A stretch of DNA of 53,359 bases, from positions 1-53,359 of the forward strand of contig DAOWEJ010000115.1 in NCBI GenBank assembly GCA_030638575.1, given 5' to 3'. Source of the stretch: Deltaproteobacteria bacterium. GTDB lineage: Bacteria; Desulfobacterota; Desulfobacteria; Desulfobacterales; JAUWMJ01. Shown piece by piece: positions 1-53,359 of this stretch. Below the pieces are notes generated by a model. The model was not told the origin of the DNA, did not search any database, and saw only the letters and a list, made by a program, of their open reading frames with translations. How positions within the stretch are numbered: the stretch's first letter is position 1; every line of letters starts with the position of its first letter. Made by a program: the position numbers and the translations under genes.

Positions 1-300
1 ATCCCTTATTTCCCAGGGATTCCTGGGGTTTGTAAAAAAGGTTCGAACAAGGGATTTTGGATGCAGATCCTTTAGATGAAGATAGTAATTATTGACTATA
101 TTCGGTCTGTCGTCAAAATGCCAGGAAGCATGAAAGGTGTTGGAATAAATGGTAAGAATAAGAAAAAACAGGAAAGTAAAGACTATCAAGAAGCTACTGG
201 TTGAAGGTGAATAACACTTACTCAAAATTTACACCCCATCGTTGCAAAGGCGTACTTTTGCAGGTAGATCTTTTTAAAATATTTTTCCTTCGTTATATAG
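1..300. other. Gene-free left edge
   Basis: No convincing coding region, RNA gene or structured repeat was seen here. A 63-codon open frame near 201 lacks a ribosome binding site and has an unlikely composition, so it was not called. The stretch lies downstream of pilA, which is on the minus strand, and beyond its terminator. Confidence 0.5.
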
Positions 301-329
301 AAAAAGGGGAGAATATATCCCCCCTTTTT
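301..329 (-). terminator. Intrinsic terminator of pilA
   Basis: AAAAAGGGG (301-309) pairs with CCCCTTTTT (321-329). Read on the minus strand, the hairpin ends in a run of five T. It starts about 40 nt beyond the pilA stop, where a terminator for a single-gene pilin transcript is expected. The symmetric A and T tracts could let it work in both directions. Confidence 0.75.
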
Positions 330-367
330 CATTCTGTTTTTCTAAAAGCCACTTTCTTTAATTTTTT

Positions 368-766
368 TTACATTCTTATAAATTTTGTATAAATATTACT
401 GGCCCAGTCACCAGTTGCGTTCTGATAAGCATCAGGACATCTGCCGCTTGCATCTGTAACCGTAATTGTAATGTTGATATTAGGATCAGCGGCTGTTATG
501 GTAGCACTATTGTTTCCTGAAAGAAGATTGGAACCCAAATCTGACAAAGCAGGTGTAGAAGTGTGAGAGGGAATGGCAAAATAATCGGCAATAGCAGATG
601 CAACGCTATTTGCATCTGATTCTGCTGAACTGCAGAAAGCTTTATTACGATAGGCAATAAAGTTTGGGATGGCAATGGCTGCCAGGATGCCGATGATGGC
701 GATAACTATCATCAGTTCGATTAGCGTAAAACCTTTTGAATTGTTTCCTCTTAGTTTTTGTAGCAT
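368..766 (-). CDS. pilA: Type IV major pilin-like protein
   Basis: The 132-residue protein has a class III prepilin signal. A short basic leader ends in Gly12, followed by Phe13 and the motif FTLIELMIVIAIIGILAAIA, with the conserved Glu5 of the mature protein at residue 17. PilD would cut after Gly12 and N-methylate Phe13. The hydrophobic alpha-1 helix spans roughly residues 13-35. Cys45 and Cys110 could form a disulfide in the globular domain. The start follows AAGGAGG at good spacing. A sigma-54 promoter lies upstream and a PilR-like activator gene is next along, which fits classical pilA control. The short C-terminal domain resembles delta-proteobacterial pilins. Major rather than minor pilin is inferred from the strong RBS, dedicated promoter and terminator. 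Confidence 0.9.
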   Translation of the reverse strand: MLQKLRGNNSKGFTLIELMIVIAIIGILAAIAIPNFIAYRNKAFCSSAESDANSVASAIADYFAIPSHTSTPALSDLGSNLLSGNNSATITAADPNINITITVTDASGRCPDAYQNATGDWASNIYTKFIRM

Positions 767-940
767 TTTGTGTCCTCCTTGGTTATTAAAATTTATTTTT
801 ATTTACTTTTATTCATTTTTACGATTTTTTATTTATTAATTTAAAAGTGCATCCTCCTTTTATCTTGTCTTTCCACCCCCTTTATAAATCTGAATTAATA
901 ACTGGTCCAATTTTTTGTTTTTGTGTTTGAAATTAAGTGT

Positions 941-956
941 TGCAAGTAATATGCCA
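941..956 (-). promoter_or_regulatory. Sigma-54 promoter of pilA
   Basis: On the minus strand the sequence reads TGGCATATTACTTGCA, which keeps the GG-N10-GC spacing of the -24/-12 consensus (TGGCACG-N4-TTGCA). It lies about 175 nt upstream of the pilA start, leaving an AT-rich leader. A PilR/NtrC-type activator is encoded just upstream. Confidence 0.75.
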
Positions 957-1061
957 TATATTTTTGAGACAGTATTATTTATATCTCATTTAAATTACTT
1001 AATTAATCTGCTTAAAATAAAAATAGAGAAACTTTTTCAAAGAAAAATTGTGCATTACTTT

Positions 1062-1093
1062 ACAATTTTTGTCATAATTTTGACAAAAATTGT
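1062..1093. repeat. AT-rich inverted repeat after pilR
   Basis: ACAATTTTTGTCA (1062-1074) and TGACAAAAATTGT (1081-1093) form a perfect 13-bp palindrome with a 6-nt spacer. It abuts the end of the pilR coding region and lies upstream of the pilA promoter. It could stop pilR transcription or act as a protein-binding site. The stem has too little GC for a standard terminator. Confidence 0.5.
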
Positions 1094-2490
1094 CACTTCT
1101 CTATACCCAGCTTCTCAAGGCGATATCGCATAGATCTTGAGGTTATATCAAGAAGCTCAGCTGCCTTGTTCTTGCCACCATTAGTACATTCCAGCGCTTT
1201 TTTAACATACGCCCTTTCAATTTCTTCCATAATAGAATCGAGGGAAACTCCCTTATCAACGTCGTCTAAATCAAACCGCCTGTTTTTTATACCTTCGATC
1301 CATCTTCTTTTATGGATGGAAAGTGCCAGGCTGTCGGGCAGGAGAATGTTGGTGCTGGTAAGTGCAACGCTTCGTTCCAGCAGATTTTCAAGCTCCCTGA
1401 TATTTCCTGGAAAATCATACTTTCTGAGAAGTTCTATGGCATAGGATGATATTTTCTTAATTTCCTTTCCCATTTCATTGGAATATTTATCTAGAAAATG
1501 CTGTGCAAGAGCTCTAAGGTCGCTCTTTCTTTCCCTTAACGGCGGGACTTTAATCTCTATTACGTTCAGGCGATAGAAAAGGTCCTCTCTGAAACGTCCG
1601 GCTATGACCTCATTTTCAAGTTCCTTGTTTGTAGCAGATATAATTCTTATATCAACAGAAACATCCTCATTACTTCCAACAGCCTTGAATACTTTCTCCT
1701 GTACGACTCTGAGCAGCTTCACCTGCAACGAAAGGTTGATTTCCCCGATCTCGTCAAGAAAGATAGTCCCCTTATCGGCTATTTCAAAAAGACCCTTTTT
1801 ATCACTGGTTGCACCTGTAAAAGCACCTTTTTTATGTCCGAAAAGCTCACTTTCCATCAAAGTCTCGGGAATGCCTCCGCAGTTAATTACAACAAAAGGC
1901 TTTTCTCTGCGATCACTTTCTTCGTGTATTGCGTGTGCAATCAGCTCCTTGCCGGTTCCGCTTTCACCTGTTATTAAAATATTTGTCTTTGTTTTTGCCA
2001 CCTGCCGGATCATTTTATAAATATGCAGCATGGCAGGGTTGTTTCCCACAATCTTTCTAAAATGAAGGTTTTTCTTCAGTTCATCATCGAGAATCTTCTT
2101 TTCCTGATCCAGGGTTTTCAGATCAAGGGCATTTGCGATGGTCTGCTTCAGCTCTTCATTGTCAAAGGGTTTAGGCACATAATCGTATGCACCGTCATTC
2201 ATGGCTTCCACTGCTGTCTCGGCTGTTGTATAGGCTGAAATCATGATTACAACCGTGTTAGGATCCTTCTTTTTTGATGCCCTTAAAACATCCAGACCGG
2301 TGATATCTCCCAGCCTGATATCGCAAAGTAAAAGATCAAAATGGTCTTTCTCAAGCATTTCGATTGCACTAAGCCCGCTTTCAGCGCATGAAACCCGGTA
2401 TCCTTCCTTTGTCAGCATGAGTTCAAGCAATTCGCGCATACTCAGCTCATCATCTATAACCAGGATATGGCTTGTTTTGTCATTGGTCAT
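1093..2490 (-). CDS. pilR: Sigma-54-dependent response regulator, PilR type
   Basis: The 465-residue NtrC-family activator has three parts. The receiver (1-125) carries acidic D13/D14, phosphoacceptor D57 and K107. The AAA+ domain (about 145-385) has Walker A GESGTGKE (175-182), the sigma-54 contact loop GAFTGA (222-227) and Walker B near IFLDEIGE (243-250). A Fis-type helix-turn-helix (about 430-465) ends in RSMRYRLEKLGI, much like PilR. It should activate sigma-54 promoters, most plausibly pilA next door. No pilS histidine kinase is adjacent, unlike the usual pilS-pilR-pilA order. The start codon sits inside an iterated CAATGAC word, so the first few residues are uncertain. Confidence 0.88.
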   Translation of the reverse strand: MTNDKTSHILVIDDELSMRELLELMLTKEGYRVSCAESGLSAIEMLEKDHFDLLLCDIRLGDITGLDVLRASKKKDPNTVVIMISAYTTAETAVEAMNDGAYDYVPKPFDNEELKQTIANALDLKTLDQEKKILDDELKKNLHFRKIVGNNPAMLHIYKMIRQVAKTKTNILITGESGTGKELIAHAIHEESDRREKPFVVINCGGIPETLMESELFGHKKGAFTGATSDKKGLFEIADKGTIFLDEIGEINLSLQVKLLRVVQEKVFKAVGSNEDVSVDIRIISATNKELENEVIAGRFREDLFYRLNVIEIKVPPLRERKSDLRALAQHFLDKYSNEMGKEIKKISSYAIELLRKYDFPGNIRELENLLERSVALTSTNILLPDSLALSIHKRRWIEGIKNRRFDLDDVDKGVSLDSIMEEIERAYVKKALECTNGGKNKAAELLDITSRSMRYRLEKLGIEK

Positions 2491-2528
2491 TGGTCATTGA
2501 ATTGATTATTGTTTATTTTATTTTGTTA

Positions 2529-2787
2529 GACAGGATGAACAAGATATACTTGATTTTTCTTTGATTTCAAAGTTTCCAGATGAAACTGTGAAAACCAATC
2601 CCGCCTTTCAGGCGAGAAAAAGCTTCGTCATTTTTTAGTAAAAAACCAAAATGTCTTATTGTTCAGACTGTCGGTCTCATCAGGCGTTTTAAAGCCCTTT
2701 TTTGCCGAAGGCGATTGTTTATGTTCCGTTTCTTCAGGAAACGAAACATAATAAGCTAAATCCCATGAATCCTGTAAATCCTGTCTA
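2529..2787. repeat. Dispersed repeat family C, copy 1
   Basis: The element begins GACAGGATGAACAAGAT and ends ATCCTGTAAATCCTGTC, so its ends are imperfect inverted repeats. Inside are short hairpins such as CCCGCC...GGCGAG and a GTTCCGTTTC/GAAACGAAAC pair. A second copy with the same ends lies at 8997-9201. It fills the gap between pyrC and pilR, and no gene was seen in it. Confidence 0.65.
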
Positions 2788-2802
2788 AATTAAATAATTC
2801 TT

Positions 2803-4131
2803 TTACAAATTATTATTTTTTTCGTCAAATACGATCTTTCCGCCTACCATAGTTAGGATGGCTTTGCCTTTAACCTCCAGGCCGTTAAAAGGTGTATTGC
2901 GGCTAATGGAACGGAAACTTTCTACATCAACTATATAAGACCGGTCCGGATCGATAATGGTAATGTCAGCGGAATTGCCGACTGTTAAGCCGTTTTCAAT
3001 CCTGAGGATTCGTGCCGGATTCGTGGACATTTTCTCAACCAGTTCTTCTATTTTAAGGATGCCTTCTTCAACCAGTTTCAGACTAAGGGAAACCGAAGTT
3101 TCAAGCCCGATAATGCCGTTAGCCGCCCGGTCAAACTCAACTTCCTTCTCAATGGTTGAATGAGGTGCATGGTCGGTGGCTATAACATCAATCGTTCCAT
3201 CGGCAAGCCCTTTTCTAATTGCCTCTCTGTCATCTTTTGAACGAAGAGGTGGATTCATCTTTGCATTTGTATCATACCTGCCGACTGCATCCTCTGTGAG
3301 AGTAAAATAATGTGGGGCGGTTTCAGCGGTGACAGCTACGCCCCTGCTTTTTGCATCCCTTATGGCTCTGACGGATTCCATTGTGCTCACATGTGCAATG
3401 TGAACAGGTGAGCCCGTTAACTCACAAAGAGCAATATCACGCATAACCATTACACTCTCACAGGCATTCGGTATTCCAGAAAGGCCCATCCGGGTTGCCA
3501 GTGCACCTTCGTTCATTACACCTTCAGCAAGTAAATTGAGATCCTCGCAGTGGGATATTATCAGCAGGCCAAATCTCTTTGCATATTCCATGGCTCTGCG
3601 CATAAGCTGACTGTCTGTAACCGGACACCCGTCGTCTGAAATTGCTACAGCACCTGCATCTTTTAAATCTCCGTACTCGCTCAAACCTGTTCCCTGAAGC
3701 CCTTTGCTTATTGCGGCCACAGGATAAACCCTGACCGTATCTGCCAGCCGGGCCTTTTCTATAATGAATTTTGTTACCTGGCTGTTGTCATTAACGGGAT
3801 TTGTGTTCGGCATACAGCAAACTGCCGTAAATCCGCCGGCAGCCGCGGCCAGGCATCCTGTTTCTATGGTCTCTTTGTATTCATGACCAGGCTCACGCAG
3901 GTGGACATGCATGTCTATAAGCCCTGGAGTTACAATCTTGCCGGTGGCATCAATTGTTCTATATGCTTGTTGCTTGTTTCTGGTTGCTGGTTGCTCATTA
4001 CTTGTTGGTAATTGCCGGGGGTTATCATTGCTCTGTATTTTAACAATCTTTCCGTCTTCGATGAATATATCAGCTATGCCATCATAGTTTCCAGGATCAA
4101 CTACTCTTCCATCCTTAATCAGTATCTGCAT
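2803..4131 (-). CDS. pyrC: Dihydroorotase
   Basis: Dihydroorotase interconverts carbamoyl-aspartate and dihydroorotate, the third step of pyrimidine synthesis. Type I features are the zinc-binding [10 protein letters not shown] motif near residue 75 and the [10 protein letters not shown] segment near residue 310. I start at the ATG at 4131, which follows AGGAGG, rather than at a longer upstream frame. The 442-residue product overlaps the end of pyrB by 17 nt, so the two genes are probably translationally coupled. Residues about 38-56 are an unusual polar insert rich in Q, N, T and P, encoded by an iterated GGTTGCT-like word; family members have a shorter linker there. The insert lies between the first beta strands and the metal-binding motif and need not destroy activity. 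Confidence 0.93.
3961..4020. repeat. Iterated-word repeat inside pyrC
   Basis: The plus strand reads as variations of GCTTGTTGCTTGTTTCTGG and GGTTGCTGGTTGCT. The same kind of word (GCAACAAGTAAGCAGTAACA) occurs in the intergenic region near 9258-9310. It encodes the low-complexity insert of PyrC in frame. Confidence 0.6.
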
Positions 4132-5053
4132 TTCGCGTACCTCCTGCCACAAGATACAAAAGGGCCATGCGTACAGCAACCCCGTTTGTCACCTGATTAA
4201 GAATAATGGAATACGGGCCGTCCGCTACATCCGGCGCTATTTCAACACCACGATTGATAGGCCCGGGATGCATAATCAAAACGTCATCTTTGGTGCTTTC
4301 CAGTCTTTTTCTTGTCAGTCCATATACTTTTGCATACTCACGTTCTGATGGAAATAAAAAGCTCTTTTGCCTCTCTTTTTGTATCCTAAGCATCATTATA
4401 ACATCTGAATCGTAGATAGCATCTTCCATATTAAGTGTAAAAGAGACTCCCAGGGTCTCAATACCTTTTGGAATCATGGTCTGGGGGCCGGCGAGAATAA
4501 CCTCGGCTCCCATTTTTGTAAAACCTATGCAATTTGACCGGGCAACCCTGCTGTGGGATATATCGCCTATGATTGCAACACGTAGTCCTTTTACTTCTCC
4601 TTTATTCTCCCGTACAGTCATAAGGTCGAGAAGCGATTGGGTTGGGTGGGCATGCATGCCGTCGCCGGCATTAATGATAGAAGGGCTCACCGTACGCGCC
4701 AGCATGTGAGGTGCGCCTGCGGAAGGATGCCGGATAACTATCACATCAGGATTCATGGCCTCAAGATTTCGAGCAGTATCTATCAGGGTTTCCCCTTTCA
4801 CCATGCTGCTGGTACTCGCAGATATCGAAAGGCTGTCGGCACTCAGTCGCTTGGCTGCTATATCAAATGAAGTGCGGGTCCTCGTGCTCGGTTCATAGAA
4901 AAAAAGGACAACGGTTTTCCCCCTTAAAGTCGGAACTTTTTTAACAGGCCTTTGGGAAATTTCCTTCATTCTGTCTGCCGTATCCAGAATCATTGATATC
5001 TCATCAACAGAAAGGGATTCCATGTCCAGAATATTTTTCTTTTGAAACTGCAT
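4115..5053 (-). CDS. pyrB: Aspartate carbamoyltransferase catalytic subunit
   Basis: This enzyme joins carbamoyl phosphate and aspartate, the committed step of pyrimidine synthesis. At 312 residues it has the usual length. The carbamoyl-phosphate loop [12 protein letters not shown] lies near residue 53, [11 protein letters not shown] near 137, and the aspartate-binding region [12 protein letters not shown] near 263. It is first in a two-gene operon with pyrC, with overlapping ends. No pyrI regulatory gene is adjacent, so the enzyme is probably the unregulated trimeric type or complexes with dihydroorotase. Confidence 0.96.
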
Positions 5054-5154
5054 GATCCACCCATATTTATTTTGGATTCACCACAGAGCACACAGATGTC
5101 AAAGAGGGAATCACTTTTAAACTCCTTGAGATCTCTTTGGTAACAAACTTCACC

Positions 5155-5799
5155 TTACTTTAATATTTTCCCTACCCTGCTCCACCTGACACCAAAATTA
5201 TCCTTATCCCACGACCAGTAAATGATAAATGCTTTTCCACTTACAGCCTTCATATCGACAAAACCCCAGAATCTGCTGTCATAGCTTTGATCCCTGTTAT
5301 CCCCCATAACAAAAAGAGAATTTTCAGGCACTGTCATCGGACCGAAATTATCCCTGGGTTGCACACTTGCCGGCATGTCATGAGGATCTGTGTGAATGGT
5401 AAAACTTTGATCAACTGCTTTTTTATTAACATAGATTTTTTTATTACGGCCTTCGACTATGTCTCCACCGACTCCGACGACCCGTTTAATAAAATCCTTG
5501 TTAGGATCCACAGGAAATTTAAAGACTATGATATCTCCGTGTTTCGGTTTCTTTGCTGGTATGAGTGTCGTTTTGGAAAACGGAACTTTTACTCCATAAA
5601 TAAACTTGTTGACTAAAATGTGATCTCCGATCTGAAGGGTTTGCTTCATAGATCCTGACGGGATTTTAAAGGCCTGAACAGCAAAAGTACGTATGAATAA
5701 AGCAAGGAGAACTGCCACAAGGATCGCTTCGATATTTTCCCGAAGAAGACTTGTGTTTTTGCCCCCGGTATCCTTTTCTGATGAATTATTTGTCTTCAA
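5155..5799 (-). CDS. lepB: Signal peptidase I
   Basis: This membrane-bound serine protease removes Sec and Tat signal peptides. The 214-residue protein has one N-terminal membrane segment (about 23-40). The catalytic Ser50 lies in PSGSMKQTL and the general-base Lys105 in FIKRVVGVGGD. The C-terminal box is GDNRDQSYDSRFWG. The only suitable start is a TTG at 5799; an in-frame stop lies just upstream and no ATG is near. The gene sits between pyrB and pgpA on the same strand, with about 100 nt separating it from pyrB. Confidence 0.95.
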   Translation of the reverse strand: MKTNNSSEKDTGGKNTSLLRENIEAILVAVLLALFIRTFAVQAFKIPSGSMKQTLQIGDHILVNKFIYGVKVPFSKTTLIPAKKPKHGDIIVFKFPVDPNKDFIKRVVGVGGDIVEGRNKKIYVNKKAVDQSFTIHTDPHDMPASVQPRDNFGPMTVPENSLFVMGDNRDQSYDSRFWGFVDMKAVSGKAFIIYWSWDKDNFGVRWSRVGKILK

Positions 5800-5835
5800 G
5801 TTATTAATAACCTTATTGATGCTAATTACGAAATC

Positions 5836-6294
5836 TTAAAAAAGAAAAAATAGAAGCCTTAAAATAATATTGCCGATAATTCCTGCTGCCACATCATCCA
5901 ATACAATTCCGGCCCCGCCTGAGAAATGCCTTTCGAAAAACCTGATGGGAAACGGCTTTGTAATATCCAGAACCCTGAAGATAATAAAACCGCCCGCAAC
6001 GGAAATCACATTAAAAGGCAACCCGATAAGCGTAACCACCATTCCGGCTATTTCATCAATTACAACACACCCGGGGTCTTTTTTGTTTAATATTCTCTCG
6101 GCATTATGTGCAATCCATATGGAAAAAATAATAAATATTACTGCAAAAAAGATCGCTATTAATACGCTTGTTCCGGATAAAATGAAACAAGGTAAAATTC
6201 CAACTATAGACCCGAATGTGCCGGGGGCCAAAGGAATTTTCCCGATAAAGCAGCCGGTCGCAATGAACATGACCGCTTTTTCTTTAAAATTCAT
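5836..6294 (-). CDS. pgpA: Phosphatidylglycerophosphatase A
   Basis: PgpA removes the terminal phosphate of phosphatidylglycerol phosphate to make phosphatidylglycerol. The 152-residue integral membrane protein has family signatures KIPLAPGTFGSIVG near the N-terminus, VIDEIAGMVV in the middle and GGAGIVLDDVAAGI near the C-terminus. Those acidic residues are the proposed metal ligands. Three or four hydrophobic segments are visible. It lies 36 nt upstream of lepB and may share its transcript. No clear Shine-Dalgarno precedes the ATG. Confidence 0.92.
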   Translation of the reverse strand: MNFKEKAVMFIATGCFIGKIPLAPGTFGSIVGILPCFILSGTSVLIAIFFAVIFIIFSIWIAHNAERILNKKDPGCVVIDEIAGMVVTLIGLPFNVISVAGGFIIFRVLDITKPFPIRFFERHFSGGAGIVLDDVAAGIIGNIILRLLFFLF

Positions 6295-6412
6295 GGCCCG
6301 TGTCTATAATTTAGTAATGTATTTGTCAAGTTAAGAGATGCAGGATGCAGCTTAAACGAATCATAAATCTAGTTTTATCGAGAATGCTGATGATAAAGAA
6401 TGGGTACATTTA

Positions 6413-7615
6413 TTAAGAGTCCGGAATCAATGATCTTATGCCGGTTTCCTTTATTATGGCATCATACACAATCCTTATTGGAATACTCTTTTCAAGGGCG
6501 ATCTCTCTGCAGGCTTCGTATTCAGGAACCACCCTGACAGTCCCATCCGTATTTTTAATACTTTTTGCCCATATGTCTCCAAAAACTGTTTTTATTTTTA
6601 CTCTATCCCTTTCAAGAGTATTTCTTTGCACCTTATAATATCTTATACCTAATGATGTAGTTTCAGTTAAAATCCGATTTATTATTGAGTCCTTTTTTTC
6701 ATCCAGGCAAAGAACTTGAATCATTGTTCCCGGTCTGTTTTTCTTCATGAAAACAGGAACCCAGAAGACATCAAGGGCGCCGTCTTCGAACAGGCGATCC
6801 ATCAAAAACCCAAAAATTTCGGGATTCATGTCGTCAATACATGTTTCAACTACAAAAATGGTATCTTTTAGATGACCTGGCTGCTCTTCTAATGGATCAC
6901 CTAAAGCTGTCCCAGTAATGATCCGCAAAAGATTGGGCGAAGCCCCCAGGTCACGTTTTCCGGCACCATAACCGATTTTTTTAACGGTCATTTCCGGCAT
7001 CTTTGCAAATGATGCCGCAAGGGAGACGATAATTGCAGCTCCCGTGGGTGTCACCAGCTCATGATCAATTTCTGTGCCATAAACCGGAATATCTTTAAGT
7101 ATAGCAAGAGTCGCAGGAGCAGGAACAGGCAAAATCCCATGCCGGCAGGAAACAAAACCTCTGCCGAGGGGAATCCTTGACGCTATAACCTTATCAATAT
7201 CCAGGTATTCCAGACAAAGGGCTGTGCCCACAATATCAACTATGGCATCAATCCCTCCGACCTCGTGAAAATGTACCTTTTCTATGGGGCATCCGTGTAT
7301 GCCTGCTTCTGCAATTGCAAGTCTTTTAAAGATTTCAAGACTCTTGTTTTTTACATCTGACGACAAGGGACTTTTTTCTATAAGAGATTTTATCTTTTCG
7401 TAATCTCTGGATTTTCCGTCATTTTCTATATTAACATGTACACTTTGAGAATTAAGTCCGTTTCGCATTACCGGCTCAACAAAAATATCGAATCCGGTAA
7501 GTGGAATTTTTGATAAATTGTCGCTCAGCCATCTTACAGGAACCCCAAGGTCTATTAAAGCACCGAGGGTCATGTCACCGCTGATACCGGAAAAACAATC
7601 AAAATATGCCAGCAT
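6413..7615 (-). CDS. larC: Nickel-pincer cofactor biosynthesis protein LarC
   Basis: LarC is the CTP-dependent cyclometallase that inserts nickel into the pyridinium-bisthiocarboxylate mononucleotide cofactor of lactate racemase-type enzymes. The 400-residue protein starts with the family signature MLAYFDCFSGISGDMTLGAL and has HGCPIEKVHFHEVGG near residue 114 and LVTPTGAAIIVSLA near 184. It is one continuous frame, unlike the two-part larC1/larC2 of lactobacilli. No larB, larE or LarA homologue is in the window, so it may serve a LarA-like racemase or epimerase encoded elsewhere. GGAGC precedes the ATG. Confidence 0.92.
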   Translation of the reverse strand: MLAYFDCFSGISGDMTLGALIDLGVPVRWLSDNLSKIPLTGFDIFVEPVMRNGLNSQSVHVNIENDGKSRDYEKIKSLIEKSPLSSDVKNKSLEIFKRLAIAEAGIHGCPIEKVHFHEVGGIDAIVDIVGTALCLEYLDIDKVIASRIPLGRGFVSCRHGILPVPAPATLAILKDIPVYGTEIDHELVTPTGAAIIVSLAASFAKMPEMTVKKIGYGAGKRDLGASPNLLRIITGTALGDPLEEQPGHLKDTIFVVETCIDDMNPEIFGFLMDRLFEDGALDVFWVPVFMKKNRPGTMIQVLCLDEKKDSIINRILTETTSLGIRYYKVQRNTLERDRVKIKTVFGDIWAKSIKNTDGTVRVVPEYEACREIALEKSIPIRIVYDAIIKETGIRSLIPDS

Positions 7616-7638
7616 AGAACTAAGCTCCGCTTCGCTTG

Positions 7639-7752
7639 TTAAGCTGATAGCTCATAGCTGATAGCTGATAGCTGATAGTAAAATGGAATATCTTTGTATA
7701 CTATCAACTATTTCCTATGAGCTGTGAGCTATTTCCTATGAACTAATTAGCT
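7639..7752. repeat. Iterated-word palindrome (GCTGATA / CTATGAGCT)
   Basis: Tandem AGCTGATAG words on the left face partly complementary CTATCA and CTATGAGCT words on the right, making a long imperfect hairpin between larC and the M20 peptidase. The right end runs into the last codons of the peptidase gene. The word CTATGAGCTATT recurs near 19360. Confidence 0.55.
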
Positions 7753-8886
7753 GTTTGAGTGGATTTTTATTATTTCCAGCAACAATTCTACTGTTTTTAT
7801 CATATCATCGAGTTTTACAAATTCACGGACTGTATGCATATCGTGCATACCTGTACCGAGCACGCCTGCTACTATACCCATTTCAAAGAAAATATTGGCG
7901 TCCGCACCACCACCTGTGGTTTTACAGACCATTTTTCTTCCCAGGTTTTCAGCCGCTTGCATAGCTAAAGTTACGACAGGGTGATCTTCTGGAATATCGG
8001 TGCTGGAGAAATCTTTTTCAATAGAAACTTCCAAACGTGGAAGATCATTTTTTGAATAAGTTTTTTTGTAATTATCAACAATATCTTTAAAAGATGATAC
8101 AATATCATTTGTAATTTTACTTAGTTTATTTTTATCATGGCTCCTGACCTCGCCCTTGACTGTTACAAGATGCGGTACAATATTAGTGGCGATCCCTCCT
8201 TCAATAATACCGATATTGCATGTTGTCTCCTTATCGATACGACCTATTTCAAGACGTGCTATCGCTTTGCTTGCCAGCGAGATCGCATTAATGCCTTTTT
8301 CAGGAGCAGCACCTGCATGTGCATCTTTGCCATGAACCGTAAATTCGAGGCGATTAGCAGCTGGAGCCTTAACTACAATACCGTCTGTGTCCGAAGCATC
8401 AAGTGCGTAACCGTACTCTGCAGTTATTAAGCTTGAATCAAAATTCTTTGCCCCTAAAAGCCCCATCTCTTCACATATAGTCAGGACAAGTTCTAAAGGG
8501 CCATATGGCAAATTATTCTCCTGCAACACTCTTAAAGTTTCCAGAATAATAGCTATGGCACTTTTATCATCCGCCCCTAGTATTGTTGTTCCATCACTTT
8601 TAAAAATTCCATCTTCTAATACAACAGTTATCCCTTTACCGGGTTCAACCGTATCCATATGTGCATTCAAAAGCAAAGGCGACGCTGAAGTATTACCGGT
8701 GAACTTTGCTATAAGATTGCCTGTATCACTTCCTGTCTTTTCTCCGGCCCTGTCAATAACCGTTACTGCCCCCATGGATTCAAGTATCTTTTTTAATTCT
8801 TCGGATATGCTCCCTTCCTCCTTGGAAACGCTGTCAATTTCTACTAAGAATTTAAAAGTTTCAGCCAGCCTGTTTTTGTTTATCAT
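7747..8886 (-). CDS. M20 family peptidase, peptidase T-like
   Basis: The predicted cytoplasmic di-zinc aminopeptidase has metal-ligand motifs LLNAHMDTVEPG, GADDKSAIAI, TICEEMGLLGAK and, near the C-terminus, GVLGTGMHDMHT. Its order and spacing match the PepT-like (YqjE) group. I start at ATG 8886, which follows GGAGC and gives 379 residues. A longer frame adds a lysine-rich tail that lies in an iterated TGACAAATGACA word and is not family-like. The substrate is unknown; small peptides are likely. Confidence 0.85.
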   Translation of the reverse strand: MINKNRLAETFKFLVEIDSVSKEEGSISEELKKILESMGAVTVIDRAGEKTGSDTGNLIAKFTGNTSASPLLLNAHMDTVEPGKGITVVLEDGIFKSDGTTILGADDKSAIAIILETLRVLQENNLPYGPLELVLTICEEMGLLGAKNFDSSLITAEYGYALDASDTDGIVVKAPAANRLEFTVHGKDAHAGAAPEKGINAISLASKAIARLEIGRIDKETTCNIGIIEGGIATNIVPHLVTVKGEVRSHDKNKLSKITNDIVSSFKDIVDNYKKTYSKNDLPRLEVSIEKDFSSTDIPEDHPVVTLAMQAAENLGRKMVCKTTGGGADANIFFEMGIVAGVLGTGMHDMHTVREFVKLDDMIKTVELLLEIIKIHSNS

Positions 8887-8996
8887 TGTTCTGCTCCGCT
8901 TTTTTTTGTCATTTGTCAATCAACTCCATCGGTAAAACCGGTGGTATGATGAAGGCCCCTAAAAGGAGCCATATTGAACAATCTTTAGTAATTATC

Positions 8997-9201
8997 GACA
9001 GGATGAACAAGATTTTTTGGATTTTTTTATTTTTATCAGTCTCCAGAATAGACTGAGAAAGCACAATCCCGCCCAAAGGCGGGAAAAGAGAAGCCGGCTT
9101 TCAACTCTTGCCGCTATCAGTTCAATCGATTTTCTCGAAGAGGGTTATAATTTTTTGCCTTTCTTCTGGAAAGGCAAAAAATATCCTGTAAATCCTGTCT
9201 T
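8997..9201. repeat. Dispersed repeat family C, copy 2
   Basis: The element starts GACAGGATGAACAAGAT and ends ATCCTGTAAATCCTGTC, the same ends as 2529-2787. Its interior has a CCCGCC...GGCGGG hairpin and a TTTGCCTTTC/GAAAGGCAAA hairpin. It lies between the M20 gene and the tRNA-Sec promoter. The rest of this 490-nt gap (9202-9326) holds only iterated words such as CAAGCATCCGGTATCCAGC. Confidence 0.65.
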
Positions 9202-9326
9202 ATTTATAGTCTTTTATTAACGCCTGAAACGGTATAACCTTTTCATTTCTCACCCCGCAACAAGTAAGCAGTAACAAGCATCCGGTATCCAGCAACCAGT
9301 ATCCTGTATCTCTTTATACAAAATTA

Positions 9327-9354
9327 TTGACAAAATGAAGAATGAATATATTAT
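9327..9354 (+). promoter_or_regulatory. Sigma-70-type promoter of tRNA-Sec
   Basis: TTGACA (9327-9332) and TATTAT (9349-9354) are separated by 16 nt and lie about 20 nt upstream of the mature tRNA 5' end. This is close to the consensus. Confidence 0.75.
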
Positions 9355-9373
9355 ATGCCAGCTTTGCAAATAC

Positions 9374-9468
9374 GGAAGTGCGCAGCTTACTGGTGAGGCT
9401 CCCGGACTTCAAATCCGGTGTGGGGCGCTAAAACCGTCCCGGGTGGGTTCGATTCCCATGCACTTCCG
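9374..9468 (+). tRNA. selC: tRNA-Sec (anticodon TCA)
   Basis: The 95-nt RNA has the long 8-bp acceptor stem of bacterial tRNA-Sec (GGAAGTGC with GCACTTCC), a large variable arm and an anticodon loop CTTCAAA with TCA at 9409-9411. CCA is encoded at 9469-9471. It decodes UGA as selenocysteine with SelA, SelB and SelD, none of which is in this window. No selenoprotein gene was recognised here. Confidence 0.95.
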
Positions 9469-9551
9469 CCATTTCTTTGATCCCTTCTTTCTATATAAAA
9501 TATTATCAACATAATCAATAAGAAAGAAGTATATTAATTCCAATCGCAAAA

Positions 9552-9587
9552 AAAAGAGGGTTTAGAATTTTTTCTAAACCCTCTTTT
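9552..9587 (-). terminator. Strong intrinsic terminator after tRNA-fMet
   Basis: AAAAGAGGGTTTAGAA (9552-9567) pairs perfectly with TTCTAAACCCTCTTTT (9572-9587) across a 4-nt loop. On the minus strand a long T run follows. It lies 8 nt beyond the 3' end of the initiator tRNA gene. It could also stop tRNA-Sec transcription arriving from the left. Confidence 0.9.
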
Positions 9588-9594
9588 ATATTAT

Positions 9595-9671
<77 letters not shown>

Positions 9672-9717
9672 ATAAGCAAATTGAAAATAGCATTTTTAAC
9701 TAAATAGTAGAAATAAG

Positions 9718-10050
9718 TCAAGTTGTTTCTTTTAATTTTAACAATGATTCAACCAGCCCCTTTAAATATTTTTGATCCCTTTCATAAATTTCACTGCTTT
9801 TACTTTTCAAAAGAACATGTTTTGTCCGATTGTTCTGTCCTGAAATGATTTCCAGTGATGACTTTGGCACATTAAGGCACTTTGCCAGATATTTAATACA
9901 CATCTTGTTTGCTGCACCTTCAACAGGAGGCGCCATAACTTTAATCTTTATTGCATCCCTGTAAAGCCCGGATATTAAATTTCTTGAGGACCTGGGCTGG
10001 ACAAAGACCTTGAAAGTAACCCCTCTGGGATTTTTCTTTACAAATTCCAT
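9718..10050 (-). CDS. DUF167/YggU family protein
   Basis: This small conserved protein belongs to the UPF0235/YggU fold family, whose function is unknown. Family motifs are FKVFVQPRSSRN near the start, IKIKVMAPPVEGAANK in the middle and SGQNNRTKHV late. I start at ATG 10050 (110 residues). The longer frame to 10098 would overlap hldE by 35 nt and add 16 residues absent from the family. It follows hldE on the same strand and is probably cotranscribed. Confidence 0.85.
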   Translation of the reverse strand: MEFVKKNPRGVTFKVFVQPRSSRNLISGLYRDAIKIKVMAPPVEGAANKMCIKYLAKCLNVPKSSLEIISGQNNRTKHVLLKSKSSEIYERDQKYLKGLVESLLKLKETT

Positions 10051-10063
10051 ATCGACCCTGTCC

Positions 10064-11521
10064 TCAACCCGCAGCACTGTTCTTTTTAATATTGTCAATA
10101 ATGCGCGTTGATGAAATATCCTCGCTGACAGGAATCAACTCAACACGCCCGCCAAATTTTTCCACAAGTTTATGCCCATATACTTCTTGTGATGTATAGT
10201 TGCTCCCCTTTGTAAGCACATCAGGTTTTATGATCTCTATAAGTCTTTCAAGCTCTCCTGTTGAAAATACAACCACATAATCAACCACGTCTAGTGCGCT
10301 GATAATATGAACACGCTCCTTTGCACTGATCACCGGTCTTCCCCGGCCTTTTAGGCGTTTAACCGAATCATCATCATCTAAGGCAACAATAAGAACATCA
10401 CCCAACTGCTTTGAAGCAGAAAAAAACATAATGTGTCCTGCATGTAAAAGGTCAAAACAGCCGTTGGTTAAAACAAGTTTTTTACTTTGTTTCTTCATTT
10501 CGCTGATGAGATCTCCAAGCTCTGATAACAATTTGTATTTTTTTGAGACCTCATCAGGTGCGGGTTTAAGAGAATCGACAAGTTCTTTTTTTGTAACTAT
10601 TGCGGTCCCAACTTTTCCGACAACAATTCCGGCAGCAGTATTGGCGATAGAAACTCCCTCTTTAAATGACATCCCTGATGCTATTGTAAGTCCCAGTACT
10701 GCAAGCACGGTATCGCCTGCACCTGAAACATCATACACCTGGCGAGCTACTGCATTGATTTTATACGGCTTTTTGTTTTGTTCAAACAAAACCATACCGT
10801 CTTTGCCGCATGTTATCAAAAGTCTGTCAATATCAACCGATTCAAGTATTTCTGTACCAGCCTGAAAAAGGGTTGATTCATTGACAATTTCAATTCCCTT
10901 TGCAAGTGCTGCTTCTTTTTTATTGGGCGTAATCATGGAAACGCCTGTATATTTAGTAAAGTCAAGCCCCTTTGGATCTGCAATAGTAACTTTTTTATGC
11001 TTTTTTGCACAGTCCACAAGCTCTGACAGCATCGATTTTGTAACCAGTCCTTTGCCGTAATCTGAAATCAGCACCACATCAATTTCCGGCATAATCTGCT
11101 CTGTAAATCTTGCAATAGCTTGAAAAGTCTTTTTAGATATTTCCTTTTTCGTTTCCCTGTCAATTCTAAGAACATGTTGATTTTCTGCGATAATCCTTGT
11201 TTTTCTTGTGGTAAGTCTTTCAGGTTCCTGGATTACTCCTCTTGTATCAACTCCGATTTCTTTGAACTTTTCGAGCAAGAGTTTCCCATCGTTGCCTGTC
11301 CCTATAACACCGACTACAAAAACTTCAGCACATAGAGCAGCAAGATTGTTTACAACGTTTCCAGAGCCGCCAAGGGCGTATTCTTCCCTCTCAACCGAAA
11401 CGATCTGTACAGGCGCTTCAGGAGATATCCGATCGACCGATCCCCATAAATATTTATCGATCATTAAATCTCCCACAACAAGTACCTTACATCTGTCGAA
11501 TTTTGATATATCTATATCCAT
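10064..11521 (-). CDS. hldE: Bifunctional heptose-7-phosphate kinase / heptose-1-phosphate adenylyltransferase
   Basis: HldE makes ADP-heptose for the LPS inner core. Residues about 1-325 are a PfkB/ribokinase-like kinase with GGSGNVVNNLA near 50 and the catalytic DVSGAGDTV near 265. Residues about 345-485 are a nucleotidyltransferase with TNGCFDLLHAGH and the C-terminal SSTRIIDNI. The 485-residue fusion has the usual order and length. It implies a Gram-negative envelope with heptose-containing LPS. No good Shine-Dalgarno is visible. Confidence 0.95.
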   Translation of the reverse strand: MDIDISKFDRCKVLVVGDLMIDKYLWGSVDRISPEAPVQIVSVEREEYALGGSGNVVNNLAALCAEVFVVGVIGTGNDGKLLLEKFKEIGVDTRGVIQEPERLTTRKTRIIAENQHVLRIDRETKKEISKKTFQAIARFTEQIMPEIDVVLISDYGKGLVTKSMLSELVDCAKKHKKVTIADPKGLDFTKYTGVSMITPNKKEAALAKGIEIVNESTLFQAGTEILESVDIDRLLITCGKDGMVLFEQNKKPYKINAVARQVYDVSGAGDTVLAVLGLTIASGMSFKEGVSIANTAAGIVVGKVGTAIVTKKELVDSLKPAPDEVSKKYKLLSELGDLISEMKKQSKKLVLTNGCFDLLHAGHIMFFSASKQLGDVLIVALDDDDSVKRLKGRGRPVISAKERVHIISALDVVDYVVVFSTGELERLIEIIKPDVLTKGSNYTSQEVYGHKLVEKFGGRVELIPVSEDISSTRIIDNIKKNSAAG

Positions 11522-11584
11522 AGTAAATGTAGATCTCGCTAAGTGGTTAAATAGTTGTAAAGATAGTAATTTGCTTTAACCTAA

Positions 11585-11700
11585 ACCTGACAAGCCGAAA
11601 AAGCCGAGCGCTTCGCTTGAAGATTAAGGTTTTAGCCTCAAGGACGTCAGTCCGCTCCTCAAGTCACAAAGTAGCGCTCTTCAAGACCTTTGGCCGCTCC
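11585..11700. repeat. Intergenic palindromic repeat (CAAGCCG / CTCCTCAAG words)
   Basis: The gap between the thioesterase and hldE holds ACCTGACAAGCCG, GCGCTTCGCTTGAAG and a CTTTGGCCGCTCC tail, with several self-complementary stretches. Related text appears near 19003 (CTAACCCGGACAAGCCGG) and 51480-51690 (AAGGCCTTTGGCCGCTC), so it is a dispersed family. No gene was seen. Confidence 0.5.
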
Positions 11701-11703
11701 AGT

Positions 11704-12117
11704 CTATTCATTACAGATGTTTTTCTCAATTAATTCCTTTATAAAACCAGGAGGACGAACTACCCTGCCGTTTTTATCAACACAAGCATGTTTTGTGTAA
11801 CCTTTTGCATGTATCTTTTCACCATCCTCACTTAATATACAATAGTCAAACTTCATGCCGCCTTTTACACCTGTATCGAGTGAAGTCTCTATAACCAGCA
11901 TATCATCATATTGAATCGGAGCAAAGAATTTGCAGTAAACTTCGGATACAGGCAAAAAGATCCCTTTTATTTCTATTGTCTTATAAGCAAGTCCCATGGA
12001 TCTGAACATCTCTGAGCGGCCTATTTCAAACCATCTCAAGTAATTTGCATTATAGGCGTAACCCATCTTGTCGGTATCACCATAAATTACACGGCTTTTT
12101 GTTCTGTGGGTGAGCAT
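11704..12117 (-). CDS. 4HBT hotdog-fold thioesterase, YbgC/FadM-like
   Basis: The 137-residue acyl-CoA thioesterase-like protein has the hotdog signature YGDTDKMGYAYNANYLRWFE at residues 12-31, with the catalytic-type Asp at about 16. The family hydrolyses acyl-CoA or acyl-ACP thioesters in the cytoplasm. AGAGG precedes the ATG. It sits directly downstream of thrH on the same strand. The specific substrate cannot be read from the sequence. Confidence 0.85.
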   Translation of the reverse strand: MLTHRTKSRVIYGDTDKMGYAYNANYLRWFEIGRSEMFRSMGLAYKTIEIKGIFLPVSEVYCKFFAPIQYDDMLVIETSLDTGVKGGMKFDYCILSEDGEKIHAKGYTKHACVDKNGRVVRPPGFIKELIEKNICNE

Positions 12118-12142
12118 GGAAAACCTCTTTTATTATATTGAA

Positions 12143-12751
12143 CTACTCTGTTTCCAGCGTCTGTAAAATAACCTTTTTTAATTCTTCATATTCGTATGAT
12201 ACAGGAAATTCTTGAAACTCATTTTTTACATTATCCGGCGGACGGAAAAGGATTCCTTTTTCAGCCTCTTTAAGCATGGTAATATCATTATAGGAATCAC
12301 CAATGGCTATAACTTTGAAGTTAAGACTTTGCAAAGAAAGAACCGTCTTTCTCTTACTGTCCTTCTGGCGCAGGTTATAACCTGTTATTGAATTATCAGG
12401 ACCCACGAATAATGAATGGCAAAAGAGTGTCGGCCACTTTAATTTCTTCATGAGAGGATTTGCAAATTCAACAAAGGTGTCTGAAACAATAATTAGCTGG
12501 ATTTGTGATCGCATCCAGTCGATAAACTTTAAAGCCCCATCAAGCGGCTGCATGGTTTCAATAACATCTGTAATATTTTTTAGTTTAAGACCGTTCTCCT
12601 CTAATATTGCGAGACGTTTTTTCATTAAAACATCATAATCGGAAATATCACGTGTCGTGAGTCTGAGATCATTGATACCTGTTTTCTCGGCCACATTTAT
12701 CCAAACCTCGGGAACAAAAATACCTTCCAGATCTGCGCAAACAATATACAT
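12143..12751 (-). CDS. thrH: Phosphoserine phosphatase / homoserine phosphotransferase ThrH
   Basis: The HAD-superfamily enzyme has motif I CADLEGIFVPE near residue 5, motif II VSDTF near 94 and motif IV GDSYNDITML near 150. The changed motif I (DLEG rather than DxDxT) and the 202-residue length match ThrH of Pseudomonas. That enzyme can move phosphate from phosphoserine to homoserine. It is followed 22 nt upstream by homoserine dehydrogenase, which supports a threonine role. A GHMP-type homoserine kinase was not seen in the window. Confidence 0.87.
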   Translation of the reverse strand: MYIVCADLEGIFVPEVWINVAEKTGINDLRLTTRDISDYDVLMKKRLAILEENGLKLKNITDVIETMQPLDGALKFIDWMRSQIQLIIVSDTFVEFANPLMKKLKWPTLFCHSLFVGPDNSITGYNLRQKDSKRKTVLSLQSLNFKVIAIGDSYNDITMLKEAEKGILFRPPDNVKNEFQEFPVSYEYEELKKVILQTLETE

Positions 12752-12772
12752 ACTATCCTCATTTGTTAATTA

Positions 12773-14089
12773 TTAATCCTGACTATTCTCATCTTCTATC
12801 CGTATCAGTGCGGGCCTGTCGCTCACAACATCCAGTGAGTTGATTTCCTCTAGCGCTTTTGTAATGTCAGCCTCTCTTGCCTGATGTGTAAGCATTACTA
12901 GAGGAACCGAGCCGTTTACTTTCCTGCCCTTTTGGTGCACGGATTTTATGCTGATTTCATATTTACCTAAAATACCGGATATCCTGGAGAGAACACCTGG
13001 TTTATCTAAAGCAAAAAATCGAATATAATAATGAGTAAATATTTCATCAATAGGCATAACAGGAATTTTCCGGATATTTTTCATTTGATAGGAAAGTAAA
13101 GGTATCCTTCCTGTAGATCCTGATAAAATATTTCGGGCAATATCAACAGTGTCGCTTATAACAGAACTTGCTGTAGGCATCATGCCTGCCCCATGTCCAT
13201 ATAGTAGGATGTCACCGGTTGCTTCTGCGGAAACGGTAATTGCATTTAATGTATCATTTACATTAGACAAAATATTGTCAAACGTAATCATTGTGGGATG
13301 GACCCTTGCCTCAACAGCATCTCCTCGATTTTTGCTTATGGCAAGCAGTTTGATCCTGTAACCGAACTGCCCTGCAAATTCGATATCTATGGGCAAAATC
13401 TTGGAGATCCCTTCAATATATATATCATCTAAATTAATCTCTACGCCATAGGCAAGTGATGTCAAAAGCGTCAGCTTATGTGCTGTATCAAATCCTTCAA
13501 TATCCAGAGTCGGGTCAGCTTCTGCATATCCCCTTTTTTGTGCTTCTAAAAGAGCTACTTTAAATGTACTGCCGTCATCCGTAATTTTAGAAAGAATATA
13601 ATTACAGGTTCCGTTTAAAATACCGGTCATAGATTCTATTCGATTTCCGGCAAGAGACTCCCGCAAAGTTTTTATTATCGGCATACAGCCCCCAACGCTT
13701 GCTTCAAAAGCAAGATCAACACCTTTTTCTTCTGCCGCTCGAAAAATGAAGTTCCCTTGGCCGGCAAGTAAAGCTTTATTTGCGGTAACAACATGCTTGC
13801 CGTTGTTTATTGCTCTTAATGTAAGATCCTTTGCAATTGTCTCACCACCAATCATCTCTAAAATAATGTCAATATCCGGATCATCAACAACTTTATAAAC
13901 ATCGCTGGTCATAACACCATCATCAAATCGTATTCCTCTGTCTGTTGTAATGTCAATATCGGCAATGCGTTTCAGGTTGAGGATTGCGCCTGTCCGTGAA
14001 CTTATCAGATCTTTGTTTTTAATAAGAATTCTTGCAACCCCTGTTCCAACAGTGCCACATCCAAGCATTCCTATATTAATCTTTTTCAT
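12773..14089 (-). CDS. hom: Homoserine dehydrogenase
   Basis: This enzyme reduces aspartate semialdehyde to homoserine with NAD(P)H, leading to threonine and methionine. The 438-residue protein has an N-terminal Rossmann motif GMLGCGTVGTGVA, the catalytic region around TSLAYGVEI near 222, and a C-terminal ACT domain (about 355-430) with FFALDKPGVLSRISGILG that likely binds threonine for feedback inhibition. It begins an operon with thrH and a thioesterase. GGAAG precedes the ATG. Confidence 0.95.
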   Translation of the reverse strand: MKKINIGMLGCGTVGTGVARILIKNKDLISSRTGAILNLKRIADIDITTDRGIRFDDGVMTSDVYKVVDDPDIDIILEMIGGETIAKDLTLRAINNGKHVVTANKALLAGQGNFIFRAAEEKGVDLAFEASVGGCMPIIKTLRESLAGNRIESMTGILNGTCNYILSKITDDGSTFKVALLEAQKRGYAEADPTLDIEGFDTAHKLTLLTSLAYGVEINLDDIYIEGISKILPIDIEFAGQFGYRIKLLAISKNRGDAVEARVHPTMITFDNILSNVNDTLNAITVSAEATGDILLYGHGAGMMPTASSVISDTVDIARNILSGSTGRIPLLSYQMKNIRKIPVMPIDEIFTHYYIRFFALDKPGVLSRISGILGKYEISIKSVHQKGRKVNGSVPLVMLTHQAREADITKALEEINSLDVVSDRPALIRIEDENSQD

Positions 14090-14237
14090 AAAAATTTCTT
14101 CCTTTAAAATAATACTTCAGTAACACTTAGCTTTATCAACTTAGACTGAAATCACTTCACATCAAGGCATAAAAAAAATATTTCTTTTGCGTCTGCATCT
14201 ATGCTTCAATTTAACTGTATTTGGTGCTGCTTTAGTA

Positions 14238-15404
14238 TTACATGATATTCCTGATCCCTCTTACAGCCTGATTTATTCGCATCTTGTTTTCTATAAGTGC
14301 AAACCGCACATACTCATCACCATATTCACCAAACCCCAACCCCGGCGCGACAGCAACCTTAGCCTCTTTAATCAGAAATTTTGAAAATTCCACCGAACCC
14401 ATCTTGACATGTTTATCAGGGATCTTCCCCCAAACAAACATGGTTCCTTTTGGACTTTTTATATTCCAGCCGATTCGATCGAGCCCTGAAATTAGGGCGT
14501 CCCTTCGCTCCTTGTAGGCTTCACAAATTTCTTTAACACAATCCTGTGGGCCGTTTAAAGCAATAATGGAAGCTATTTGTATCGGCTGGAAGATTCCGTA
14601 ATCAAGATAACTTTTTATCCGGCGTAATGCTGCAATAGTCTCTTTATTACCTACACAAAAACCTACCCGCCAGCCCGGCATGCTGTAACTTTTAGACATT
14701 GAAAAAAATTCGACTCCTACTTCCTTGGCGCCCTTTGCCTGGAGAAAACTGGGGGCTTTATATCCATCGAAAACAAGGTCCGCATAAGCAAAGTCGTGAA
14801 TGACCATGATGTTATTTTCCTTTGCATAGTCAACGAGCTTTTCAAAGAATTCGAGGTCTACCACTTCCGTAGTCGGATTGTGTGGGTAGCTTAAAATCAA
14901 AATCTTAGGTCTTGGCCATGTCTGCCTTGTAGCATTTATAAGGTTCTCAAAAAAATCCTGATCCGGTCCGACAGGTATTCCGCGTACATCACCACCAGAG
15001 ATAATCGTTGAGTATGGATGGATCGGATATGTTGGGTTCGGTGTAAAGACTACATCACCCGGCCGGATAGTTACCAGAATAAGGTGAGACATCCCTTCTT
15101 TAACGCCTATTGTAACAATCGCCTCACTGTCAGGGTCTATATCCACGTCAAATCTGCGTTTGTACCAGTTTGCAATGGCAACTCTCAACTTGGTAATGCC
15201 CATAGAGGCTGAATACCTGTGATTATGAGGCTTATTGGCTGATTCTACAAGCTTATCAACAATATGCTGCGGTGTGCCAAGATCCGGATTTCCCATTCCA
15301 AGATCAATTATGTCCTCCCCTGCATGCCTGGCATCCATTTTTATTTTGTTGACAGTAGCAAATACATAAGGCGGTAGACGATCAAGTCTTGCAAATTTTG
15401 TCAT
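14238..15404 (-). CDS. Class I/II PLP aminotransferase, AlaC-like
   Basis: The PLP-dependent aminotransferase resembles glutamate-pyruvate transaminase AlaC/YfdZ. It has [10 protein letters not shown] near residue 37, [10 protein letters not shown] near 118, [10 protein letters not shown] near 167 and the PLP lysine in [15 protein letters not shown] near 234. I start at ATG 15404, which follows GGAGG, giving 388 residues. The few codons upstream lack family similarity. LL-diaminopimelate aminotransferase is an alternative, since this group overlaps DapL in sequence. It lies upstream of hom and could be in the same amino-acid regulon, though 148 nt separate them. Confidence 0.85.
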
Positions 15405-15498
15405 GGAAAAACCTCCGGAACTTGTCAAGTTAATGGTATGCTATTTCATAAAATGTTTTCTTGTTACAATACAATCTTTATGATGTCAAAAAATTGTT

Positions 15499-15527
15499 TT
15501 GACTTTTTATTCAAATCTGTTTTATTT
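15499..15527 (+). promoter_or_regulatory. Possible purM promoter
   Basis: TTGACT (15499-15504) and TTATTT (15522-15527) are spaced 17 nt apart upstream of purM. The -10 box is weak. If real, the family A element at 15565-15759 lies wholly inside the purM 5' leader. Confidence 0.3.
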
Positions 15528-15564
15528 TTCGCGCTTATAACTGTTTTACAGAATTTATCAGGAG

Positions 15565-15759
15565 GAGACCTTTGAAAAATGGTAATTTTTGTTCGAGTTC
15601 AAGGAAGGCGACCAAATTTTAAATCAGGTTCAACCACAGGAATATATTGAATATTTCGAGGATAGCGCTAAAGCTTCACTGCGTGCCGAAATTTGAGCCT
15701 GACGCAGAAATCGGGCAGATAAGCGCAGACTTCGAAAAGTGCCTTTTTGTAAAGGTCTC
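15565..15759. mobile_element. MITE-like element family A, copy 1, in the purM leader
   Basis: The 195-bp element starts GAGACCTTTGAAAAA and ends TTTTTGTAAAGGTCTC, giving terminal inverted repeats. It is flanked by a direct 5-bp duplication AGGAG (15560-15564 and 15760-15764). The right AGGAG is the purM Shine-Dalgarno, so insertion hit and duplicated that site. The interior shares long blocks with copies at 29683 and 40033, for example TTCAAGGAAGGCGA and GATAAGCGCAGACTTCGAAA. No transposase is encoded. Confidence 0.8.
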
Positions 15760-15770
15760 AGGAGATTATA

Positions 15771-16814
15771 ATGACAAAACCCTTAACTTATTCTGATGCA
15801 GGTGTTGATATTGATAAGGCAAATAAACTTGTCGGTATTATAAAAGAAATAGCAAACAAGACTCCAAGATCAGGTGTGATTGGTGAAATAGGTGGGTTCG
15901 GCGGCCTTTTTTCCCTTAACACTTCTAACTATGAAAACCCTGTACTGGTCAGTTCAACCGACGGTGTCGGAACCAAGCTTAAAATCGCTTTTAATATGAA
16001 CAGACACGATACTATAGGTATCGATCTTGTTGCCATGTGTGTAAATGATATTGCGGTTCAAGGGGCAAAACCGCTTTTCTTTCTCGATTACATTTCAATG
16101 GGAAAACTCAACACAAAACTTGCCACAACAATCATAGAGGGTATTGGCGAAGGATGCAGGCAGTCCGGGTGCGCTCTAATTGGTGGCGAAACAGCTGAAA
16201 TGCCGTCCTTGTATAAAGAGAATGAATACGACCTTGCAGGGTTTGCCGTCGGCATTGCAGATAATGCGAAAATACTGGATGGTTCTGAAATTCGTGTCGG
16301 CGATAAACTTATAGGAATCGCATCGAGCGGACTTCACAGCAATGGATATTCCCTGGTACGCAAGATATGTTTTGATATTCTAAAGCTCGATTATGACTCT
16401 CATATACCGGAACTCGGCAAAACTATAGGCGAAGAACTACTAACTCCAACAAAAATATATTCGGAAACTATCCGCCGTATTATAAAGGACCTGCCTGTTC
16501 ACGGCTTTGCCCACATAACAGGTGGTGGTATTGAGGATAATATCTTACGGATTATTCCAAAAGCATGTGAAGTTGTTATGCAAAAAGGAAGCTGGGACGT
16601 GCCTGCTGTTTTTAATTTCCTTCAAGATGCAGGCAAGGTGTCAGACAAGGAGATGATGCGAACCTTTAATAACGGGATAGGTCTTATTGCTGTTGTCCCC
16701 GAAAAAGTTGCTTCGGAAGTTTTGGATCGCCTTGTTGCTCTTGACGAAAAGGCTGTTATCATAGGAAAAATCTCTGAATGCAAAGTTCCATCTGATCGAA
16801 TCAAATGGATATAA
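15771..16814 (+). CDS. purM: Phosphoribosylformylglycinamidine cyclo-ligase
   Basis: PurM (AIR synthetase) closes the imidazole ring in purine synthesis using ATP. The 347-residue protein has YSDAGVDIDKANKLV at the start, STDGVGTKLKIA near 64, DLVAMCVNDIAVQGAKPLFF near 86, GGETAEMP near 144 and HITGGGIEDNI near 245. These match the family order. The ATG follows AGGAG by 6 nt. That Shine-Dalgarno is the right-hand target duplication of an inserted element. No other pur gene is nearby. Confidence 0.96.
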   Translation: MTKPLTYSDAGVDIDKANKLVGIIKEIANKTPRSGVIGEIGGFGGLFSLNTSNYENPVLVSSTDGVGTKLKIAFNMNRHDTIGIDLVAMCVNDIAVQGAKPLFFLDYISMGKLNTKLATTIIEGIGEGCRQSGCALIGGETAEMPSLYKENEYDLAGFAVGIADNAKILDGSEIRVGDKLIGIASSGLHSNGYSLVRKICFDILKLDYDSHIPELGKTIGEELLTPTKIYSETIRRIIKDLPVHGFAHITGGGIEDNILRIIPKACEVVMQKGSWDVPAVFNFLQDAGKVSDKEMMRTFNNGIGLIAVVPEKVASEVLDRLVALDEKAVIIGKISECKVPSDRIKWI

Positions 16815-16821
16815 TATAATA

Positions 16822-16932
16822 ATGGTAAACCAGGGTAAAAAGACGTTTTCGAATAAAATAGTCAGGCATATAGTAAATTTGCTGGACTGGATATCAAAAG
16901 GTCACAAAGATATTCCCCTTTGTAAAACCTGA
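16822..16932 (+). CDS. Small ORF (36 aa) between purM and tsaD
   Basis: An ATG-TGA frame of 36 codons lies 7 nt after the purM stop. It has a basic start, an amphipathic or hydrophobic centre NKIVRHIVNLLDWISKG and a C-terminal PLCKT. The composition looks protein-like, but no Shine-Dalgarno is seen. It could be a coupled small protein, or chance in a short gap. I do not recognise a family. Confidence 0.4.
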   Translation: MVNQGKKTFSNKIVRHIVNLLDWISKGHKDIPLCKT

Positions 16933-16979
16933 GCAACCATAAAAACAGGCGCCAGGCGGGTGCCCGAAAACAGAAAAGA

Positions 16980-17978
16980 TTGATAATTCTCGGCATCGAA
17001 ACATCCTGTGACGAAACAGCGGCATCTGTGGTTGTTGACGGCACTAAAATATTATCTTCTGTTGTATCATCACAGATAGCCGTTCACAGCCCGTATGGCG
17101 GCGTGGTCCCTGAACTTGCTTCAAGGAAACATATAGAAGCTATAGTCCCGGTTGTTAAAGAAGCAATTAATTCTTCAGGTATAAATTTTCAAAAACTTGA
17201 TGCAGTTGCAGTTACCCAGGGACCTGGTCTTATCGGTTCATTGCTGGTCGGCTTTTCCTTTGCAAAAGCATATGCCATGGCCCTTGATATTCCATGGGTA
17301 GGCGTAAGTCATCTTGAAGGTCATATCAACTCCGTATTTCTTGAACCGGATCCTCCTGTATTTCCATTCGTTGCACTTCTTGTATCAGGTGGACATACAA
17401 GCATCTATCACGTTACGTCCCACACAAAAGCAGTGTTAATGGGCCAGACACGGGATGATGCTGCAGGTGAAGCCTTTGACAAGGTTGCCAAGATGCTGGG
17501 GCTTGGTTATCCTGGTGGGGGTATTATCGGAAGACTTGCGAAAGATGGCGATCCTGAAAAAATCTCTTTTCCTAGACCTTTTCTAGACAAGTTAAGTTTT
17601 GATTTTAGCTTCAGCGGCCTGAAAACATCCGTAAACCGTTACATCCAGACGCACAAGAATGAGTATAGAAATATGATTCCCGATATTGTCGCAAGCTTTC
17701 AGGAATCGGTTGTAGATGTACTGTCATACAAGATTATTAATGCCTCAATGGTAAAGGATTGCAACAACATCGCCATGGTCGGTGGAGTGGCCGCTAACAT
17801 TAGGCTTAGAGAAAAAGTAAAAGAAGAGGCTGCAAAAAAAGGAATTTATGTTCATATCCCTTCTTTTGATTTATGCACAGATAATGCAGCAATGATTGCA
17901 GCAATCGGCTACCATTATTTAATTAAAGGAAAAGTGTCACATATTAATGATGATGTATATTCAAAAGTAGCGATTTAG
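16980..17978 (+). CDS. tsaD: tRNA N6-threonylcarbamoyladenosine transferase subunit TsaD
   Basis: TsaD transfers threonylcarbamoyl to A37 of ANN-decoding tRNAs, with TsaB and TsaE. The 332-residue ASKHA-fold protein begins ILGIETSCDETAASVV. It has metal-binding histidines in SHLEGHINSVF near 111, VSGGHTSIYHV near 134 and the glycine-rich FSFSGLKTSVNRY near 204. The start is TTG at 16980; an in-frame stop at 17 codons upstream and the absence of ATG support it. The 3' end overlaps the convergent nagZ by 4 nt. Confidence 0.95.
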   Translation: MIILGIETSCDETAASVVVDGTKILSSVVSSQIAVHSPYGGVVPELASRKHIEAIVPVVKEAINSSGINFQKLDAVAVTQGPGLIGSLLVGFSFAKAYAMALDIPWVGVSHLEGHINSVFLEPDPPVFPFVALLVSGGHTSIYHVTSHTKAVLMGQTRDDAAGEAFDKVAKMLGLGYPGGGIIGRLAKDGDPEKISFPRPFLDKLSFDFSFSGLKTSVNRYIQTHKNEYRNMIPDIVASFQESVVDVLSYKIINASMVKDCNNIAMVGGVAANIRLREKVKEEAAKKGIYVHIPSFDLCTDNAAMIAAIGYHYLIKGKVSHINDDVYSKVAI

Positions 17979-18991
17979 ACGCTCAAATACTGCTGTTTGA
18001 GCTTTAAAATCCTTTTTAAAGAGATTCTACTTTTTTTTTTCATTTCGCTGTTACTGGTAATAATCCTTAATATCTCTTCAAACCCTTTCTCAATATCCGG
18101 ACCTTTATGGCATATTAGAGCTATGTCAATATCTGCTGAAATTATCTGTTTTATTGCTGTTTTTATATCATAATGTTTTGCAACAGCTCCCATATCCAGG
18201 TCATCTGTCATAACTATTCCATTATAGCCCATGCGATCTCGCAAAAGATCTTTTGCGATTAACGAAGACATGCTTGCAGGCCATATAGGATCGATTTTTA
18301 TATAAAGAATGTGCGAAAGCATTATTCCTGCCACATTATTTTTTATTGCAGATACAAATGGAGGCAGATCAAAAGACTCCAGATCTAAAAAGTCTACTTC
18401 AAGGTCAGGCATATTAAGATGTGAATCCAATGTTGTACGTCCAATACCAGGGAAGTGTTTTGCCACAGCCATAACGCCTTTTCGCTGAAGATGCTTTACC
18501 ACTTTCTCTCCCATTAGAGATACCCATTGAGGATCATTCCCGAAGATACGATTTGCCATAATACTATTAATACCTTTTGGAGCCACGTCAAGAACTGGCG
18601 CCATATTCATGTTTATTCCCACATCTGTCAGCTCAGTAGCAGTTATCCTGGCAAAGTTTTCTGCATCTTTTGTGCCTTGCATGCCTGGATTTCCGGGGAA
18701 CTGAGTAAAGGGTTGTTTTAGCCTCGCAACCTGTCCCCCTTCCTGATCAACGGAAATAAATAATGGCGGCTGACCGCATGACATTGCATACTCTTGAATT
18801 GAATTACAGAGTCTTTTTATTTGATCCGGAGTCTTCAAGTTTCCGGAAAAAAGAATTACTCCACCCACCTTGAGCGTATCTATGAGGAACATGAGTTCTT
18901 TATTAAGCTTAGTTCCTTCAAACCCGACCATCAGGCGTTGCCCTGCCGTCTGTTCGGAAGAATATTTTTGAAAAGTTAAAGAAGTATTCAT
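17975..18991 (-). CDS. nagZ: Beta-N-acetylhexosaminidase (peptidoglycan recycling)
   Basis: The GH3 enzyme removes GlcNAc from muropeptides in the cytoplasm. The 338-residue protein has MVGFEGTKLNKE near 21, ISVDQEGGQVARL near 80 and KHFPGIGRTTLDSH near 160, which includes the His/Asp acid-base motif of NagZ. The nucleophile region is VMTDDLDMGAVAKHY near 260. No secretion signal is evident, in keeping with a cytoplasmic role. It converges on tsaD with a 4-nt overlap of stop codons. Confidence 0.92.
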   Translation of the reverse strand: MNTSLTFQKYSSEQTAGQRLMVGFEGTKLNKELMFLIDTLKVGGVILFSGNLKTPDQIKRLCNSIQEYAMSCGQPPLFISVDQEGGQVARLKQPFTQFPGNPGMQGTKDAENFARITATELTDVGINMNMAPVLDVAPKGINSIMANRIFGNDPQWVSLMGEKVVKHLQRKGVMAVAKHFPGIGRTTLDSHLNMPDLEVDFLDLESFDLPPFVSAIKNNVAGIMLSHILYIKIDPIWPASMSSLIAKDLLRDRMGYNGIVMTDDLDMGAVAKHYDIKTAIKQIISADIDIALICHKGPDIEKGFEEILRIITSNSEMKKKSRISLKRILKLKQQYLSV

Positions 18992-19233
18992 TGAATTCTA
19001 TTACCCTAACCCGGACAAGCCGGAATCAGAAATGAAAATATCACCGACATTAACGTTTGAGCCATAGAGGGCAAGATACTCGATTCTGGATGCTCGATGC
19101 TGGATAAAATGAGGAGCATCCTTTTTTAATATCCAGTATAGAAAGACCAGCATCCAACATCAGATACACAAGAGCTTCACAAGGTGTAATAAAAATATTT
19201 TGCCAAAAAACCACAAAATTTATAAATAAGAAA
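18992..19233. repeat. Intergenic palindromic words upstream of nagZ
   Basis: The stretch contains CTAACCCGGACAAGCCGG, GATTCTGGATGCTCGATGCTG, GAGGAGCATCC and, further on, CCAGTATAGAAAGACCAGCATCC, making imperfect long hairpins. No open frame or RNA gene was recognised. The remainder of the gap to 19393 holds a terminator hairpin and further CTATGAGCTATT words. Confidence 0.45.
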
Positions 19234-19257
19234 CTAATCGAGTCAAAACTCGATTAG
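19234..19257 (-). terminator. Probable terminator of the GGDEF/EAL gene
   Basis: CTAATCGAGT (19234-19243) and ACTCGATTAG (19248-19257) form a perfect 10-bp hairpin with loop CAAA. On the minus strand it is followed by TTTCTTATTTATAAATTTT. It lies about 135 nt beyond the stop of the minus-strand gene at 19394. Confidence 0.55.
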
Positions 19258-19393
19258 GGTTGCACGTTGCATTTTGTCTTTTGCGGGTTGATCTGTTGCA
19301 GGTAAAGGAATTTGTAGAAATGCCGAGATCGAATTCAGGTGATCCGTCACTAATCTACTATGAACTATGAGCTATTCTGTCTCGTTTTGTTGA

Positions 19394-21397
19394 TTAATCG
19401 GATAACATGCCTTTTAAACTGTATCGCTTGTCGGGATTCATCTTTGAAAACTTTTCGATTTTCTTAATAAGAGCATCCATTTTTTTCTTTTCCAGCGGTT
19501 TTGAAAATAAAAACCCCTGGGCCAGCTGGCATTTCATGTTTGAAAGAATCGAATGTTGTTCTGCTGTTTCCACACCCTCTGCAACTACGTTCAATCCAAG
19601 TTTATGAGCCAGGGACACAATCGTCTCAACAATATTTTTGTTTTCACCATGGGCATTGTTAATCCTGGAGATAAAGCTTTGATCCACTTTTAAAGTATCA
19701 ATGGGGAGTTGCTGTAGATAACTCATAGAAGAATATCCCGTGCCAAAATCATCAATAACAATTTGAACGCCGAAATCCTTTAGACGCTGAATTAAGGGTA
19801 TTGTTTCATGGGCATCCTCCATAAGTGCTGTTTCAGTTATTTCTAATTTCAGCCGATCAGGTGGCAGACCGTTTTTATCAAGGTTTTCCTTAATCTCATC
19901 AATAAGGTTCGGCCTTAGAAATTGTTTGCTGGAGATATTCACGCTCATAAAGAGAGGCAACTTACTTTTTATCTGCCCTTCCCACCTTCGTAAATCTATA
20001 CATGCTTGTTTAAGAACCCATCTGCCTATAGGTATGATCAGGCCTGTTTCCTCGGCAACGTGGATAAATGAATCCGGAAAAACCAGACCCTGCTCGGGAT
20101 GATTCCATCGGATAAGGGCTTCGAAGCCGATAATTGATATTGTATCCAAAGAAACAATCGGCTGGTAGTAAAGTTCAAACTCATTATTTGCAATTGCCCT
20201 TCTTAAATCCGTTTCTATCTGCAAGAGTTTTAAAGCTTTTTCATGTAAAGTTTTGTCAAAGATCTTAAATTGCGATCTCCCTTTTTCCTTTGCATGGTAC
20301 ATGGCGGCATCAGCATCGCGAATGATGTTTTCCGGTCTGTCATACACTTTAGTGTTCAAAACAATTCCAAAGCTTGCAGGTGCATAAATCTCACTTCCGC
20401 TTATATCAAACGGAACTTTCAATGATTGCTGAAGTCTTTCTGCAATTATTACAGCATAGTTTTTGTCTTCAATATCCTCTAAGAGAATTACAAATTCATC
20501 ACCTCCAAATCGTGCCAGTGAATCAATATCCCTCAATAAATCCTGTATTCTATTTGCAAAGGCAACAAGGAGTTTATCGCCGACATTATGGCCAAGGCTG
20601 TCGTTAATAAGTTTAAAGCGGTCTATATCCAGATAAATCACAGCAAAGAAATAATCTTCCCGTCTTTTTCCACGCTTTATCGCCATAGTTAGATGTTCCA
20701 TGAACAAAGCCCTGTTTGGCAGACCGGTAAGTGTATCATGAAATGCCTGGTGATAGATCTGTCTTTCAGCTTCTTTAAGTTCGGAAATGTCTGCGATGGA
20801 GGCAACATTTTTATCGATTCCAGGGATCATTGCAAAAGTCATCAGGATATCTTTTTTAATATTATTTTTATCGATGAATTTGCATTCGAAGTTTTTTGCA
20901 AGCAGATTAGAACTTTCTTTGTGAGCGGGAAGCAATTTTCCTGTCATCAATTTTCTGTGAGTTTTATCGTTGATAAATTTAGTCCAGGGCATACGATTTT
21001 CAACTTCATCCTTTTCATACCCGGAAAGATCTGAAAATTCTGAATTTGCAAGTGATATTATCATATCTTCGTCAATAATGATTGTTGCGGTACCGGTATT
21101 TTCAAAAATCGTTCGATATTTCGCCTCGGATTCTTGCAGTTCGACAGTCCGTTCCTTAACTTTGTCCTCCAAACTTATGTTCGCTTCTTTAAGAGCAGCC
21201 TTGGATCTGTTAATATTATTTAACAAAATTTGAGTACAAATGCTGGTAAGTAGTATAACCACTACTGTAATTAAAATGGTTAAATTCTGACTGGCACTTA
21301 TAATTTTTTCAAATATATAATATATTCCAGAAGCGCCGATACCGATAATTATTAAAGCACATTCATCAATTATTATTGAAATATTTTTTTGTTCCAT
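19394..21397 (-). CDS. Membrane PAS-GGDEF-EAL protein
   Basis: The 667-residue cyclic-di-GMP enzyme has two hydrophobic segments (about 9-30 and 36-57), a short coiled coil, a PAS domain (about 88-210), a GGDEF domain (about 215-380) and an EAL domain (about 395-650). The GGDEF active site is intact (RFGGDEFVILLED), as is EAL (GFEALIRWNHPEQG, DDFGTGYSSMSYL). Both cyclase and phosphodiesterase activity are therefore possible. It probably links a membrane or cytoplasmic signal to motility or pili. AGGAGC precedes the ATG, and a likely terminator follows. Confidence 0.93.
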   Translation of the reverse strand: MEQKNISIIIDECALIIIGIGASGIYYIFEKIISASQNLTILITVVVILLTSICTQILLNNINRSKAALKEANISLEDKVKERTVELQESEAKYRTIFENTGTATIIIDEDMIISLANSEFSDLSGYEKDEVENRMPWTKFINDKTHRKLMTGKLLPAHKESSNLLAKNFECKFIDKNNIKKDILMTFAMIPGIDKNVASIADISELKEAERQIYHQAFHDTLTGLPNRALFMEHLTMAIKRGKRREDYFFAVIYLDIDRFKLINDSLGHNVGDKLLVAFANRIQDLLRDIDSLARFGGDEFVILLEDIEDKNYAVIIAERLQQSLKVPFDISGSEIYAPASFGIVLNTKVYDRPENIIRDADAAMYHAKEKGRSQFKIFDKTLHEKALKLLQIETDLRRAIANNEFELYYQPIVSLDTISIIGFEALIRWNHPEQGLVFPDSFIHVAEETGLIIPIGRWVLKQACIDLRRWEGQIKSKLPLFMSVNISSKQFLRPNLIDEIKENLDKNGLPPDRLKLEITETALMEDAHETIPLIQRLKDFGVQIVIDDFGTGYSSMSYLQQLPIDTLKVDQSFISRINNAHGENKNIVETIVSLAHKLGLNVVAEGVETAEQHSILSNMKCQLAQGFLFSKPLEKKKMDALIKKIEKFSKMNPDKRYSLKGMLSD

Positions 21398-21577
21398 TTA
21401 ATGCTCCTGTAATCTCAATTCCAGCTTCAACTGTCTTTTAAGGGACTGCTTTTTTATAGCGTGATCTAAAATGAATCATAGAAACTTGTTGAGCTTAATT
21501 GTTTTTTCGGTTAGGCTTAGTATTGTTGATGAATTCATCTCTCCTGCATCAAGCGGAATTAATAAGTTCAAGAAAAA

Positions 21578-21736
21578 ATGAAAAGCTTTAAATCTTCAAA
21601 AAAATTTATTTTTTATTTTTTAAAACTACCATCAATTTTATTTTTAATTATTTCAGGTTTTATTTTTGAATTCATTATAGGTTTCCCCTTTCTTGTTTTA
21701 TGTGCTTTGGATAATATGTTTAACGAAAAAGAGTAA
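21578..21736 (+). CDS. Small membrane-protein ORF (52 aa)
   Basis: A complete ATG-TAA frame encodes a basic N-terminus (MKSFKSSKKF) followed by about 32 mostly hydrophobic residues, FLIISGFIFEFIIGFPFLVL and on to CALDNMF. This is enough for one or two membrane spans. Only a poor Shine-Dalgarno is seen. It lies alone between the GGDEF/EAL gene and tRNA-Arg. AT-rich DNA can give such frames by chance, so it is tentative. No family is recognised. Confidence 0.4.
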   Translation: MKSFKSSKKFIFYFLKLPSILFLIISGFIFEFIIGFPFLVLCALDNMFNEKE

Positions 21737-21852
21737 AACCTCCTGTTTCTTGCTCAAGCAATTTCCATTCAACTGTTCAACAATGCGTGTATTCTATTAT
21801 TCAGATTGAAATTTTTAAAATTTATGATACAGTATTATAAAAAAAGGAAATT

Positions 21853-21929
<77 letters not shown>

Positions 21930-21999
21930 ATTTAATATGATAAACGCCAAATATCATATGTTTTATTGGATGTCCATAATAATCACATAAACTGCTGTT

Positions 22000-22977
22000 A
22001 TGAAAAAAAAAGCCAAAAAACAAAACAAAAGCACTGTAAACAAACTAAAAAAAGACTCCGCAGGCTGGAAAAAGGATAGCAAAAAATCCTCAAGTCAATC
22101 TTCTGATAAGGCTCTTGTCAAATTTGACCCACTGCAGCGCTATCTGAAGGAGATAAGCGATCACAAACTCCTCACCCGCGAGCAGGAAAAGGAGTACGGC
22201 ATAAGAGTCCAGGAGCATGGTGACAGGGATGCTGCCTATGTCCTTGTAACTTCCAATCTTAGACTCGTCGTAAAAATTGCACTAGAGTTCCAAAGGGTAT
22301 GGATGCAAAATCTTTTAGATCTTATACAGGAAGGTAATATTGGTCTCATGCAGGCTGTCAGGAAATTTGATCCGTATAAGAATGTAAAGTTTTCTTATTA
22401 TGCCTCTTTCTGGATTAAGGCTTACATACTTAAGTTTATCATGGACAATTGGCGTCTTGTAAAAATCGGCACAACCCAGGGTCAACGAAAGCTTTTTTTC
22501 AAGCTAAAAAAAGAAAAGCAGAAACTGATTGACCAGGGTTTTGACCCGAAGCCCAAGCTCCTTTCCCAAAGGCTGGGAGTTTCAGAACGTGAAATCGTAG
22601 ATATGGATCAAAGGCTTAACGGGTGGGATCTGTCTTTGGATGCGCCCTTTAAGGATGATTCAGATACCGAAAGAATCGAATTTATAAATACTGCTGTCGA
22701 ATCAGCAGAAGACCAGGTAGCTAAAAAGGAAATTGAAGCCCTTCTTCATAACAAAATCTCTGAATTCAGAAAAAAAATGACTCCAAGAGAAATGGAAATA
22801 TTCGACCTGCGAATTTTTTCAGATAACCCTGTTACATTACAGGAAATCGGAGACCGTTACGGAATATCAAGAGAACGCGTTCGCCAGATAGAAAAGAATA
22901 TAATAAAAAAAATGAGGGAATTTTTTAAACGTGAAATTCCGGATTTTGCTTCATTTTCAGGTGAAAGTACTGCTTAA
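22000..22977 (+). CDS. rpoH: RNA polymerase sigma factor RpoH (sigma-32 family)
   Basis: Region 2 has the core-binding and -10 segment LLDLIQEGNIGLMQAVRKFD (about 105-124) and FSYYASFWIKAYILKFI. The sequence TTQGQRKLFFKLKKEK near 160 is the RpoH box unique to heat-shock sigma factors. Region 4 has ISRERVRQIEKN near 290. The 325-residue protein is longer than the usual ~285, mainly because of a lysine/serine-rich N-terminal tail of about 40 residues. It should direct heat-shock transcription. No Shine-Dalgarno is obvious. Confidence 0.9.
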   Translation: MKKKAKKQNKSTVNKLKKDSAGWKKDSKKSSSQSSDKALVKFDPLQRYLKEISDHKLLTREQEKEYGIRVQEHGDRDAAYVLVTSNLRLVVKIALEFQRVWMQNLLDLIQEGNIGLMQAVRKFDPYKNVKFSYYASFWIKAYILKFIMDNWRLVKIGTTQGQRKLFFKLKKEKQKLIDQGFDPKPKLLSQRLGVSEREIVDMDQRLNGWDLSLDAPFKDDSDTERIEFINTAVESAEDQVAKKEIEALLHNKISEFRKKMTPREMEIFDLRIFSDNPVTLQEIGDRYGISRERVRQIEKNIIKKMREFFKREIPDFASFSGESTA

Positions 22978-23049
22978 CAACTGTTAATAAAGACCAATAT
23001 TTTTTAATAAAGTCTGTAAACATCAAAATACTAGCGGGATATTATTCAA

Positions 23050-24762
23050 ATGAAAACTTTTTTCCCCGAGTTGATCATTGTTACAATGATAATCTCATTT
23101 ATTTCAGGTTGTATTTTTTATGAAAAAAAAACGCAATCTTCATTTGAAAAGCCTATTGCTTCTCACATACCTGACAGTGGATATTACTTTTTTACAAAAG
23201 CACAACTTGCACGAAAAGAAGGCGATTTTGAAAAAGCAATTGAAAATCTTACAGAAGCGATAAAAATTGATCCCGATTCTTTGTATCTTCAAAGAGAACT
23301 CGCTTTATTCTACGCTCAGCAGAATGAAGGCCAAAAAGCTTTGAGTGTTGTTGAAAGTATATTAGTGAAACACCCCGATGATGTTGAGACACTTATACTT
23401 TATGGAAAAATCCAACAAAACCTTCAAAATACCGATGAGGCTAAAAAAGCATATAAAAAAGTAATTGATATCGATAATAAAAAGGAGAAAATATATCTGC
23501 TCCTTGGCGGAATATACTTAAAAGACGAGAAAATGCCCGAAGCACTTAATGTTTTTAGCCGGCTTGTTAATAATTATCCTAATTCGTATCCAGGTCACCT
23601 CTTTTTAGGAAAGATCCATTTAAAGATGGACAATTATAAAGATGCTGAAAAACATCTTAACAGAGCTCTCAATTTACAACCTGAAATAATAGAACCCAGA
23701 TTTGAACTGATAAACCTCTATAAAGCCCAGGGCAAAACAAAGAACATTGATAAAATTTATAAAGATATCCTGGAAATAAATCCTGATAACATTCGAGCAG
23801 CTATTGAACTCGGCTATTTTTACCATATAAGAGGGAAGACCAAGGATTCAGAAAAACTCTTTATAGATCTGGGCAAAAGGAGCAAGTCAAAATTTGCTAT
23901 TATATTAAATATCATACAACTCTATATAGATAAAAAGGAATATGATGCTGCAATAACTATCCTTGAAGGTATGCTGAAAGGCGCTCCGGAAAGTTCGGAC
24001 ATTCATCACATTGCAGGCATAGCTTATTACGGTAAAAAGAAATTTGATAAAGCAATAATGCACTTTAAAAAGGTAAAATCCGATTCCAGGTTTTACCAGG
24101 ACTCAATAGTGCATGTATCTTTTATGTACCAGGAAAAAGGAGATATCAATAAGGCAATTAATTATTTAAACGAAGCAATTAAAAAGGCGCCGGACAATCC
24201 TGAATTCTTGTATTATCTTGGAACGTTTTATGAGGATACTGAAAAATACAAATATGCTGAAGAGTTGCTTAAACAAGCCATTGAAATTGACCCTTCCGAA
24301 GCGAAATTCCTTTTTCGTCTTGGTGTCGTTTATGATAAATGGAATCGAAAAGAAGATTCCATGGAAACAATGAGGGCGGTAATAAAGCTTGATCCCAAGC
24401 ATGCAAATGCATTGAACTATCTCGGTTATACCTACGCTGATTTAGGAATAAACCTTGATGAGGCTGAGCGTCTTATTAAAGAAGCATTAAAATATAAGCC
24501 TGATGATGGCTACATCACCGACAGCCTGGGATGGGTTTATTATAAAAAAGGGCTCTTCAATAAAGCATTAAAGCACCTTGAGAAAGCAGTCAAGCTGGTT
24601 CCTGATGATCCGATCATGCTGGAGCACTTGGGAGATGCTTATCTAAAAACAAACGACCGGGAAAAAGCTCTTAAGTTCTACAAACGCTCCCTTTTGAATA
24701 AAAAAAAAGATAAAAAAGAACTTGAAAGGAAAATAAAAGAGCTGACCGGTGAAAAACCCTAA
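23050..24762 (+). CDS. TPR-repeat lipoprotein
   Basis: The 570-residue predicted lipoprotein has a signal peptide ending in FISGC with Cys21 as the lipidation site. The rest is about 14-15 tetratricopeptide repeats, for example RKEGDFEKAIENLTEAIKID and KKGLFNKALKHLEKAVKLVP, with a lysine-rich end. TPR lipoproteins of this form usually scaffold envelope or secretion complexes. It is followed by a second lipoprotein gene, so both may act in outer-membrane assembly or export. The exact role cannot be read. Confidence 0.85.
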   Translation: MKTFFPELIIVTMIISFISGCIFYEKKTQSSFEKPIASHIPDSGYYFFTKAQLARKEGDFEKAIENLTEAIKIDPDSLYLQRELALFYAQQNEGQKALSVVESILVKHPDDVETLILYGKIQQNLQNTDEAKKAYKKVIDIDNKKEKIYLLLGGIYLKDEKMPEALNVFSRLVNNYPNSYPGHLFLGKIHLKMDNYKDAEKHLNRALNLQPEIIEPRFELINLYKAQGKTKNIDKIYKDILEINPDNIRAAIELGYFYHIRGKTKDSEKLFIDLGKRSKSKFAIILNIIQLYIDKKEYDAAITILEGMLKGAPESSDIHHIAGIAYYGKKKFDKAIMHFKKVKSDSRFYQDSIVHVSFMYQEKGDINKAINYLNEAIKKAPDNPEFLYYLGTFYEDTEKYKYAEELLKQAIEIDPSEAKFLFRLGVVYDKWNRKEDSMETMRAVIKLDPKHANALNYLGYTYADLGINLDEAERLIKEALKYKPDDGYITDSLGWVYYKKGLFNKALKHLEKAVKLVPDDPIMLEHLGDAYLKTNDREKALKFYKRSLLNKKKDKKELERKIKELTGEKP

Positions 24763-24814
24763 CCAGGATAAACAGGAAATTCGAAGCACTAAAATAATTA
24801 GTAACCGTACACGG

Positions 24815-24935
24815 CTTGAAACTTGAAATTGGAAATTAGAAACTTGGGAGAGCTAAACCGAGTTTACGAGTTGGATGCATTCATCAACAGTACAAAAGCA
24901 TGAAAGCCTAATTCCCAATTTCTAATTTCAACTCA
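24815..24935. repeat. Iterated-word palindrome (GAAATTGGAAATTAG)
   Basis: GAAACTTGAAATTGGAAATT on the left and CCCAATTTCTAATTTCAA on the right are partly complementary and could fold into a long AT-rich hairpin between two lipoprotein genes. The flanks CGTACACGG and CCGTGAACG also pair partly. Confidence 0.5.
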
Positions 24936-24968
24936 CCGTGAACGCTTACAATAATTCTTAATTAACTA

Positions 24969-25748
24969 ATGAAACTTATAAGTTTAATATTTTCCCTTGG
25001 AACAGCCGCTTTTCTTTTCTCTGCATGCAGCAGCCTGACAGGCAGGATACCGGAAAAATCCGCAGATCAGGTCGAAGCGCTGAATCTTCTTTCCTCTCTG
25101 AATATTAAAAATCACGGTCTTAAAACTTTTAAAGGAATAGGTAAGATAAAGCTGTGGCATAATGATAAACTTCAATTTAATGAGCGTGTTGCTTGGGCCG
25201 GCATGGACCCTGAAAGCCTTTTAATTGTTGTTTACGTTTCCGGACTTCCTGTAAGAAAAATTTCGACTAACGGAAAATGGCTCTACTATCTTGATTTAAC
25301 CAGCAAGCACTTTCCTTTTAAAAAAATACGTTCAGCTAATGCCAACCTTGATCAACTGGTTTCAATCCCGATTCGATCGAGCGATGTTGTTTCACTTTTA
25401 TCCGGCCGTGTCCCTGTTCACGAACATACTTCAGTCGGTTTACTAAAAAATAAACCGGAAAATGGTTATATACTTGTATTAAAGAAAGGATGGAGTGGCG
25501 TTATTGAAAAAATATATCTGGATGTAAACAAATCACAGGTTCAAAAGGTTGAGATATTCAATGCAGACGGCTCTCTTAAATATCGAGCAATATTTGAAAG
25601 AATGCAACATATTAAAGGTTATCATGTACCTTTAAGACTTGCAATTTCAAATGATAACGGTGACGGCTTTATGCTTGATATCGAAAGATACATGGCTGAT
25701 GTATCTGTCTCTTCTTCTATGTTTGTATTATCACCGCCTGAAAAATAA
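24969..25748 (+). CDS. LolB/DUF4292-like lipoprotein
   Basis: The 259-residue predicted lipoprotein has a signal peptide with lipobox FSAC and Cys20. The remainder has the beta-rich pattern of the DUF4292/LolB-like group, including FKGIGKIKLWHND near 56, VAWAGMDPESLLIVVYVSGL and repeated short strands. LolB-type proteins accept lipoproteins at the outer membrane. Its place after a TPR lipoprotein agrees with an envelope role, but the assignment rests on general pattern only. No Shine-Dalgarno is seen. Confidence 0.7.
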   Translation: MKLISLIFSLGTAAFLFSACSSLTGRIPEKSADQVEALNLLSSLNIKNHGLKTFKGIGKIKLWHNDKLQFNERVAWAGMDPESLLIVVYVSGLPVRKISTNGKWLYYLDLTSKHFPFKKIRSANANLDQLVSIPIRSSDVVSLLSGRVPVHEHTSVGLLKNKPENGYILVLKKGWSGVIEKIYLDVNKSQVQKVEIFNADGSLKYRAIFERMQHIKGYHVPLRLAISNDNGDGFMLDIERYMADVSVSSSMFVLSPPEK

Positions 25749-25888
25749 ACCTAAAAAATCAAGTTTCGCACTTATAGCTCGACATAAAAGATGTGCGCAG
25801 GCTACCGAAAATACCATTTTTCTCCAGGCAATATCAAACTTATCGTGCAGTGTGAAACTTGAGTTAAAACTTAAATATTTGTTAAATT

Positions 25889-27136
25889 ATGAAAGCGGAA
25901 ATTCTTGCTACAGGTGATGAAATCCGGTCTGGCGCTCTGGTGGACACCAACTCGGCGCATATTTCACAAAGGTTCGAAGAAGCCGGTATTTCTATCGTCC
26001 GACACAGTTGTGTGGGAGATGATCCTGACATTCTTGTTTCTATCCTTAAGGAAATCAGCAGCCGCACTGATGTGTGCATTGTAACAGGCGGTCTTGGTCC
26101 AACATCCGATGATATTACAGCGCAGTCCGCAGCTAAAGCCGCAGGAGTTAAACTTGTCCTTAACGATGAAGCTTTAAGCAGTGTTGAAGAATTTTTTAAA
26201 ACCAGAAAACGTCTTTTCAGTGAATCAAATAAAAAACAGGCCCTGCTGCCGGAAAGCGCTGAATGTTTAAATAACCCTGTTGGTACAGCTCCCGGCTTTT
26301 TTCTAAAAATAGGCCGATGCCGTTTTTTCTTTCTTCCAGGCGTTCCTTATGAAATGCGAAAAATGCTTTCAGATATTGTTTTACCCCGCATAGAAGATCT
26401 TCAAGGAAATGTCAGAACTTTTTGCCCAAAAAGAACAATTTCAACATTCGGCCTGACAGAAGCCGCCGTGAATGAAAAGCTGATCGGTTTTTCCGATATT
26501 TTTAAAGAACTGAAACTGGGACTGCGGGCCAAATTTCCTGTTATCCAGATAAAACTTTACGGAAACGGGGAAGATGAAAGTTATCTTAATGAATTATTGG
26601 AAAAAGCATCTACATGGATATCTCAAAAAATTGGAAAAAGGATAGTCTCTATAAGCGGCAGTTCCATGGAAAGTGTTGTGGGCGATCTGCTTTGCCGGAA
26701 AAAGGCTACACTGGCGGTAGCTGAAAGCTGTACCGGAGGACTTATATCCCACCTACTTACAAATGTACCGGGAAGTTCGGACTATTTTCTCTTTTCAGGT
26801 GTAACCTATTCAAATGAGGCCAAAATAAGGGTGCTGGGTATCTCCTCTTCTACACTAAATAGATATGGTGCTGTGCATGAAGAGACTGCAAAGGAGATGG
26901 CAAAAGGTGCACAACGTATTTCCGGTGCAACTTATGGCCTTTCGACAACAGGTATTGCAGGACCCGATGGCGGAGCCGAGAACAAGCCTGTTGGGACAGT
27001 CTGCATTGGTCTTGCGACCCCTGACACTGTCCTGGCAAATCGGTTTCACTTTTCTTTTTTCAACCGTCTAATGAATAAAAAAATCTTCGCTATGACAGCG
27101 CTGGATCTCTTGCGGAAAGAACTTTTACGCACTTAA
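25889..27136 (+). CDS. cinA: CinA family nicotinamide-nucleotide amidase
   Basis: The 415-residue protein has an N-terminal MoaB/MogA-like domain (1-~170) starting EILATGDEIRSGALVDTNS, with VTGGLGPTSDDIT near 69 and FFFLPGVPYEM near 148. Its C-terminal PncC amidase domain (about 255-410) has VAESCTGGLISHLLTNVPGS and GIAGPDGGAENKPVGTV. It hydrolyses nicotinamide mononucleotide in NAD recycling and is historically a competence-induced protein. The pgpA-cinA-recA order found in many bacteria is not kept here; pgpA is at 5.8 kb. Confidence 0.93.
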   Translation: MKAEILATGDEIRSGALVDTNSAHISQRFEEAGISIVRHSCVGDDPDILVSILKEISSRTDVCIVTGGLGPTSDDITAQSAAKAAGVKLVLNDEALSSVEEFFKTRKRLFSESNKKQALLPESAECLNNPVGTAPGFFLKIGRCRFFFLPGVPYEMRKMLSDIVLPRIEDLQGNVRTFCPKRTISTFGLTEAAVNEKLIGFSDIFKELKLGLRAKFPVIQIKLYGNGEDESYLNELLEKASTWISQKIGKRIVSISGSSMESVVGDLLCRKKATLAVAESCTGGLISHLLTNVPGSSDYFLFSGVTYSNEAKIRVLGISSSTLNRYGAVHEETAKEMAKGAQRISGATYGLSTTGIAGPDGGAENKPVGTVCIGLATPDTVLANRFHFSFFNRLMNKKIFAMTALDLLRKELLRT

Positions 27137-27196
27137 AAAAATTCGTACCCTATAGAGGCAGATCTACGGCATTTTGCGACAAAAAATCATTTCTTC

Positions 27197-27272
27197 CTGC
27201 CACCAAGTTAAAAAGCCACGAAGCAAATCATTATAAAACATTTTCTTTGTGTCTTTGTGACTTGGTGGCAAA
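27197..27272. repeat. Palindrome of the CACCAAGTCACAAAGA type
   Basis: GCCACCAAGTTAAAAAGCCACG on the left faces CTTTGTGACTTGGTGGC on the right, giving a long imperfect inverted repeat. Its right half is translated as the C-terminal tail of the alpha/beta hydrolase. Similar CACCAAG/CACGAAG words are common intergenic elements in other bacteria. Confidence 0.6.
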
Positions 27273-27962
27273 TAGCCTTTCCTTAAACCAAACCGAAGCT
27301 TCACTAATAAACTCTTCCTGGTGAGCTTTATTACTCATCAGATGATCACCATCTTTTTGAGTTATAAGTTTTTTTGGATCTCCGGCTTTTTCAAATATTT
27401 TAAGTGCATTGGAAAAGGGTACTACCTGGTCGGCATCTCCGTGGAAAATGAGTATATTGCTAATCTTTGAAAGCTTTCCCGTTATGTCAAAGGACAGCTT
27501 TTTTTCATCATAATCTGTTCTTCCCTCCTCTCTTTTTATCATTCGACTTCGCAACGGAGCTGCAAACACAACAATAGAATCCATATCAAATTGACTGGCT
27601 ACCGACAGGCATACGGTTCCACCCATGCTGCTCCCGAAAAATCCTATCCTGCTTCCTAAATAATCCTCCCCCTGAATTGTTTCAATGGCACTTAGAAGGT
27701 CGGTGCATCGCCCATCAAGTGATGTTACATCTTTAAAAACACCTTCACTTTTGCCGCAACCGCGGTGGTCAAACCTGAAAAATGCTATACCTGAATCGTT
27801 ACATCTCTTTGCCAGTTCGATTTGCTTCGGAGAACTGCCACTGCTTAAAAGACCGTGAGATCCTATAACAACCGGCGGTTTCTCAACAGCCGGTATATGA
27901 AGTATTCCCCTGAGAAGGAAATTGTCGGATAAAAAACTTATTTTTTTACAGATTGATTTCAT
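27231..27962 (-). CDS. Alpha/beta hydrolase
   Basis: The 243-residue serine hydrolase has the oxyanion region VVIGSHGLLSSGSS near 32, nucleophile elbow GFFGSSMGGTVCLS near 108, an acid in FHGDADQVVPFS near 173 and His in KDGDHLMSNKAHQE near 204. It resembles cytoplasmic acylamino-peptidase or esterase-like proteins. The last dozen residues (TKSQRHKENVL) are encoded by an intergenic palindrome, so the natural C-terminus was probably shorter. The substrate is unknown. Confidence 0.83.
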   Translation of the reverse strand: MKSICKKISFLSDNFLLRGILHIPAVEKPPVVIGSHGLLSSGSSPKQIELAKRCNDSGIAFFRFDHRGCGKSEGVFKDVTSLDGRCTDLLSAIETIQGEDYLGSRIGFFGSSMGGTVCLSVASQFDMDSIVVFAAPLRSRMIKREEGRTDYDEKKLSFDITGKLSKISNILIFHGDADQVVPFSNALKIFEKAGDPKKLITQKDGDHLMSNKAHQEEFISEASVWFKERLFATKSQRHKENVL

Positions 27963-27979
27963 CTTTAATTTCAGATATC

Positions 27980-28143
27980 GTTAAGTGGTTGAGTAGTTAA
28001 GTGGTTGAGTGTTTTTTATTACGCCAATATCAGCAAATCGCTAATTAATTGGACACTAAGAAAATTAGAATTTGCATTATGCTGATAATATTGATTTCGC
28101 CCTGGCGTGACTACTCAACCACTCAACAACTTAACCACTTAAC
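27980..28143. repeat. Iterated-word palindrome (TTAAGTGGTTGAG / CTCAACCACTTAA)
   Basis: GTTAAGTGGTTGAGTAGTTA on the left and CTCAACAACTTAACCACTTA on the right form the arms of a long inverted repeat. A central AT-rich region contains a second pair, CGCCAATATCAGC and GCTGATAATATTG. It lies in the divergent region between the hydrolase and rlmD. The word TAAGTGGTTAAAT also occurs near 11540. Confidence 0.6.
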
Positions 28144-28170
28144 CTCATTACTTGCAACCGATTTAAGACA

Positions 28171-29559
28171 ATGACAATCAAAAAAGGACAAACTATCGAT
28201 CTTAAGGTCACGGATATGGCCTTTGGGGGAAAGGGACTTGCACGTGTTGACAGCTTTGCTGTTTTTATTGACCAGGCTGCTCCACTTGATCTTGCGACGG
28301 CTCGAATAATTAAAAAGAAGAAAAATTATGCTGAAGGTCGCATAATAGAACTTCTTGAGCCTTCTCCGTACAGAATAAATCCTCCCTGTGAATACAGCGG
28401 ATTCTGCGGAGGCTGCAAATGGCAGTTTTTAAACTATGACAGACAAATTGCCTACAAAAAGCAGCATGTTGCAGACTCTTTGGAGCATATAGCTCTTGTC
28501 AAAGGCGTTCTCGTTCACTCTACAATCCCTTCAAAACTGATTTTCGGATACAGAAATAAAATGGAATTTTCCTTCTCCGACAGGAGGTGGCTTTTGCCGG
28601 ATGAAATGGGACGAGATGACCTTGAAACCGGTTTTGCCCTTGGGCTTCATGTACCCGGAACATTTTATAAGGTCCTGGATATCAATGCATGTCTGCTCCA
28701 GCCTGATCTTGGCAACTTAATCCTTGATGATATCAGAAAGTTCATAAAAAACTCCGGTGTTCCGGTTTATGGGCTCAGGAGTCATACAGGATTCTGGCGT
28801 TTTCTAATGCTGAGACACTCTGTTGCCCTTGATCAATGGATGGTCAACATCATAACATCTGCTGAAGACAGGGATAAAGTTCAGCCCCTTGCCGATCTTT
28901 TAAGGGAAAAATATCCAAAAATAGTGTCTGTAATAAACAATATAACGTCACGCCCTGCAGGTGTTGCCATTGGAGAATATGAAATCTGTCTTTCAGGTTC
29001 ATCCTGTATAAAGGATAAAATAGGTCCTTATGAATTTGAAATATCAGCAAACTCCTTTTTTCAGACCAACACCCTTGGTGCAATGCGCCTGTATGATACT
29101 GTAAAAGACTTTGCAGTATTAAATGGCCAGGAGACTGTAATTGATCTTTACAGCGGTACAGGCACCATTCCCATCTATCTTTCAGAATTTGCAAAAGAGA
29201 TAATCGGAATCGAAATCATTGAAAGTGCTGTGAGAGATGCTGAAAACAACTGTCGCAATAATCATATCTCTAACTGCCGTTTTATCCATGGTGATATTAA
29301 AAATTGCCTTGCACATATTACAAAGCGTCCCGATGTTATGGTCATTGACCCGCCAAGGGCGGGGATGCACAAAGATATAGTTAAGCAGGTCATTGATATG
29401 GCTCCTGAAAGAATTGTATATGTTTCATGTAACCCGTCAACCCTGGCAAGGGACATCGGTATGATGAAAGAAATATACCATGTGCTTGAGGTTCAGCCTG
29501 TTGACATGTTTCCCCATACGTATCATATAGAATCTGTTGCTAAACTTAAAAGAAAGTGA
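28171..29559 (+). CDS. rlmD: 23S rRNA (uracil-C5)-methyltransferase, RlmD/RumA type
   Basis: This SAM-dependent enzyme should make m5U in 23S rRNA. The 462-residue protein has an N-terminal TRAM domain (1-~62), a 4Fe-4S cysteine cluster CEYSGFCGGCKWQF near 73, a SAM motif DLYSGTGTIPIYLS near 326 and the catalytic Cys in VSCNPSTLARDI near 420. DPPRAGMHKDIV near 392 is also typical. TrmA-type tRNA activity is possible, but the FeS cluster and TRAM favour the RumA group. Confidence 0.9.
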   Translation: MTIKKGQTIDLKVTDMAFGGKGLARVDSFAVFIDQAAPLDLATARIIKKKKNYAEGRIIELLEPSPYRINPPCEYSGFCGGCKWQFLNYDRQIAYKKQHVADSLEHIALVKGVLVHSTIPSKLIFGYRNKMEFSFSDRRWLLPDEMGRDDLETGFALGLHVPGTFYKVLDINACLLQPDLGNLILDDIRKFIKNSGVPVYGLRSHTGFWRFLMLRHSVALDQWMVNIITSAEDRDKVQPLADLLREKYPKIVSVINNITSRPAGVAIGEYEICLSGSSCIKDKIGPYEFEISANSFFQTNTLGAMRLYDTVKDFAVLNGQETVIDLYSGTGTIPIYLSEFAKEIIGIEIIESAVRDAENNCRNNHISNCRFIHGDIKNCLAHITKRPDVMVIDPPRAGMHKDIVKQVIDMAPERIVYVSCNPSTLARDIGMMKEIYHVLEVQPVDMFPHTYHIESVAKLKRK

Positions 29560-29682
29560 AGGTATTAAAACACCGGCCGCTTACCGCATGTTATGTAAAC
29601 CGGATGTTTTAAAATGTTATTGACAACTCCCTCCTGCGTCATTAGTTTCAATTTTTCGTATAAACAAACTCTATAACAAGAA

Positions 29683-29840
29683 GAGACCTTTGAAAAATGC
29701 CCAATTTTGTTCAAGTTCAAGGAAGGCGAAAATTTTAACCGGAGGAATATATTGGATATTTCGAGGATTACAATTTGAGCCTAACACAGAAATTGGACAG
29801 ATAAGCGCAGACTTCGAAAGGGAGTGTTTTGCAAAGGTCT
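29683..29840. mobile_element. MITE-like element family A, copy 2, in the feoA leader
   Basis: The 158-bp element runs from GAGACCTTTGAAAAAT to TTTTGCAAAGGTCTA, so the ends are inverted repeats like copy 1, with one terminal base changed. A direct 5-bp duplication AAGAA flanks it (29678-29682 and 29841-29845). The interior is shorter than copy 1 but keeps TTCAAGGAAGGCGAA, AGGAATATATTG and GATAAGCGCAGACTTCGAAA. It ends 20 nt upstream of the feoA ATG. The 301-nt gap between rlmD and feoA holds no other feature. Confidence 0.78.
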
Positions 29841-29860
29841 AAAGAAAGGGAGATCTGCCC

Positions 29861-30088
29861 ATGCTATTGAGTGAAATGAAAGAAGGCCAGACCGGAAATA
29901 TTAAAAGCATTGCTGGAAACGGTGCGTTGCACAGGCGGATACTTGAAATGGGTATTTTAAAAGGTTCCGAGGTGCATATAGAAAAATATGCTCCTTTGAA
30001 AGACCCGCTTGAATTGATTGTAAAAGGCTGCCATATATCGCTTCGGGTTGAGGAAGCTTCATTGATTACAGTAGATAATGTGAAATAA
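29861..30088 (+). CDS. feoA: Ferrous iron transport protein A
   Basis: This small SH3-like cytoplasmic partner of FeoB helps ferrous iron uptake. The 75-residue protein has LSEMKEGQTGNIKSI, a central GNGALHRRILEMGILKGSEV and the end HISLRVEEASLITV, matching FeoA. GGGAG precedes the ATG. It lies 10 nt upstream of feoB. The leader carries an inserted family A element, and no Fur box was recognised. Confidence 0.93.
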   Translation: MLLSEMKEGQTGNIKSIAGNGALHRRILEMGILKGSEVHIEKYAPLKDPLELIVKGCHISLRVEEASLITVDNVK

Positions 30089-30098
30089 TAAGGAGTTA

Positions 30099-32192
30099 AT
30101 GGGACAAAAAAGACTTAAAATAGCCCTTGCAGGCAATCCTAATTCTGGAAAAACAACAATATTTAACAATATTACCGGAACCAGACAGAAGGTCGGAAAC
30201 TGGCCCGGCGTAACCGTTGAAAAAAAAGAGGGAACTATCAATAAGTACGGATACGATCTGACAATTATCGATCTTCCCGGAACATACAGTCTAACCCCCT
30301 TTTCCATTGAAGAAATCATAGCGCGTAATTTTGTTCTTGATGAATGCCCTGATGTTGTAATCGATATCATCGATGCTTCCAACCTGGAACGGAGCCTTTA
30401 CCTTGCTACACAGCTAAGAGAAATTGACTGCAAAGTTTTGTTTGCCCTAAACATGGCTGACCTGGCCAAGACGCGGGGGATTAAAATCAATGCCGAGAAG
30501 CTTTCGGAGCTTCTTAATGTACCGGTTGTATTTACCGTTGGTAACAAAAATGAAGGGACTGATGAGCTTTTAAAAGCAGCTGTAAAGCTGGCGGAGTCTG
30601 GCTCTGAAATCCCTCAAGAGCGAAAGGTCCGGTACAACAAGGACGTTGAAAACTCCATTTCAAAACTGCAAAGCATTATTAAAAAACGGATTGGGAAAAA
30701 ACTGCCTTATAACATAAGGTGGACTGCCATAAAGCTTATAGAAGATGATAAAATTTTAAAAAAAAGCATTCTTAAAAAGGCCGGAGACGATGCTCAGGAT
30801 GTTCTCCAGGAAGCTCTATTGCAGCGCAGCTATATTAAGGATCGTTTTGATGAAGAGCCGGAAATTATTACAACAGATGAGCGATACGGATTTATTGCAG
30901 GAATTATTAAAGAAGTATATTCAACGTCAAGTAAACATCGAATAGATATATCTCGGAATATTGACCTTGTTTTGACAAACCGTTTTATCGGATTCCCGAT
31001 CTTTTTCCTTTTTATCTGGGCGATGTTCCAACTAACCTTCTCCCTCGGCGCCTATCCAATGGAATGGATTGACATGGCTATAGGCCTGCTTTCATCCGGA
31101 TTGGACGGCTTTCTCCCGGATAGCATCTTCAAGGATCTTCTTTTAAACGGAATCATCGCAGGTGTCGGTAGTGTTATTATCTTTCTTCCAAATATAATGA
31201 TCCTTTTTTTCTGTATCGCAATCTTTGAGGATACCGGCTATATGTCCAGAGCCGCCTTCCTTATGGACAAAATAATGCACCTTATAGGCCTTCACGGAAA
31301 ATCTTTCATCCCTATGCTCATGGGATTCGGTTGCAATGTCCCTGCAATCATGGCTGCCAGGACCCTTGAAAGTGAAAAGGATCGCATATTAACTATATTA
31401 ATCACCCCTTTTATGTCCTGTTCGGCAAAGCTGCCTGTTTATATCGTGCTTGCAGGTACATTCTTCGGCGTTAGAGCAGGCAGCGTTATTTTCTCAATCT
31501 ATCTTGTCGGGATTGTTCTTTCCATTATAACCGGTCGCCTTTTCCGCTCGACTCTTTTGAAAGGGGCTGATGCTCCTTTTGTCATGGAGCTGCCGCCTTA
31601 CAGGGCTCCAATGATAAAAAGTCTTTTGATTCACATGTGGGACCGCAGCAAGATGTTTTTAAAGAAAATGGGTGGTATAATCCTTATAGGTTCAATTGTT
31701 GTCTGGGCTCTTTCAGCTTTTCCTCGTAATGTACAGTATTCTTCTGATTATTCCACTGAAACCAATAAGGTTACAGTTTTCCATGAGGCTGAAAAAATAG
31801 AAAGATCTTTTATGGGTAGTATCGGTAAAACCCTTGAGCCTTTATTTTCACCAATTGGTATCGACTGGCGCGGAGGAGTCGCCCTTGTAACCGGCTTTGT
31901 TGCCAAAGAGATCGTTGTCAGCACCATGGGGGTTCTTTATGCTGCCGAGGATGAAAAAGGTTCAGAGGCGCTAAAGAATGCACTTTTATCATCGGGAATG
32001 ACCCCGCTTTCCGCTCTCTCAATGATGGTTTTTGTACTTTTGTATCTTCCATGCCTTGCAACAGTCGCTGCCATAAAACGGGAAACCGGTTCCTTTAAAT
32101 GGATGTTTTTCAGCATCGCATACAATACTTCCATTGCATGGTTTGCAGCCTTTTGTGTTTATCAGGGAGGAAAGATTTTAGGTTTTTCATAA
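30099..32192 (+). CDS. feoB: Ferrous iron transporter B
   Basis: FeoB is the inner-membrane GTP-dependent Fe(II) permease. The 697-residue protein has an N-terminal G domain with G1 GNPNSGKTTIFN near 11, G3 IIDLPGTYSL near 54 and G4 ALNMADLAK near 115. A helical spacer follows (about 170-280), then a polytopic domain with two Gate motifs, including FIPMLMGFGCNVPAI near 405 and SCSAKLPVYI near 443. AAGGAG precedes the ATG. It forms an operon with feoA and probably with the CDF gene that starts 7 nt later. Confidence 0.96.
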   Translation: MGQKRLKIALAGNPNSGKTTIFNNITGTRQKVGNWPGVTVEKKEGTINKYGYDLTIIDLPGTYSLTPFSIEEIIARNFVLDECPDVVIDIIDASNLERSLYLATQLREIDCKVLFALNMADLAKTRGIKINAEKLSELLNVPVVFTVGNKNEGTDELLKAAVKLAESGSEIPQERKVRYNKDVENSISKLQSIIKKRIGKKLPYNIRWTAIKLIEDDKILKKSILKKAGDDAQDVLQEALLQRSYIKDRFDEEPEIITTDERYGFIAGIIKEVYSTSSKHRIDISRNIDLVLTNRFIGFPIFFLFIWAMFQLTFSLGAYPMEWIDMAIGLLSSGLDGFLPDSIFKDLLLNGIIAGVGSVIIFLPNIMILFFCIAIFEDTGYMSRAAFLMDKIMHLIGLHGKSFIPMLMGFGCNVPAIMAARTLESEKDRILTILITPFMSCSAKLPVYIVLAGTFFGVRAGSVIFSIYLVGIVLSIITGRLFRSTLLKGADAPFVMELPPYRAPMIKSLLIHMWDRSKMFLKKMGGIILIGSIVVWALSAFPRNVQYSSDYSTETNKVTVFHEAEKIERSFMGSIGKTLEPLFSPIGIDWRGGVALVTGFVAKEIVVSTMGVLYAAEDEKGSEALKNALLSSGMTPLSALSMMVFVLLYLPCLATVAAIKRETGSFKWMFFSIAYNTSIAWFAAFCVYQGGKILGFS

Positions 32193-32199
32193 CTTTTTA

Positions 32200-33427
32200 A
32201 TGGAAACCACGGAAAAAATGCCTAAAATTGATAAACCGCAGGTTAACGAGTCCGTTGCAGTCCAAACAGAAATAAAAAAAGCCCGCGGCAGAGCAGCATT
32301 TTCTGTAATCCTTAATCTTTTACTATCTATCGGTAAAGGTACGGCAGGCATTCTTGGCGGTTCTTCTGCGCTCATAGGTGACGCCATTCATTCTGCCACG
32401 GATGTTATTGGATCTGCCGCCGCCTTTACAGGCCTTTGGCTGGCCGGAAAGAAATATCCCTCCCCTTTCCCTATGGCCTTTACAAAGCCGAAACAATTGC
32501 TACCCTGGTAACCTCTATTGCTGTAATTCTGGCAGGCTACGAAGTTGGGGTCGCCGGGCGTTTTTGGGGCCTGATACCCTGCCTGACGTTGTATTGACAC
32601 TCCCTGTTGCTTTGATATCTCTGGCAGTAACTCTATCTTTCGGCTTTTACCAGTTACACACCGGTAAAAAGCTTCATTCAAAAGCCCTGGAAGCCGACGC
32701 CCGTGATTACCTGGCTGATGGACTGTCTACTTCCGTTGTGGTCGTCAGCCTTATATGGGCATATTTTGGTCTTAGATTAGACCGATGGGCTGCGGGAGCG
32801 GTTGCAGCATTTATTTTCTGGTCAGGTGGCAATTTGCTGTGGCGGGCCCTCCGTGACCTCATGGATGAAGCCATAGACCGTGACACGGAACGTAAGATCA
32901 TAGGACTGATCGAATCTCATCCAAGAGTTGAGCACGTTGAACGGTGTTTGAGCCGTATGGCCGGCGGCCGGTTTATTGTCGATCTGGATGTTGTTTTTCG
33001 GTCTCATTCCCTTGAACTCGCACATAGAATTGGCCATCAACTGGAAGACGATATTATTCGCACTTTTCCTCGTGTAGTCATGGCCGGCATCAAAACCCAC
33101 AGTCACCAGTCGGAACAGTTGCGACGTTTGACACCTGTCAAAAAGCCTGAAGGCACCATAGAAGCTCACCTTGCGCGATCTCCATGGTTTTTACTAGAAA
33201 TCATCGACCGGGAGGACGGAAAAATTTCTGATCGTGAATATATCCACAACCCCCATTGGCAAGCGGAAACTAAAAAAGGATTCCTTGTGGGAAAATGGCT
33301 GCTTGGTTTAAAACCGGATCAGGTAATTATTGTTGAAAAAAAGGAAGGAACCGCCTCGGCTTTGCTTAAAGAAGCAGGAGTTGAATTGATTTTGGCTTCT
33401 GACTTAACCTCTGAAAAAGATAAATAG
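32200..33427 (+). pseudogene. Frameshifted CDF cation efflux transporter with C-terminal NifX-like domain
   Basis: The frame that starts at 32200 encodes the first CDF helices (LLSIGKGTAGILGGSSALIG, then DAIHSATDVIG). The sequence then continues in a second frame (YGLYKAETIATLVTSIAVIL) and a third (GPDTLPDVVLTLPVALISLA). Restoring one C in the run at about 32462-32465 and one G in the run at about 32546-32550 would give one continuous protein. The C-terminal ~90 residues (EGTIEAHLARSPWFLLEIID onward) look like a dinitrogenase cofactor (NifX/NifB) domain. With FeoAB it would export Fe(II) or another divalent metal. Either the gene is decayed or two homopolymer bases were lost in sequencing or assembly. 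Confidence 0.82.
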
Positions 33428-33805
33428 ACAAATCATTCCTTCTGTAAGCTTCGCAAAATTCTTTGTTGTAAACATTATTTTTCTGTAATCATGAATTGTC
33501 TTGCCAGGATGCCACTTGTTCTCGAAATTAATTTTAATTTTATGGCTGCCTTGTACCAGAGTAAATAAAATCGATTTGCTTTTTCCAAAGCCCATTGTCT
33601 TTATATCCTTAACCTGCGTACCAACAGCAATCAGTTCATCACCCTTTTTATAATTTACACATTTCATATGTCTGCCTGGAAGCTTCCAGATATTGTAAGC
33701 TGTATATAATTGCTTCTCTTTGGCTGTTTTGTTTTCTCCCTTCACCGTGCCAAACGCTAAAATTACTACCATAAAGACAGACGCAAATATTGCAATCCTC
33801 TTCAT
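33404..33805 (-). CDS. Hypothetical exported protein
   Basis: The 133-residue protein has an N-terminal signal sequence (MKRIAIFASVFMVVILAFG, then TVKG) and no other membrane span. GGAGG lies just upstream of the ATG, so expression is likely. The mature part is basic, with KLPGRHMKCVNYKKGDEL near 42 and FENKWHPGKTIHDYRKI near 93. It may be a small periplasmic beta-rich protein. Its 3' end overlaps the convergent CDF gene by 24 nt. I do not recognise the family. Confidence 0.7.
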   Translation of the reverse strand: MKRIAIFASVFMVVILAFGTVKGENKTAKEKQLYTAYNIWKLPGRHMKCVNYKKGDELIAVGTQVKDIKTMGFGKSKSILFTLVQGSHKIKINFENKWHPGKTIHDYRKIMFTTKNFAKLTEGMICLFIFFRG

Positions 33806-33961
33806 TCTCCCTCCAGCTTTCTGAATTTACAAAGATTCTTCGTATCAAATAAAAGACCGAAGATAAAGAAAAAATAGAATCGAAGATTCTTGCATACAAT
33901 ATAAAAATGGCTTATAGGATGAAATTAGATTGTATATTCTAAAGTATTAACGGGAGTCAAA

Positions 33962-34522
33962 ATGAATATTATTAACACATCGATTGAAGATATTCTTATC
34001 ATTGAACCACGTGTATTTGAAGATGGTCGCGGCTTCTTCATGGAAACCTATCACCAGAAAGGGTACTTAAAATCCGGTATAAATAAAATCTTTGTTCAGG
34101 ACAATCTTTCCTTTTCAATTCAAGGTACTCTACGTGGTCTGCATTACCAGGTTAAACATCCCCAGGCAAAACTAATCCAGGTTATTAAAGGTGAAATATT
34201 TGATGTGGCTGTCGATATAAGGCCCGGTTCATCTACATTCGGCAAATGGACCGGCGTTTATCTGTCGGATAAAAATAAACGCCAGCTCTTTATTCCAGAG
34301 GGTTTTGCCCACGGGTTCTGTGTTCTAAGCGAAACAGCCTTTTTTCTATATAAATGCTCCGATTTCTATGCCCCGGAAGATGAATGTGGTATCCATTGGA
34401 CTGATCCTGATATCGGGATCGACTGGCCGGTCAATGATCCCCTTATCTCTGAAAAAGACAGACAAAATCCAAATCTTTGTGATATAACTTCCCAGCAACT
34501 TCCTTTCTTGGAGAATAAATGA
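33962..34522 (+). CDS. rmlC: dTDP-4-dehydrorhamnose 3,5-epimerase
   Basis: RmlC epimerises dTDP-4-keto-6-deoxyglucose at C3 and C5 for dTDP-L-rhamnose. The 186-residue cupin has EPRVFEDGRGFFMETYHQKG near 17, the catalytic His in GTLRGLHYQ near 58 and DVAVDIRPGSSTFGKW near 83. GGGAG lies upstream of the ATG. It overlaps rmlD by 4 nt (ATGA). rmlA and rmlB are not in the window. Confidence 0.95.
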   Translation: MNIINTSIEDILIIEPRVFEDGRGFFMETYHQKGYLKSGINKIFVQDNLSFSIQGTLRGLHYQVKHPQAKLIQVIKGEIFDVAVDIRPGSSTFGKWTGVYLSDKNKRQLFIPEGFAHGFCVLSETAFFLYKCSDFYAPEDECGIHWTDPDIGIDWPVNDPLISEKDRQNPNLCDITSQQLPFLENK

Positions 34523-35406
34523 TGAAACTTCTTATCATCGGGTCAAAGGGGCAACTCGGCTGGGAATTATCAAGGCAGTGTAAAAGAAGCGGATTCTTAT
34601 ATCTGGCTGTTGACCTCCCGCAGCTTGACATAACGGATCAATCTCAGGTCGAAAATGCTTTTGTCGATTTTAAGCCCTCAGTTGTAATTAATGCAAGCGC
34701 ATATACAAATGTTGATAAAGCGGAAGTAGAGCCTATGTCTGCCTTTTCTGTAAACAGCACAGGACCCGCCAATCTCGCCAGGTTATGTGGAAAATACAAA
34801 ATACCTCTTATTCATATATCAACCGATTATGTATTTAACGGCACCAAGGGTGAATCTTATCTTGAGACAGACCCTGTATCACCTCTTGGTATTTATGGGA
34901 AAAGCAAAGAAGAAGGTGAAAGCAAACTTCGATCCATACTAAAAGAGCACATAATATTGCGGACCTCATGGCTGTATGGGGTGCACGGGCACAATTTTGT
35001 GAAAACCATGCTTGGTCTCGGTAATGAAAAGAAGATAGTTAAAGTCGTATCAGATCAATACGGCTCTCCAACCTGTGCAGCCGATCTGGCAGAAGCTGTT
35101 TTGACTATTGTAGGTAGTATCAGAAACAGTCTGGAAAATTCATGGGGAACATACCATTATTGCGGCCAGGGCGTAACAACGTGGCACGGATTTGCAAAAG
35201 CGATATTTGAAATAGCAAGTCAATACACCTCATTTAAACTCACTCACGTTAAAGCAATCACAACCGCCGAGTTTCCAACCAATGTAAAAAGACCACCTTT
35301 TTCCGCGCTTGAATGCAACCTGATTAAAAAAAGCTTTGGGATAAATCCAAAACCCTGGAAGGAGAGCCTTGAAACAACGATAGAACGAATACTGACAGCC
35401 TCGTAA
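34519..35406 (+). CDS. rmlD: dTDP-4-dehydrorhamnose reductase
   Basis: RmlD reduces the 4-keto group with NAD(P)H to finish dTDP-L-rhamnose, a sugar of O-antigen or capsule. The 295-residue extended SDR protein has the nucleotide loop IIGSKGQLGWEL at 6-17, ISTDYVFNGTKGESYLE near 109 and the catalytic YGKSKEEGE near 130. It is translationally coupled to rmlC through an ATGA overlap. Confidence 0.95.
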   Translation: MMKLLIIGSKGQLGWELSRQCKRSGFLYLAVDLPQLDITDQSQVENAFVDFKPSVVINASAYTNVDKAEVEPMSAFSVNSTGPANLARLCGKYKIPLIHISTDYVFNGTKGESYLETDPVSPLGIYGKSKEEGESKLRSILKEHIILRTSWLYGVHGHNFVKTMLGLGNEKKIVKVVSDQYGSPTCAADLAEAVLTIVGSIRNSLENSWGTYHYCGQGVTTWHGFAKAIFEIASQYTSFKLTHVKAITTAEFPTNVKRPPFSALECNLIKKSFGINPKPWKESLETTIERILTAS

Positions 35407-35464
35407 AAAGTCATAAAATGTATTTTAATATATCAGGCTTATTGTTAAAGAAAGTTATCACCAT

Positions 35465-35570
35465 TTGAATATCGAATGTCGAACAAGGAATATCGAATTA
35501 AGAAGGGTTATTCGTTATAGTTTACTTCGACATTCGTAATTCCTTGTTCGATATTCTGCGGTTCAAAATA
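35465..35570. repeat. Inverted repeat GAATATCGAATGTCGAACAA / TTGTTCGATATTC
   Basis: The left arm GAATATCGAATGTCGAACAA and the right arm CGACATTCGTAATTCCTTGT followed by TCGATATTC are largely complementary across about 50 nt. This is another iterated-word intergenic hairpin, between rmlD and the U32 gene. Confidence 0.6.
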
Positions 35571-35630
35571 CGTCAGTAAAGTTGATTTTTTTCAAAAACT
35601 AATAACTTTACGTAATAACAAACCGAATTC

Positions 35631-36866
35631 ATGGCAAAAAACAAAAAAATAGAACTCCTTGCCCCTGCCGGTAATCCTGAAAAGCTTGAAATTGCTATAC
35701 ATTATGGTGCAGATGCAGTTTACCTTGCAGGCAAAGAGTTTAGCTTGAGAAACTATTCGGGAAATTTTACCCTCGATGAACTTAAAACTGCTGTAAAGTT
35801 CGCCCATAGATTCGGAGTCAAGGTATATGTTGCCTGCAACATATACTCAAGGAATTACGAACAGGAAGAGATCACAGATTATCTGAAATATTTGGGTGAA
35901 ATAGGTGCTGATGCCGTTATCGTTGCCGATCCTGGCATATTTTTAGAAGCCGGCAGGGTTATGCCAAACCTTTGCGTTCACCTTAGCACCCAGGCGAACA
36001 CAACCAATTACAAAAGTGTTTTGTTCTGGGAAAAACTTGGAGTCAAAAGAGTAAATGTAGCAAGAGAGCTTTCATTAAAGGAGATAAATGAGATTACCTT
36101 GCAAAGTTCAATGGAAGTGGAAGCTTTTGTTCACGGTGCCATGTGTATTTCATATTCAGGGCGGTGTCTTCTCAGCAGTTTCATGACGAATCGAGATAGC
36201 AACCGTGGTATGTGCACCCACCCTTGCAGGTGGAAATATGCCGTTGTGGAAGAATTAAGGCCTGGTGAATATTTCCCCCTGGCTGAAGATGACCGTGGAT
36301 CTTATATCTTTAATTCAAAAGATTTGTGTATGATTGAACACATCCCGGAAATGATTGAATCTGGTATAAATTCACTTAAAATTGAGGGGCGAATGAAGGG
36401 GGTTAACTATCTTGCATCTACTGTAAAGATTTACAGGGAAGCTATCGATACATATTATTTTTCGCCTGAAGATTACGAAGTTAAAACCGAGTGGATTAAA
36501 GAACTTTCCGCAGTCAATAACAGGGGATATTGCACAGGCTTTTATTTTGGTAATATAGACCAGATACTCCCGAATTACACAAAACAACCATCTGTAAACG
36601 GACACCTGTTCATTGGAAAAGTATTAGAAAAAGCAGGCCGGCACCTGGCTCATATTGAGATTCGAAATAAGGTCTTCAAAGGCGACAATGTTGAAGTACT
36701 ATGCAGAAAAGGTCCGTCGTTTCCAGATAAAATTAATGATATTATAGACAATGATGGAAAATCAGTCCCTTTTGCTCAACCAGGCAGCAGAGTAACTGTT
36801 GCATTGAATAACGACTGCCTGCCCAATGATTTGATTAGAAAAATAATAATTTTTAGAAATAACTAA
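35631..36866 (+). CDS. U32 family protein, TrhP/YegQ-like
   Basis: The 411-residue protein has the U32 signature region EAFVHGAMCISYSGRCLLSS near 165 and the cysteine set GMCTHPCRWKY near 196. It begins IELLAPAGNPEKLEIAIHYG as in the family. U32 members TrhP and RlhA take part in prephenate-dependent hydroxylation of tRNA U34 or 23S rRNA C2501; older annotation calls them collagenase-like peptidases. The length fits TrhP. No Shine-Dalgarno is evident. Confidence 0.87.
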   Translation: MAKNKKIELLAPAGNPEKLEIAIHYGADAVYLAGKEFSLRNYSGNFTLDELKTAVKFAHRFGVKVYVACNIYSRNYEQEEITDYLKYLGEIGADAVIVADPGIFLEAGRVMPNLCVHLSTQANTTNYKSVLFWEKLGVKRVNVARELSLKEINEITLQSSMEVEAFVHGAMCISYSGRCLLSSFMTNRDSNRGMCTHPCRWKYAVVEELRPGEYFPLAEDDRGSYIFNSKDLCMIEHIPEMIESGINSLKIEGRMKGVNYLASTVKIYREAIDTYYFSPEDYEVKTEWIKELSAVNNRGYCTGFYFGNIDQILPNYTKQPSVNGHLFIGKVLEKAGRHLAHIEIRNKVFKGDNVEVLCRKGPSFPDKINDIIDNDGKSVPFAQPGSRVTVALNNDCLPNDLIRKIIIFRNN

Positions 36867-37099
36867 AGGTTTTGTTTATTATGCCGATAAATAAATTACA
36901 TGACACCTAATCACCTAACACTTAAAACTTATGGAAAAGCGGGCAATATACGTTATACTTTAAAGAAGGGCTTGAATATTAAGTTACAGATAGAAACCCT
37001 TCTGTAAATATCAAAGCATGTGTTAATAATATTAAGGATAACAAGAAAATAGATTCTTCATCGAAACATGATTCATCGGTAATTGCTAAAGAGGATAAG

Positions 37100-37327
37100 G
37101 TGGTATTATATTTAAAGGCTAAGGAGATCCGGGAGTTGGCGAAGGTTATAAAAGGTCTTCCCGATATCAGGGAGGAAAAAGTTGCCGAGTTGAAAAAGCA
37201 GATTGATCAGGGAACATATAAAATCGACGGGAAAAAAATAGCATTTAAGATGATAAAGGAATTTATCCTCGATGAAATATTATTATCGCATGAAAGTTTT
37301 AGTATAAGTAAAGAATTAAGACTCTGA
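37100..37327 (+). CDS. flgM: FlgM-like anti-sigma-28 factor (short form)
   Basis: The 75-residue protein matches the C-terminal sigma-28-binding part of FlgM: LKAKEIRELAKVIKGLPDIR, then VAELKKQIDQGTYKIDGKKI. The GTG start follows AAAGAGG by 5 nt. The open frame runs about 39 codons further upstream with FlgM-like, serine- and lysine-rich text (residues such as NIKACVNNIKDNKKIDSSS) but no start codon before a stop at 36980. The original N-terminus may have been lost. It faces fliA, its expected partner, from the opposite strand. Confidence 0.72.
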   Translation: MVLYLKAKEIRELAKVIKGLPDIREEKVAELKKQIDQGTYKIDGKKIAFKMIKEFILDEILLSHESFSISKELRL

Positions 37328-37358
37328 TATGATGATAGATCACAAAACAAGGCTGACA

Positions 37359-37396
37359 CAGAATATTGAACACTCCCCAGAATATTGAACACTCCC
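37359..37396. repeat. Perfect 19-bp tandem duplication
   Basis: CAGAATATTGAACACTCCC occurs twice head to tail (37359-37377 and 37378-37396) between flgM and the DUF2802-like gene. It may be a recent duplication or a paired binding site. Confidence 0.7.
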
Positions 37397-37419
37397 ATTT
37401 TTACAGCTTTTAATTATAT

Positions 37420-37920
37420 TCATATCTCCTTTTTATTGCCCTTTAAAAAAAGTTCTATTTCACCTATAGGAATTCCGAGCTCCTCAGATATCTTTTGAGC
37501 GTCTAAACCTTTATAAAACAACCGTGATAATTCATCATATGTGTCAGTCATAATATTGCAATTTGTATGTTCCATTGCCTTAATATTCATAACCTTTTCA
37601 ATAAGCTGACCTTTCTCCATCATTATCACGAAATTCTTAGCATTTTTCAGTTCTTCTTTTTCGGTCAGTCTTTTAAATTTCCTTTTTTCTTCATTAATCA
37701 TATCGTATATAGTATCAAAGGTTCTTTTGGATTGTTGCTTTGTTACCTTAACGGCTACTTCTGTATTAAAACTGTTTATATTCCCTATAGATTTTCTATT
37801 TAAAACCATCTGATTGTATTTAATCCTGTTATAAATCAGAAATGAAATTATTACACAGCAAAGACTTATTCCTATAGCATCCAGTGTTGTTTCTAATGTT
37901 GGTGTGGTGTAAATTGTCAT
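37420..37920 (-). CDS. DUF2802-like flagellar-cluster protein
   Basis: The 166-residue protein has one N-terminal membrane span (about 14-32), a charged coiled region and a C-terminal helix-turn-helix-like YKGLDAQKISEELGIPIGEI near 135. This matches the DUF2802 style of small proteins encoded in flagellar or chemotaxis operons. I start at the second ATG (37920), 6 nt after AAGGAG; the first ATG touches that site. It lies downstream of fliA on the same strand. Confidence 0.65.
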   Translation of the reverse strand: MTIYTTPTLETTLDAIGISLCCVIISFLIYNRIKYNQMVLNRKSIGNINSFNTEVAVKVTKQQSKRTFDTIYDMINEEKRKFKRLTEKEELKNAKNFVIMMEKGQLIEKVMNIKAMEHTNCNIMTDTYDELSRLFYKGLDAQKISEELGIPIGEIELFLKGNKKEI

Positions 37921-38032
37921 TTTCATCTCCTTTTTGCTGGAAAGCTGTGAGACTTAGAAGCCGGAAAACTATAAGGCTATTAAACCTTTCCCAACGGCCT
38001 ACACTCTTCCCAGCCGCCCAGCTTCCCGGCCT

Positions 38033-38785
38033 TTATAGCAGCTTTATCTTTCTAAGTTCTTCTCTAATATGTATAACAGCCTGGGAATGAAGTTGAGAAA
38101 CTCTTGATTCTGTTATACCTAAAACTTTGCCTGTCTCTTTCATAGTAAGTTCATCCATATAGTATAATGAAATTACCATCCTTTCCTTTTCCGGCAATTC
38201 TTCTATAGCTCCTGCAACGGCTGCTTTTAGCTCTTTAATTCCTGTCAAACTTAATATATCTTCTTCATCGCTCTTTATAAAATAACTCACCAGGGTCTCT
38301 TTTTCATGATTGGAAAAAAATCCCATTTCTTCTAGACTAATAAACGAAATGCTTGACATTTGTTTGATCCGGTAAAATTGATCAATGTTTATTCCTAATT
38401 TTTCTGCAACTTCCAGGTCTTCAACATCTCTGCCAAGTTTCTGCTCCAGCTTCAAATAAGTTTTTTCCATTTCGCGGACTTTCTTCCTGTTTGATCTTGA
38501 AATATAGTCTCTTGATCGCAACTCGCTTAATACTTCGCCTCTAATCCTGAATGTAGCATAAGTCATAAACTTATTATCTCTATCCGGATCATATCGCTCC
38601 ATGGCCTGAATTAACCCGATAACTCCAACATTTAATAAATCATTAATATCTACAGAGGGTGGAAGATAAATTGCAATCTTATGTACAATACGTTTTACCT
38701 CTGGAAGATATTGGGTTATTAACTGATTTCTTGCTAAATAATCATTTTTATCTAAATTGTTTATTTGTTCTTCTGCCGGCTGCAT
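38033..38785 (-). CDS. fliA: Flagellar sigma factor FliA (sigma-28)
   Basis: The 250-residue sigma-70 family protein has region 2 DINDLLNVGVIGLIQAMERY near 47, RIRGEVLSELRSRDY near 82, region 3 EKLGINIDQFY near 127 and region 4 LPEKERMVISLYYMDELTMK near 197, with VLGITESRVSQLH. This order and length fit FliA/WhiG. It should transcribe late flagellar and chemotaxis genes. GAGAAAG precedes the ATG. The upstream neighbour is flhG and an anti-sigma gene faces it. Confidence 0.95.
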   Translation of the reverse strand: MQPAEEQINNLDKNDYLARNQLITQYLPEVKRIVHKIAIYLPPSVDINDLLNVGVIGLIQAMERYDPDRDNKFMTYATFRIRGEVLSELRSRDYISRSNRKKVREMEKTYLKLEQKLGRDVEDLEVAEKLGINIDQFYRIKQMSSISFISLEEMGFFSNHEKETLVSYFIKSDEEDILSLTGIKELKAAVAGAIEELPEKERMVISLYYMDELTMKETGKVLGITESRVSQLHSQAVIHIREELRKIKLL

Positions 38786-38834
38786 ATAACTTTCTCTACT
38801 AAATTAAACATTGATATTCATCGAGCCAAAAATG

Positions 38835-39743
38835 TTATGCGAATTTATCCTGAACAAGATGTTTCCAGCAGAAATTGGAATCACCATCTGGCAACTTCAA
38901 AGCCTGCATGCTTGACATTCTCTTTGCTATCATCTCAAAGCATTTGCTGGCTTTGGTTTCCGGATATAATTCGATAACAATTTTTTGACGCTTTACACTC
39001 TTTTTAACTTTTTCATCAAACATCACACACCCGAGATATTCGATCGATATATCCAAAAACCTTTCTGCTACCAGGTTCAACTGCCTGTATATCTCTCTGC
39101 CTTCCTGATCATTTGCTGCCTGGTTAACAAGTAATTTACAATGCTTTTCGGAATATTTAAGAGATAGCACTTTCATTAAGGCATAGGCGTCTGTTAGTGA
39201 AGTAGGATCAGGAGATACAACAACTATTATTTCATGAGCAGTAGCGTTGAAATCCAAAACATCTGTTGAAATACCCGCTGCCGTATCTATTAATAGGATA
39301 TCAACCGAATCTATTAATGTGTCTAATTTTGTAAATACCTGTATCTTCTGCTGTTTTGTTAATTGAGTAAGTTCTTGAATACCTGAAGAAGCAGGAAGTA
39401 TCTTTATATTTCCAGGGCCATTCAGTATAATCTCCTGAATTCTTCTTTCACCTGAAATGACATGGGACAGGTTATATTTAGGAGCCAACCCTAACAGCAC
39501 ATCAAGATTACCAAGTCCAAAATCCGCATCTAATATAAGGACTTTTTTTCCAAGTTTGCTAAGTGCAAACCCAAGATTTGCAACTATACTTGTCTTTCCA
39601 ACACCCCCCTTGCCGCTGGTAATGGCTATAACCTTTGTATCGTTTTTGTTTTTTTTAGGATATTTTTGAATAGACATACCCTCTTTATCTCCAATTCTTT
39701 TGGAAAGATTAATAACCTTTTTTTCCGTAACTTTCTGGTTCAT
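38835..39743 (-). CDS. flhG: Flagellar number regulator FlhG (MinD-like ATPase)
   Basis: The 302-residue ParA/MinD-type ATPase has a deviant Walker A SGKGGVGKTSIVANLG near 43, ADFGLGNLDVLLG near 77 and the Walker B-like LLIDTAAGIS near 154. A short basic and polar N-terminal extension precedes the P loop, as in FlhG/FleN. With FlhF it sets flagellar place and number. AGGAG precedes the ATG. No flhF is found upstream, where it is normally adjacent; a MITE-like repeat lies there instead. Confidence 0.92.
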   Translation of the reverse strand: MNQKVTEKKVINLSKRIGDKEGMSIQKYPKKNKNDTKVIAITSGKGGVGKTSIVANLGFALSKLGKKVLILDADFGLGNLDVLLGLAPKYNLSHVISGERRIQEIILNGPGNIKILPASSGIQELTQLTKQQKIQVFTKLDTLIDSVDILLIDTAAGISTDVLDFNATAHEIIVVVSPDPTSLTDAYALMKVLSLKYSEKHCKLLVNQAANDQEGREIYRQLNLVAERFLDISIEYLGCVMFDEKVKKSVKRQKIVIELYPETKASKCFEMIAKRMSSMQALKLPDGDSNFCWKHLVQDKFA

Positions 39744-39777
39744 TATATTACTTTCTCCTCAATTAAAAACTAACATT

Positions 39778-39928
39778 GATGGCGTCGTAAAAAGTCCCAT
39801 CTACTGCGTTGTTGCGGTTTTTCAGGCACTCGGCATACTACATGTATTGCCTCGTCCCTGGAAAACCACTACGCCTTGCATATGGAACTTTCTACTTAGC
39901 CATCGGCGTTACTTTTTACGAGACCATC
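39778..39928. mobile_element. MITE-like element family B, copy 1
   Basis: The 151-bp element starts GATGGCGTCGTAAAAAGT and ends ACTTTTTACGAGACCATC, an 18-bp terminal inverted repeat with two mismatches. It is flanked by AACATT on both sides (39772-39777 and 39929-39934), a likely 6-bp target duplication. A partial extra end (TTTCGTAAAAAG) follows at about 39941. No protein is encoded. It lies immediately upstream of flhG. Confidence 0.75.
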
Positions 39929-40032
39929 AACATTGATAGTTTCGTAAAAAGCAAAGAAACCACGAACCCTAACTTGCCGCCTTATGCGAACAATACTGTT
40001 TTAAGCAATGATCCTGTATATTTTATATATAT

Positions 40033-40201
40033 GAGGCAGTTTCAAAATGTTCAATTTTGTTCGAGATCAAGGAAGGCGATCCGCCTCAGGCGGATTAACC
40101 ACAGGTCCGCCTGAGGCGGATCGAGGATTAAAATTTAAGCCTGACGCAGATATCGGACAGATAAGCGCAGACTTCGAAAGGGAACGTTTTGAAATTGGCT
40201 C
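40033..40201. mobile_element. MITE-like element family A, copy 3 (variant ends)
   Basis: This copy begins GAGGCAGTTTCAAAATGTTC and ends GAACGTTTTGAAATTGGCTC, so the ends pair with each other but differ from copies 1 and 2. The interior keeps ATCAAGGAAGGCGAT and GATAAGCGCAGACTTCGAAA. Two GC-rich palindromes, TCCGCCTCAGGCGGA and TCCGCCTGAGGCGGA, are nested inside at 40080-40094 and 40106-40120. Flanks are AT repeats, so a target duplication cannot be judged. Confidence 0.72.
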
Positions 40202-40686
40202 ATATAACAACATGCATGTTTCATGCCTATATTTACCTGGCCTGCTTAAATATATAACGTCTTTATTTAAAAGGATAAAACATGATTTAAATAATCCACT
40301 TTAATATGTCATAGCGCCAGGCGATGGATACTTGATGTTTAGTGGTAGATTTTTGACGATTAAAATTTGAAGGTTGGAAGTTTAAAAACAAAAAACATAC
40401 AATCTATATTTTCAATGAATTTATAACTATTTAAATAAGATAGAATCGAAGGAAAACTGAGACTGAAAAAAAGTCAATTTTATACCGGGAAAATTCGTAA
40501 AGAAGTGCCGGGAAGATAGGAGATAAGGTTGTCCGAAGTCGTTAGGTCAGTAAAAAATCATTTGAAGCGTCAATTTTTTGACAACTGTCGGCAATCATTT
40601 CTTGCAAGTTTTCCATTAATTATCTCAAGCTTTTCATTAAGTTGCCGATATGGGTTGTTAAGGTGTGTCAATAAATTGGTGGGGAA
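40202..40686. other. Gene-free AT-rich stretch
   Basis: No gene or RNA was recognised between the family A copy and the response-regulator stub. Short open frames on both strands near 40529-40776 have no family-like text. The DNA may be decayed coding sequence belonging to the stub that follows. Confidence 0.4.
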
Positions 40687-40728
40687 ATGGATAAAATTCT
40701 TGTTGTTGATGATGAAGTAGAGGTATGA
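40687..40728 (+). pseudogene. 5' stub of a response-regulator receiver gene
   Basis: The ATG at 40687 opens MDKILVVDDEVEV and then a TGA. This is the canonical first strand of a receiver domain with its acidic pair, and it follows GGTGGGGAA as a Shine-Dalgarno. Nothing receiver-like continues in any frame. The 550-bp repeat starts 46 nt later, so the gene was probably cut when that segment arrived or recombined. Confidence 0.6.
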
Positions 40729-40774
40729 TGTCTTGAGCGCTGCGTTTAATCTCTGATTTATAATCAATACTCCC

Positions 40775-41322
40775 AAGATGATCTACCACTATTGTGATCA
40801 TTTTTTGAGAAAAACTACAATTCCGTCTGAAGCTTTACATTATCACCTTCTCTATGGGCGTGATCAACGACAATTAAATTTCCCGTTTTTCCTACCTCTT
40901 AACAAATTAATCTTATTAAAAATACTTGGAAAACCTATCCTTTCTTAAGAACAAATAGAACCTGATGGTCTCGCAAAAATTCAAAAAGACTCTCTCCTTA
41001 TCGAAGATCCCGATCCTGTAAGCGGGGAAATTAGAGGGCCGGGGTCAAATTTCCAGGTTTACCGGCATGTGTGTCCTTTTCGAGTAAAAACATGCATTGG
41101 CAGGCATAAAAATGACAATTAACGGCAAAAAGGTGACGATTTTTCTCCCTTTATAAAAAACCACTTTATTGGCCATATACTATAACTGTTTGATAAATCA
41201 TGTTATTTATATTTTTGCCGTTTTGGCACGAATATTGCGGTAATATTGAAAGTACCTATTATAAACGGCTAAAATTTTTTACTATCTTTAGTACTAAGTT
41301 CTTTGATTTGAAATTTTAATTA
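40775..41322. repeat. Long direct repeat, left copy (about 548 bp)
   Basis: Starts AAGATGATCTACC and ends TTGAAATTTTAATTA. Nearly the same text occurs at 43775-44324 in the same orientation, with scattered substitutions and single-base indels; I estimate above 90 percent identity by eye. It contains no gene-length frame, but near its right end has a strong sigma-54 promoter. The last ~220 bp are better conserved than the first 80. Confidence 0.9.
41224..41239 (+). promoter_or_regulatory. Sigma-54 promoter in left repeat copy
   Basis: TGGCACGAATATTGCG fits the -24/-12 consensus TGGCACG-N4-TTGC exactly at its conserved bases. Transcription would start near 41250 and run rightward into the attC-like hairpin and the 106-residue ORF at 41629. 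Confidence 0.8.
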
Positions 41323-41562
41323 TTTTATCGATACAAACGTTAATAATTATTTTATCTTGGCATGAGTTTCGAAAAGCATATATAGCCTCAGTAGGCATCA
41401 CAATACCTCAGCGTATTAGCAAAGGGTATGGGCCGCAAAAAGCACAGTTAACGTCCTATTTCACCAAGGCGAAGGTAAAGGCTACCTTCCAAAGGGCGGC
41501 AGTGAATCAGAGGCACAAAAATATGAATCTAATTTTTTACAATTACTGCGAGACACAGTCAA

Positions 41563-41598
41563 CCGCTAACGTTTTGGCTCCAGCCGAAACGTTAGCGG
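41563..41598. repeat. attC-like hairpin upstream of the 106-aa ORF
   Basis: CCGCTAACGTTTTGGCT (41563-41579) and AGCCGAAACGTTAGCGG (41582-41598) pair over 17 bp with one G-T wobble. The outer ends CGCTAAC and GTTAGCG resemble the RYYYAAC and GTTRRRY core sites of integron attC, though two R positions are not purines. A plain hairpin or terminator is the alternative. Confidence 0.5.
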
Positions 41599-41628
41599 TA
41601 AAAAATAAAAATTTTGAATTAAAATATT

Positions 41629-41949
41629 TTGAATAAAATTGCGGAATGGCAGCAACAATTTCTGGTAGGCCTATCAATTTTTATAGGGTTATGTATTTTT
41701 TCTCGGCAAGTATATAAATGGTTAAAAACCGGGGTATGGATTGAAATGCCCATTTCTATTCCTATCAATTATATCGGGGTAGACCTTTCTCCTATCTACT
41801 CACCAGAAGATTGGAAAGGTTTTGCCAAAGTTACCAGGTGGATTTGTGCGTGGCCTTCATCCGTTGGTCTTCCAATTATTACATGGGTTATTACTGCTAT
41901 TATAAAATCAATAATCCAAACAAAAGATAGTTCGTCCGAAATAGAGTAA
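41629..41949 (+). CDS. Small membrane protein, cassette-like
   Basis: The 106-residue protein has a first membrane span at about 10-30 (FLVGLSIFIGLCIF) and a second at about 74-93 (SVGLPIITWVITAIIKSI), with a Trp-rich loop between. The start is TTG and no Shine-Dalgarno is seen. It fills the space between two attC-like sites (31 nt after the first, 9 nt before the second), the layout of an integron cassette. I do not recognise its family. Confidence 0.55.
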   Translation: MNKIAEWQQQFLVGLSIFIGLCIFSRQVYKWLKTGVWIEMPISIPINYIGVDLSPIYSPEDWKGFAKVTRWICAWPSSVGLPIITWVITAIIKSIIQTKDSSSEIE

Positions 41950-41957
41950 AAATAAAA

Positions 41958-42020
41958 ACCGCTAACAAATCACTACTCGTGCCCAGCTAAATCCGAATCG
42001 CTGGGATTCCGCTTAACGGT
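41958..42020. repeat. attC-like site downstream of the 106-aa ORF
   Basis: It begins ACCGCTAAC, the exact complement of the GTTAGCGGT that ends the hairpin on the other side of the ORF, and ends CTTAACGGT. Inside, CCCAGC (41982-41987) pairs with GCTGGG (42000-42005). The order fits R'', L'', L', R' of a degenerate attC, but the final core has CTT for GTT. Confidence 0.45.
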
Positions 42021-42049
42021 GGAAGAAATTTGATATTGTTACCCAGTGG

Positions 42050-42888
42050 GTGACCGCACATAAAGAAAGCTATGCACCTTTCTGCAGGGCTTGCCCTGGC
42101 ATTAGGGAGAATGGATTGGGCAGTAAACCTCATTGCGGAGCTTGCTCCGGCGCTGAGTAGCTATATCCGCGGAAGTACCACATGAGCAAAGTTTAGCCAG
42201 CAGCTCATTAGCGAAGTCCACGGGCCGAACCGGCAACGGGAGTCCGAAGCTGGATGGAGCGAGGTAGCAGGCTCTGTATTGAGCACCGAAAAATGTATAA
42301 TTGTGGTCCATTAGGATAAGTTTCGCACAGCGGAATGAAAGCCGACGCGGTGCAGTGTGTCGGAAGGCAGCAAGCTTGTATGCGCTATGGCGAGTGTACA
42401 AGTCACCACCGGGGTCTGAGACCAGGGCATGTTCTCAAAGGGGTAGCTCGGGAACTGGGGAGATCCGGATGTGGCCTTGCCCGCAAGGGGAAGGTATCAG
42501 GGGCGGATAGCAAAGAGTGAACAAACCTGAGATAGGCATTCGGAAGTCTTAGTAGATCATAGTACCGATGTTCAGGAACGTAAACCTGGACGGGAAGGTG
42601 GGGAAGTGAAGCCCAAGCGACCCATTGCAGGGAAGGAGAACCAGGTGTGACGTTTTACTGGGAGGAACTACAGGAGGCACTCAGAGGCCACCAACTCACC
42701 AAATTCCAGTAAAGTGCATAGGGTGGCAAATGTCACTCATGGGTAGCATAGTCATGCGCCATACGGGGTGTCGCCTGTGTGGTTTCTAAACCGGTAAAAA
42801 GGTTTAGAACCGAAGAACCGTATGAGGGAAATCTTCACGTACGGGACTGTGGGGAGGGCGCAGAGTAACCGGTGCCTTTACCCGGAAC
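42050..42888 (+). mobile_element. Group II intron without reverse transcriptase, probably decayed
   Basis: Domain V is at 42815-42848, beginning GAACCGTATGAGGGAAATCT and continuing with TTCACGTACGGGAC. Domain VI follows, with GGGGAGGGCGC facing GTGCCTTTACCC and a probable branch A at 42880. The region before it is GC-rich and structured, with GGAAGTCTTAGTAGATCATA near 42541, typical of intron text next to the maturase start. No maturase or RT frame remains; domain IV is only a few hundred bases. The domain V triad is AAC instead of AGC and the stem base has two mismatches, so splicing is doubtful. The 5' end (GTGACCGCAC at 42050) is a guess. Confidence 0.75.
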
Positions 42889-43060
42889 TGGATGGCTATT
42901 CCGCTGCGCTCCATAGCCACCAGTGAGCTTGAGCGATTCGGCGGAAGAATCGAATTGATGACGCAATTTCTCATTAAATTGTATAGAAAACAAAAAAGTA
43001 TTCAAGCATAATTGGCAGGGTTGGTTTGATATATCAAAAACAAAAAAAGAGGAGAAAATT

Positions 43061-43585
43061 ATGAAAAGACAAATTACTGCAATTGTAATGTTGGCATTAA
43101 TGGCATTTGCTGGGAATGCATTTGCCTATGGTGATGTCACACCTTCTGAAGCTGCTGACATGGTAGTAAATGATGGTGCCTTCATCCTGGATGTACGAAC
43201 CCCAGAGGAGTGGAATTGGGTCGGGCATCCCGGTGAAAACAAACTTTGCGAGGGGGCTGAGTTGCAGGGTTATGTGCTGAACGTTGCTTATAATGTTTAT
43301 CATAAGGGACACAGCAAAGGCGATGTTTTGATTGTCAACACTCAGTTTGTTAAGGATGTCAAGATACTTCTTAACAAAGATGTTGATATTATTACTATGT
43401 GTCGGTCTGGCAAACGTTCGGTTATGGCAGCAAAGGCTCTTGAGGCTGCTGGTTTTACAAATGTTTATAATATGCTGACTGGTTTTGAAGGTGGAAAGGA
43501 TGATGCCGGCTACCGCACCATAAATGGTTGGAAGGTAGATGGCCTGCCTTACAATTATTCAGGTGTTGGTGACTACAAAGATTAA
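43061..43585 (+). CDS. Exported rhodanese-domain protein
   Basis: The 174-residue protein has a signal peptide (about 1-22) ending AFA before Tyr23. A rhodanese domain follows: GAFILDVRTPEEWNWVGHPG near 39 and the active-site loop IITMCRSGKRSVMAAKALEA with Cys near 130. Periplasmic single-domain rhodaneses bind or move sulfane sulfur, which would suit a sulfur-cycling anaerobe. GAGGAG precedes the ATG and a terminator follows. It is the only ordinary gene between the two long repeats. Confidence 0.88.
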   Translation: MKRQITAIVMLALMAFAGNAFAYGDVTPSEAADMVVNDGAFILDVRTPEEWNWVGHPGENKLCEGAELQGYVLNVAYNVYHKGHSKGDVLIVNTQFVKDVKILLNKDVDIITMCRSGKRSVMAAKALEAAGFTNVYNMLTGFEGGKDDAGYRTINGWKVDGLPYNYSGVGDYKD

Positions 43586-43617
43586 AATACATACAATCAT
43601 TCCAATCCTGTCAACTC

Positions 43618-43646
43618 AAAGGGGCTGCTTAGAGCGTAGCCCCTTT
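43618..43646 (+). terminator. Terminator of the rhodanese gene
   Basis: AAAGGGGCT (43618-43626) pairs with AGCCCCTTT (43638-43646), 33 nt after the stop codon. The following T tract is interrupted (ACTACCTTTTAATT), so strength is uncertain. Confidence 0.65.
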
Positions 43647-43774
43647 ACTACCTTTTAATTGCCTGAGTTTAAGGTGATAGTTGATACATATATAGAATAA
43701 GCACAAGCAGGGTGGGCCGTCCTTGCTGCCTTTTCCAAATCAAACGGTGGGAGCGCCGAACCAGTCGCTACCTA

Positions 43775-44324
43775 AGATGATCTACCTCTATTGTTTGTAA
43801 TCATTCTTTAAGAAAAACTACAATTCCGTCTGAAGCATTACATTATCACTTTCTCCAGGGGTGTTATCAACGACAATTAAATTTCCCGTTTTTCCTGCCT
43901 CTTAACAAATTAATCTGATTAAAAAATACTTGGAAAACCCATCCTTTCTTAAGAACAAATAGAACCTGATGGTCTCGCAAAAATTCAAAAAAACCCTCTC
44001 CTTATCGAAGATCCTGATCCTGTAAGCGGGGAAAGTAGAGGGCCAGGTCAAGTTGCCAGGTTTGCCGGCATGTGTGTCCTTTTCGAGTAAAAACATGCAT
44101 TGGCAGTCATAAAAATGACAATTAACGCCAAAAAGGTGACGATTTTTCTCCCTTTATAAAAAACCACTTTATTGGCCATATACTATAACTGTTTGATAAA
44201 TCATGTTATTTATATTTTTGCCGTTTTGGCACGAAAATTGCGTTAATATTGAAAGTACCTATTATAAACGGCTAAATTTTTTACTATCTTTAGTACTACG
44301 TTCTTTGATTTGAAATTTTAATTA
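43775..44324. repeat. Long direct repeat, right copy (about 550 bp)
   Basis: Starts AAGATGATCTACC and ends TTGAAATTTTAATTA, as in the copy at 40775-41322. The spacing between the two starts is exactly 3000 nt. Differences are scattered, for example GCACGAATATTGCGGT against GCACGAAAATTGCGTT at the promoter. It lies downstream of the rhodanese terminator and upstream of the sensor operon at 44663. Confidence 0.9.
44227..44242 (+). promoter_or_regulatory. Sigma-54 promoter in right repeat copy
   Basis: TGGCACGAAAATTGCG matches the -24/-12 consensus. Transcription would start near 44254 and run about 410 nt before the ATG at 44663, through a long palindrome at 44455-44620. Confidence 0.8.
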
Positions 44325-44454
44325 AAAGTCTTCTCCTGTGTACCTGCATTTTTTCAGACAAGGGCCAAAATAATAAATAAAATGAGAAATGCACCGTGCG
44401 AGAATATCGGCATTTTTAAAAGCCGGATTTTTATTTTGAGACAGGCTAATCCTT

Positions 44455-44620
44455 CTACGCAACTTATAAGTTTATTAGCTTGACCAACTCGCTATTGTTT
44501 GTTGCATTCCGCTACATAAACCCAAAAAAGGATGTAAATCGTGTTATCGGAATGTCGATCAAACAAACATTTATTTCAAATACCAAAGATAGCGGTCATA
44601 CTCTTTAAGTTGCGTTATAG
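44455..44620. repeat. Long imperfect palindrome before the sensor operon
   Basis: ACGCAACTTA (44457-44466) pairs with TAAGTTGCGT (44606-44615). Further in, GACC...GCTAT matches ATAGCGGTC, and TGTTTGTT...GCATTCCG matches CGGAATG...AACAAACA. The end GCGTTATAGG recalls Vibrio-type attC ends, but the left core is incomplete. The surrounding gap (44325-44662) holds no gene. Confidence 0.5.
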
Positions 44621-44662
44621 GATTATATTTGATGAAGAAGACAGTTCGTCAGAGGTAATATA

Positions 44663-45133
44663 ATGGATATTTTATCGGGTGATATTTCCGGTTTAATTTT
44701 CAGATACATAACCAGAGACTCCCTTGGTAAATTTTCACTTGATGGTAAGATTTTAAGTGTACTTGCGGAGTTGGACGGAAGAAAAAGCCTTGCTATGATT
44801 GCCAATACAAAAGGGCTGAGCATGGACAAAATGAGAAAAATCATTTATGAGATGCTCCAACTTGATCTGATCGAGCCTGTAGAAGATGCCGGTTTAATGC
44901 TTGATAAGGAATTTTTTGATTATCTTAACGATCAGTTATCACTTGCTGTCGGTCCCATAGCCGGACTATTGATAAAAGATACAGTTAACAGCATAGGCTG
45001 CAATTTAACTCAATTTCCAAAAGATATGGCGGCAGGACTTGTATCAAATCTCGCAAGTCAGATTGATGATAAGGAAAAGCGCTCTGAGTTTCAAAGGAGT
45101 GTTTTTAATAAAATTGCCCAAAAAGGAGGTTAA
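44663..45133 (+). CDS. Small regulatory protein, winged-helix plus DUF8082-like C-terminus
   Basis: The 156-residue protein has no signal or membrane span. Residues about 10-72 have a winged-helix pattern: LDGKILSVLAELDGRKSLAM, then the helix MRKIIYEMLQLDLI. The C-terminal part (about 85-150: LAVGPIAGLLIKDTVNSIG, then FPKDMAAGLVSNLASQI and FQRSV) resembles a small domain (DUF8082-like) at the end of motility or polarity regulators; that link is from memory and tentative. AGAGG precedes the ATG. The heme-sensor gene begins 5 nt downstream, so the two probably work together. Confidence 0.6.
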   Translation: MDILSGDISGLIFRYITRDSLGKFSLDGKILSVLAELDGRKSLAMIANTKGLSMDKMRKIIYEMLQLDLIEPVEDAGLMLDKEFFDYLNDQLSLAVGPIAGLLIKDTVNSIGCNLTQFPKDMAAGLVSNLASQIDDKEKRSEFQRSVFNKIAQKGG

Positions 45134-45138
45134 GAATA

Positions 45139-46284
45139 ATGATTATAAAATGTGATAATTGTGGAAAACAATACAATATCGATGTGAATAAAATAAAAGG
45201 GGAAAAGGTCAGGACACAATGTTTAGAATGTAATGGAATTATAGTTGTAAATAAGTTTAAGCCTGAATTTGAATTGGAATTGGTTGATTATTCTTCTCTG
45301 TCACCAAACGGAAAGGAAGGTACAACAAAGCTGGCCGAATCTTCCGATGATAAACTGTCCGGAAAACAGTCACAAGAGACCAAACCAAAAAGAAAATTCT
45401 TCGATGCTTTTAAATTAAAGACTAAATTCAATATTGCAATAGGCGCACTATTTCTTGTTTGTGTTATTAGCATCTATTTTATTGCAGGCGACAGACTACA
45501 AAAAGATGCTGAAAAACAGGTATTCGATAAAGCTCGTCTTTTACTTACCACAATGGAATCTTCAAGATCTTTTACAAGCAAAGTAATAAAGCCGGCCCTT
45601 TATAAGGCTCTGCCCGGAAGATTTATAGTTGAAGGCATGTCGTCATCTTTTGGTGCTCGTAATATCTTTGAACGAATAAGTAAATCTTATCCTCAATATT
45701 ATTTTAAACATGCAGCACCAAACCCCAGAAACCCTATTAATAAAGCAAGTGCTCTCGAAATGAACATCATAAATAAATTCCAGGCAAATCCTGCTTTAAA
45801 GGAATGGAAAGGGTTTACGGATAAAAAAGGTAAAAAAGAATATATGATTATGAAACCTATTGTTGCCAAAGAAAGGTGTATGCGTTGCCACAGTGCACCC
45901 GAGAAAGCACCCTCGGAACTTATAGAACGCTATGGTGCGAAGAATGGTTTTGGCAGAAAGGTAGGTGAAGTAATCGGCACTTTGACCGTTTCTGTTCCGG
46001 CAAGCGCTGTTATGGACACTGCATCAAAAAACACGTTTATTTTCATAGTTATAGTAATATTGTTTTTTGTTATTCTGACTTTGATTATTAATTTTCTTTT
46101 TGGAAGAGTTATTTTACAGCCAATAAATAAACTTTCAGAAGTTGCCAATAAAATCAGTGTTGGAGAAATAAATGAAGATATTGATGTGTCGGGTGAGGAT
46201 GAAATAGGTAATCTGGCAAAATCTTTTGAGAGGATGAGAACATCTATTAAGATAGCTTTTGACAGAATAAAAAGAAAAAGATGA
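45139..46284 (+). CDS. Zinc-ribbon, c-heme (DUF3365) HAMP membrane sensor
   Basis: The 381-residue protein has four visible parts. A cytoplasmic zinc ribbon of the MJ0042 type uses C5, C8, C28 and C31. A linker leads to membrane span 1 (about 98-116). A periplasmic DUF3365/Tll0287-like domain (about 118-298) has one heme-binding CMRCH at 247-251. Span 2 (about 299-321) is followed by a HAMP domain (about 322-374). The protein ends there, with no kinase, methyl-accepting or cyclase domain. AAAGGAGG precedes the ATG. It may sense redox state or a gas and signal through its zinc ribbon or through the partner encoded just upstream. Confidence 0.85.
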   Translation: MIIKCDNCGKQYNIDVNKIKGEKVRTQCLECNGIIVVNKFKPEFELELVDYSSLSPNGKEGTTKLAESSDDKLSGKQSQETKPKRKFFDAFKLKTKFNIAIGALFLVCVISIYFIAGDRLQKDAEKQVFDKARLLLTTMESSRSFTSKVIKPALYKALPGRFIVEGMSSSFGARNIFERISKSYPQYYFKHAAPNPRNPINKASALEMNIINKFQANPALKEWKGFTDKKGKKEYMIMKPIVAKERCMRCHSAPEKAPSELIERYGAKNGFGRKVGEVIGTLTVSVPASAVMDTASKNTFIFIVIVILFFVILTLIINFLFGRVILQPINKLSEVANKISVGEINEDIDVSGEDEIGNLAKSFERMRTSIKIAFDRIKRKR

Positions 46285-46385
46285 TTTTTCTGACGGTGAT
46301 AATAGTCGTTGAGTTATTGTCAATAGTTGCATATGATAAATTTGGTAACACTCTTAAGTTGAGACATCCTTTATTCTGCAGCTAA
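46281..46385 (+). CDS. Small ORF (34 aa) overlapping the sensor stop
   Basis: The ATG overlaps the TGA of the sensor gene (ATGA), a common sign of translational coupling. The product is one hydrophobic helix (MIFLTVIIVVELLSIVAY) followed by a basic tail ending FCS. It ends 5 nt before the PBP1A gene. It could be a small membrane partner, a remnant, or chance. Confidence 0.35.
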   Translation: MIFLTVIIVVELLSIVAYDKFGNTLKLRHPLFCS

Positions 46386-46390
46386 AACTC

Positions 46391-48355
46391 ATGACAAGAA
46401 TCCGTATCAGCAAATCGAAAATTATTATTTTTATTATATTACTAACGGGAGTCCTGTGCGGAGTTGTTGCAGGTGCGTTTTTCGGCCTGACCCACGACCT
46501 TCCCCAGATCCGCACCCTTGAAACCTTCAAGCCGTCTGCTGTAACACGAATATATTCCTTAGACAAGGTCTTACTTGCAGAACTTTTTATTGAGAAAAGG
46601 GATCCGGTTCCCCTTAAAGTTATCCCTTACTATCTTAAGGCGGCACTTATCGCAACCGAGGATAGAAAATTTTACAAACACAGCGGAGTTGACCTGAAAG
46701 GGATTTTAAGAGCAATAGTAAAAGATATCCGGGCAGGAAAGTTTGTAGAAGGTGCAAGTACGATAACCCAGCAACTTGCAAAGACTCTATTTCTTACATC
46801 TAAAAAAACCCTTATCCGCAAGATCAAAGAAGCGGTTTTAGCCTTTCAGATGGAGCGCCGCTACACTAAAGATGAAATACTTGAGCTGTATCTAAATCAG
46901 GTCTATTTCGGCAGCGGTGCATATGGTGTTGAATCGGCCGCCCGGTTATTTTTTGGAAAATCTGTTAAAGACTTAGACCTTACCGAATGCGCTCTTATAG
47001 CAGGTATGCCCAAGTCTCCTTCCCTCTATTCCCCCCTGATAAACAAGGAACTATCGCTAAAGCGCAGAAATACTGTTTTAAAGCAGATGGCCGATACAGG
47101 TATAATCAATGAAACAGCCCTTAATAAAGCTCTTAAGCAGCCGCTTCTGCCGGAAAAGCCCGGCTTAAATCTTGTCAAAGCACCTTATTTTATAAGTCAC
47201 GTTAAAAAATTCCTTGAAGAGGTTATAGGACCCTCAAGGGTCTATAAAAGCGGACTTACAGTTTTCACCACACTTTCCTATGATCTCCAGAAAGCAGCGG
47301 AAAAATCGGTTGAAAAAGGACTTTCAGCCCTTAAAACAAGAATGAAGCAAAAAAGGATCAAAAAGAGCAACCCCCAGTCCGCTCTTATCTCTCTTGATAT
47401 ACAATCCGGCGGGATTTTAGCTATGGTAGGTGGTAAAGATTTTTTTAAAAGCCCGTTTAACAGGGCTACCGTAGCCAGAAGGCAACCCGGTTCAGCTTTT
47501 AAACCGATTGTTTATGCTTATGCAATTAAGCAAGGTTTTCCCCAGAGCACCTTATTGCTTGATGCGCCTGTTGTATTCAAAGGCGCAAAGAACGGCAAGG
47601 ATTGGCAGCCGAAGAACTTTTCAGGAAATTTTTTAGGTGAAATGACCTTAAGAAAAGCCCTTGTCCTTTCTAAAAACATCCCGTCAGTCAGGCTCATTGA
47701 AATGCTCGGGCCTTCCTCCGTGGCCCGCTTTGGACACACTCTCGGGCTTGAAACACCCATTTCTCCTAATCTATCCCTCGCCCTTGGATCATCAGAAGTA
47801 ACCCTTATAGATCTAACAGCAGCCTATTCAGTATTTCCAAATAAAGGGAAAAGCATTAAACCATACTCTGTACTTGAAGTCATAGATCAACATGAACGTG
47901 TAATATGGCGAGTCAAACCCCGTAAAAATATTGTAATGTCCCGAGCCGGAGCTGCAATAATGTCAAATATGCTAAAAGGTGTTGTCGAGGAAGGTACAGG
48001 AAGGAAAGCGCTTAGTCTAAGACAGTCTGTTGCCGGTAAAACCGGAACGACTGATGAATTTAAAGATGCGCTCTTTATCGGTTTTTCACCCTCGATCTCT
48101 GCGGGTGTGTGGGTTGGACAGGATGATTCTTCTAAACTAGGGGACATGGAAACCGGAGCCAGAGCCGCACTCCCAATATGGATAGATTTCATGAAAAAAG
48201 CACTTTTAAATAAGTCCTATCAATATTTTGATATTCCTGACGATGTTGTACAGGTTTACATGGATACGACAACAGGCTTCCTTGTACCTGAAGACTCACC
48301 TGACGGGGTAAAGGTGCTTTTTAAAAAAGGAACCGAACCAAAGCGGTTTAAATAA
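46391..48355 (+). CDS. mrcA: Class A penicillin-binding protein 1A
   Basis: This bifunctional enzyme polymerises and crosslinks peptidoglycan. The 654-residue protein has an N-terminal anchor (about 10-32) and a GT51 glycosyltransferase (about 60-235) with the catalytic Glu in ALIATEDRKFYKHSGVD and EGASTITQQLAKTLFL. The transpeptidase (about 310-610) has SxxK in QPGSAFKPIVYA, the SKN motif in LSKNIPSVRL and KTG in VAGKTGTTDEFKDA. It is shorter than E. coli PBP1A and lacks the OB insert. No Shine-Dalgarno is evident. Confidence 0.95.
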   Translation: MTRIRISKSKIIIFIILLTGVLCGVVAGAFFGLTHDLPQIRTLETFKPSAVTRIYSLDKVLLAELFIEKRDPVPLKVIPYYLKAALIATEDRKFYKHSGVDLKGILRAIVKDIRAGKFVEGASTITQQLAKTLFLTSKKTLIRKIKEAVLAFQMERRYTKDEILELYLNQVYFGSGAYGVESAARLFFGKSVKDLDLTECALIAGMPKSPSLYSPLINKELSLKRRNTVLKQMADTGIINETALNKALKQPLLPEKPGLNLVKAPYFISHVKKFLEEVIGPSRVYKSGLTVFTTLSYDLQKAAEKSVEKGLSALKTRMKQKRIKKSNPQSALISLDIQSGGILAMVGGKDFFKSPFNRATVARRQPGSAFKPIVYAYAIKQGFPQSTLLLDAPVVFKGAKNGKDWQPKNFSGNFLGEMTLRKALVLSKNIPSVRLIEMLGPSSVARFGHTLGLETPISPNLSLALGSSEVTLIDLTAAYSVFPNKGKSIKPYSVLEVIDQHERVIWRVKPRKNIVMSRAGAAIMSNMLKGVVEEGTGRKALSLRQSVAGKTGTTDEFKDALFIGFSPSISAGVWVGQDDSSKLGDMETGARAALPIWIDFMKKALLNKSYQYFDIPDDVVQVYMDTTTGFLVPEDSPDGVKVLFKKGTEPKRFK

Positions 48356-48765
48356 AATAGCTGGTTGCAGGGCCACGTCATTTAAACAGGTAATTGCTTG
48401 GAATAAATAAGGTTTGCGGCTTATGAAAAACATTAAAATTCCAAGCATCCATTCTCCGTAGCAGGCTACTGCGAAGGATGAACCAAAATACAAATCACAA
48501 ACAAATATCAATGACCGAAATTCAAAATTCAAAACAGATAGAATAACGCCGAGACATCTAATAACTGATTGAAATGTTTTGGTCATTGGAATTTGTAATT
48601 TTTATATTGTTTGTAATTTGAGTATTGTAATTTGGGATTTTACTGCCGTATCCGGGAAACCAAATCGCTTCTATCTGAATTAGCTAGAGTTGACTTTGAC
48701 GTTTCCTTGTAGCCGGTTTCCCGGTTATTGACTTTTTCTGCATCCTGCAATATTAAAACGTAGCT
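48356..48765. repeat. Intergenic inverted-word repeats
   Basis: This 410-nt gap has no gene. CAAATCACAAACAAATATCA, then ATGACC, near 48490 faces GGTCATTGGAATTTGTAATT near 48580-48605, with repeated TTTGTAATTTG words. Further on, CCGGGAAACC (48652-48661) is the inverse of GGTTTCCCGG (48715-48724). A TTGACT-like -35 is at about 48690, but no good -10 box was found. Confidence 0.5.
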
Positions 48766-51012
48766 ATGATTTCTTTTCTTAAAAAAATTGCAAAATCTCA
48801 ATTTATCTTCCTCTCCTTTCCAATTATTCTCATTGGCCTTTTTGCCTATTCTATAGGAATACCCTTCCTTGACCTTATGGAGTTAAAAACTGTTGATGCA
48901 AGATTTGAATCGAGAAAGAGAATTTCTCCAGGTTCTGATGTGGTTTTGGCTGTAATTGATGAAAAAAGTATTGCAATGGAAGGGAAATGGGTCTGGCCCA
49001 GATCAAAAATGGCTGATCTTGTAACAAAGCTTTCAAATGCAGGAGCCAAGGTTATTGCATTTGACATCGGATTCCTTGAACCTGATAATAAAAGAATCGT
49101 TAAAGTCATAGATGATATTCAAAGTTCCTTGCATAGTATAGAGCTTGAAGACAATAAATTTCTTGAAAATATTAAAGCGCAATCCGATAATGATAAACTC
49201 CTGGCCGATGCTATTAAAAACTCTTCTGCCAAGGTAGTACTCGGTTATTTTTTCCAACTCGACATTGAAAACTCCGGGCATATTAAAGAAAAAGAGATCC
49301 GAATTCATCAGGAGAATATAAGTAAATCGAGATACAGCTTTGAACATTACACATCAAAGGATGCCCGGAATGTGACACTCGTTGAGCCGGAATTTCCGCA
49401 ATCCAATATAAAGGAAATTTCAGATGTAGCCGATCTGGCCGGATATTTTAATTTTTATCCTGATAATGATGGCGTTGTAAGATGGCTCCCAGCAGTTCTT
49501 AAATTCAGGGACTCCTTATATGCACCATTATCAATGGTATCTGTGAGCGCTTTTCTAGACAGTTCCCTTTCTATCAATATTGACGAATATGGTGTTCAAA
49601 GTATACAAATCGGCAATTTGGCTATTCCTACGGATGAATCGGGACGGATTTTGATAAATTACAGGGGAGAAGAAAAATCTTTCCCTCACATTTCTGTTAC
49701 AGACATATTAAGTGAAAATGTTCACGATAATATTTTCAGAGATAAAATTGTACTTGTAGGTGCAACTGCCGTAGGTATATACGATTTACGTGTTACCCCC
49801 TTTGGAAGCATATTTCCGGGTATTGAAATCCATGCAAATCTTATAGACAGCATCCTGTCTGAAGATTTTCTGCTTCAACCTAAATGGTCGGCCATTTTTG
49901 ACGTGATTGCTATTTTGCTTGCAGGCCTTTTTCTGGGAATTGTTCTTCCCCGTGTTGATGTAATACCTGGTGTAATTGCGAGTTTCTCAATTTTCTTGGG
50001 CTATATCCTATTCTGTCAGTATCTATTCTCCAGACATGGACTCGTCCTAAATCTGGTATATCCCGTTACCGTGATCCTTTTTATCTATGTCAGTATTACT
50101 GCATACAGATATTTTATAGAGACCCGACAGAAAAGGTTTATTAAAAATGCATTTTCTACCTATCTTGCTCCGGCAGTTGTCAAGCAACTCATCGATTCTC
50201 CTGAGAGTCTTAACCTGGGTGGCGAAGACAGGGAGATTACTGCATTCTTCTCTGATGTCCAGGGATTTACAAGTATTTCCGAAGCACTTACACCCAATGA
50301 ACTCGTTGAACTCTTAAATGAATTTCTAACTGAAATGACGGATATAATCTTGAACCATGAAGGTACCGTAGATAAATTTGAAGGCGATGCCATTATCGCC
50401 TTTTTTGGCGCACCGAACGTTCTTGAAAACCACGCAGAAAGAACCTGTAGCGCCTGCATCGAAATGCAAAAAAGGTTGGCCGAACTTCGCGAAAAATGGA
50501 AGGGAAATGGAAAACCGGAACTTAAGATGCGAATCGGACTTTGTACGGGCAACGCTGTTGTTGGAAACATGGGATCAGAAAGCCGTATGGACTATACAAT
50601 GATGGGTGATACGGTAAATACAGCAGCAAGATTAGAAGGAATTAACAAGATCTACGGAATTTATACCCTGATAAGCGAAACAACTTACAAAGCGGCCGGC
50701 AATAGTATAGCGGTACGAGAGATAGATACCATAAATGTTGTAGGGAAAAAAGAACCGGTAACCGCATATCAGCTCCTTGGCTATAGTAAAGATTTTGATG
50801 ATCTCATTAAACAGGCAAATGATTATTACGCCGCAGGTCTCCTATCATATCGCAATCAGGATTGGGATAAGGCAATAAATTCCTTTAATGAAGTTTTGAA
50901 TATTTCACCTGATGATGGCCCGAGCAATACGATGATTGACAGATGCAATAAATATAAAGCTAACCCGCCGGGAAAAAATTGGAACGGATCATATACTGTT
51001 ACGACTAAATAA
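48766..51012 (+). CDS. CHASE2-domain class III adenylate/guanylate cyclase
   Basis: The 748-residue membrane cyclase has an N-terminal span (about 12-32), an extracytoplasmic CHASE2 sensor (about 38-365), three spans (about 373-465) and a class III cyclase domain (about 485-665). The catalytic domain has ITAFFSDVQGFTSISEAL with the metal Asp, KFEGDAIIAFFGAP with the second Asp, and TMMGDTVNTAARLEGI near 620. The tail holds a short TPR-like SYRNQDWDKAINSFNEVLNI. The product is probably cAMP. The ATG has no clear Shine-Dalgarno. A GNAT gene follows after 1 nt. Confidence 0.92.
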   Translation: MISFLKKIAKSQFIFLSFPIILIGLFAYSIGIPFLDLMELKTVDARFESRKRISPGSDVVLAVIDEKSIAMEGKWVWPRSKMADLVTKLSNAGAKVIAFDIGFLEPDNKRIVKVIDDIQSSLHSIELEDNKFLENIKAQSDNDKLLADAIKNSSAKVVLGYFFQLDIENSGHIKEKEIRIHQENISKSRYSFEHYTSKDARNVTLVEPEFPQSNIKEISDVADLAGYFNFYPDNDGVVRWLPAVLKFRDSLYAPLSMVSVSAFLDSSLSINIDEYGVQSIQIGNLAIPTDESGRILINYRGEEKSFPHISVTDILSENVHDNIFRDKIVLVGATAVGIYDLRVTPFGSIFPGIEIHANLIDSILSEDFLLQPKWSAIFDVIAILLAGLFLGIVLPRVDVIPGVIASFSIFLGYILFCQYLFSRHGLVLNLVYPVTVILFIYVSITAYRYFIETRQKRFIKNAFSTYLAPAVVKQLIDSPESLNLGGEDREITAFFSDVQGFTSISEALTPNELVELLNEFLTEMTDIILNHEGTVDKFEGDAIIAFFGAPNVLENHAERTCSACIEMQKRLAELREKWKGNGKPELKMRIGLCTGNAVVGNMGSESRMDYTMMGDTVNTAARLEGINKIYGIYTLISETTYKAAGNSIAVREIDTINVVGKKEPVTAYQLLGYSKDFDDLIKQANDYYAAGLLSYRNQDWDKAINSFNEVLNISPDDGPSNTMIDRCNKYKANPPGKNWNGSYTVTTK

Positions 51013-51013
51013 A

Positions 51014-51475
51014 ATGATTAGAAAAGCAACAATACATGACGTAAAGACCATATACGCTCTTCTACAGCATTATGCTGTCAAAGGAGAACTTCTTCCACGG
51101 CCTTTAAGCGCATTATACGATCACGTCCGATCTTTTTCGGTTTCCGTGGATGAAAAGAAAAACCTTGTTGTCGGTTGCTGTGCTCTGCAATTTTGCTGGG
51201 AAGATCTAGCTGAAATACGATCTCTTGCCGTTCACCCTGACTATCAAGGAAAAAATATTGGATCAGAACTTACAAAAACTGTCCTTTATGAAGCACAAGA
51301 CTTTGATACTAAAAAAGTATTTACATTAACCTACAGACCGAAATTTTTCAGCAGATTCGGATTTGTAGAAATAGACAGATCAGATCTTCCTATTAAAATA
51401 TGGGCGGATTGTATAACGTGTATTAAGTTCCCGGATTGTGATGAGACTGCAATGATGAAAGAAATAAAAATATAG
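51014..51475 (+). CDS. GNAT acetyltransferase, short ArgA-like
   Basis: The 153-residue GNAT protein has acetyl-CoA motif LAVHPDYQGKNIGSELTKTV near 72, typical beta strands and a conserved YRPKFFSRFGFVEIDRSDLP near 113. The close match to the C-terminal GNAT domain of N-acetylglutamate synthase suggests the short stand-alone ArgA of delta-proteobacteria, the first step of arginine synthesis. The ATG at 51014 is 1 nt after the cyclase stop, so coupling is likely. Another small-molecule GNAT cannot be excluded. Confidence 0.8.
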   Translation: MIRKATIHDVKTIYALLQHYAVKGELLPRPLSALYDHVRSFSVSVDEKKNLVVGCCALQFCWEDLAEIRSLAVHPDYQGKNIGSELTKTVLYEAQDFDTKKVFTLTYRPKFFSRFGFVEIDRSDLPIKIWADCITCIKFPDCDETAMMKEIKI

Positions 51476-51479
51476 CCCC

Positions 51480-51720
51480 TAACCCGGAGAAGCCGATTCC
51501 GCCAAAATTGACAATTCGCAATTAACTATTCACAATTTATAATTTGATTTTAACAAACACATTTTTATAGACAAATAATTATCAATTGTGAATTGAAAAT
51601 TGATAATTATTAACGATAATAGCCCATTTTTCTCTTAACCTGACGGCTATGCGCCTTGACGCTCCTCAAGGCCTTTGGCCGCTCAATGATTGTGAGGGCC
51701 GGGAGGCTATAATAAGGGGG
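51480..51720. repeat. Intergenic palindromes (AATTGTGAATTG words and GGCCTTTGGCCGC)
   Basis: CAATTCGCAATTAACTATTC near 51509 and TTATCAATTGTGAATTGAAA near 51576 form a long AT-rich inverted repeat. CTAACCCGGAGAAGCCG and CTCCTCAAGGCCTTTGGCCG flank it and recall 11585-11700. No gene was seen. Confidence 0.55.
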
Positions 51721-51734
51721 GTAAACTATAAAGG

Positions 51735-52796
51735 TTACGTATAGATTACATTCAAAGGAATAGGCGGATATTTCCACACGCCGGGTTTAGTAAGGATGTG
51801 CTGCCCGCCCACAGTCAGCCAGGACAGATCAGACCTGATTTCCCGCAATTTCCCGTCATCAGGGATTCTGGAATGATCGGTGGGAGAATATGTGGTCTGA
51901 AAAATACAGATACCATCTTTTCTATGACGGGCAACTATATAATTCTTTTTAAAAGTCTGGAGCGCAAGATTGTTTTCCTCTGCAATTTGCTCCATTTCAG
52001 CAGCCGTTAACTTCATCAGGACCGATCTTGAAGGGCCCCTTTCTGAAATTCTAAGCAATGCCCTTGACTCGCTGCTTCCTGCATATACAGTAGAAATACA
52101 TGGGTTGCGCTTCAAATACTGGGCAGCAACAATAGCTGCCGTTCTTCTGCCCCCTGCCATTACGGGAAGACCGTAAAATTCAAAAAATTTTTTCTGTATA
52201 TCCTCTGCGTACTTATCCCCTTTTTCAAATATATCTTTTGATATGTATCTCAGACTTCGGGAAAGGTCTTCCGCTGCATCTGCTATAGGCCAATCGATTC
52301 TAACATGAAAATGGGAAAGGCTGTATCGATTCCTTGCCTTGCTGGCAGGATCCCTCTGGATAAGGAGGGCATAATCGACAGGAAGCAAAACTTTCAAAAA
52401 ATTAGAAAATTGGGCTGAATCAAGATATTTTTGATTTCTGTCAAAACTATTCGACAGCGGCAGCGTCTTTGATTGAAGAAGATTTGTCTTTGTGGTCTTG
52501 TTGACATCAAAGAATCTTACATACTTTTTATGAGCCGGCGGGATTGTATCTTCCACAAAAATCACCAGAAATACATTCTGGCATTCATATTCCAGGTCTG
52601 GAATTCTTGCGCGTGGTTTCAGTTCCCTTTTTTCAACAAATGGATAAGGGATCTTTTTACTGCGAAAATTGGTGTAAGAATCTATTAAAGCATATTTAAG
52701 CAGGAATTGATCTAAATCATCTCTCAAAAGCTCGTAATAAGAACGCCTCAATTTGTCAGCCAGACTCAGCTCTTCTCTAACATTCCAAAATGCCAA
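51735..52796 (-). CDS. Uncharacterised 353-residue protein
   Basis: The frame begins with TTG preceded by GGGAG at 7 nt, which sets the start. No signal peptide, membrane span or known catalytic motif was recognised. The N-terminal part (about 1-60) is helical and charged. Residues about 60-190 have alternating strands, and FYGLPVMAGGRRTAAIVAAQ near 208 gives a glycine-rich turn before a helix. The composition is well balanced and codon use resembles neighbours, so it is a real protein. It stands alone between repeat-rich gaps. Function unknown. Confidence 0.75.
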   Translation of the reverse strand: MAFWNVREELSLADKLRRSYYELLRDDLDQFLLKYALIDSYTNFRSKKIPYPFVEKRELKPRARIPDLEYECQNVFLVIFVEDTIPPAHKKYVRFFDVNKTTKTNLLQSKTLPLSNSFDRNQKYLDSAQFSNFLKVLLPVDYALLIQRDPASKARNRYSLSHFHVRIDWPIADAAEDLSRSLRYISKDIFEKGDKYAEDIQKKFFEFYGLPVMAGGRRTAAIVAAQYLKRNPCISTVYAGSSESRALLRISERGPSRSVLMKLTAAEMEQIAEENNLALQTFKKNYIVARHRKDGICIFQTTYSPTDHSRIPDDGKLREIRSDLSWLTVGGQHILTKPGVWKYPPIPLNVIYT

Positions 52797-52862
52797 TTTC
52801 CACTCCCGCTCTGATTAATATGTGAACTCTTGTCTTATAAATCTATATAACCTCCAACTTTT

Positions 52863-53046
52863 GACGGTCTCGTAAAAAGTCCAACTTCTGCGTTGTGCTG
52901 CATTTCGCAATCATTCAACGTACGATAAGTACGCCTCATGATTATCCCGCTTTAGCGGAACACGCTTTTCTTATCCCGCTGCTTTTTAGCGGGGGAATTT
53001 GAACTTTTTACGAAACCGTCTAAAACTGACTTTTTACGAGTTGATC
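52863..53046. mobile_element. MITE-like element family B, copy 2
   Basis: The element starts GACGGTCTCGTAAAAAGTCC. An inner end reads ACTTTTTACGAAACCGTC (53003-53020) and an outer end GACTTTTTACGAGTTGATC (53028-53046), so the right terminus appears doubled. AACTTTT flanks the whole unit (52856-52862 and 53047-53053), a likely 7-bp target duplication. Two CCCGCT...AGCGGG-type hairpins lie inside. It shares its end sequence with 39778-39928. Confidence 0.7.
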
Positions 53047-53177
53047 AACTTTTAATATTCCGTTTATAACATGTTTTTGTAAAAATACAAATTAATATTA
53101 AGGATCATCTCCCGATTAGTTGTAGTTAATTAGGGTAAAATAAGTGTGTCATCTCCAATTGAGCAAGTGTGATCTCA

Positions 53178-53254
53178 GAGGGTTCAAGGGTTCAAGGATT
53201 CAAGGGTTCGAATGAAAATGCTTAAAAAAATAGGATTCAAGGGTTCGAGGGATC
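53178..53254. repeat. Iterated GGTTCAAG words
   Basis: GAGGGTTCAAGGGTTCAAGG, then ATTCAAGGGTTCG and later GGATTCAAGGGTTCGAGGGA are tandem variants of one 8-nt word. The second group overlaps the start of a small ORF. Confidence 0.65.
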
Positions 53255-53337
53255 TGTTTAGAGATATTTGGATTACATTCGGATGCTTTACATATCTTAT
53301 GGTTCTGTTTGCGAACTGGAAACGCAGATATTATTAG
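53212..53337 (+). CDS. Small ORF (41 aa), possible single-span protein
   Basis: An ATG-TAG frame encodes a basic N-terminus (MKMLKKIGFKGSRDLFRDIW), one hydrophobic stretch (ITFGCFTYLMVLFANW) and KRRYY. It starts inside the GGTTCAAG repeat and lacks a proper Shine-Dalgarno. It may be chance or the edge of a gene cluster beyond the window. Confidence 0.3.
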   Translation: MKMLKKIGFKGSRDLFRDIWITFGCFTYLMVLFANWKRRYY

Positions 53338-53359
53338 CAGGGGATTTAGATTTAATTGA

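Follow-up and report, generated by a model that had tools for sequence, protein, structure and literature searches.

The window, i.e., the whole stretch of 53,359 nt of DNA that was analysed, contains two copies of a repeat of about 550 bp in the same orientation, located on the plus strand at positions 40772-41322 (left copy) and 43771-44324 (right copy). Alignment of the copies revealed 523 of 549 aligned bases to be identical, with 7 gap positions, and their starts to be 2999 nt apart; the E-values of the pair (0.0 in a self-BLAST, 7e-244 in a search of the own genome) place the similarity far beyond chance. The initial annotation, made by inspection of the letters, had recognised two same-orientation copies sharing more than 90 percent of their bases, both of which are borne out by the alignment; the start given there (40775) belongs to a real repeat, the true edge of which lies 3 nt further out, and the spacing is near, but not exactly, the 3000 nt described. 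It had also been stated that the repeat encodes no protein, which holds for the repeat as a whole, whereas its left end overlaps a ParA-like relic of 32 residues. The repeat contains no transposase ORF.

The outer left flank is made up of truncated genes. The severed start of a response regulator (40687-40728, plus strand) reads MDKILVVDDEVEV, i.e., 13 codons followed by a stop, and the C-terminal ParA-like relic (40715-40810, minus strand; 62.5% identity in tblastn, E 3.6e-10) extends over the left boundary of the left copy. An intact response-regulator orthologue (MVRILVVDDEIAV...) was found in one of two congeners, G001 (L206 1361-1720 in G001:C23), where it is convergent with a ParA-like gene that is likewise intact, both lying in the neighbourhood of the PBP gene; the severed start proposed earlier is thereby confirmed. 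The window relic also matches G001:C23 at the DNA level.

Between the copies, the three features predicted in the initial annotation were all confirmed: an accessory ORF of 106 aa (41629-41949, plus strand) without a Pfam match, a group II intron relic (41964-42904, plus strand) and a rhodanese-domain protein (43061-43585, plus strand; PF00581, E 1.7e-11) with a hydrophobic N-terminus resembling a signal peptide. The intron is represented by an Rfam RF02005 match at 42172-42424 (92 bits) and a group II-like 3' end at 42813-42904 (RF00029, under the gathering score). Its pieces match a BuS5 intron, the ltrA part of which is missing from the window, and it is read as a relic, the reverse-transcriptase ORF being absent relative to BuS5. 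When the 3.5-kb unit was searched against plasmids, the intron-like part was the sole match. An attC reading was considered for a 38-nt inverted repeat (41562-41599) and for the pre-intron stretch and was established for neither; the pre-intron stretch is present in two copies on a BuS5 plasmid, without clear attC boxes. The stretch following the left copy (41323-41625) looks riboswitch-like by eye, with no Rfam match and no full-length relative in 40 genomes.

The own genome, a draft of 2.31 Mb in 124 contigs that is 76% complete, has just two full-length copies of the repeat. Of the further copies that the initial annotation had proposed to look for, no full-length one was found there or in 57 relatives; given the completeness of the draft, more copies may be missing, and a mis-assembly of the repeat may be considered. 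In a draft, metagenome-like assembly of this kind, the second copy might be the mis-joined contig end of a single locus; we regard this as extremely improbable, because the copies can be told apart by 26 mismatched positions besides the 7 in gaps, and each has its own flanks within a single contig.

The 5' part of the repeat (~330 nt) showed little similarity elsewhere, with weak homology to the intact locus described below over 32 nt. The last ~215 nt match one place each in the own genome (C57, 76%) and in the congeners G002 (70%) and G001 (66%), and their features identify them as a complete putative sigma-54 promoter, in which -24/-12 boxes are preceded, at fixed spacing, by an IHF-like site and a pair of enhancer dyads. 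Dyads were searched with the motif TGAC-N7-GTCA, at least 6 of the 8 bases being required for a match, and the sigma-54 criterion was TGGCAC-N5-TTGC. In the left copy, dyads 1 and 2 lie at 41113-41127 and 41134-41148, with degenerate right halves, followed by the IHF-like site TAACTGTTTGATA (41183-41195) and the boxes TGGCACGAATATTGC (41224-41238). The right copy has its dyads at 44116-44151 (starts 44116 and 44137), the IHF-like site at 44186-44198 and the boxes TGGCACGAAAATTGC at 44227-44241, all on the plus strand. Both copies match the box pattern, the window dyad sits 90 nt before the -24 box, as expected of upstream activator sites at a fixed distance, and both promoters keep all elements nearly intact. 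A candidate target for the activator is TGACGATAATTGTCA. Mismatches between the copies amount to 4/214 nt in the promoter part versus 22/337 nt in the upstream part (p = 0.012), which weakly hints at constraint on, or conversion of, the promoter.

Beyond the promoter match, a second conserved stretch was revealed (GGCTTCTC...GTGCGTGCATCTTTTCAG...GAGAATAACGGCATT..GGGAAGCC). In the window it continues from the right copy (44325 on) and not from the left copy. In three genomes, the promoter module precedes this conserved RNA of ~102 nt between genes, each time next to the same enoyl-CoA hydratase gene, namely in C57 of the own genome, in G001:C49, which carries the RNA twice in tandem, and in G002:C263. 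The intact own-genome copy lies at C57:21588-21704 on the minus strand, and the next gene is convergent.

The distribution of the RNA was determined with two covariance models, R1 built from five sequences and R2 from 50 diverse sequences. With R1, 80 of the 291 genomes sampled from the order proved to carry the element. R2 recovered it in 15 of 395 genomes drawn from across the phylum; in a separate search with this model, one closed genome had 14 copies and a second one 8. A third own-genome match of R1 (C109, 24 bits) was rejected, as it was gone with R2. Searching one genome per species (84,980 species) with the exact core pattern yielded 63 stretches, the record titles of which are Desulfobacterales, Desulfobacteraceae, Desulfosarcina, Candidatus Desulfatibia or broader delta-/proteobacterial; by title, none of the 63 is clearly outside that lineage. 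Rfam 15 gave no family at the window RNA, at gathering or relaxed thresholds, and no family, including Qrr, in 20 RNA loci (17 homologous loci at gathering thresholds). No description of the family was found in the openly accessible literature, sigma-54 sRNAs being known elsewhere.

In the alignment of 50 sequences (A5), 88.5% of cells pair, versus 82.6% in shuffled alignments and 43-55% when the partners were slid. Twelve pairs change on both sides, and the covariation score was reached by 0 of 500 shuffles. Stems P1 and P3 covary; P2 is almost invariant, and the internal loop that follows above P2 has an invariant GCAUC on one of its sides. The loci lie outside ORFs of at least 90 aa in 43 of 50 cases, and terminator-like hairpins with a T run occur within 250 nt after the RNA in 70% of loci versus 3% of shuffles.

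A structured RNA with a conserved internal loop might also be expected of a cis-acting, riboswitch-like leader of downstream genes, and the right window copy does point to an ORF (44663-45133) ~240 nt downstream. However, the downstream gene is co-oriented with the RNA at 23 and opposed at 26 of 49 loci, and because of this inconsistent orientation the element is not taken to be a leader. The intervening terminator-like hairpins and the convergent gene at the syntenic C57 locus also argue against it, as does the lack of a common downstream family: among 82 neighbour genes, no family dominates, FliW and flagellar rod domains occurring three times each, which is too few for a conclusion. We consider a leader highly improbable. 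The RNA is free-standing and multicopy, and its intact members form a family that has yet to be catalogued and is common among sulfate reducers of a single order.

The promoter module recurs across this family. The strict sigma-54 pattern was found upstream of the RNA in 14 of 50 loci, compared with 0.25% of shuffled upstream sequences, and downstream of it in 0 of 50; the sigma-54 score reaches the 99th percentile of shuffles in 21 of 50 loci. As just 14 loci carry the strict pattern, some members may use variant or distant promoters. A dyad is located 89-91 nt before the -24 box in 11 of the 14 strict loci, often with a second dyad 21-22 nt further up. The IHF-like motif YAANNNNTTGATW (at most one mismatch, within the 90 nt before -24) is present in 9 of 16 sequences, a count that takes in both window copies, versus 14% of shuffles, and its position is -41 or -42 every time. 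A composite pattern of dyad and sigma-54 boxes returned 65 sites in 194 genomes versus 1 for the reversed pattern, and by position ~20 of the 65 are directly upstream of the RNA. Another group of these composite sites precedes a small ORF.

The two window copies differ in what is left of the gene. The left copy ends at 41322, before the RNA body, and has lost its RNA. The right copy runs on into a degraded family member at 44325-44426 (plus strand; R1, 105.9 bits), which scored 34.3 bits with R2 versus 83.4 bits for the intact C57 copy. It is altered at columns that are invariant (20, 26, 103) or nearly so (113, 115) in 50 homologues, and some of the changes break P1 and P2 without compensation, as would be seen in a decaying RNA. 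Since both promoters keep every element, with 4/214 mismatches between them, one might propose that the right-copy RNA has acquired a new function rather than decaying, and that the left promoter drives the 106-aa ORF by promoter capture. The uncompensated stem changes and altered invariant columns argue against the former, and concerning the latter, there is no sign from Pfam that ORF 41629-41949 is a conserved gene; we regard this proposal as unlikely and favour loss of the RNA on the left and decay on the right.

The history of the duplication was read from the outer edges. The ParA-like relic straddles the left boundary of the left copy, and the RNA continues beyond the right boundary of the right copy, which is itself truncated on its left side. 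Ancestral sequence therefore adjoins the left copy on the left and the right copy on the right, supporting the addition of one repeat copy plus 2448 bp by duplication or insertion. The initial annotation had left the choice between a composite mobile unit and a duplication. Copies acting as the ends of a unit that moves the 2.45-kb segment would fit the foreign-looking content between them (intron relic, attC-like inverted repeat) and the fact that G002:C12 lacks the whole segment, only 1.47 kb separating flhG from the PBP gene there. Against this stand the repeat without a transposase, the lack of other full copies in the own genome and the 57 relatives, the conserved part being a promoter that occurs singly at an unrelated locus, and flanks that are asymmetric relics of one ancestral locus rather than target-site duplications. 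A mobile unit is accordingly rated very unlikely, and the duplication part of the earlier statement is retained on the polarity of the flanks. What had been overlooked is what the repeat consists of, namely the promoter of an sRNA gene and the sequence upstream of it. Neither congener has the two copies, which sets them apart from an old arrangement shared by all relatives, as the initial annotation had also envisaged.

In the duplication scenario, the sRNA gene would first have come to lie in the ParA-like/response-regulator locus, and one repeat copy together with 2.45 kb of accessory DNA would then have been added, e.g., when a circle integrated by recombining at the repeat. This inferred route accounts for the geometry in the simplest way; alternatively, a duplication may have been followed by insertion and deletion.

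Taken together, we assign a probability of roughly 85% to the reading that the 550-bp repeat arose by duplication of the region upstream of a small RNA gene under sigma-54 control, as judged from sequence comparison. Sigma-54 promoters require an activator, and the RNAs would therefore be signal-switched via one or few enhancer-binding proteins. We infer that an NtrC-type activator would bind the dyads 21-22 nt apart, IHF would bend the promoter DNA, and sigma-54 polymerase would transcribe the sRNA with its ~102-nt core, a long interrupted hairpin (P1, P2, P2b, P3) with the invariant GCAUC in the internal loop, usually followed by an intrinsic terminator. As the core is invariant on both stem strands, a protein- or ligand-binding platform seems to fit better than a simple antisense seed. 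Neither Hfq (PF17209) nor CsrA (PF02599) was matched in a common set of 8 genomes, 5 of them of good quality, while control genomes were matched; this argues against the standard sRNA routes, although small divergent proteins could be missed. A more far-reaching idea, to which we give odds well below even, is a new class of riboregulator that is driven by an activator and sigma-54, works without Hfq or CsrA, uses the invariant internal-loop platform to bind a protein or small molecule, and forms one regulon of up to 14 paralogues in a genome, with the left promoter, now an orphan, captured to drive the accessory ORF.

With this RNA, the Desulfobacterales, a major group of sulfate reducers, gain an apparently uncatalogued, widespread and multicopy structured RNA family. 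Its promoter grammar of paired dyads, IHF-like site and sigma-54 boxes should make the whole regulon predictable, and the invariant core is an immediate starting point in the search for the partner. Should Hfq and CsrA be truly absent, regulatory RNAs would have to be deployed by some other route in these bacteria. The window itself illustrates sRNA gene duplication, RNA loss and the promoter relics left behind.

Among known systems, the Qrr quorum-regulatory sRNAs of Vibrio act with Hfq; in contrast, the Hfq profile had no match in the 8 genomes analysed here, the phylum is a different one, and the window RNA family has no Rfam match to Qrr. The likeness is that sRNA paralogues are encoded downstream of sigma-54 promoters that have activator sites further up, Qrr being sigma-54-dependent and LuxO-activated (PMC10162802). 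Pxr of Myxococcus xanthus is a further sigma-54-dependent precedent with a resembling promoter and with paralogues in some species (PMC5568312). By description, the new family is set apart from it in position and fold, as Pxr adjoins nla19 and has three stem-loops, whereas the new core folds as a single long, interrupted hairpin and is found at varied loci. In a sulfate reducer, Desulfovibrio vulgaris, four non-coding RNAs are under the control of sigma-54 and enhancer-binding proteins (PMC4641369); compared by description, these differ in being single genes under different activators, and none of the 63 exact-pattern matches carries a Desulfovibrio title. The kind of system is known from D. 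vulgaris, myxobacteria and Vibrio Qrr, and it is the RNA family operating within it that appears to be uncatalogued.

The enhancer and sigma-54 promoter composite found upstream of the sRNA gene also precedes a small ORF at several other loci (L164, L168 and L172-L175), and the product of this ORF has an N-terminal start like MLDKAADNHNFDFNIGHLVKS. This product may be a protein that belongs to one regulon with the sRNA. At L153, L154, L181 and L004 (7430-7560), more conserved-looking stretches were seen to flank the sRNA core, with CTTCAACAC...GACGG upstream and GACTnCAC...GATGAC downstream of it, which suggests additional RNA domains. Members of the RNA family at L028, L031, L045, L048, L049, L050 and L103 were found to share common neighbour gene families across genomes; among 82 proteins encoded beside RNA-family loci, FliW and flagellar rod domains were each encountered three times.

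In the window, the sequence at 41380-41560, located 3' of the left repeat copy, is G+C-richer and riboswitch-like in appearance; it matches no Rfam family, and a search of 40 genomes gave no relative of full length. Dispersed repeats of ~150-190 bp, present in dozens of copies in both congeners, lie at 39771-39963 and 40017-40205, and stretches related to these were recognised at 15556-15760 and 29674-29840. The window also carries a selenocysteine tRNA gene (9374-9467).

A MITE-like element of ~233 bp, whose ends are long and inverted (CGTCCGGGGAAACGCCC...), interrupts the intergenic region before the intact sRNA at L004 (element at about 8130-8365).
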